A DNA stretch of 35,726 nt. Origin: Spirochaetota bacterium. Its GTDB lineage: Bacteria > Spirochaetota > UBA4802 > UB4802. Positions 1-35,726 of this stretch are shown here, in pieces (within the stretch, counting starts at the first letter, position 1; the number at the start of each line of letters is the position of its first letter). The translations under genes were made by a program, and so were the position numbers. The notes under the pieces were generated by a model. That model was not told where the DNA came from, searched no databases, and worked only from the letters and a program-made list of their open reading frames with translations. The stretch spans positions 1 to 35,726 of the forward strand of contig JARYLT010000019.1 in the NCBI GenBank assembly GCA_029907515.1. Reading direction: 5' to 3'.

Positions 1-42
1 TTTAATCCTGAGTGGAAAGATTTATATGATGATATAGTATGA
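1..42 (+). CDS. GIY-YIG nuclease family protein, C-terminal end only
   Basis: The first 42 bases read as the last 13 codons and stop of a small GIY-YIG protein, ending NPEWKDLYDDIV. This matches the end of the complete GIY-YIG gene at 2513-2806 residue for residue, and the DNA differs at only about four of the 42 positions. The gene is cut by the window edge, so its start and catalytic part are not visible. As with the complete copy, a structured repeat begins right after the stop codon. This suggests that gene and repeat travel together or share insertion sites. Confidence 0.8.
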   Translation, partial: FNPEWKDLYDDIV

Positions 43-110
43 GGGGATTCTTCGTCCCGATTGCATCGGGACTCAGAATGACATCGTGGTGTATGTGTCA
101 TCCTGATCTT
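43..110 (+). repeat. Structured palindromic repeat, copy A (degenerate)
   Basis: This copy belongs to the family described at 2420-2487. It has an inner hairpin (GTCCCGA at 54-60 with TCGGGAC at 66-72) and then an outer pair (TCAGAATGAC at 73-82 with GTCATCCTGA at 97-106, one mismatch). The basal stem is not complete. It sits between the stop of a GIY-YIG gene and the start of the oxidoreductase gene. Confidence 0.75.
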
Positions 111-134
111 AAAATCAACAATGATGAGGTTGTC

Positions 135-1085
135 ATGAAAACAGTTGCTCTTATTGGTTGTGGTAGAATTTCTAAAAGACATATAGAAGCTATATCCTCA
201 AATAAAAACATTTCTATTGCATACGTTTGTGATATAAATGAAGAGAAAGCACGTGAAACAGGAAATAGCTTGAAAGTTCCGTGGACAACCGATTACAAAA
301 CAATAAAAGATGTAGATGTTGCAGCAATTCTTACCCCTTCAGGATTGCATCCACGCCATGCTGCTGAAGTTGCTGAGTTTACGAATATACCCTATATTCT
401 GGTTGAGAAGCCTTTATCATTAACATTGCGTGAAGGTTATGAATTATATCATAGAGTTGAGAAAGCAGGCAAAAAGTTATTACCTGTATATCAAAATAGG
501 TATAATCCACTTGTTGCCTTTATAAAAAGTGTTATTGATTCTGGAAAATTAGGAAAGATATATCAATTTGTTTGTAATGTTTTCTGGAATAGGGATGATA
601 AATATTTTTCTATTGATTGGCATGGAACATTGGAATTTGATGGGGGCGTGTTATACACTCAGGCAAGTCATTATGTTGATATGGTACATTTTTTCTTTGG
701 TGAATTAATTGAAGGGAAAGGTATAGGTGGTTCCTTGAGAGGCTTAGAGGTATATGATACTGTTTCGGCAGTATGTAAATTTAACAACGGAACAATTGGC
801 ACAATAAATGCAACTGTTAGTACATATAAGAAAAATTATATCACTGAGTTTACATTGATTGCTGAAAAAGGGACAATACGGCTTTCTGGTACAAATCTCA
901 ATACGATTGATTTTTGGGACGTTGAAGGTATGGACAAACCTCAAATGGATTTTACGATTGATCATGTTTATGGGAAAGGGCATGATACATTATATAAATA
1001 TATAGTTGAAGAACGCTGGGAAATGTTTCCCGATAAAGATGATGTTTTATCAGGCATCAGGTTGATGGAGCAATTAAGTTATTAA
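135..1085 (+). CDS. wbpB: Gfo/Idh/MocA-family oxidoreductase, likely UDP-GlcNAcA 3-dehydrogenase (WbpB/WlbA-like)
   Basis: This NAD-dependent sugar dehydrogenase has an N-terminal Rossmann fold (GCGRISKRH, residues 8-16) and the family EKP motif at residues 91-93, followed by the alpha/beta C-terminal domain. Because WbpI, WbpE, WbpD and WbpA homologues follow, the likely reaction is oxidation of UDP-GlcNAc-uronic acid at C3 before transamination. The ATG at 135 is preferred because it has GAGG about six bases upstream and places the Rossmann motif at the N terminus. The same frame is open back to 39, but those codons are repeat DNA. The family match is secure; the exact substrate is inferred from context only. 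Confidence 0.85.
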   Translation: MKTVALIGCGRISKRHIEAISSNKNISIAYVCDINEEKARETGNSLKVPWTTDYKTIKDVDVAAILTPSGLHPRHAAEVAEFTNIPYILVEKPLSLTLREGYELYHRVEKAGKKLLPVYQNRYNPLVAFIKSVIDSGKLGKIYQFVCNVFWNRDDKYFSIDWHGTLEFDGGVLYTQASHYVDMVHFFFGELIEGKGIGGSLRGLEVYDTVSAVCKFNNGTIGTINATVSTYKKNYITEFTLIAEKGTIRLSGTNLNTIDFWDVEGMDKPQMDFTIDHVYGKGHDTLYKYIVEERWEMFPDKDDVLSGIRLMEQLSY

Positions 1086-1128
1086 CTTAACTTACACATT
1101 TTTTTGTTGAAATTTATTATGAGAATTT

Positions 1129-1162
1129 GTCATTGCGAGAAGCTTAAGCGAAGAAGCAGTCT
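1129..1162 (+). repeat. Half-unit of a related palindromic repeat
   Basis: The 224-bp gap between the oxidoreductase and the epimerase contains GTCATTGCGAG followed by GCGAAGAAGCAGTCT. This is the right-arm pattern of the repeat family at 2420-3048, but in a CATTGCGAG variant, and no matching left arm is present. A left-arm-like piece of the same variant (ACTTGCAATGAC) lies near 3064-3075. I see no gene in this gap. Confidence 0.5.
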
Positions 1163-1309
1163 GTTACGGATAAAAATTTTCTGTATTAATCGGTATTGTT
1201 GCTATTTTCAACAGATTATAGCACCTCTGCTGTGAGATACGTAATTATGAATAAAAGTACAATAAATATACGTTGTTGTAATCTTAAAAAATAAGGATAA
1301 AAGTTAAAC

Positions 1310-2470
1310 ATGCTTCATGTTATGACAGTTGTTGGTGCCAGACCTCAGTTTATTAAAGCTGCAGTGTTGAGTAGGAAGGTGCGTACAAAAAAATTTTCAG
1401 AGATTATTAAAGAGACAATTGTTCACACAGGGCAGCATTATGATGAAATGATGTCCGATGTTTTCTTTAGGCAAATGGGGATACCACAACCTGATTTTAA
1501 TTTAGGAGTTGGTTCAGGGAATCATGGTGAAGTAACTGCAAAAATGTTGCAGGGGATTGAAACATTAATTCTTGAATTAAAACCTGATCTGGTAATGGTG
1601 TATGGTGACACAAATTCTACACTGGCTGGTGCGCTTGCAGCTTCAAAGCTTCATATCCCCATTGCTCATGTTGAAGCTGGGCTACGATCATATATGATGG
1701 TAATGCCTGAAGAACAAAATAGAAGAATAACCGATCACCTTTCGACCTGGCTATTTTGTCCCACACAGGTTGCAGTAAAGAATCTTGAAAAAGAGGGAAT
1801 TACAAATAATGGCTCATGCAAGCCTGATGTAGATAACAAAGCTGTGCTAGTATGCGGAGATATAATGTATGAGGCATATTTATATTATAAAGATAAAGCT
1901 TTAATGGAAGGCGGAGCTATAGTACAGTTAATTGAGAAACCATTTGTTCTTTTGACTCTTCACAGAGCAGAAAATACTGACAATCCGGAAAGGCTATCTT
2001 CTATATTTGAAGCGTTAAATCAATTTAAAACGTATCCAATAGTTTTTCCCGCTCATCCCCGTACCAGGAAGTGTATGGAAAAGATGAATATTGAAATTGC
2101 AAAGAACATACATTTGATTGATCCTGTTGGATATTTTGACATGTTAAGCCTTGAGAACGACTGTGAGTTTATCATAACTGATTCGGGTGGAGTGCAAAAA
2201 GAGGCATATTTTGCTGGTAAAATGTGTATAACACTTCGTGATTCAACAGAGTGGGTGGAATTGGTTGAAGAAGGGTGGAATATAGTAACCGGCACTGATA
2301 AAACTAAAATATTAAATGCGTTGCAGGTATGTTCTCAGGGGGAAAAAGGTAATAATGTGAAACTATATGGTGATGGGAATACATCGGATATTATATTGAA
2401 TTCTATTTTAAAAAACGTAGAGATCCTTCGGGACTTCGTCCCTCAGGATGACAAACAAACGTCATCCTGA
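1310..2470 (+). CDS. wbpI: Non-hydrolysing UDP-N-acetylglucosamine 2-epimerase family (WecB/WbpI)
   Basis: This cytoplasmic GT-B-fold epimerase carries the family signatures GARPQFIKAA (residues 9-18), TGQHYDEMMS (40-49), HVEAGLRS (120-127) and PEEQNRRITDHLS (133-145), and late in the protein DSGGVQKEA. In this context the probable substrate is UDP-GlcNAc3NAcA, giving UDP-ManNAc3NAcA. Plain WecB activity on UDP-GlcNAc is the alternative. AAGGA lies upstream of the ATG. The enzyme proper seems to end around residue 369. The last 17 residues and the stop codon come from a palindromic repeat that has been read as coding sequence. Confidence 0.9.
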   Translation: MLHVMTVVGARPQFIKAAVLSRKVRTKKFSEIIKETIVHTGQHYDEMMSDVFFRQMGIPQPDFNLGVGSGNHGEVTAKMLQGIETLILELKPDLVMVYGDTNSTLAGALAASKLHIPIAHVEAGLRSYMMVMPEEQNRRITDHLSTWLFCPTQVAVKNLEKEGITNNGSCKPDVDNKAVLVCGDIMYEAYLYYKDKALMEGGAIVQLIEKPFVLLTLHRAENTDNPERLSSIFEALNQFKTYPIVFPAHPRTRKCMEKMNIEIAKNIHLIDPVGYFDMLSLENDCEFIITDSGGVQKEAYFAGKMCITLRDSTEWVELVEEGWNIVTGTDKTKILNALQVCSQGEKGNNVKLYGDGNTSDIILNSILKNVEILRDFVPQDDKQTSS

Positions 2471-2487
2471 GCGAAGCGAAGGATCTC
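2420..2487 (+). repeat. Structured palindromic repeat, copy B (complete, 68 bp)
   Basis: The parts are, in order: left basal arm 2420-2430; small hairpin GGAC-TTC-GTCC 2431-2441; arm CTCAGGATGAC 2442-2452; loop AAACAAAC 2453-2460; arm GTCATCCTGAG 2461-2471; unpaired CGAAG 2472-2476; right basal arm CGAAGGATCTC 2477-2487. Both 11-bp stems pair perfectly, so the unit folds into a three-stem shape in DNA or RNA. It covers the 3' end of the epimerase gene, whose TGA (2468-2470) lies inside one arm, and stops 25 bp before the GIY-YIG start codon. Confidence 0.92.
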
Positions 2488-2512
2488 ATTTTAAAAACTA
2501 TGCTTCTTTATT

Positions 2513-2806
2513 ATGGGTGAAAAGCAATATTATATATACCTATTAACAAATAAAATAAATTCAGTACTATACTGCGGTGTTACTAATGACATCAAACGGA
2601 GAGTATATGAACATAAGAAAAAATTAGTAGATGGATTTACGAAAAAATATAATGTCGATAAATTGGTATATTATGAAATATGTGGTAATTCAGTTGAAGC
2701 AATAAAAAGAGAAAAACAGATTAAGGGGTGGATACGAAAAAGGAAGGATAAGTTGATTAGTGATTTTAATCCAGAGTGGAAAGATTTATATGATGATATC
2801 GTGTAA
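2513..2806 (+). CDS. Small GIY-YIG nuclease family protein (UPF0213/YhbQ-like)
   Basis: The 97-residue protein is essentially one GIY-YIG domain. It has a YIYLL strand (residues 8-12), LYCGVTNDIKRRVYEHK around 19-35 with the conserved Arg and His, a GFTKKY segment, a conserved Glu in YYE, then KREKQIKGWIRKRK and the family end NPEWKDL. Stand-alone proteins of this type are common, and a DNA-nicking role is assumed from the fold. No Shine-Dalgarno is obvious before the ATG. The gene interrupts the nucleotide-sugar cluster and lies between repeats at 2420-2487 and 2808-3048. A near-identical gene ends at base 42 of the window. Whether the protein acts on the repeats is not known. Confidence 0.9.
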   Translation: MGEKQYYIYLLTNKINSVLYCGVTNDIKRRVYEHKKKLVDGFTKKYNVDKLVYYEICGNSVEAIKREKQIKGWIRKRKDKLISDFNPEWKDLYDDIV

Positions 2807-2807
2807 T

Positions 2808-2880
2808 GAGATTCTTCGGGGCTATGCCCCTCAGAATGACAGAATATAGGGAATGTCATTCTGAGAGAAGCGAAGAATCT
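2808..2880 (+). repeat. Structured palindromic repeat, copy C1
   Basis: This copy begins one base after the GIY-YIG stop codon and shows the same three-stem layout. The basal arm 2808-2818 pairs with 2871-2880, the small hairpin GGGC-TAT-GCCC is at 2819-2829, and the perfect 11-bp stem is 2830-2840 with 2855-2865 around a 14-base loop. The unpaired linker is AGAAG. Compared with copy B, both stems carry C-to-T changes matched by G-to-A changes on the opposite arm, so pairing is kept. Confidence 0.9.
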
Positions 2881-2895
2881 ATTTTAAAAAATGGC

Positions 2896-2963
2896 GAGAT
2901 CCTTCGAGACTGCGTCTCTCAGGATGACAAACAAACGTCATTCTGAGCGAAGCGAAGGATCTC
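2896..2963 (+). repeat. Structured palindromic repeat, copy C2 (complete, 68 bp)
   Basis: It has the same length and layout as copy B, including the AAACAAAC loop and the CGAAG linker. The small hairpin is different (AGAC-TGC-GTCT, 2907-2917) but still pairs. The basal arms 2896-2906 and 2953-2963 pair perfectly. The upper stem 2918-2928 with 2937-2947 has one G-T wobble. Confidence 0.92.
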
Positions 2964-2978
2964 AAGTAATTAAACGGC

Positions 2979-3048
2979 GAGATCATTAGTTGTCCCGACA
3001 GAGTCGGGACTCCTCAGGATGACATAGTGGTGAACATGTCATCCTGGG
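2979..3048 (+). repeat. Structured palindromic repeat, copy C3 (degenerate)
   Basis: The inner hairpin is longer here (GTCCCGAC at 2992-2999 with GTCGGGAC at 3003-3010). The upper stem 3013-3023 with 3038-3048 survives with one wobble, and the right basal arm is missing. The following bases, 3049-3090, contain a piece of the CATTGCGAG-type relative (ACTTGCAATGAC). Together with C1 and C2 this fills the gene-free stretch 2807-3143 before the aminotransferase gene. Confidence 0.75.
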
Positions 3049-3143
3049 TTCCGATTACATTAAGACTTGCAATGACGATGGGTGAGTGACACTTAACTAT
3101 ATCTTTTATGATGATTTAGTTAATACTTTATAAGGAAATTTCA

Positions 3144-4262
3144 ATGAAAGTTCCATTTTATACATCAACGCGAGAATATGAATTATACAAAGAGGAATTT
3201 GATGCTGCTATCAGTGAGGTATTGCACCGTGGTGATTTTATTCTGGGAAAGGATGTTTTGGAGTTTGAACATTTGGCTGCTGAGTATTTAGGTGTGCGAT
3301 ATGCTGTGGGTGTTGCTTCAGGTACAGATGCACTGGTTTTAGGTAGTGATATTTTGGGCTTTAAAGGTGGTGAAGTTTTAACTCCGGTTTTTACATTTTT
3401 TGCTTCAGCTTCGTGTATTGTACGTGCTGGTGGCAAACCTGTATTCGTGGATATTGAGCCCGATACTTTTAATATAGATTGTAGTGACCTTGAGCAAAAG
3501 ATAACTTCAAAAACAAAAGGGATAGTACCTGTTCATCTATTTTTACAACCCGCAAATATGGAAAGGATAATGCAGTTAGCACAAACTTATAATTTAGCAG
3601 TGCTTGAGGATGCTGCAGAAGCCTGGGGTATGAAGACGCTTGTCAACGGAATATGGCATTATGCAGGAACTATCGCCCCTATTGGTATTTATTCTTTTTT
3701 CCCAACCAAAACGTTAGGAGCCTATGGTGATGCAGGTTTAATGGTAACAAACGATGAAGAGCTTTACAATAAAATAAAAAGTTACAGGGTGCATGGTTCG
3801 TCACAGAAATATTTCCATGATTATGTAGGATATAATTCCCGCCTTGATACTGTGCAGGCTGCTATACTTAAAGTTAAGATTAAGCGGATTGATGAGGCCA
3901 TTCAAAAGCGTTTGCATCATGCTCGTCACTATAATGAACGTTTGTCAAAATTTGAGGAAATTACTATACCAAAAATAAAAGAAAATAATCAAGCGGTGTA
4001 CTATGTTTATAGCATTATGCTTGACAGACGCGATGATTTGGCAAAACGATTTCAAGAAAAAAATATTGGTTATTCTATTTATTATCCATTACCACTTCAT
4101 TTGCAAAAGTGTTTTGCGTATCTGGGATATAAAGAAGGTAACTTTCCTGTAGCGGAGCGAGTAAGTAAGCGTATCATTGCATTACCCATGTTTCCGGAAC
4201 TTACCGAAAATGAAGTTGATTATGTTTGCGATGTCATAGAGGATTTTGTAAAACATGGATGA
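3144..4262 (+). CDS. wbpE: DegT/DnrJ/EryC1 PLP-dependent sugar aminotransferase (WbpE-like)
   Basis: This fold-type I aminotransferase installs an amino group on a keto-sugar nucleotide, probably the C3 amine of UDP-GlcNAc3NA using glutamate. The family landmarks are present: GVASGTDAL (56-64) for cofactor phosphate binding, EDAAEAWG (155-162) with the Asp that contacts the PLP ring, and [15 protein letters not shown] (184-198) with the PLP lysine K189. The 372-residue length is normal. AAGGA stands eight bases before the ATG. Its neighbours are the matching dehydrogenase, epimerase, acetyltransferase and UDP-GlcNAc dehydrogenase, which is why WbpE is preferred over other DegT functions. Confidence 0.92.
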
Positions 4263-4296
4263 ATTAAAAAAGTGTCAGGGTATTGATGGAGAATTT

Positions 4297-4815
4297 ATGT
4301 GCCATGTGTCATCATTTGTGGATGATGGCGCACAAATTGGACAAGGTACAAGGATATGGCATTTTTGTCATGTTACCAAAGGGGCAATTATTGGCCAGAA
4401 TTGTGTTATTGGCCAGAATGTTTTTATAGGTGGAAAAGCTGTTATTGGCAACAGAGTCAAGATACAGAACAATGTTAGTGTGTATGATGATGTTATTATT
4501 GAAGATGATGTGTTTTGTGGACCATCAATGGTATTTACCAATGTTATTAACCCCCGTGCATTTATTGAAAGAAAGCATGAATATAAAAAGACAATTGTAA
4601 AAAAAGGTGCTACTATTGGTGCAAATGCAACCATTGTGTGTGGAGTAACCTTAGGGCAGTACTGCATGGTTGGTGCAGGCAGTGTGGTTACTCATGATAT
4701 TCCTGACTTTGCTCTTGTGTATGGAGTGCCGGCTGTACAGCATGGCTGGGTTTGTAAGTGCGGAGTTAGCATCAACAAGGGCGAAACATGTAAAGTGTGT
4801 GGAGTTGGATTGTAA
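4297..4815 (+). CDS. wbpD: Left-handed beta-helix N-acetyltransferase (WbpD-like)
   Basis: Hexapeptide repeats run through the protein (for example [15 protein letters not shown] and [15 protein letters not shown]), followed by the WbpD-type segment [20 protein letters not shown] and [13 protein letters not shown]. In the pathway it would acetylate the new 3-amino group with acetyl-CoA. The ATG at 4297 is chosen because GGAG lies five bases upstream and because WbpD proteins begin close to the VDDGAQIG motif. An in-frame ATG at 4255, overlapping the aminotransferase stop, would add 14 residues. The C terminus has a CxC and a CxxC pair, possibly a small zinc-binding tail. Confidence 0.9.
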
Positions 4816-4907
4816 TGTTACTTATGAACAACCAGTAATTTGAATTTTATACAATTATATCTATTTCATTTTAATCATTTCATATTTAATATTGCAGGGA
4901 AAATTCC

Positions 4908-6227
4908 ATGAATTATAAACAGCAAATTTTAGAAAAAATTAACAACAATTCCATTGTAGTTGGAATCATTGGTTTGGGGTACGTTGGTTTGCCACTGGCA
5001 GTGGCATTTGCAAAAAATGGAATTGCTGTATTGGGTTTTGAAAAAAACCAGAGTAAGGCAGCAATGATTAATGAAGGTAAAAATTATGTAAGCGATGTCA
5101 ATCCACAGGAACTATTGCTTGCAGTAAAAAATAAAAAGCTCAGTGCTACCTGTGAATTTAGCCGCATCAAAGAGTGCGATGCAGTTATTCTGTGTGTACC
5201 TACACCGCTGGATAAGTTTAAAAAGCCTGATATGAGTTTTATTGAAACTGCATGTATTGAAACTGCACACAATATGAAACCAGGCACGTTTATTAGCCTG
5301 GAAAGTACAACGTATCCCACTACCACTGAAGAGTTTATGAAGCCCATTATTGAACGGGAATCAGGCCTGAAAGAAGGTATGGATTTTTGGCTATGCTTCA
5401 GTCCAGAAAGGGTTGATCCTGGTAATAAAGAGTATCACACTGAAAACACACCTAAAGTTATTGGGGCGCTGGGTGAGGATGCAAAAGAGATAGCTTTAGC
5501 GCTCTATGGCAAAGCAATACAATATCTTTATCCAGTAAGCACTCCCCGTGCAGCGGAGATGGTTAAAATACTTGAAAATACTTACAGACTTGTCAATATT
5601 AGCCTAATTAATGAACTGGCGCTTTTAGCTGGCAAAATGAATATCAATATATGGGAAGTGATAGAAGCTGCAAAAACAAAACCATTTGGATTCCAGGCAT
5701 TTTATCCGGGACCAGGTATTGGTGGCCATTGCATACCGCTTGATCCGTTCTATTTAGAATACATTGCCAAGGGTTTTAACTTTGACTTAAGCATGATTGA
5801 AACTGCTGGGCGTATTAATAATCTGCAGCCATACCGTATGATGAATAAGATTTCCTATGCATTAAACAGGTATTCAAAGCCGTTGCGGGGTTCAACGGTA
5901 TTGTTTTTAGGTGTTGCTTATAAACCTGATATAGATGATCCCAGGGAAAGCCCTGCGCTTTTAGTTATGCATGAGGTGGCAAAAAAAGGTGCTCATGTAT
6001 TATATCATGATCCGTATATCCCTGAAGTTGTTGATGACTATGGTAAAGAATGGGTTGGTGTTGAGCTTACTGATGAAATAATTGAAAAAGCTGACTGTGT
6101 GGTGTTTACTACCAACCATTCATGTTTTGATGTTGACCATATTGTAGAAAAAGCAAAGCTGGTAGTTGACTTGCGTAATGCTGTTAAGAGGGTGCATATA
6201 GAGGATGGGAAGGTGTTTAAGTTGTAG
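4908..6227 (+). CDS. wbpA: UDP-N-acetyl-D-glucosamine 6-dehydrogenase (nucleotide sugar dehydrogenase, WbpA-like)
   Basis: This enzyme performs two-step NAD-dependent oxidation of the sugar C6 hydroxyl to a carboxylate and is the first step of the UDP-ManNAc3NAcA route. It has an N-terminal NAD fold (GLGYVGLPLA, 22-31), then CVPTPLD (96-102), LESTTYP (131-137) and the central active-site segment GPGIGGHCIPLDP with the catalytic cysteine at 275. The C-terminal UDP-binding domain starts near FLGVAYKPDIDDPRESP. The 439-residue length is typical. A WecC-type UDP-ManNAc dehydrogenase is the alternative, but the surrounding genes favour WbpA. Confidence 0.93.
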   Translation: MNYKQQILEKINNNSIVVGIIGLGYVGLPLAVAFAKNGIAVLGFEKNQSKAAMINEGKNYVSDVNPQELLLAVKNKKLSATCEFSRIKECDAVILCVPTPLDKFKKPDMSFIETACIETAHNMKPGTFISLESTTYPTTTEEFMKPIIERESGLKEGMDFWLCFSPERVDPGNKEYHTENTPKVIGALGEDAKEIALALYGKAIQYLYPVSTPRAAEMVKILENTYRLVNISLINELALLAGKMNINIWEVIEAAKTKPFGFQAFYPGPGIGGHCIPLDPFYLEYIAKGFNFDLSMIETAGRINNLQPYRMMNKISYALNRYSKPLRGSTVLFLGVAYKPDIDDPRESPALLVMHEVAKKGAHVLYHDPYIPEVVDDYGKEWVGVELTDEIIEKADCVVFTTNHSCFDVDHIVEKAKLVVDLRNAVKRVHIEDGKVFKL

Positions 6228-6345
6228 AGGAGAATGGTAAAAGTGAAAAAGAAATGTCCATGTTTGCTAAAGGATGGAAAAGAACATTATAGAGCCAACC
6301 ATCATGTCAAATCAAGTAGGTAAGCCATCTGAAAAATAAATAGGA

Positions 6346-6585
6346 GTGAATTATGCTAAAACTTTCAACAATTGGTACAAGCAATATAGCATCTCTACAT
6401 TAGCCAGAAGGCATTATGAAAACGGAATTGATGTGATGGTAAGATTTGATGAATATCTTTCTAATCCAATAAATCCATTTAAAAATATATCTCCTGGGGA
6501 ACCAAAGAAAAGAATGCCTATAGAAAAAGAAAAACAATTAGTAGAAAAGTTTTATGAATACCTTGATAAATATGCATTAAAATAA
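6346..6585 (+). CDS. Small hypothetical protein, possible sulfotransferase C-terminal fragment
   Basis: The 79-residue frame starts with GTG and has only a weak ribosome site. I do not recognise a complete family. The stretch MVRFDEYLSNPINPFKNI is reminiscent of the VRYEDLxxNPxxTxxKI segment near the C terminus of sulfotransferases. The rest, KEKQLVEKFYEYLDKY, would fit a C-terminal helix. No N-terminal PAPS-binding part is visible upstream, so if the resemblance is real this is a remnant. It stands at the junction between the nucleotide-sugar genes and the more AT-rich polysaccharide segment. Confidence 0.35.
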   Translation: MNYAKTFNNWYKQYSISTLARRHYENGIDVMVRFDEYLSNPINPFKNISPGEPKKRMPIEKEKQLVEKFYEYLDKYALK

Positions 6586-6634
6586 AAGAATGGGATTCGA
6601 AATTTTTAGAAGTTTGGGAAGGGAGTATTAACAG

Positions 6635-7918
6635 GTGAATATAGCAGTTTTATTAAAATATAAAATTTTCCATAAAATTTTAAAAAGTGAGTTCAATAAG
6701 AATGTTTTAATATTAGCAGGTGGAACAGCGGTTGCTCAGGCTGTTCCTGTTTTAATATCTCCAATTTTGACAAGACTATATACTCCTGAAAATTTTGGAG
6801 CTTTTGCTATTTTTGTGTCTATTACATCAATAATTTCTGCAATTGCTTGTGTCAGGTATGAGCTTGCTATAATACTTCCGGCAAAAGATGAAGATGCAAT
6901 AAATGTTGCAGCAGTTGCTTTTTTATTTAACGTTTTTATAAGCACATTATTTTTGCTTTTTATTTTGTTTTTTGGAGATTGGCTTTTAGGAGTTTTAAAT
7001 GCTAAGAATCTTGGATGGTTAATATATCTTGCTCCTTTATCGGTTTTTTTAATGGGTATATTTAATATATTGAACTATACTAATAACAGGTTTAAATTAT
7101 ACAGAGACATAACTGTAGCTAATATTTATAGGTCAATGTCTGGCGCAACTGTTCAACTAGTTTTAGGATTTTTTAAGTTAGAAATAGGATTAATTTTAGG
7201 ACAGGTTTTTACACAAATAGTAGCAGTTGGTAGGCTCTTTAAAAACGTAAGAGATAAATTTGATTTTAGTAAATTTAATAAAAAAAATTTAATCATAGTT
7301 ATGTATAACTATAAACAGTTTCCTTTGTCTCTACTTCCCATTCAGATCTTTGATCTGATAAGGTCTTATGGGTTAAATTTTATTTTGTTATATTTTTATG
7401 GCTCTCAGAATCTTGGTTTGTTTTATTTATCTCAAAGAGTTTTACAAATACCATTAACAATAATAAGTGGGTCAATTTCTCAGGTTTATTATCAAAATAT
7501 AGTCAACAATGAAAAACCTTATAATTTTACAATGCAAATTTATAAAAAGCTTTTAATTTTATTCTTACCTGTTTTTTTTATTATAATTTTAATCCCTGAT
7601 TCTTTTTTCTTGTTGCTTTTCGGAGAAAAATGGGTAGATATTGGAAAAATTATTAAATTTTTATTGCCATGGATATCATTAAATTTTTTCTCTTCCTTTT
7701 TAAGTTTTTCATTAATTGCCAAGAATAGGCATAAAATTCAAACAATTTGGAGTCTTATTTATACACTTTTAGTTATTTGTGTTGCTATATTTTTCACATT
7801 TTTAGATTTTTTGGATATGATTTTGGTTCTCTCCATTTGTATTGGAATATTTTTGTTAGTTTATATCTTTTTTGTTTTAATATTTTTAAAGAAACTACAA
7901 GAGGAGCCTGAAAGATGA
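6635..7918 (+). CDS. Polysaccharide flippase, Wzx/MATE-like membrane protein
   Basis: A 427-residue, strongly hydrophobic protein with about a dozen membrane segments. It begins with the family pattern ILAGGTAVAQAVPVLISPILTRLYTPENFGAFAIF (residues about 26-60), typical of O-antigen and polysaccharide exporters. It would move undecaprenyl-linked sugar repeat units across the inner membrane. The start is GTG with GGGAG about ten bases upstream. The stop overlaps the next start (ATGA), so the two genes are translationally coupled. Base composition is more AT-rich than in the wbp genes before it. Confidence 0.88.
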   Translation: MNIAVLLKYKIFHKILKSEFNKNVLILAGGTAVAQAVPVLISPILTRLYTPENFGAFAIFVSITSIISAIACVRYELAIILPAKDEDAINVAAVAFLFNVFISTLFLLFILFFGDWLLGVLNAKNLGWLIYLAPLSVFLMGIFNILNYTNNRFKLYRDITVANIYRSMSGATVQLVLGFFKLEIGLILGQVFTQIVAVGRLFKNVRDKFDFSKFNKKNLIIVMYNYKQFPLSLLPIQIFDLIRSYGLNFILLYFYGSQNLGLFYLSQRVLQIPLTIISGSISQVYYQNIVNNEKPYNFTMQIYKKLLILFLPVFFIIILIPDSFFLLLFGEKWVDIGKIIKFLLPWISLNFFSSFLSFSLIAKNRHKIQTIWSLIYTLLVICVAIFFTFLDFLDMILVLSICIGIFLLVYIFFVLIFLKKLQEEPER

Positions 7919-8634
7919 AAGTAAATAGTATAATGTTGGACTTTCTTAAAGGGAAGTATTTTAGCAATGGGCAATCATTTAAGTTTGAATCTGAGAATAA
8001 AGAATTAATAAATTTGATTCAGTATATACACACTAATTTAAAAGAAAAAAGAGTAATTCATGTAGGAGCTTGCGATCATATTAACCTTATTGACCAAAAA
8101 ATTAAAAACAATATTTATTTACATAAAATAATTACTGAAGTTGCACAAATATGTTATGGAATTGATATAGAGAAAGAGGTAATTAAGTATTTATCAGAAA
8201 ATTATTGTATAAACAATATATATTATTATGATGTAATAAAAGGGGAGAATTTGCCCTTTCATATTTCAGATAAATTTGATTATCTGTTACTTTTTGATGT
8301 TATAGAACACATCGGTGATCCTGTATCTTTTATTCAACAAATAAAAAATATCTTTATTGGAAAAGTTGAAAAAGTAGTGATAACCGTTCCTAACGCGTTT
8401 GTATTAAACAATGTAAAGAATATTTTTAAAAATATAGAGTTGGTAAATACAGATCATAGATTCTGGTTTACTATTTATACAATTTCTAAAGTACTTACTG
8501 ATGCTGGGATTAATGTAGAAAATATTATATTTATCAATAGATATTATGTTCCTAAGAAAAATGTTTTTTTAAAGTTTATATTAAAAAAATTTCCTTTATT
8601 AAGGGATACTATACTTGTGGAAGGAAGGCTATAA
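7915..8634 (+). CDS. Class I SAM-dependent methyltransferase
   Basis: The Rossmann-type methyltransferase core shows motif I as VIHVGACDH (about 44-52), an acidic residue in YGIDIE (about 82-87), and the post-core segment LLFDVIEHIGDP (about 124-135), typical of Methyltransf_23 proteins. It starts inside the flippase stop codon, so it is expressed with it, and probably methylates a sugar or glycan intermediate of the surface polysaccharide. The acceptor cannot be told from sequence. Confidence 0.8.
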   Translation: MKVNSIMLDFLKGKYFSNGQSFKFESENKELINLIQYIHTNLKEKRVIHVGACDHINLIDQKIKNNIYLHKIITEVAQICYGIDIEKEVIKYLSENYCINNIYYYDVIKGENLPFHISDKFDYLLLFDVIEHIGDPVSFIQQIKNIFIGKVEKVVITVPNAFVLNNVKNIFKNIELVNTDHRFWFTIYTISKVLTDAGINVENIIFINRYYVPKKNVFLKFILKKFPLLRDTILVEGRL

Positions 8635-8645
8635 TAAACAAAATA

Positions 8646-9105
8646 GTGTTATTTAATAGTTACTATCCATATAAGGCTGGTGATGGGCTTAGTTTTGTGG
8701 AACCAGAAGTTGAAGTTCTCAGTAGATATTTTAACATAATTTTGATAACTACATCATCTATATTAGAAGAAGGTAAATTTGATTTTGACAATGATGTAAA
8801 AAGATTAAATAATTAAAAAGGATATCTTTTTAAGGTTAAATTGGCATTAAAGGTTTTAAGCTCATCTTTCTTTTGGAAAGAATTAATTTTTTCTTATAAA
8901 AAAATTTTAAAAAACTCAAATTTTTTATGGAATCTCTAAAACATTCTGCAAAAGCAGTTTTAACAAAAGAATGGCTTAATAAGAAAATTAATAGTGGTCC
9001 CTTCAACTTAAGGGAAGAATTATTTTCAATCAATTGCTATTTTAAAGATTTTATCTATTACACCATTTTTAATTGGTTCAAGCAATATATTTGGAATTTA
9101 GACTG
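8646..9105 (+). pseudogene. Decayed glycosyltransferase (GT4-like), 5' part only
   Basis: Starting about 12 bases after the methyltransferase stop, a frame reads VLFNSYYPYKAGDGLSF and continues with EPEVEVLSRYFNIILIT. This is like the N terminus of the intact glycosyltransferase at 10410 (IILISNSFPYLPGEQFLETEV). It stops at 8816. The next bases continue in the same frame to another stop near 8935 and then in a different frame (EWLNKKINSG, YYTIFNWFKQYIW) to about 9105, where an insertion-sequence end begins. The remaining two-thirds of the gene is missing. This fills the otherwise gene-free stretch between the methyltransferase and the insertion sequence. Confidence 0.65.
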
Positions 9106-9108
9106 ATT

Positions 9109-10424
9109 AAAATTCCGTGTCAAGGTGATATATTAAATTTAGAGAATAAATCAGGAGGATTCTTGACATGGAATGGAAAAGAAGTTCAATTTTGAAAAAG
9201 CAGTAAAAGAATTATTATCAGGCAAAAAATTAACAGGGAAAGACGGAGTGTTAACTCCATTGATTAAAGATTTAGTAGAAACAGCTCTTGAAGCAGAAAT
9301 TAGTTCACATTTAGACAAAGAGCATGATGAAAGTAAACCCAATCGTCGTAATGGTTATAATAAAAAGACCATGAGAAGTTCATCGGGCACCTTTGAATTG
9401 TCTACTCCAAGAGATAGGAATGGGGGGAATTTGAGCCTCAGATAGTAAAAAAGCATCAAACAACATTGAGTGATGAAATAGAAAGTAAAATATTGTCGAT
9501 GTATAGCTTATAAATGAGCTATCAGGATATTTCATCCCATATAACAGAAATTTATGGCAAAAATATATCTCCTGCTGCAATCAATGAAATAACAGATAAA
9601 ATAATTGATAAAGTTAGAGATTGGCAGCAAAGACCTCTTGAATCTTGTTACCCTTTTATATGGCTTGATGCGATATATAAGATAAGGGAAAATGGCAGGT
9701 ATGTTAATAAGGCTGTTTATGCTGTTATTGGAGTAAATATACGAGGGATTAAGGAAGTTTTAGGGCTTTATATAAATGATACTAGAGGAGCTAATTTTTG
9801 GTTGCAGGTATTAACGGATTTACGAAACAGAGGTGTAGAAGAGATACTTATAGCCTCTGTTGATGGACTTAAAGGATTTCCAGAGGCTATAGGGTCAATT
9901 TTTCCCAATACTGAAGTGCAACTGTGTATAATACACCAGATAAGAAATTTTATTAGATATGTAAGTTCCAAAATCCAAAAAGAATTTATGAAGGATTTAA
10001 AACTTGTATATCAGGCAGTAAATGAGCAAGCAGCCCTTGGAACTGTTGATAAATTGGACAAGAAGTGGAAAGATAAATATCCAGTTGCAATATCATCATG
10101 GCGAAATAAATGGGATAATTTATCCAATTATTTTAAATATCCTGAAGAAATTAAGGAAAGTTATTTATACAACTAATATAATAGAATCAGTCCATAAGCA
10201 ATTCAGAAAAGTTACAAAAACAAAAGGTGGTTTTCCAAATGAAAATAGCTTGCTAAAATTGCTTTACATTGGAATATTAAATGATTGAGAAGAAATGGAC
10301 TATTCCCATTAAAAATTGGAGCCTTACCCTTTATCAATTAAATATACTTTTTGAAGGAAGGCTCGACAAATATTTAAAACTATAGCACTTTGGTTAAAGG
10401 ATATCTAAAATGACACGGAATTTT
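9109..10424 (+). mobile_element. Inactivated IS256-family insertion sequence
   Basis: Matching inverted ends are present: AAAATTCCGTGTCA at 9109-9122 and its reverse complement TGACACGGAATTTT at 10411-10424. They enclose a broken mutator-type transposase at 9173-10385, with about 60 bp before and 40 bp after it, as expected for IS256-type elements. I see no target duplication in the flanks, which fits later deletion at one side. The left flank is a truncated glycosyltransferase and the right end overlaps the start of another one. Confidence 0.85.
9173..10385 (+). pseudogene. IS256-family (mutator-type) transposase, multiply frameshifted
   Basis: The pieces together give nearly a full DDE transposase. 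The first, 9173-9445, is N-terminal (LTPLIKDLVETALEAEIS, NRRNGY, TPRDRNG). After a shift at the G6 run (9422-9427) the frame continues FEPQIVKKHQTTLSDEIE to a TAA at about 9511. The core piece 9514-10176 contains the catalytic region (WLDAIY, SVDGLKGFPEAI, CIIHQIRNFIRYV). A second shift near 10143 leads into VIYTTNIIESVHKQFRKVTK, and a third near 10280 into KKWTIPIKNWSLTL, ending with a TAG at 10385. At least three shifts and one stop make it non-functional. AGGAGG precedes the start. Confidence 0.88.
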
Positions 10425-11672
10425 GAACACTACCTTAAAATAATATTAATATCTAACTCATTCCCCTATTTACCAGGCGAACAGTTTTTAGAAACAGAAG
10501 TTAAATATTATTTAGAGCATAAAGATGTAGAACTAACTATTATGCCTTTAAATTCTCACAATGAAAAAAGAGAAATTGATAAAAGTATTAAATTAGATAC
10601 TTATTTGATTGATAATAAAATAAAATCGAAATTAAAAAAAATATTTCTTTTTTTTAAATCTATTTTCTCAAGATTGTTTTTCGATGAGATAGTTAAGAAT
10701 AAAGTAAATAGTTTTTCTAAATTTAGACATTTTACGAGTGCTATATCTAATTATCAATATTATTATGATTTATTTGATAATTATTTTCAAAATAAAAAAG
10801 ATTTATCAACCACAGTTGTTTATACTTATTGGAATGATACTTTTACTTATGCACTTCAAAGCTTAAAGAGAAAGTATGGATATAAAGTAGTAAGCAGAAT
10901 ACATGGATATGATATTTATAAAGAGCGGAGAATTGGGAATTATATGCCTTTAAAAATTCATTTTACTGAAAATATAGATAAAATTTATACTATTTCGGAA
11001 AGTGCTATCGAATATTTACATAAAGTGTATGGTTTTAAAAAAGATATATTGCAATTATTAAGATTAGGTGTAAATGATTATGGAATTATTTCTAAACCTA
11101 ATAAATCAAATTTATTTCATATAGTTTCATGTTCTTTTTTAACACCTGTAAAAAGGGTGGATAAAATTATTAATGCTTTATCTGTATTAAGTGAACAATT
11201 AACAAATATTAAACTTATATGGACGCATATAGGTAGTGGACCTCTTGAAAAAACTTTGAAAGATTTAGCAAATGAAATGTTATCTCAAAAAGAAAATGTT
11301 AATTTTAATTTTGTAGGTCATTTAGACAATCAAGATGTTTATAAATTTTATAAAAAAAACAAAGTAGATGTATTTATAAATGTTAGTGAATCTGAAGGTG
11401 TTCCTGTTTCTATTATGGAAGCCATGAGTTGTCATATACCTATAGTGGCACCTAATATTGGTGGAATTGGTGAAATGGTTGAAGATAAGGAGAGTGGTAT
11501 ATTATTAAGTAATAAATGTGAAGTTAAAGAGTTAATTGATGCTTTGAAAAATATCCAGTTTTTTAAGAGTGAAGCAGTAAGAGAAAAATCATACAATATA
11601 TTTTTAGAAAAATATAATGCAAAAAAAAATTATAAAAATTTTATTGAAGATTTAAAATCTTTAGTTAAATGA
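10410..11672 (+). CDS. Glycosyltransferase family 4 (GT-B, retaining)
   Basis: The 420-residue protein has an N-terminal domain starting IILISNSFPY and a C-terminal Glycos_transf_1 domain. Seen in order are SRIHGYDIY (about 157-165), FHIVSCSFLTPVKRVDKII (about 233-251), HIGSGPLE, and the donor-site E-x7-E segment ESEGVPVSIMEAMS near 327-340. It probably adds a sugar to the surface-polysaccharide repeat unit. Its ATG and the AAAGGA ribosome site lie within the right end of the neighbouring insertion sequence, so the first ten or so residues may be IS-derived. It lies between two dead IS elements, the second starting eight bases after its stop. Confidence 0.9.
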   Translation: MTRNFEHYLKIILISNSFPYLPGEQFLETEVKYYLEHKDVELTIMPLNSHNEKREIDKSIKLDTYLIDNKIKSKLKKIFLFFKSIFSRLFFDEIVKNKVNSFSKFRHFTSAISNYQYYYDLFDNYFQNKKDLSTTVVYTYWNDTFTYALQSLKRKYGYKVVSRIHGYDIYKERRIGNYMPLKIHFTENIDKIYTISESAIEYLHKVYGFKKDILQLLRLGVNDYGIISKPNKSNLFHIVSCSFLTPVKRVDKIINALSVLSEQLTNIKLIWTHIGSGPLEKTLKDLANEMLSQKENVNFNFVGHLDNQDVYKFYKKNKVDVFINVSESEGVPVSIMEAMSCHIPIVAPNIGGIGEMVEDKESGILLSNKCEVKELIDALKNIQFFKSEAVREKSYNIFLEKYNAKKNYKNFIEDLKSLVK

Positions 11673-11679
11673 TAGTTAT

Positions 11680-12233
11680 CGGTAATGTCCCATAGAGTGT
11701 GTAAAAAATGCTTAAAACACTATCACCATTCGTAGAAGAATGTTTAGAAGAAAATTGTAAGTACAAATTTTCAACTCATTGATTTGAGGATATAGTACAA
11801 AGATATGAAGATCCAATAAAAGTAATGGTTCATCGAGAAAGTGAAAGCAACATATTCAAGGAATATCTCAATAGATAGGGCTATATGAAACATTGTACCA
11901 GAAGGATTATTCTATTAATGGGAGTTCGCATGCCACGAAACAGGGGAGGTAGTTTTAAGCTTGAGATATTATCATCATTTTAGATATTTTGCATTTCCTA
12001 TAAAGCATAGGAAAACACTACGGAACACAAATTTGATTGAGCGAGTAATACGAGAAGTGAGGAGAAGGACAAAGGTGATGGATAATGTGATTGAAAACGA
12101 GTATAGTGTATATGCGTTGATGACAGGAATATTTCAGGAGCAGAATGAACGATGGAATAAGAAAAGTCATTGGAGTGGTAAATAATTTTTTATGTTTCTG
12201 GTAGGATTACACACTAAATTGGACTTGACCGTA
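11680..12233 (+). mobile_element. Internally deleted second IS256-family remnant
   Basis: The ends form an imperfect inverted repeat of about 26 bp: CGGTAATGTCC with AGTGTGTAA at 11680-11705, mirrored by TTACACACT and GGACTTGACCG at 12208-12233. Between them is a transposase remnant lacking its central part. The end sequence differs from that of the element at 9109-10424, so this is a different IS256-family member. The element is about 550 bp, far shorter than an intact one. Confidence 0.7.
11710..12185 (+). pseudogene. IS256-family transposase remnant (N- and C-terminal pieces)
   Basis: A frame from 11710 (MLKTLSPFVEECLEEN) is interrupted by several stops. The N-terminal landmark PRNRGGSFKLEIL lies around 11934-11972. 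It then jumps directly to the C-terminal landmark KTLRNTNLIERVIREVRRRTK, near 12013-12075, in an open frame from 11961 to 12185. The catalytic DDE region is missing, so no activity is possible. Confidence 0.75.
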
Positions 12234-12324
12234 CTAAAATTATAAAAATAATCTATATAATCATATTTATGTTGTAGTATAAAATATTTTTATTATTATA
12301 TATTTTAAAATCAGGAGAATTGAT

Positions 12325-13710
12325 ATGAAGAGATTATTATTGGTGGCAAGTATTATTGGTGTAATTATTGGATTTATAGGATGCAAATGCAGTTCTGATG
12401 TGCTGGCAACGTATGATGGGGTAGAAATAACAAGAGGCCAGTTTAAAGAATGGTTGGAAGATAAGCAATTTTCAGTAGAAGCAATACTCAAAAGCAAAAA
12501 ACAGCAAAAAGATAAACTGGAAATGATGGCTATTGAGCATATTGCCCTACAAGAGGCAAAAAAAGAAAATCTAATTGAAACAGAAAAGTATAAGTTTTTG
12601 GAAGATATGGCTTATGAATCTATTTTGCTTAAACATTTATATAATAAGAAAATTAAGGATGTAGTAGAATTTAATGAGCCTGCATACCATGTAAAGCAAA
12701 TCCTTATACGTGTAAGGGATTTTAAAATTGTTAATAATAAACGAGTAAATTTATCAACTTCTGAGCTTGAAAAAGCATACAGTGAAGCTGAGAACAAAGC
12801 CAAAGAAATAATTGATAAAATAAAAAGCGGCCAGAAATTTGAAGAGCTTGCAAAAATGTATTCAGATGATTTTTCAAAAAAGAATGGTGGTGATATTGGT
12901 TATGTTGTAAAAGATATGCTTGCACCTGAAGTTGCTTCAGCTATCGAAAGCAGTAAATCAGGAATTATTGAAAATCCAATAAAAACACAACAGGGGATTT
13001 ACATTATACAATTAATGGATAAACAGGAAATAACCAAAAAAAATCTTAATAAAATAATTAAAGATGAAATGCAGGCAAAAAGGCTTGAACAGATCCTCTT
13101 GCGAAGAGCATCAAATAATTATATAGAAAAACTTATGAGTGCATCTGATGTGCAGTTTAATGAAAAGAATTGTAAAAGCAGAAATCCAAAAGATGTAATT
13201 TTTAAGGTTGGTGATAGTTCGTTTACTGTTGCAGACCTGGAAAAGCGCATTTCATATTTTCAGCCAAAAGGAAGTAGCCTATCAAAGGCAACTATAGATG
13301 ACACAAAAAAAATCGATATTGCAAAAAATGCCTTTAAGGTTGCTTTATTAAAAAGGGAAGCAATCAAAGAGAATCTGCAAACAAATGAGGAACTTCAAAA
13401 GGAATTCCAGAAAAGAAAAAATATGCTTTTTGCCAAAGAATATATGGATTATATTGGAGAGCGAGGAATTGCTGTTACCCCCAAGGAAATTCGTGATGAA
13501 TATGAAAAATATAAAGACACGCGTTTCACTACGTTTGTAAACCAAAAGGGAAAACAGGTAAAACAAATTTTACCCTTTGAAAAGGTTAAAGATCAGATAG
13601 AAAGTATGCTTTACAGAAAAAAAAGATCTGAAAATTTAGCAAAATGGAAAAGAGATATGTTGCATATTAATAAGTTTACTATACATGAAGATGAGCTTGA
13701 AGGAAAATGA
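12325..13710 (+). CDS. Parvulin-type peptidyl-prolyl isomerase lipoprotein (SurA/PrsA-like)
   Basis: A lipoprotein signal (hydrophobic residues 4-16, then FIGC with the lipidated Cys at 20) places it on a membrane facing the periplasm. An N-terminal helical chaperone segment is followed by a rotamase domain from about residue 113 (YHVKQILIRV) to 235, with FEELAKMYSDDFSKKNGGDIGYV and the closing GIYIIQLMD. A second, helix-rich half (about 290-460) resembles the SurA/PrsA chaperone arm rather than a second active domain. It likely helps fold exported or outer-membrane proteins. AGGAG precedes the ATG. It is the first non-glycan gene after the polysaccharide segment. Confidence 0.88.
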   Translation: MKRLLLVASIIGVIIGFIGCKCSSDVLATYDGVEITRGQFKEWLEDKQFSVEAILKSKKQQKDKLEMMAIEHIALQEAKKENLIETEKYKFLEDMAYESILLKHLYNKKIKDVVEFNEPAYHVKQILIRVRDFKIVNNKRVNLSTSELEKAYSEAENKAKEIIDKIKSGQKFEELAKMYSDDFSKKNGGDIGYVVKDMLAPEVASAIESSKSGIIENPIKTQQGIYIIQLMDKQEITKKNLNKIIKDEMQAKRLEQILLRRASNNYIEKLMSASDVQFNEKNCKSRNPKDVIFKVGDSSFTVADLEKRISYFQPKGSSLSKATIDDTKKIDIAKNAFKVALLKREAIKENLQTNEELQKEFQKRKNMLFAKEYMDYIGERGIAVTPKEIRDEYEKYKDTRFTTFVNQKGKQVKQILPFEKVKDQIESMLYRKKRSENLAKWKRDMLHINKFTIHEDELEGK

Positions 13711-13731
13711 TATAAAGTAAAAAGGCTGAAC

Positions 13732-13763
13732 GCATGAGGTTGGGCAGCAGACCAGCCTCATGC
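13732..13763. terminator. Hairpin between convergent genes, probable bidirectional terminator
   Basis: GCATGAGGTTGG (13732-13743) pairs with CCAGCCTCATGC (13752-13763), a 12-bp stem with one G-T pair and an 8-base loop. It directly abuts the stop codon of the minus-strand HicB-like gene. The T-run after it is weak in both directions, so termination is likely but not certain. Confidence 0.55.
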
Positions 13764-14015
13764 TTAATGCATTGTGGAATTTAATGGTGGGTAGATATCA
13801 TAGTTAAAGAGATAGTGTTTCCCATCAACATCTATGGTTTCAAAATTTTCAACTGAAAATCCTAATTCCTGAGCCGATTGCATATAAAAATATAGTATGC
13901 TCTGAATTCTTTTTATTGCTTCAATCTTGTTGGAAGCGTAACAACTGATATCTAGTTCAGGGCAAGTGGCAATAAATTCATTGTTTTTCTCGATTAGCTT
14001 TACGGATAATTTCAT
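13764..14015 (-). CDS. HicB-like antitoxin-fold protein, solitary
   Basis: An 83-residue protein with the HicB/UPF0150 partial RNase H-like pattern: MKLSVKLIEKNNEFIATCPELDISCYASNKIEAIKRI, where the FIATCPELD strand and the following helix are typical. HicB proteins usually neutralise a HicA mRNA interferase encoded next door. No HicA-like frame is present on either side, and no C-terminal DNA-binding helix-turn-helix is evident. It may therefore be an orphan or have another role. GAGGAA lies upstream of the ATG. Confidence 0.65.
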   Translation of the reverse strand: MKLSVKLIEKNNEFIATCPELDISCYASNKIEAIKRIQSILYFYMQSAQELGFSVENFETIDVDGKHYLFNYDIYPPLNSTMH

Positions 14016-14351
14016 TACAGTTCCTCTATGATAATGTTGCTGTTACACATTTTAATTTATCGACTCTGGAAAGAAAAAAAATAATATCTAAAATAAGGGT
14101 TTTCTGCTTTAGCTGACTGATTATTCTTTAACGATATGAAATAGTTATCAATCAATATGTATACATAAATTTTTTTATTTGTTTTATGCAGGATAGTAGA
14201 TAATTTTAATAAATTCAAAAGAAATCATAATAAATACAAAAAATTGTATATGATAACAATAATAATTTTTTTAAAAAAAATCAGACTTATTTTGTTGACA
14301 AAAAAAGGTATGGTGCTTGTATGGAATTCAGTATTTGCATTTGAGGTGTAA
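14016..14351. other. Intergenic region between hicB-like gene and atp operon
   Basis: About 336 bp of very AT-rich DNA separate the divergent hicB-like gene and atpI. Apart from the promoter-like site at 14295-14323, I see only A and T runs and no coding frame or strong hairpin. Confidence 0.6.
14295..14323 (+). promoter_or_regulatory. Candidate sigma-70 promoter of the atp operon
   Basis: A perfect TTGACA (14295-14300) is followed after 17 bases by TGTATG (14318-14323), a weak -10 match. It ends 28 bases before the atpI GTG. The -35 box and spacing are convincing; the -10 box is not. Confidence 0.45.
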
Positions 14352-14624
14352 GTGAAAAGGGATATCACAAGAATCATTCTTGCATATTCAACCATAGGCA
14401 TACAGCTGGCAATTACGATTCTTGTTTTTCTTTATGGTGGGTTCTTACTTGATAAACATTTCAATAGCAGTCCAGTTTTTGTTGTTATTGGAACTATTAT
14501 TGGAATGGGAGCAGGTTTTTATAATTTGATGAAAAGTTTATCCGAGCTGGATCGTCTGTTAAAGAAATCACAGCTGGGTGATAATAACAATAGTAGCGGT
14601 TCTAAAAGGCGTAAATGGATGTAA
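14352..14624 (+). CDS. atpI: AtpI/AtpZ-family ATP synthase assembly protein
   Basis: A 90-residue protein with two membrane helices (about 11-29 and 40-58) joined by GGFLLDKHF, the usual AtpZ/AtpI pattern. It helps assemble the c-ring of F-type ATP synthase and is not part of the finished enzyme. The GTG start has GAGG five bases upstream. First gene of the operon. Confidence 0.85.
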   Translation: MKRDITRIILAYSTIGIQLAITILVFLYGGFLLDKHFNSSPVFVVIGTIIGMGAGFYNLMKSLSELDRLLKKSQLGDNNNSSGSKRRKWM

Positions 14625-14666
14625 CGTTTACGTTGCATCAATCAGATAATAAAAAAATTTGATGAG

Positions 14667-15536
14667 GTGTTTAAGGCTATGGTTCAACTGCTACAAGGTT
14701 TACAGGCTATTATACAATCATCTAAAAGTGGCGAAGAAGAGTCGATGTATGATATAGTCATGCATCACCTTACTGACCACCCCATCCACGATGGATTCAT
14801 TGGCAAAATAAACGAAAAATTTTTTCATGAAAAGCTATTTGGTATTTTTGATATGACAATTACCAAATGGGTTTTGATGCTATGGTTATCTGCATTTTTA
14901 TGTTTGCTTGTTTTTATACCCGTTGCCCGTAAAATCAAAAATTCATCATATGGCTCTCGTTCCCGATGGGTAAATTTATGGGAAGTATTAATTGCTTTTG
15001 TTCATGATGAAGTGGTTGAGCCTAACTTTGACCATCATTATGTAAAAAAAGCAATGCCATATTTCCTGACTGTTTTTTTCTTTATTCTTTTCTGTAACCT
15101 GCTTGGATTAATACCAGGTATGTCAACAGCAACAGGTAATCTGGCAGTAACTGGTGGATTGGCTCTCTGTACACTGGTAGGCATGCTGGGAATAGGGATG
15201 ATAAAGCAGGGAATATTTGGTTATTGGGCAGGTCTGGTTCCTCATGGAGTACCTGCCTTTGTTTTGCCTCTGATGTTCCCAATTGAAATCATTGGCCTTT
15301 TGATAAAGCCTTTTGCGTTAACAGTCCGACTTTTTGCAAATATGACAGCTGGACATGTTGTTATAATTATATTTATTTATCTGGTTATGATGTTCCAGAG
15401 CTATTGGGTTGGTATAGGCTCTGTTGCTGGTTCGTTAATGATTTATTTGCTTGAGTTACTGGTTGCTTTTATCCAGGCGTATATCTTTGCTGTTCTTTCA
15501 GCTATGTTTATTGGTGCCTCAATGCATGCTCATTAA
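14667..15536 (+). CDS. atpB: F0F1 ATP synthase subunit a
   Basis: This integral membrane stator subunit forms the proton half-channels. Membrane segments begin near residue 64, and the conserved helix LIKPFALTVRLFANMTAGH carries the essential Arg at about 221. Earlier FCNLLGLIPGMSTATGNLAVTGGLAL is also typical. The start is uncertain: GTG 14667 gives 289 residues, ATG 14679 is four codons later with GAGG upstream, and ATG 14745 (MYDIVMHH) would match shorter homologues. The region before residue 27 looks poorly conserved. Confidence 0.95.
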   Translation: MFKAMVQLLQGLQAIIQSSKSGEEESMYDIVMHHLTDHPIHDGFIGKINEKFFHEKLFGIFDMTITKWVLMLWLSAFLCLLVFIPVARKIKNSSYGSRSRWVNLWEVLIAFVHDEVVEPNFDHHYVKKAMPYFLTVFFFILFCNLLGLIPGMSTATGNLAVTGGLALCTLVGMLGIGMIKQGIFGYWAGLVPHGVPAFVLPLMFPIEIIGLLIKPFALTVRLFANMTAGHVVIIIFIYLVMMFQSYWVGIGSVAGSLMIYLLELLVAFIQAYIFAVLSAMFIGASMHAH

Positions 15537-15629
15537 AATGATCAGGCTTTGAGGTATTCAATATATTATGTTCGCAATAACATATTGTTTGTTAAATTTT
15601 AATACTCAAAAATTTACGAGGAGGAGTCA

Positions 15630-15911
15630 ATGGAATATTTAGGCCTTTCTTACCTCGCAGCGGGTTTCGGAGCTGGTTTGATAGTTTTTGGTGCAGCACT
15701 CGGTATTGGTAAATTAGCTACTGGTGCTTTAGAAGGTATGGCACGTCAGCCAGAGTTGAGTGGTGACTTAAGAACAGCAATGATCATTGCTGCTGCTCTT
15801 ATTGAAGGTTTCACTTTCTTTGCTCTCGTTGTAACATTCATGCTTGCAACAAAAGCTCCAATTGCTACGCCAGTTGAGAAGCCAGCAGCAGAGCAGACTG
15901 AAGTTAAGTAA
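15630..15911 (+). CDS. atpE: F0F1 ATP synthase subunit c
   Basis: A hairpin of two helices (about 8-34 and 49-73) joined by the polar loop ARQPELSGD. The ion-binding carboxylate is Glu59 in ALIEGF. The glutamine that marks Na+-binding c subunits in helix 1 is replaced by a hydrophobic residue, and no Ser follows the Glu, so proton coupling is expected. A short Pro/Glu-rich tail (about 77-93) extends past helix 2. A good GAGGAGG ribosome site suits its high copy number in the ring. Confidence 0.95.
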   Translation: MEYLGLSYLAAGFGAGLIVFGAALGIGKLATGALEGMARQPELSGDLRTAMIIAAALIEGFTFFALVVTFMLATKAPIATPVEKPAAEQTEVK

Positions 15912-15933
15912 ATCTATTAACAGGTAGTTCACT

Positions 15934-16443
15934 ATGGAAGTTTTAAAAGAAGGCTTGCTAAAGGTTGATCCCGGCCTCCTGTTATGGACAATAATAACCT
16001 TTATAGTGTTGTTATTGATATTATGGAAAGCCGCATGGAAGCCAATTGTTGAGGCGCTTGATGCAAGGGCTGAAAAGATTCGAGGTGACATTGAATCTGC
16101 TGAAAAGTCCCGTCTTGAAGCCGAAAGGCTATTTGCTGAGCATAAAGCAATGATGGATAAGGCAAAAGAGGAGGCGGCAAGCATCATCGCTGAAGGTAAG
16201 GCTGATGCGGAAAAGTTAAAAAATTCCATAGTTGAAAAGGCAAATCAGGAAGCCAAGGATCTCATTGAAAGAGCGCGTCGCGAGATTAATCTTGCTAAGG
16301 ATAAAGCGCTGGCAGAGATTCAGGCTGAAGTTGTAACAATATCTACTGATATTGCTGCAAAAATTATCGCAAAGAATCTCAAAGTTGAAGATCAGAAAGC
16401 CCTTGTAGAAGAGGCATTACAAAAAATAAGGACAGTTCAGTGA
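15934..16443 (+). CDS. atpF: F0F1 ATP synthase subunit b
   Basis: One N-terminal membrane helix (about 15-34, LLLWTIITFIVLLLILWKA) is followed by a long, charged, Ala/Glu/Lys-rich helix, the peripheral stalk that links subunit a to the F1 head. The 169-residue length is normal. The stop codon lies in the loop of a perfect hairpin that separates it from atpH. Confidence 0.94.
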   Translation: MEVLKEGLLKVDPGLLLWTIITFIVLLLILWKAAWKPIVEALDARAEKIRGDIESAEKSRLEAERLFAEHKAMMDKAKEEAASIIAEGKADAEKLKNSIVEKANQEAKDLIERARREINLAKDKALAEIQAEVVTISTDIAAKIIAKNLKVEDQKALVEEALQKIRTVQ

Positions 16444-16458
16444 TACTGAACTGTCCTT
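16428..16458 (+). promoter_or_regulatory. Perfect 13-bp hairpin between atpF and atpH
   Basis: AAGGACAGTTCAG (16428-16440) pairs with CTGAACTGTCCTT (16446-16458) around a 5-base loop that contains most of the atpF stop codon. AAATTTT follows. It could act as a partial terminator, an mRNA-processing or stability boundary, or a control on atpH translation. No other hairpin of this quality is visible inside the operon. Confidence 0.7.
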
Positions 16459-16484
16459 AAATTTTAATGAGTAGGGTTATCGTT

Positions 16485-18573
<2,089 letters not shown>

Positions 18574-18598
18574 AAATACTAAATTTTGAGGAAAAGCT

Positions 18599-19483
18599 GT
18601 GGCAACACAACGAGAGATATTAAAGCGAATAAAGTCTGTCAAAAATACACAGAAGATCACCAAGACAATGGAAATGGTTTCCACTGCCAAGATGAAAAAA
18701 ATGCAGGACAGGATAACTATGTCAAAGCCATATGGTGAAAAGCTGGAAACCATAATTGATCATCTGCGACAGACCGGCGTTGAAGATGTATACGACCCAC
18801 TTATGCAGGAAAGACCGGATCCAAATAGGATATTAGTTCTTATGATTACCGGTAACAGAGGGCTTTGTGGTGGATTTAATACACGTGTAATTGATAATAC
18901 AATAAATTTCAAAAATAAGTTAACCATTGAAGAAGGAAAAGAAGTACTTATTTATTCAATGGGCAAAAAGGGCTCAAATTATTTTAAGTTCATTAAAGAG
19001 CCCATATATAAAAGTGTATTAAACCCTGAAGATAAATTCAAGTTTGAAGATGCATCAAAATTAGGTGAGGAATTGATCAATTTGTTTGTTACCGGTGAAG
19101 TTGATGAGGTGTATGTTTCATATACCAAAATCATGACTCGTTCAACACAGAAAGCTACAATTACCCGGCTGCTTCCACTGAAGCCTGAGAGTGTGGCCAT
19201 TCAGGAAAGTGTTGAAGATTTTCATGTAGAATATATATTTGAGCCTAATCCATATAAAATATTTTCTTCATTGCTACCATTATATATTAAAATGAAATTG
19301 TATCTGGCAGTGCTGGAGTCAGGTTTTTCAGAAAACTTTGCACGGAGAGTAGCAATGAAGAATGCAACAGATGCAGCAAAAGAAATGGTAAGAGATTTGA
19401 CTATAACATATAACAGAGCTCGCCAGGCCAAGATTACAAAAGAAATCTCTGAAATTGTAGGTGGTGCTGCAGCCCTTGAATAG
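18599..19483 (+). CDS. atpG: F0F1 ATP synthase subunit gamma
   Basis: Central rotor shaft. The N-terminal helix RIKSVKNTQKITKTMEMVSTAKM and the C-terminal RMAMKNATDAA-like segment (RRVAMKNATDAAKEM) with the closing NRARQAKITKEISEIVGGA are diagnostic. The GTG start at 18599 has GAGGAAAA upstream. 294 residues, as expected. Confidence 0.96.
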   Translation: MATQREILKRIKSVKNTQKITKTMEMVSTAKMKKMQDRITMSKPYGEKLETIIDHLRQTGVEDVYDPLMQERPDPNRILVLMITGNRGLCGGFNTRVIDNTINFKNKLTIEEGKEVLIYSMGKKGSNYFKFIKEPIYKSVLNPEDKFKFEDASKLGEELINLFVTGEVDEVYVSYTKIMTRSTQKATITRLLPLKPESVAIQESVEDFHVEYIFEPNPYKIFSSLLPLYIKMKLYLAVLESGFSENFARRVAMKNATDAAKEMVRDLTITYNRARQAKITKEISEIVGGAAALE

Positions 19484-19515
19484 AGGGTAAATGATATAAT
19501 ACTAATTATTCATGA

Positions 19516-20943
<1,428 letters not shown>

Positions 20944-20964
20944 TAAATTGTAGAGGATAGAACT

Positions 20965-21363
20965 ATGGCAATGAAATTAAATTGCAATGTATTAACGCCA
21001 GAACGACAGATATATGAAGGGCAGGTCGATTTTGCGGTGGTACAGGCATATGATGGTGAAATGGGATTTTTATATAACCATGCCCCTTTAATCTCTGAGT
21101 TGGGTACTGGTGAAATACGATTGCGATCAGGCGATAGTACAGAATATTTTTATGTTGATGGTGGTTTTGTAGAAATTAAGAATAATTCACTCATTATTCT
21201 GGCTCAGGAAGCTGTGAGCAAACAGGATTTGAAGCCAGAAGTACTTGAATCAAAGATTAAAGAGATAGCTGCATTGCCAAAACCTGAAACATTTGCTGAC
21301 AGGTTAAATATAGACATTGAATTAAAGAAATTGAAGGCACGTTTAAAGATTGCTAAAAGGTGA
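20965..21363 (+). CDS. atpC: F0F1 ATP synthase subunit epsilon
   Basis: The N-terminal beta-sandwich (VLTPERQIYEGQVDFAVVQAYDGEMGFLYNHAPLI) and the C-terminal helical hairpin (about 90-132) identify the epsilon rotor subunit, which regulates ATP hydrolysis. It is the last gene of the operon and is followed nine bases later by a strong terminator. Confidence 0.95.
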   Translation: MAMKLNCNVLTPERQIYEGQVDFAVVQAYDGEMGFLYNHAPLISELGTGEIRLRSGDSTEYFYVDGGFVEIKNNSLIILAQEAVSKQDLKPEVLESKIKEIAALPKPETFADRLNIDIELKKLKARLKIAKR

Positions 21364-21367
21364 TAAT

Positions 21368-21403
21368 AAAAAAAACGGGCAGCATAAACTGCCCGTTTTT
21401 TTT
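21368..21403. terminator. Bidirectional rho-independent terminator
   Basis: ACGGGCAG (21375-21382) pairs with CTGCCCGT (21389-21396) around CATAAA. Eight A precede the stem and eight T follow it, so it works for the atp operon on the plus strand and for the fbp gene on the minus strand. Confidence 0.95.
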
Positions 21404-21416
21404 ATAGTGCAAATAA

Positions 21417-23261
21417 TTATACCATTGAATAATTTAGAGTTGTATTATGCTCCATGTCTGAATAGTGCTCGGAGTATTGAAGTAATTTTTCGTATAATTC
21501 ATTCCTTTTTTTGATCAGAAGCTTGCCGGTATATGTATCTTTTACCCTTAAAGGTGTTTCAAAATTATCAATGATTTCAACCATTAAATTAACAGGTTCT
21601 TTTTTCTGGCGCGCCTGTATTGTTTCTTCAGGGGTAGGTAAAATTATTGCATAAAGTGAATACGGAGTCTGAATGAGAGCATGCCCTCTGCTGAGGTACG
21701 CATCAGAAAATCCGCCGTCAATATTAATGGCCCTGCCGTCAGGAGATGCAATTTTTTCGCCCTTCCGCACATCTACTGGTGTATGCCCATACACTATTCT
21801 TTCCGCTCCAAATTCTTCCATGATTTTATCCATGAATTCCTTTTTAAGCAGGTTTTCACCCCAGTAAAGCAACTTTTCTTTATGAGTGGATTTATCAGCA
21901 ATAAAATATCGTTCAAAGGTTTTCATGGCATTCTTCCCAAAGAATGGGGATTTTGAACCACACCATAAATAAAACATAAGAGCAAGGTCTTTGGGATTTT
22001 GAGGTTTGCCTTCCAGATAATTTTTGCCTATTGTTTTAATTCTATGTTGCAAATGATCAAGTAATGCTTTTCCTCTGTAACCTAAAAATTCTTCAAACTG
22101 ACCATCATGTGTGCTGGGTATCAATGCATGTATGTTAAGTATATAATTGTGAATATGGTATAGTTTGCCATGTTCAAATAAAAATTCCATTAAATAGCGG
22201 ACTTTCTTGCTTGTTGTAAATTGATATGTAAGGTCATTAATTATTTCTTCTTCTTCGGGTGATAGTTTATCAGGATTATCTAAATCTATTGTAGGAAACT
22301 GTGTATCAGTTAATCCAGAAGTATCATTATTTTTTAACATTTCTGCTAATTTGTGAAGCCAGAGCCTTGATTCCATATTGAATTCAGGATTTTCCCGTAT
22401 AGTTTGTTCTTCAAGCTTAAACTGGATAATGGCAAGTGCTTTCTCCATTCTTCGTGATATATCCTGCTTTGCTTTGAAATTACCCGGTATTTCTGCTGTA
22501 TAAGTATATAAAGCAAACTCTTTCAATTTTGTGATATTTATTCCTATTCGGTCTAAGAATTCAAGGTTATCATAGCGAGTGCTTATACGCAATGCCTCAG
22601 CAATAAGTGATTTATTGCCTGCTGCGGCACCCATCCACAATATATCATGATTACCCCATATAAATGTTAAATACCGTTTTATATCCTTTTGATTTAGAAT
22701 ACGAATTATTTTATCTGGTTCATCACCACGGTCAAATACATCGCCTAGTACAATGAGATGTCCCAGAATAACCTGTTTAACTATTTTACACAGTGAACTT
22801 ATGATCTTATCTGCTATTAATTCATTTTCATAAATCATATTTGGCACAGGATAGTTTAATATAAGATTTTCAAGTACATGTTTTAAATCTTTATTGATGT
22901 TATTTCTTATTTCATCAAAATCCCGTACATTCTGAACACGGTACTGAACAATTCTGATGAGTGATGATATGATATCCTGCCTGTCAAGACGGTATACCTC
23001 ATCTTCAAAATACCGTTCTTTACGAATTATCCTTCCCAGATAATCAATTTTTTCTTTTGAGAATGTTTTTGGCAAAGCCTCGTAGCATATTCTCCATACA
23101 AGGCCAAAACGCCCTTTGAGGATTGATACAAATCTGTCACCAGCGCCATGTGGATCGCTTACCCACATGGTTGTGTCAATGTATTCATTTAAACGGGATT
23201 CTATTTCGGTAAGGTCTCGTATAATATTATGAAGTGCAGCAATATTTTTCTCAGCGTCCAT
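21417..23261 (-). CDS. fbp: Class III fructose-1,6-bisphosphatase
   Basis: This enzyme dephosphorylates fructose-1,6-bisphosphate in gluconeogenesis. It is the large FBPase type first known from Firmicutes, with a metallophosphatase core: GDVFDRGDEPDKI, WGNHDILWMG and YGHTPVD, as well as the terminal INIDGGFSDAY. The ATG at 23261 is chosen because GGAGGG lies just upstream; the same frame could start at a TTG seven codons earlier. At 614 residues it is slightly shorter than Bacillus Fbp. It follows the DUF151 gene by about 23 bp and likely shares its transcript. Confidence 0.92.
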   Translation of the reverse strand: MDAEKNIAALHNIIRDLTEIESRLNEYIDTTMWVSDPHGAGDRFVSILKGRFGLVWRICYEALPKTFSKEKIDYLGRIIRKERYFEDEVYRLDRQDIISSLIRIVQYRVQNVRDFDEIRNNINKDLKHVLENLILNYPVPNMIYENELIADKIISSLCKIVKQVILGHLIVLGDVFDRGDEPDKIIRILNQKDIKRYLTFIWGNHDILWMGAAAGNKSLIAEALRISTRYDNLEFLDRIGINITKLKEFALYTYTAEIPGNFKAKQDISRRMEKALAIIQFKLEEQTIRENPEFNMESRLWLHKLAEMLKNNDTSGLTDTQFPTIDLDNPDKLSPEEEEIINDLTYQFTTSKKVRYLMEFLFEHGKLYHIHNYILNIHALIPSTHDGQFEEFLGYRGKALLDHLQHRIKTIGKNYLEGKPQNPKDLALMFYLWCGSKSPFFGKNAMKTFERYFIADKSTHKEKLLYWGENLLKKEFMDKIMEEFGAERIVYGHTPVDVRKGEKIASPDGRAINIDGGFSDAYLSRGHALIQTPYSLYAIILPTPEETIQARQKKEPVNLMVEIIDNFETPLRVKDTYTGKLLIKKRNELYEKLLQYSEHYSDMEHNTTLNYSMV

Positions 23262-23284
23262 AAGCCCTCCACAATATAGCAATG

Positions 23285-23773
23285 TTACATTATTTTTCCA
23301 CCGACATCGTCAATGTCAATATCTTCAAGGACCTCTTTCATGGTTTCTTTATCTATCTGGGAAAGATTTTCTAATCCTTGAGCTATCGCAAACACTTTCT
23401 TTTTAACATATATTGGGACATGTGCTCTGAGAGCTATTGCCATAGCATCACTTGGGCGACAATCTATGATAATCTCAGAGTTGTCAGGAGCAATCAAATT
23501 GAGTTTTGCAAAATAAATATTATCCTTGAGGTCATCAATTATGACTGATGTCAATGTGTACTGGAAAGTTTTGAGCATGGTAATAATAAGATCATGCGTA
23601 AGTGGCCTGACAGGTTTTTTGCCTTCCAGTTCAATAGCTATAAGGCTTGCTTCAAGTGGAGCTATCATGATAGGCAGTATATTGCCCGTTTCATTATCCT
23701 GGAGTACCACTATAGGAGTGTTGCTTTCCTCATCCAGGACAATAGTTGCTATCTCAACTTTACAAAAGGACAT
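23285..23773 (-). CDS. DUF151 / bifunctional nuclease family protein
   Basis: The 162-residue protein has the whole DUF151 pattern: PIVVLQDNETGNILPIMIAPLEASLIAIELEG, then RPLTHDLI, and the hallmark IDCRPSDAMAIALRAHVPIYV. Plant members are described as bifunctional nucleases; the bacterial role is unclear. It lies directly upstream of fbp. GGGAA stands before the ATG. Confidence 0.9.
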   Translation of the reverse strand: MSFCKVEIATIVLDEESNTPIVVLQDNETGNILPIMIAPLEASLIAIELEGKKPVRPLTHDLIITMLKTFQYTLTSVIIDDLKDNIYFAKLNLIAPDNSEIIIDCRPSDAMAIALRAHVPIYVKKKVFAIAQGLENLSQIDKETMKEVLEDIDIDDVGGKIM

Positions 23774-23840
23774 AATATTCCCTTTTAATATTTATTACAC
23801 TCAATATAAAACCAATATATGAAAAAATCAAGCAAAGTTG

Positions 23841-24725
23841 CTACTTTTTAGGTTTTATTTTAGTATAAAGCTTTTTTGAAATGATGTTCTTAAAATGAAT
23901 TGCAACAACCTGGCTATGTGTTTCTTTATTGCTTTCACATTCAATATATTCAGCATACTGGAGATTTTGCAATAAACGTTTAATGTCATCGGTTGCATGT
24001 AGTTTATCAGTTTTTGCTCCAAAGATGTAGCAGGGTGTTGTTATAAAGGGGAGTTTGTCCCATAGATTATAATTTTTGAGTGCAAGCGCATTAGGTTTTA
24101 ATTTATAAGGATCTGCTGAATTTATTGTATTGGTATATTTTGCCATTTGTTCCTTTTCTTTTTCTGTATCCAGGCGAAAATTGCGTAAATACCATTTTAC
24201 AAGTTCTTTGAGTACATTATACCATGAAGCGGGAAGCCTGGGTACAATGTCACCCAGCAGAGGGGGAAACCTGAATTCAGGGAGTGGGCCAATAAGTAAT
24301 GCACATTCTGGCTTGCGGGTATGCATAGCTAAATATTCTAGTATAACTGAGGAACCCAGTGAACTTCCTGCCATAACAAATGTTCTGTTTTTAGGAATAA
24401 CTTTTTGAATAACTTCATGGAGATCAAGTACCATTCGCATGACATTAAACGAAAAGTCTTTATACGTTTTCCCTTCAGGTATTCTGGAAGATGTTTTTTC
24501 GCGGGTTTCGATATATATAACACGGTATTCATCAGTTAAAGTTAGCAGGACATCTTTCCAACCGGTTATATGAGATATCCAGCCTGCAACAAAGAATATA
24601 ATTGGTTTGGATGAAGAATCCTTTTTGGGAATAAAATCTATACAATATAATTCCATTCCATCAGAAACAGATATGAAAAAATCATTGATTTTTGTTGATG
24701 GTATTGTGTATTCAGTTAAAACCAT
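23841..24725 (-). CDS. Alpha/beta hydrolase-fold protein
   Basis: A 294-residue protein with the hydrolase order visible: FFVAGWISH oxyanion region (44-52), nucleophile elbow AGSSLGSS with Ser122, acidic residue near FGAKTDKLHATDD, and a late His (ETHSQVVAIHF). There is no signal peptide, so it is cytoplasmic. The substrate cannot be inferred. AGAGGG stands five bases before the ATG. It lies about 70 bp from its neighbour on each side, on the same strand. Confidence 0.8.
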   Translation of the reverse strand: MVLTEYTIPSTKINDFFISVSDGMELYCIDFIPKKDSSSKPIIFFVAGWISHITGWKDVLLTLTDEYRVIYIETREKTSSRIPEGKTYKDFSFNVMRMVLDLHEVIQKVIPKNRTFVMAGSSLGSSVILEYLAMHTRKPECALLIGPLPEFRFPPLLGDIVPRLPASWYNVLKELVKWYLRNFRLDTEKEKEQMAKYTNTINSADPYKLKPNALALKNYNLWDKLPFITTPCYIFGAKTDKLHATDDIKRLLQNLQYAEYIECESNKETHSQVVAIHFKNIISKKLYTKIKPKK

Positions 24726-24796
24726 GGTAGCCCTCTGGTTAAGTATTATTGCAAACTATAAGAGAATATCATATACAATAATAAAAATCAAGCATT

Positions 24797-25843
24797 TCAT
24801 TGTATACGCTGTGCAATATCTGTGCCAACGTCAGCAGTTGTTGCATTTCCACCACGATCGGGTGTCTTAACAGTGCCATCATTTAAGTGATTGACCACAG
24901 CAGATTTAATCTTTTGTGCTGCATCGTGCTCACCTAAAAATTCTAACATGAGTGCACCACTGAGTATTGCAGCAACTGGATTAGCTACACCTTTACCTGC
25001 AATATCCGGTGCAGAACCATGGACGGGTTCAAACATTGATGGGTATTTTCGTGTTGGATTGATATTGCCACTTGCAGCAAATCCCATTCCCCCAACAACT
25101 ATCGCTGCCAGGTCGGTAAGTATATCGCCAAAAAGATTGGAGGCGACTACAACATCAAATTGCTCGGGGCAGCGTACCATATTCATGGCTGCAGCATCAA
25201 CAAGCATTGATGATGCTATTACATCAGGATAATCTTTGGCAACTTCGTAGAAAACAGTATCCCAGAATACCATGCTGTATTTGAGTGCATTGGATTTGGT
25301 TATGCTTGTCAGAGTTTTACGTTTGCGATTGCGGGCAGTTTCAAATGCATACCGGATTATGCGTTCAGTTCCTTTTCGTGAAAAATAGTTAATTTGCATT
25401 GCAACTTCGTCGGGAGTACCAATATAATGTCTTCCTCCCAGTGCTGTATATTCACCTTCAGTGTTTTCTCTGATTACTATCATGTCTATGTCATATGGTT
25501 TTTTGTTTTTTAAAGGTGATTCAACACCAGGAAATAGCATTGCTGGCCGTATATTGACATATTGATCAAAAGCTTTTCGTATAGTTAGAAGCGGTTCAAC
25601 AGCAATATGGTCAGGGGCATTATGTGTATTGCCAAGTGCGCCTAATAATATTGCATCAAACGATGAAAGTAATTCAAGATAATTTTCAGGTGCACACTTT
25701 CCTGTTTTATTATACAGGGTTGTATTCCAGTTAAATGTTGTGTAATGAACATCAATGTTGCAGGCATCAATAACTTTTACTGCTTCTGCTACAACCTCAG
25801 GACCAATACCATCTCCAGGGTACAAAGCAATTTTATAGGGCAT
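24797..25843 (-). CDS. Isocitrate/isopropylmalate dehydrogenase family, closest to D-malate/tartrate dehydrogenase
   Basis: This is a beta-decarboxylating dehydrogenase using NAD and a divalent metal. It has ALYPGDGIGPEV at the N terminus, the substrate-loop motif VIRENTEGEYTALGGR, the metal/NAD site NLFGDILTDLAA and EPVHGSAPDIAGKGVANP. The RENTEGEY loop is more like DmlA/TtuC than LeuB, which has RELTGGIYFG. No leucine-pathway genes are nearby. A homoisocitrate- or isopropylmalate-type role cannot be excluded. The ATG at 25843 with GGAGA five bases upstream is preferred over the ATG four codons earlier. Confidence 0.82.
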   Translation of the reverse strand: MPYKIALYPGDGIGPEVVAEAVKVIDACNIDVHYTTFNWNTTLYNKTGKCAPENYLELLSSFDAILLGALGNTHNAPDHIAVEPLLTIRKAFDQYVNIRPAMLFPGVESPLKNKKPYDIDMIVIRENTEGEYTALGGRHYIGTPDEVAMQINYFSRKGTERIIRYAFETARNRKRKTLTSITKSNALKYSMVFWDTVFYEVAKDYPDVIASSMLVDAAAMNMVRCPEQFDVVVASNLFGDILTDLAAIVVGGMGFAASGNINPTRKYPSMFEPVHGSAPDIAGKGVANPVAAILSGALMLEFLGEHDAAQKIKSAVVNHLNDGTVKTPDRGGNATTADVGTDIAQRIQ

Positions 25844-26186
25844 AACTATCTCCATATACTTAACTTAAGATAATATTCACGTCATTAAAAACAAGTTTAA
25901 CAAAAGAATTACGCTCAATGTAGTTTGCTAATTAAATATTTTTATACATAAGTTACTTTAAATAAAAGTTAGCAGATTGTTATAAAATATTTGAACAACT
26001 ATTAGAAAAATTATATACACAACAATAACATTCATCTATAAAAAAGTACATTAGAATTAATTATTTATGACATAATTAATTTCATAATGCATGCTTATAC
26101 CATCAAATGAATGTGTTCATGGTTTCATGATATGGTTATACATACATATTGATAAGTAAACGATAATATCTATATAAAGTAAAATC
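25844..26186. other. Intergenic region between apbE and the dehydrogenase gene
   Basis: About 340 bp of AT-rich DNA upstream of the dehydrogenase gene. I see no coding frame, no clear terminator for apbE and no promoter good enough to name. A short TCATGGTTTCATGA dyad lies near 26117-26130. Confidence 0.5.
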
Positions 26187-27206
26187 TTAAAATGGGTATA
26201 CTGAATGATGGGAAAACGATATTCTTTGTAAAAGATCTTTTGAACAATAGATATTCAAATTCTTATCAATAATAATACAATACAGGTTAAATTCAGCATT
26301 GTTTTTACAAAAGGCAATTGCCTGCTGCGTTCCCATAATAAATAAGGCAGTGGCATATCCATCGCATATTGTGGGGTTACTGGTAATCACCGAAACTGAA
26401 ATAATATCGCTCTGTGCAGGGTAGCCTGTTGCAGGATCAAGAATATGATGATATCGCTTTCCTTTGTAAATGGTATATCGTTCGTAGTCACCGCTAGTGG
26501 CAATAGCCTGCCCATCGTGTAAAATCACTGTCCCAATGATGCCTTCCTGGCGTGGATGCTTTATGCCAATAGTGTACCCATACCCGTAATTATCGCCCAG
26601 TACCTGCAGGTCACCGCCAGCTTCCACAATCCCTTGCTGTATGCCGCACTGTTTTAATACAAGAGCTGCCTGTGCAATAGCATATCCCTTGGCAATTCCG
26701 CCAAGCCCAATGGTAACACACGGTTTTTGTTTTATTACTGTCCTTGTTTTAGGATTTAGCTGGATATAGCGATAGCCAACACATTTCAGGCGTTGATTAA
26801 TACTTCCCTGTGAAGGCGGAACAAATGATGGTGATTGCAACTGCCATAGTGAACCAGCTGAGGCAAAGGTAATATCAAATAGTCCATGAGTGTTGTACGA
26901 TAGTTCCAGTGCCAGCTTTATTACAGTGAATGTGTCATTGCTGACATTCGTTTGCAGGTTATTGTTGATATGTGCAACATCGCTTGTTGGAATGTAGGGG
27001 CTCATTATTTCTTCAATGTGTTTAATAGTTTCAAAAGCCTGATTAATAGCTTCATACGCTTTTTTGTTTGAGGTGCTATCAGCAGTTATGGTAACAATGG
27101 TTCCCATTGCCATTTTTGATAGTGAATAACGTTGTTGACGTGAACACGAGAATAGAAGAAGTGATACAACAATAATGGTAAGTATCAATGTGTATTTATG
27201 TTTCAT
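26187..27206 (-). CDS. apbE: FAD:protein FMN transferase (ApbE), lipoprotein
   Basis: ApbE attaches FMN covalently to Thr in subunits of Rnf/Nqr-type complexes and related flavoproteins on the outer face of the membrane. A lipoprotein signal ends LLLFSC. The core is complete: MAMGTIVTIT, GLGGIAKGYAIAQA, VEAGGDLQVLG, ATSGDYERY and HHILDPATGYPA. The ATG at 27206 puts the lipobox at the normal distance; the frame is open for 33 further codons upstream without a sensible signal. No Rnf or Nqr gene is in the window. Confidence 0.92.
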   Translation of the reverse strand: MKHKYTLILTIIVVSLLLFSCSRQQRYSLSKMAMGTIVTITADSTSNKKAYEAINQAFETIKHIEEIMSPYIPTSDVAHINNNLQTNVSNDTFTVIKLALELSYNTHGLFDITFASAGSLWQLQSPSFVPPSQGSINQRLKCVGYRYIQLNPKTRTVIKQKPCVTIGLGGIAKGYAIAQAALVLKQCGIQQGIVEAGGDLQVLGDNYGYGYTIGIKHPRQEGIIGTVILHDGQAIATSGDYERYTIYKGKRYHHILDPATGYPAQSDIISVSVITSNPTICDGYATALFIMGTQQAIAFCKNNAEFNLYCIIIDKNLNIYCSKDLLQRISFSHHSVYPF

Positions 27207-27468
27207 ATTGTATATCCGGATATAATAAAGTAGTTGAATTTTTATCATTGGATATGACAAAATATTGCTTAACCGGGATTTTTGTAAAATATTAAATATT
27301 TTCATTTAAGTAATTTCTTCCAATTTAGGTTAGTTATTATATTAATTTAACAATGTGTGTTGGTTATTAATTATTACTGAATATAAATTTTGTAAAAAAT
27401 GGACACATGTATTCCTGTAAATCAAGATGGCAATAATGCAAACTTTATTATTCATAATTCTTGACAAT

Positions 27469-27502
27469 TATCGTAAATATTGTAACAAAACAATATACGA
27501 TA
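27469..27502. promoter_or_regulatory. Dyad, possible operator between apbE and htrA
   Basis: TATCGTA-AA-TATTGT (27469-27483) is mirrored by ACAATATACGATA (27490-27502). The half-sites are complementary apart from a 2-base bulge. It starts two bases after a perfect TTGACA, so a bound protein would cover the promoter. The regulator is unknown. Confidence 0.4.
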
Positions 27503-27568
27503 GCATAATTACATACCGATAAGTTTATAGGTATATATTGTTTTTGCAGTCAAAAAAGTTTATTTCTC

Positions 27569-27577
27569 TGATAGAAT
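27569..27577 (+). promoter_or_regulatory. Possible extended -10 element for htrA
   Basis: TG-A-TAGAAT lies 28 bases before the htrA ATG. No good -35 box stands at 16-18 bases upstream, so this is only a suggestion. Confidence 0.3.
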
Positions 27578-27604
27578 ATTTTTTTATATAAACAGGATAA
27601 TTGT

Positions 27605-29002
27605 ATGAAATTACGAATAGTCTTAATTACAGTCATTACCTTTATTATATGTACCGCACCATTAACTGATGCAAAAACTGTAAAAAAAGCTCAGGGATCG
27701 GAGAATATTTCCGATTTATCAAAATTTAATGAACAACTGGTAAAGGTAACCAATAGTGCTATTCCAACCGTTGTCAGTATATCAGCAGAAAAAAAGGCTG
27801 GCAGCCCACGGGAAAGCAAACGGATGCCTATGCCTTTCCCGGTCCCCAAAGAAGCAAAGGCACTGGGGTCAGGTGTTATTATTGATAAACGCGGATATAT
27901 AGTTACCAACAATCATGTGGTAAAAAATACTAAGTCCATAACCATTACGTTATTTGACAAACGAACATTCCCCTGTGAGTTGGTTGGCTCTGACCCCGCA
28001 ACTGATATTGCAGTCATTAAAATTTCCGGTACAGTTCCTCAGGATTTGCCAGTTGCCGTCATGGCTGATTCGGACACATTAAAAGTTGGGGAGATAGCAA
28101 TAGCAATAGGTAATCCGTTTGGATTTGGGCATACCGTGACCATGGGTATTATCAGTGCTACAGGCCGGGAAGGATTTGGACTTGCCGATTATGAGTATTT
28201 CATCCAAACCGATGCTGCCATTAATCCCGGTAATTCTGGTGGTGCCCTGATAAACATTAATGGTAAGCTTATTGGCATTAATACTGCCATATTTTCACGA
28301 AATGGCGGCTATATGGGAATAGGGTTTGCAATACCATCAAACATGGTAAAACAGGTAGTAGATGAGTTGATTAATAAGGGCAAGGTAACACGAGGGTGGC
28401 TTGGCGTATATATTCAGAACATTACACCGGAAATAGCAAAAAACTTCAAGTTTGAAGGAAGAAAGGGTGTTTTGGTTGCCGATATCATGAAGGATTCACC
28501 TGCAAAAAATGCAAAAATTGAAATTGGAGACATCATTATTTCGGTCAATGGCGTTGAAGTGTCTGATATAAATCAGCTCCGAAGATATGTTGCTTCATTA
28601 AAACCGGGTTCAACTGCCAAAGTCAAAATATTCAGGGGTGGTCAGGAACTGGAACGGGAAGTACTCATTGCTGAGCTTCCTGCACAGGCACAGGCACCAG
28701 AAGAAAAGATGGAAGAAGTTGATACAATAGGCATGCGTGTGGGTGATATTACTGAAGAGAATGCCTATAAATTCAGAATTACTGATACTACAGGAGTAAT
28801 TGTACTTGAAATTCAGGAGCAAAGTCCTGCGTATGAGGCAGGCATGATGGTTGGTGATATCATCAAGGAAATTGAAAATACTCCTGTGGAAAATGTTGAT
28901 AAATATAACGAATTGCTGAAACAATATGAAAAGAAAGAAACATTACTACTTCTGGTCAAGCGTGGAGGTATCCATAAGTTTGTGGTAATCAAGAAGCAAT
29001 AG
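27605..29002 (+). CDS. degP: HtrA/DegP-type periplasmic serine protease with two PDZ domains
   Basis: A signal peptide (about 1-23, ending near DAKT) exports it. The trypsin-like domain carries the triad H104 (TNNHVV), D134 (PATDIAV) and S211 (NPGNSGGAL). Two PDZ domains follow, about 255-345 (RGWLGVYIQNI) and 375-460 (GMRVGDI). It degrades or refolds damaged envelope proteins. Its stop codon is immediately followed by the stop of the convergent trpS gene, with no bases between. Confidence 0.93.
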   Translation: MKLRIVLITVITFIICTAPLTDAKTVKKAQGSENISDLSKFNEQLVKVTNSAIPTVVSISAEKKAGSPRESKRMPMPFPVPKEAKALGSGVIIDKRGYIVTNNHVVKNTKSITITLFDKRTFPCELVGSDPATDIAVIKISGTVPQDLPVAVMADSDTLKVGEIAIAIGNPFGFGHTVTMGIISATGREGFGLADYEYFIQTDAAINPGNSGGALININGKLIGINTAIFSRNGGYMGIGFAIPSNMVKQVVDELINKGKVTRGWLGVYIQNITPEIAKNFKFEGRKGVLVADIMKDSPAKNAKIEIGDIIISVNGVEVSDINQLRRYVASLKPGSTAKVKIFRGGQELEREVLIAELPAQAQAPEEKMEEVDTIGMRVGDITEENAYKFRITDTTGVIVLEIQEQSPAYEAGMMVGDIIKEIENTPVENVDKYNELLKQYEKKETLLLLVKRGGIHKFVVIKKQ

Positions 29003-29977
29003 TTATTGTAAATAATCCAGTCCCACTGCTTTTTTAACGCGCAGTAGTGTTTCCTGGGCAATAGGGCGGGTTTTTTCAGCACCCTTCTTTAAAATTGCAG
29101 CTATTTCACTTTTGTTGTTTTGTAATTGTTTCCGCTTATCTCTGAAGGGAGCAAAATATTCCCATATCATTCCAAACAACTCTTTTTTAACTTCACCATA
29201 CCCAATGCCACCTTTACGATAGCGTTCTTTGAGTATTTCAGTTTTTTCAGGTTCAGCAAATAATTTATACAGGGCAAACAGATTGCAGGTTTCAGGATTT
29301 TTTGGAGCCTCAACTGGTGTTGAGTCGGTTACTATACGCATTACTTTTTTCTTGAGTGTAGCTTCGTCTTCAAAAATATTTATGGTATTGTTATAGCTTT
29401 TAGACATCTTTTGCCCATCTATACCGGGAATGACTGCAATATCTTCTGATATCATTGGTTCGGGCAACACAAATATTTCACCATACATCTGGTTAAATCG
29501 TTCAGCAATGTCGCGTGTTATTTCTAAGTGCTGCTTCTGGTCTTTGCCAACAGGGATAACTTCAGCATTGAAAAGTAGTATGTCAGCAGCCATAAGAACA
29601 GGGTAGGTAAAAAGGCCTGTGTTTGGTACAATACCTTTTGCAATTTTATCCTTATAACTGTGGCTGCGCTCTAAAAGTCCCAGGCTGGTGTGGCACGATA
29701 GTATCCATGCAAGTTCAGTAACTTCAGGGATATCAGATTGCACCCAGAAATGCGCCTTATCAGGATCAAGCCCTAAGGCAATAAAATCCATTGCAGCATT
29801 GATTGTATTTTCAGATAGTTCCTGTGGATTGTGAATACTGGTCAGTGCATGATAATTAACAATAAAGCAAAAAAGGTCGTTATTGTACTGCAGTTCAATC
29901 ATGGGTTTCATCATGGCAAAATAATTGCCAATGTGAAGCGTTCCAGACGGTTGTATGCCAGAAAGTATTCTTGACAT
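29003..29977 (-). CDS. trpS: Tryptophanyl-tRNA synthetase
   Basis: This class I synthetase charges tRNA-Trp. The HIGH-type motif PSGTLHIGNY (10-19) and the KMSKS motif GQKMSKSYNN are both present, together with the tryptophan-pocket segment PVGKDQKQHLE. ATG 29977 is chosen because GGGGAG precedes it and 324 residues is the normal length; the frame extends 27 codons further without conserved sequence. Confidence 0.95.
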   Translation of the reverse strand: MSRILSGIQPSGTLHIGNYFAMMKPMIELQYNNDLFCFIVNYHALTSIHNPQELSENTINAAMDFIALGLDPDKAHFWVQSDIPEVTELAWILSCHTSLGLLERSHSYKDKIAKGIVPNTGLFTYPVLMAADILLFNAEVIPVGKDQKQHLEITRDIAERFNQMYGEIFVLPEPMISEDIAVIPGIDGQKMSKSYNNTINIFEDEATLKKKVMRIVTDSTPVEAPKNPETCNLFALYKLFAEPEKTEILKERYRKGGIGYGEVKKELFGMIWEYFAPFRDKRKQLQNNKSEIAAILKKGAEKTRPIAQETLLRVKKAVGLDYLQ

Positions 29978-30165
29978 TTTTCTCCCCTTTTTCAGTATGG
30001 TCACGTTGTTGTGTATGCAGATTGTAAACAGATGTACTGAGTATGCAATTATCGTCAATAATTAATTTAACAGGAACTATCGCTTATAAAAAAATAACAA
30101 TAATTTGATATTTGGAATGATGTTAAGTATTTTATAATTACTGAATACAGTGTAAAGGCATTACG

Positions 30166-31158
30166 ATGGGTGTGACAAATCTTTTTACCTATAAGTATCT
30201 TAAAAGAAAAAAATTAACAGTCATAATATATTTAATTATATTATGTGTGATAGTTACTATCAATGTGCTGTTTTTGCTGGCACATCAGTTTGCTCTCAAT
30301 TACATTGCCATAAGTTTCTTTTCAGAAATTATGTTATTGATTTTGTCAAACATAGTGGCAGTGAGTATATCTTTTATCATTGTTAATAAAATGCTGCAGA
30401 AACGCTACAATGATGTTGCTGCTTCGCTTTTAACTGTTCTGAAACAGTTTGAAAAAGGTAACTTTACCTATCCATTCTCTATTGATAATGGTCGTTTTGA
30501 TAATGTGTTGCGCTACATGCAGAAATTAATGATGAGACAAAACAGCACGCCGGCATCATTTGATGAGAAGCTGAATGAACGAGTGTTTGAAATAATAACA
30601 GTGTTAATCAGTGCGATGGAGGATAAAGATCCTTATACCAGCGGACATACCACACGTGTTGCACAGTATGCATTAGCAATTGGAAAACGTTTGGGTTTGT
30701 CACAGGAAAAAATGCGATTACTTAATCATGCTGCAGCTGCCCACGATATTGGTAAAATTGGCATCCCTATTGAAATAATAGAGAAAAACGGCCGTCTCAA
30801 TGAAAAAGAAAAACTCATGATGGAAAGCCATCCTATACGGGGAATGAAAATTTTATCATCAATTGATTACCTTGAAGATATTGCATCAATAATAATGTAT
30901 CATCACGAACGTGCAGATGGCAAAGGCTATTATCAGCTGCCAGGTGAAAAAGTTCCTGTTGAAGCAAAGATTATTGCAGTTGCTGATGCCCTGGATGCAA
31001 TGCTCAGTGATAGGCCATATAGAAAGGCACTATCGCTCTATGAAGCAAAACAGGAAATACTTAAAAATAAAGGTACACAGTTTGATCCTGAAGTGGTTGA
31101 TGCACTCATTAATGTGCTGGAAGAAAAAGAACCATTAAAAGAATTTATTGCTTTTTGA
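30166..31158 (+). CDS. Membrane-anchored HD-GYP domain protein (putative cyclic-di-GMP phosphodiesterase)
   Basis: Two membrane helices (about 17-39 and 48-75) and a short linker lead to an HD-GYP domain from about 138. It has HTTRVAQYA, AHDIGKIGIP (HD at 193-194), MESHP, then HHERADGKGYYQLPG. The GYP signature is GYY here, which may alter activity or partner binding, although the metal ligands look complete. HD-GYP proteins usually hydrolyse cyclic di-GMP. Its 3' end overlaps the convergent STAS gene by 14 bases. Confidence 0.88.
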   Translation: MGVTNLFTYKYLKRKKLTVIIYLIILCVIVTINVLFLLAHQFALNYIAISFFSEIMLLILSNIVAVSISFIIVNKMLQKRYNDVAASLLTVLKQFEKGNFTYPFSIDNGRFDNVLRYMQKLMMRQNSTPASFDEKLNERVFEIITVLISAMEDKDPYTSGHTTRVAQYALAIGKRLGLSQEKMRLLNHAAAAHDIGKIGIPIEIIEKNGRLNEKEKLMMESHPIRGMKILSSIDYLEDIASIIMYHHERADGKGYYQLPGEKVPVEAKIIAVADALDAMLSDRPYRKALSLYEAKQEILKNKGTQFDPEVVDALINVLEEKEPLKEFIAF

Positions 31159-31486
31159 TATATTTTTTTATAAACTCTTCCTGTGTTAAGATAGAAATAA
31201 ACTGGTCCAGTTTAGCTATTTTAAAAATACTTTCAACATTTTCATTTATATCATAACAGACGAATTCAATATTGCTTTTAAGTGCTAAATTCATGCATCG
31301 TACCAGCGACCCAATACCTGAAGAATCTATATATTTCAAGTCACGAAGGTTAAGTGCAATAATCTTTGGATTATCTTCAATATGATGACGATAAACTGTT
31401 TCAAAGTTATGCACTTCAGAAATGTCGTATCGACCATTTAACGTAAATATTAGTAAGGGTCCTTCTTTGTGTACATCAATTTGCAT
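31145..31486 (-). CDS. STAS-domain anti-sigma factor antagonist
   Basis: A single STAS domain of about 113 residues resembling SpoIIAA/RsbV. The phosphorylation-site motif IDSSGIGSL (53-61) is intact. Such proteins are switched by phosphorylation and release a sigma factor or another output from an anti-sigma kinase; no kinase partner is in the window. The ATG at 31486 is preferred over a TTG four codons upstream. Confidence 0.85.
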   Translation of the reverse strand: MQIDVHKEGPLLIFTLNGRYDISEVHNFETVYRHHIEDNPKIIALNLRDLKYIDSSGIGSLVRCMNLALKSNIEFVCYDINENVESIFKIAKLDQFISILTQEEFIKKYIKKQ

Positions 31487-31633
31487 GTGATAACTCAAAT
31501 AAATTATGAATTAGCAACAGTAAAAAAATCCTGATATATATGTTTTATAACTGCAAAATTCTTGTTATTTAGGTTAAGGTATTGAATTATACATGTCAAC
31601 AAATAAATTATTTAAAAGATTAAAAAATATTTG

Positions 31634-32878
31634 TCACAGTGAGTTAGCTACTGAATAAAAATATAGTACAGCGATTGATAGCATTAATGTTAATACTGTA
31701 ACAATTATCCCAGGTTTTAAGAATTCCATAAAGCTTATTTTAATACCTGATTTTGCCGCTGATTCCAGCACAATCAAATTGGCCATTGCACCAATTATTG
31801 TTGCATTGCCAGCCAGTGTCGATGATGAAGCCAGCGCTAACCATATGATGTTGCTGTTGCTGTATTTTAAGGTTGGCCCTAATAGAATAACAAAAGGAAC
31901 ATTGCTGACTATCTGTGAAAAAACCAGACTGACAGCATGTAAAAGGGTTATACTGTGCAGGCTGTTATTAAAGTGGGAAAACTTCAGGAATAGTGACAGG
32001 ATACCAGCTTTTTCAGCACCTTTGACTACTATAAATAGTGATGCAAAGAACAATAATAAAACCCAGTCTATCTCTTTGATTATTTTTGATGGTTTAATTT
32101 TACCCAATAATAAAATTAATGAACTACCAGTCAGTGCAATCAGTGGTATTGATATATCAAGAACGTGATGAAGCAGAAAAAATAATGTGATAAGAATAAA
32201 AATTGGAACAGAAAATATCATCGATGACAGGTTATATTCGTATTCATTTTGGCTGTAATGCAGTACGTGCTGTATTTCAAATGTGTGTGAATACATACGT
32301 TTGATGCATACTACAATGATAATCATCCCAATAATTGAAATTGGCAGCAGGTGAAGAAGAAAATACAGATAGGGAATTCCTGAATAAATGCCAATGAGCA
32401 TGTTTTGTGGATTACCTGTGATGGTCATTGCACTGCCTACATTAGAAGCCAATATTTCGGCAATAAGATATGGTTTTGGATCCAGTTGTGCTGATCTGCA
32501 TATTGATATTATAATGGGGGTAAACATCAGGACAACTGCATCATTAACCAGAAATGCGCTTGCAATACCGGTAGTAAAAGTTATGATCCACAAAAGCTGT
32601 AAAGGGGTTCTGGAAAAAGATATAGTTTTTTGTGCAATAAAGGCAAAAAAGCCATCCAGTTCTAAAGTGGCTATGACTATCATCATGCCCAGTAAAAGGG
32701 CTATTGTGTTAAAATCAATAGCTGCAATAGCCTCTTCAAAAGAAAGCACTCCCGTTAAAATCATTGCAACAGCGCCAAAATAAGCAGCAGATGGCCTGTC
32801 AACATTAACCCATGGAAGGCGGGTAAAAATTATTCCCGAATAAGTTATTATAAATATTATTAATGCAATATAATACAT
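31634..32878 (-). CDS. ArsB/NhaD-family ion transporter
   Basis: A 414-residue protein with about eleven hydrophobic segments of the ion-transporter superfamily. The family pattern SAFLVNDAVVLMFTPI (about 108-123), LIAEILASNVGSAMTITGNPQNMLIG and the C-terminal NAT-IIGAMANLIVLE are typical of ArsB/NhaD proteins. It may export arsenite or exchange Na+ and H+; sequence alone does not decide, and no arsenic genes lie nearby. Confidence 0.85.
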   Translation of the reverse strand: MYYIALIIFIITYSGIIFTRLPWVNVDRPSAAYFGAVAMILTGVLSFEEAIAAIDFNTIALLLGMMIVIATLELDGFFAFIAQKTISFSRTPLQLLWIITFTTGIASAFLVNDAVVLMFTPIIISICRSAQLDPKPYLIAEILASNVGSAMTITGNPQNMLIGIYSGIPYLYFLLHLLPISIIGMIIIVVCIKRMYSHTFEIQHVLHYSQNEYEYNLSSMIFSVPIFILITLFFLLHHVLDISIPLIALTGSSLILLLGKIKPSKIIKEIDWVLLLFFASLFIVVKGAEKAGILSLFLKFSHFNNSLHSITLLHAVSLVFSQIVSNVPFVILLGPTLKYSNSNIIWLALASSSTLAGNATIIGAMANLIVLESAAKSGIKISFMEFLKPGIIVTVLTLMLSIAVLYFYSVANSL

Positions 32879-32910
32879 GGCGATAGTTACTGATAAAGAA
32901 ACCTTAAATT

Positions 32911-32946
32911 AAAAATGCAGAGGGTTTGTAGTATTCCTCTGCATTT
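32911..32946 (-). terminator. Probable terminator after tRNA-Gln
   Basis: On the minus strand an 11-bp stem (AAATGCAGAGG with CCTCTGCATTT; plus-strand arms 32913-32923 and 32936-32946) around a 12-base loop ends in a run of five T. It lies 15 bases after the tRNA. Confidence 0.65.
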
Positions 32947-32961
32947 CCTTTAACGTATATG

Positions 32962-33034
32962 CTGCCCGGCCAGGACTCGAACCTGGACTACTCTGATCCA
33001 GAGTCAGATGTGTTGCCAATTACACCACCGGGCA
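32962..33034 (-). tRNA. tRNA-Gln (anticodon CUG)
   Basis: The minus-strand sequence folds as a 73-nt tRNA: acceptor TGCCCGG with CCGGGCA plus discriminator G, D stem GTG/CAC, anticodon stem TCTGA/TCAGA with loop CTCTGGA giving anticodon CTG, five-base variable loop, and T arm CCAGG-TTCGAGT-CCTGG. CCA is not encoded. It lies directly downstream of the glutaminyl-tRNA synthetase gene on the same strand, so tRNA and enzyme may be co-transcribed. Confidence 0.93.
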
Positions 33035-33103
33035 AATTCACATAAACAATCTATAGCACATAGTTTCTGTAAACAAAAATTTTGTCAATAATTTTGATAG
33101 TAT

Positions 33104-34780
33104 TCAACCTTCTTTTTGAGCTATTTTTGCCCATGTGTCTTTCAGTGTAACAGTTCTATTAAAAATGAGTCTATCAGTGTTAGAATCAGGATCAACGGTA
33201 AAATAGCCCAACCTTTCAAACTGGAAATTAGCGTAAACCTGCGCACCTTTGACAAAAGGCTCTATATAACCAGTGACAACTTTAAGTGAATCAGGATTAA
33301 TGTAATCCGTAAAATCTTTGCCTTCTTCAACTTCAGATGGATCTTCCTTTGTAAACAATCTATCATAAAGGCGTATTTCAGCAGGCAAGGCATGTTGTGC
33401 GCTTACCCAGTGAATGGTGCCTTTGACTTTTCTGCCATCGGGTGCATATCCGTCTTTTGTGTCAGGGTCATAGGTGCAATGAATTTCAGTAATGTTCCCG
33501 TTGCTGTCTTTTATAACGTTTACACACTTAATGAAATACGTATAACGTAAACGCACTTCAGCACCAGGTGAAAGCCTGAAAAATTTCTTTGGCGGATTTT
33601 CCATAAAATCATCACGTTCAATGTAAAGGACTCTGGAGAATGGTATGTTTCGGGTACCAGCGGCAGGGTCTTCAGGATTATTTATACCTTCAATGTATTC
33701 CACCTGATTATCAGGATAGTTAAGTATAATCACTTTAAGAGGATTGAGCACACACATAACACGGTTGGCTTTTTTGTTTAAATCTTCCCGTATGCAGTGC
33801 TCAAGCAGTGCGATATCAACCATACTATCCTTTTTTGCAACACCAACAAGCTTTGCAAAATTTTTAATAGAATCGGGAGTGAAACCTCTTCTTCTGAGCC
33901 CTGCGATGGTAGGCATGCGTGGGTCGTCCCATCCATTTACAAAGCCTTCCTGCACAAGTCTTAAAAGCATACGTTTGCTCATGACAGTGTAGGTTAAGTT
34001 AAGACGTGCAAATTCAATCTGTTTTGGACGTTGGCCTGTCGCTATATGGTCTAAAAACCAGTCATACAATGGACGGTGTACCTCAAATTCCAGAGTACAA
34101 ATGGAATGCGTTATTCCTTCAATGTAGTCGGATTGACCATGAGCCCAATCATAGGTAGGATAAATGCACCATCTATCGCCCGTACGATGATGGTCCGCAT
34201 GTTTTATGCGATACATCACAGGATCACGCATATGCATATTGGGCGATGTCATGTCTATCTTTGCACGCAATGTTTTTGAACCATCGAGAAACTCACCGTT
34301 TTTCATACGCTCAAATAGGTCTAAATTTTCTTCAACACTGCGGTTGCGGTATGGGCTTTCTTTTCCAGGTTCGGTAGGTGTACCACGCGTTGCTGCAACT
34401 TCCTCAGCGCTCATGTCACAAACATAGGCTTTACCATTTTTAATCAAAACTTTAGCCCATTCATACAGTTGTTCAAAATAATCGGAAGCATGTTTAACAT
34501 CATTATCCCACTGAAATCCTAACCATTGGATGTCTTTCTTTATTGATTCAACGTACTCAATATCTTCCTTTTCAGGGTTGGTGTCATCCAGGCGCAAATT
34601 GCATTTGCCATTGTATTTTTGAGCAATTCCAAAGTTAAGGCATATTGATTTTGCATGTCCAATATGAAGATAGCCGTTAGGCTCCGGAGGGAAGCGCGTA
34701 ATAACTGATGAACAAACATTATTTTTTAAATCTTCGTTGATAACTTCTTCAATGAAATTTGTAGCTTGTGATAGTTCCAT
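33104..34780 (-). CDS. glnS: Glutaminyl-tRNA synthetase
   Basis: This class I synthetase charges tRNA-Gln directly. It has [17 protein letters not shown] (29-45, HIGH motif), DDTNPEKED, the KMSKS-equivalent VMSKRML, and the C-terminal beta-barrel anticodon-binding domains from about 340. 558 residues is the normal length. [11 protein letters not shown] and VMSKR are GlnRS-specific and exclude GluRS. Its presence implies that this organism need not rely on the GatCAB amidation route for Gln-tRNA. Confidence 0.96.
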
Positions 34781-34810
34781 AGTAGTATCTTTTAATAAAG
34801 TATTTTACAT

Positions 34811-34841
34811 ACTGTAGCAAGGAATAAGTTTATTTTGTCAA
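34811..34841 (-). promoter_or_regulatory. Candidate promoter of glnS and tRNA-Gln
   Basis: On the minus strand a perfect TTGACA (34836-34841) is followed after 19 bases by the extended -10 TGC-TACAGT (box at 34811-34816), about 30 bases before the glnS ATG. The spacing is slightly long. Confidence 0.45.
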
Positions 34842-34883
34842 GACATTATAATTCTTTTATGTAAGCGATAGTTACTGGAATAA

Positions 34884-35418
34884 GGCTCTGACCCCTTGTT
34901 AGGTGTTTGCCGAATCCTTGTTTGTTCTTAGTCATCAACACTTTTGATCGATCATATGCTTTGATTATACGTATTGATGTTAACTTATTATGCTTTGACC
35001 TAATTTTCCTGGAGAATTTTGCATTCCCTACATACTCCGCATGATGCGTTATTTTGCCTCACACAGAGCGTACTGATGGCACAGAGATTGTAATACTTTA
35101 CTTTTATGCACTTTCTTTTGTCCAGACGGCAACATAAGAAAGTGACAAATAAAAATGCCTTGTACTATTGCAATATATGTTATTGTTGCCAGCATGCTGC
35201 GGACGCCTTCCTACTAAATACCGGTTGCTGAGTTTATCGAAGCACGCACGCAACTCTAATCGCTTCGACATCCTGTCTCCGCTATCTTTCGTAACTCAGG
35301 TATATATGCAATCGTAGGCTCTGACCCTTTTTTTAAGCATTTACCCTCTATTTTCTCCAGTGTTTCTTCTGTGTACTCTGCGTTCTCTGCGTGCGTTTCC
35401 ATGCTCTGACCCCTTGTT
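34884..35418 (+). repeat. Three dispersed copies of a GCTCTGACCCC motif
   Basis: GGCTCTGACCCCTTGTT is at 34884-34900, GGCTCTGACCC at 35317-35327 and GCTCTGACCCCTTGTT at 35403-35418. The first and third share 16 bases exactly. All lie upstream of the RAYT-type transposase and none inside a gene. Confidence 0.7.
35109..35144. repeat. Hairpin-forming inverted repeat
   Basis: CACTTTCTT (35109-35117) pairs with AAGAAAGTG (35136-35144) around an 18-base loop in the gene-free stretch before the RAYT gene. It may be one arm of a REP-like unit. Confidence 0.5.
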
Positions 35419-35538
35419 TTGCAAATTTTTTATCAAAATTACAAAATTTTCCCCAATTCTTTTCAATTTTTTCCACCAGAAGCGTTGTATATAATGAAAG
35501 CTTTATTTTTCATCTTACTATATATACGGAGGAATACT

Positions 35539-35726
35539 ATGGCTCGGAAATTGCGTGTACAACTACCAGGTCTAACCTACCACATCACGTCCCGCTGCAT
35601 AGAATGGAAATCTATGTTGCAGGAAGACTACTGTAAAGCTTGCTTTGTGGAAATACTCAACAAAGCGAAAGCTAAATATCACTTTAAACTCATTGCCTTC
35701 TGTATTATGGATAACCATATTCACCT
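35539..35726 (+). CDS. REP-associated tyrosine (Y1/HUH) transposase, N-terminal part
   Basis: The first 62 codons read MARKLRVQLPGLTYHITSR, the usual RAYT opening, and reach the metal-binding HUH motif in MDNHIHL just before the window ends. The catalytic tyrosine would lie beyond the edge. Such proteins are IS200/IS605-related single-strand transposases thought to move REP palindromes. A strong CGGAGGA ribosome site stands five bases before the ATG, so the gene looks intact as far as it can be seen. Confidence 0.88.
   Translation, partial: MARKLRVQLPGLTYHITSRCIEWKSMLQEDYCKACFVEILNKAKAKYHFKLIAFCIMDNHIH

Follow-up and report, generated by a model that had tools for sequence, protein, structure and literature searches.

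What is the short repeated word in front of a transposase gene at the end of this contig, and what keeps it there? The window that we analysed, 35,726 nucleotides long, is the whole of contig C104 from the genome (G000) of an uncultured Spirochaetota lineage, whose close named relatives are Spirochaetia/Spirochaetes MAGs. At its right end is the 5' part of a gene for a RAYT (REP-associated tyrosine transposase; 35539..35726, + strand; Pfam and NCBIfam), which runs off the end of the contig at 35726. An earlier note on this DNA proposed that the gene is accompanied by its own dispersed family of palindromic motifs. Our main reading, to which we give a probability of about one half, is that this is a TIR-bounded (TIRYT-like) RAYT locus, that the RAYT recognises the word GCTCTGACCC, and that a bias in copying keeps the words up.

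The RAYT gene and its ends

The gene was correctly named as a RAYT. The window copy is truncated upstream of the catalytic tyrosine and scores 38.2 bits against NCBIfam NF047646; the full-length copy on contig C175 of the same genome scores 86.7 bits (cut-off 80). The predicted model of a relative from locus L203 (mean pLDDT 92.5) has 4er8, a RAYT, as its top PDB match. As regards the C-terminal helix-turn-helix or DnaA_C-like domain of TIRYT subclass 2.1, Pfam finds Y1_Tnp alone, and the relative's model has C-terminal helices beyond residue 145. The Y1/HUH catalytic core is present, with H60, H62, and Y125 invariant in 12 aligned relatives. The NCBIfam model for IS200 gives 30.8 bits (cut-off 55), so we do not class the gene as an IS200 transposase. 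(A separate IS200-type transposase, on contig C105 of this genome at 93569-93913, is the genome's best Y1_Tnp match; there are no copies of the word in the 3.5 kb that we read around it.)

Three copies of GCTCTGACCC had been reported before the gene. All three are exact and on the + strand (exact-match scan). The copy at 34885..34894 is the left border of the pre-RAYT word array, and the flank to its left is shared with the syntenic locus in G002. The second is at 35318..35327. The copy at 35403..35412 is the last word before the RAYT, and the stretch around it is common to other RAYT 5' regions of the genome. The copies at 34885 and 35403 are followed by C and continue as GCTCTGACCCC; the copy at 35318 is followed by T and continues as GCTCTGACCCT. 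A fourth exact copy, at 27987..27996 (+), had been missed. It lies in the gene for a trypsin/PDZ (HtrA-type) protease (27605..29002, +; Pfam), where it encodes part of GSDP, and it is intact in all four congeners compared (G001-G004). The window has four exact copies and no one-mismatch copies; the shuffled expectation for at most one mismatch is 0.56, and four were reached in 0 of 100 shuffles. To the left of the array is the gene for glutaminyl/glutamyl-tRNA synthetase (glnS; 33104..34780, - strand; Pfam and synteny), which flanks the RAYT site on the left, in synteny, in five genomes. We found no GCTCTGACCC near the window's GIY-YIG nuclease gene (2525-2743), which is one of two in the genome and is the other small nuclease beside which the earlier note placed a palindrome family.

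The earlier note took the word to be palindromic, but it is not. GCTCTGACCC is not self-complementary, and the window copies all point in one direction. The 9-bp-stem hairpin that the note described does exist (35109..35144, with a perfect stem of 35109-35117 and 35136-35144 and an 18-nt loop). It is A+T-rich, is not built from the word, and shows no sign of belonging to the system, so we rejected it as the RAYT's palindrome. The unit between the last two words of the window folds no better than its shuffles, and the median z for 27 inter-word units is -1.1. The only palindromes are formed outside the window, by words that pair up in inverted orientation. A search for RNA families gave a single match, below its gathering score.

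Other repeats lie among the words. CTCTGCG or CTCTGTG units with a period of about 10 are found between words at 35376-35400 of the window and in the RAYT arrays of G003 (L099-L107); G003 also has inverted copies, with long hairpins in some units. These units seem to be a second dispersed repeat that travels with the word array. Positions 35229-35242 read TGAGTTTATCGAAG, with two mismatches to TGAGCTTGTCGAAG, which we take to be a dispersed palindromic sequence of many bacteria.

The other end of the gene can be traced by synteny. In G003, glnS, the RAYT, and a DUF72 gene are contiguous. The end of contig C3 of G000 has DUF72 and the 3' end of a RAYT. The right flank of this locus matches the one in G003, and the stop codon is followed by an inverted word. 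This is probably the 3' end of the window's RAYT, which would supply the inverted downstream partner that the earlier note had proposed to look for. Inverted words are present at all six RAYT 3' ends examined in G000. Among nine complete RAYT copies of G003 that we read with both flanks, five carry an inverted word 6-13 nt past the end of the gene and four lack it; eight have a word inside the RAYT gene. At eight G003 loci, all of the words within 1 kb upstream (32/32) point with the gene, and all of those within 500 bp downstream (5/5) point against it. Farther from the RAYTs, both orientations are found, and neither clearly prevails. Since tandem words precede the gene and inverted words come just after it, the gene looks like a word-bounded cassette.

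Similar loci are known as TIRYTs (TIR-associated tyrosine transposases) or TIRtrons. According to the available portions of two accounts (PMC3733652 and PMC6006769), these have a RAYT-like Y1/HUH gene with short flanking inverted repeats (consensus GGGGWSAS), and the repeats are also dispersed, whether single, paired, or clustered. By inspection, the complement of our word, GGGGTCAGAGC, contains GGGGTCAG, which fits GGGGWSAS (some copies read AGGGTCAGAGC), and inverted repeats flank the gene here too (for the window gene, via the synteny with C3). We place the gene with the TIRYTs, a kind that is sparsely described. Unlike TIRYTs as described, the system here has an exact 10-mer core that is kept at silent sites in host genes, RAYT-centred islands, several dialects, and a multi-copy RAYT; the portions available of the same accounts (PMC3733652 and PMC6006769) mention none of these features, nor Spirochaetes as hosts of TIRYTs. 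IS200/IS605 elements share the Y1/HUH transposase fold, but their ends are subterminal hairpins with a short target, whereas the ends here are inverted words.

Islands and dialects of the word

G000 has 154 copies of GCTCTGACCC (73 on the + strand and 81 on the - strand) and 0 copies of the reversed word, which makes the word a dispersed family. The four congeners have 161, 186, 208, and 119 copies, with no reversed words in any of them. Among 296 genomes drawn from the phylum, at least 16 copies were found in 24 of the 34 genomes from this order and, outside the order, in just one genome (which also has 5 matches to the reversed word). Of the 24 word-rich genomes in the order, 22 have a RAYT match; we found no RAYT match in G017 (25 words) or G036 (18 words). 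Among the 10 order genomes with four words or fewer, four have no RAYT match, three have weak matches only, and three have RAYTs that are 41-46% identical. Two of the low-word genomes, G011 and G020, which we read at several loci or at one, have other dialects of the word. (Outside the order, loci L127-L133 of G085 have RAYTs that are 38-42% identical, with repeats of CCTGGCACC and no GCTCTGACCC. The pattern may reach beyond this order.)

Within a genome, the words cluster around RAYTs. G000 has 15 RAYT matches, many of them cut at contig ends, and the word array is shared by other RAYT 5' regions of the genome, which is what the earlier note's account implied. The words form islands of about 5 kb on either side, in both intergenic and coding sequence. 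Across eight loci in G003 and six in G035, from which we compiled the profiles of density and orientation, density is 4.7-5.8 words per kb in the first 500 bp upstream and drops below 0.2 per kb at distances over 7 kb. Two control regions had 1 and 0 words. G035 has 239 words; of the 100 that were listed, 47 are in three islands and about 40 are outside islands. Each of the three main islands has a RAYT or the C-terminal piece of one beside an assembly gap, and in all, six islands of G035 have such a RAYT or RAYT piece at an assembly gap. L277 and L278, smaller islands with 6 and 7 words, have neither a RAYT match nor an assembly gap; they may be what is left of lost RAYT loci.

Every subline of RAYTs goes with a word of its own: GCTCTGACCC, ACTCTGACCC/ACTCTGACAC, GCTCTGACAC, CTCTGGCACC, CTCTGAGCA/ACTCTGAGC, or CCTGGCACC. 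Dialects differ between sublines even inside one genome (L281 in G035 and RAYTb in G003). Mapped onto a tree of 81 RAYTs, the dialects of the 70 labelled rows require 8 changes; if the 11 unlabelled rows are treated as their own group, 18 changes are required, versus a mean of 33.6 after shuffling. (The list of dialects was made by inspection, and some rows of the tree are near-duplicates from the same genomes.) GCTCTGACAC, which belongs to the second RAYT line in the genus, has 39, 11, 46, 50, and 22 copies in G000-G004 and at most 18 in each of 13 other genomes searched. Because the copies are genome-wide and the dialects track the RAYT tree, we agree with the earlier note that the word is this RAYT line's own dispersed family.

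One residue of the RAYT covaries with the dialect. Residue 3 is N in all six E-dialect RAYTs and R in all 60 of the others that have both a dialect and that residue, and the E-dialect RAYTs have at least two origins on the tree. A scan for convergent residues in the GCTCTGACAC dialect found one weak column only. (At two named MAG loci, L237 and L258, the RAYTs have TYP and SSD near position 3, and the end sequences are TCTGAGCCTAT and CTCTGAGAC; these are perhaps further dialects.) The co-variation of dialects, the placement of words at the gene ends, and the covarying residue make it quite probable that the RAYT protein recognises its word.

Could the word be a host signal instead, similar to an uptake sequence or a recombination hotspot, which RAYTs evolved to use as target and end? 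Words do occur in genes with no RAYT nearby. DNA uptake sequences are exact short words with dialects, are tolerated in coding genes, are found in both orientations, and have extended flanks; they resemble the word in all of these respects. But the words here cluster at RAYTs instead of being spread genome-wide, and the dialect follows the RAYT subline, not the species, so that one genome can have two dialects, each around its own RAYT line. Also, the four order genomes with neither a RAYT match nor arrays have 0-1 words. The islands and the dialects disfavour a genome-wide signal that is independent of RAYTs, and we consider a host signal improbable.

Words conserved at silent sites of host genes

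We read the coding status of 80 of the 154 copies in G000, using open reading frames of at least 110 amino acids. Of these copies, 34 fall in such frames, on both strands and in several reading frames. (Two of the 34 stand apart: the final entry on C171 overlaps a RAYT 5' region, and one entry on C175 is within a RAYT gene.) The proteins that were confirmed by Pfam are the HtrA-type protease, GlnS, TonB, POR_N, a class IV aminotransferase, an HI0933-like protein, and DUF72. A radical SAM match was below its cut-off, and two 80-amino-acid segments had no match. Some word-bearing genes are presumably KorA, YgiQ, Mur ligase, and UPF0280, to go by their sequence motifs.

The word is conserved in these genes far beyond what the proteins account for. 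First, we compared 28 coding sites to their orthologs in G001-G004. The exact word was kept in 59 of 80 comparisons, versus 2713/17362 for other 10-mers of the same segments. At third positions of codons that encode the same residue, 205/222 are identical in the word versus 2932/4740 in the flanks, and the edges of this conservation coincide with the ends of the word.

Second, we extended the comparison to 110 coding sites from all five congeneric genomes, excluding RAYT genes. Because such comparisons share ancestry and count every genome pair, p-values would overstate their independence, and the effect sizes are the point: the exact word was kept in 234/316 comparisons versus 8631/67794 (12.7%) for other 10-mers, and silent third positions were conserved at 791/849 in the word versus 10605/18072 outside it. 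Pairs that include G001 or G004 show lower retention. Given the same codons elsewhere in the alignments, 349.8 of 719 codons would be expected to be kept, and 663 were.

Third, another dialect behaves alike. GCTCTGACAC in genes was kept in 50/63 comparisons versus 2765/12973 for other 10-mers (37 sites). When GCTCTGACCC or GCTCTGACAC changes, its commonest replacement is the other one (9/82 and 9/13 changed comparisons, respectively). Small sets from other families agree (16/23 versus 1489/4624, and 6/8 versus 127/1786). Outside the genus, ACTCTGACCC and CTCTGAGCA gave no usable ortholog sites for this test.

Finally, words in genes and between genes have the same flank preferences, so the reading frame cannot be the cause of these preferences. 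Across 292 coding and 258 non-coding words from all the loci that we fetched, position -2 is A in 50% and 67%, respectively; position -1 is G or T in 88% and 91% (with C in just 1-2%); and position +10 is C or T in 98% of both.

An ordinary explanation would be that these are repeats like REPs, REPINs, or MITEs, all of whose copies were inserted, and that in-gene copies either were inserted too or arose by coincidence where common peptides such as ALTP or SDP are encoded. The intergenic inverted pairs and the word arrays at RAYTs do look TIR-derived. We rejected insertion for the coding sites that have outgroups. The outgroups, G012 and G014, have 0 and 1 words and no RAYT match. Their orthologs were alignable at 11 of the 28 coding sites, and none of their rows has the word. 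These rows are gapless, except for one that lacks a single residue and, at another site, one of three rows that has two extra residues; none shows a word-sized insertion. We also rejected coincidence, given the order-wide counts and two controls. Words with one mismatch (29 words at 13 coding sites, with GCTCTGACAC left out) were kept in just 2/36 comparisons, compared to 234/316 for the exact word at its 110 sites, and the codon-matched controls show that codon preference cannot be the entire cause. It also counts against this explanation that the copies are read in several frames and on both strands. The repeat explanation is contradicted for the coding copies and stands for part of the intergenic ones; as an account of all copies, it seems very improbable.

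In the available portions of published accounts, a RAYT or REPtron is a Y1 nuclease with a cognate dispersed repeat, and the repeat and the enzyme co-vary (PMC6006769, PMC8266576, PMC3116915); REPs are described as palindromes with a GT[AG]G foot that are mostly intergenic, with in-gene copies reported as insertions (PMC6006769 and, for the insertions, PMC3733652). Here too, a Y1 nuclease has its own dispersed repeat that co-varies with it. But REPs and REPINs are extragenic or inserted palindromes, and our word, which is not self-complementary and is coding in 34 of 80 copies with no word-sized insertion relative to the outgroups, does not fit that class.

RAYT turnover and the upkeep of words

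RAYTs come and go at fixed sites. The glnS site has a RAYT in G000, G002, and G003 and none in G001 or G004. In G004, a decayed, relic array with zero exact words is left, and in G001, one inverted word is kept. G001 also lacks a RAYT at the TonB site, where three of the four words in TonB persist. (At about 17014-17779 of locus L306, the TonB locus of G001, there are short ORFs where G003 has its RAYT; these seem to resemble remnants of Rpn/YhgA-type nucleases.) Over 165 nt, the window's RAYT is 94.5% and 95.2% identical to two other copies in G000 (and 74.5% to a further copy, on C175), versus 89.1% and 75.8% to its syntenic partners in G003 and G002. Since it is closer to these two copies in its own genome than to its syntenic partners, we conclude that RAYTs at fixed sites are replaced or converted.

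We propose that the HUH/Y1 nuclease of the RAYT recognises a short word that is not a palindrome, approximately A-K-GCTCTGACCC-Y, and that it would nick or join DNA at words near its own gene. Homologous recombination would then copy word-carrying versions of the neighbourhood preferentially into word-less ones. In this way, words would be restored and would accumulate around each RAYT, and they would decay once the RAYT is lost. We prefer a copying bias because the clusters track RAYT sublines, no theme unites the affected genes, and RAYT loss was followed by decay of intergenic words. Still, that such a bias is the force that maintains the words is a conjecture, and we put it at somewhat less than even odds. 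The fuller claim, that a RAYT keeps or writes its own word in the surrounding host genes by preferential copying, with one dialect per subline, is more tentative still.

Several observations do not sit easily with this proposal. What argues most against a strictly local process is that coding words persist without a local RAYT (the HtrA-type gene in G001 and G004, and three of four words of TonB in G001). Such sites might be served in trans by RAYTs at other places in those genomes. Other observations against it are the two G035 islands without a RAYT match, the roughly 40 of 100 listed G035 words that are outside islands, and the genomes G017 and G036, which have words but no RAYT match. Also, an enzyme that acts on one strand might be expected to leave the words with an orientation, yet the words far from RAYTs show no clear one.

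The persistence of coding words at RAYT-free sites would fit a use of the system by the host. A domesticated RAYT could bind nearby words in service of the cell (for instance in local repair, replication, or nucleoid organisation, or as a nuclease parked near its own gene), with the words under purifying selection on the host. The conservation of silent sites across strongly diverged flanks also fits this, and RAYTs at other loci of a genome could supply the activity in trans. But the affected genes have no common theme, the number and place of the words vary by species, and RAYTs are multi-copy and are exchanged between sites, which looks selfish. We think host use doubtful, if less so than a host signal, and we favour upkeep by copying bias.

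In our literature search, which had most subscription journals outside its scope, we found no account of words conserved at silent sites, or of nuclease-centred islands of words, in host genes around RAYTs. A search for the literal word GCTCTGACCC gave nothing on bacterial repeats or mobile elements among the matches listed.

The word system bears on what RAYTs do for their hosts, or to them. Because the word is short and exact, and can be counted, dated, and silently mutated, and because there are closely related loci with and without a RAYT, that question becomes directly testable. The several dialects and the one covarying residue also offer a candidate natural recognition code for an HUH nuclease. 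If it is true that a transposase-like nuclease holds words at its neighbours' silent sites, then codon choice there would be set partly by a mobile element. A nuclease-driven word system would be a local, selfish counterpart of the drive of uptake sequences, and the ordinary genes in the islands would bear a hidden second code at their silent sites.
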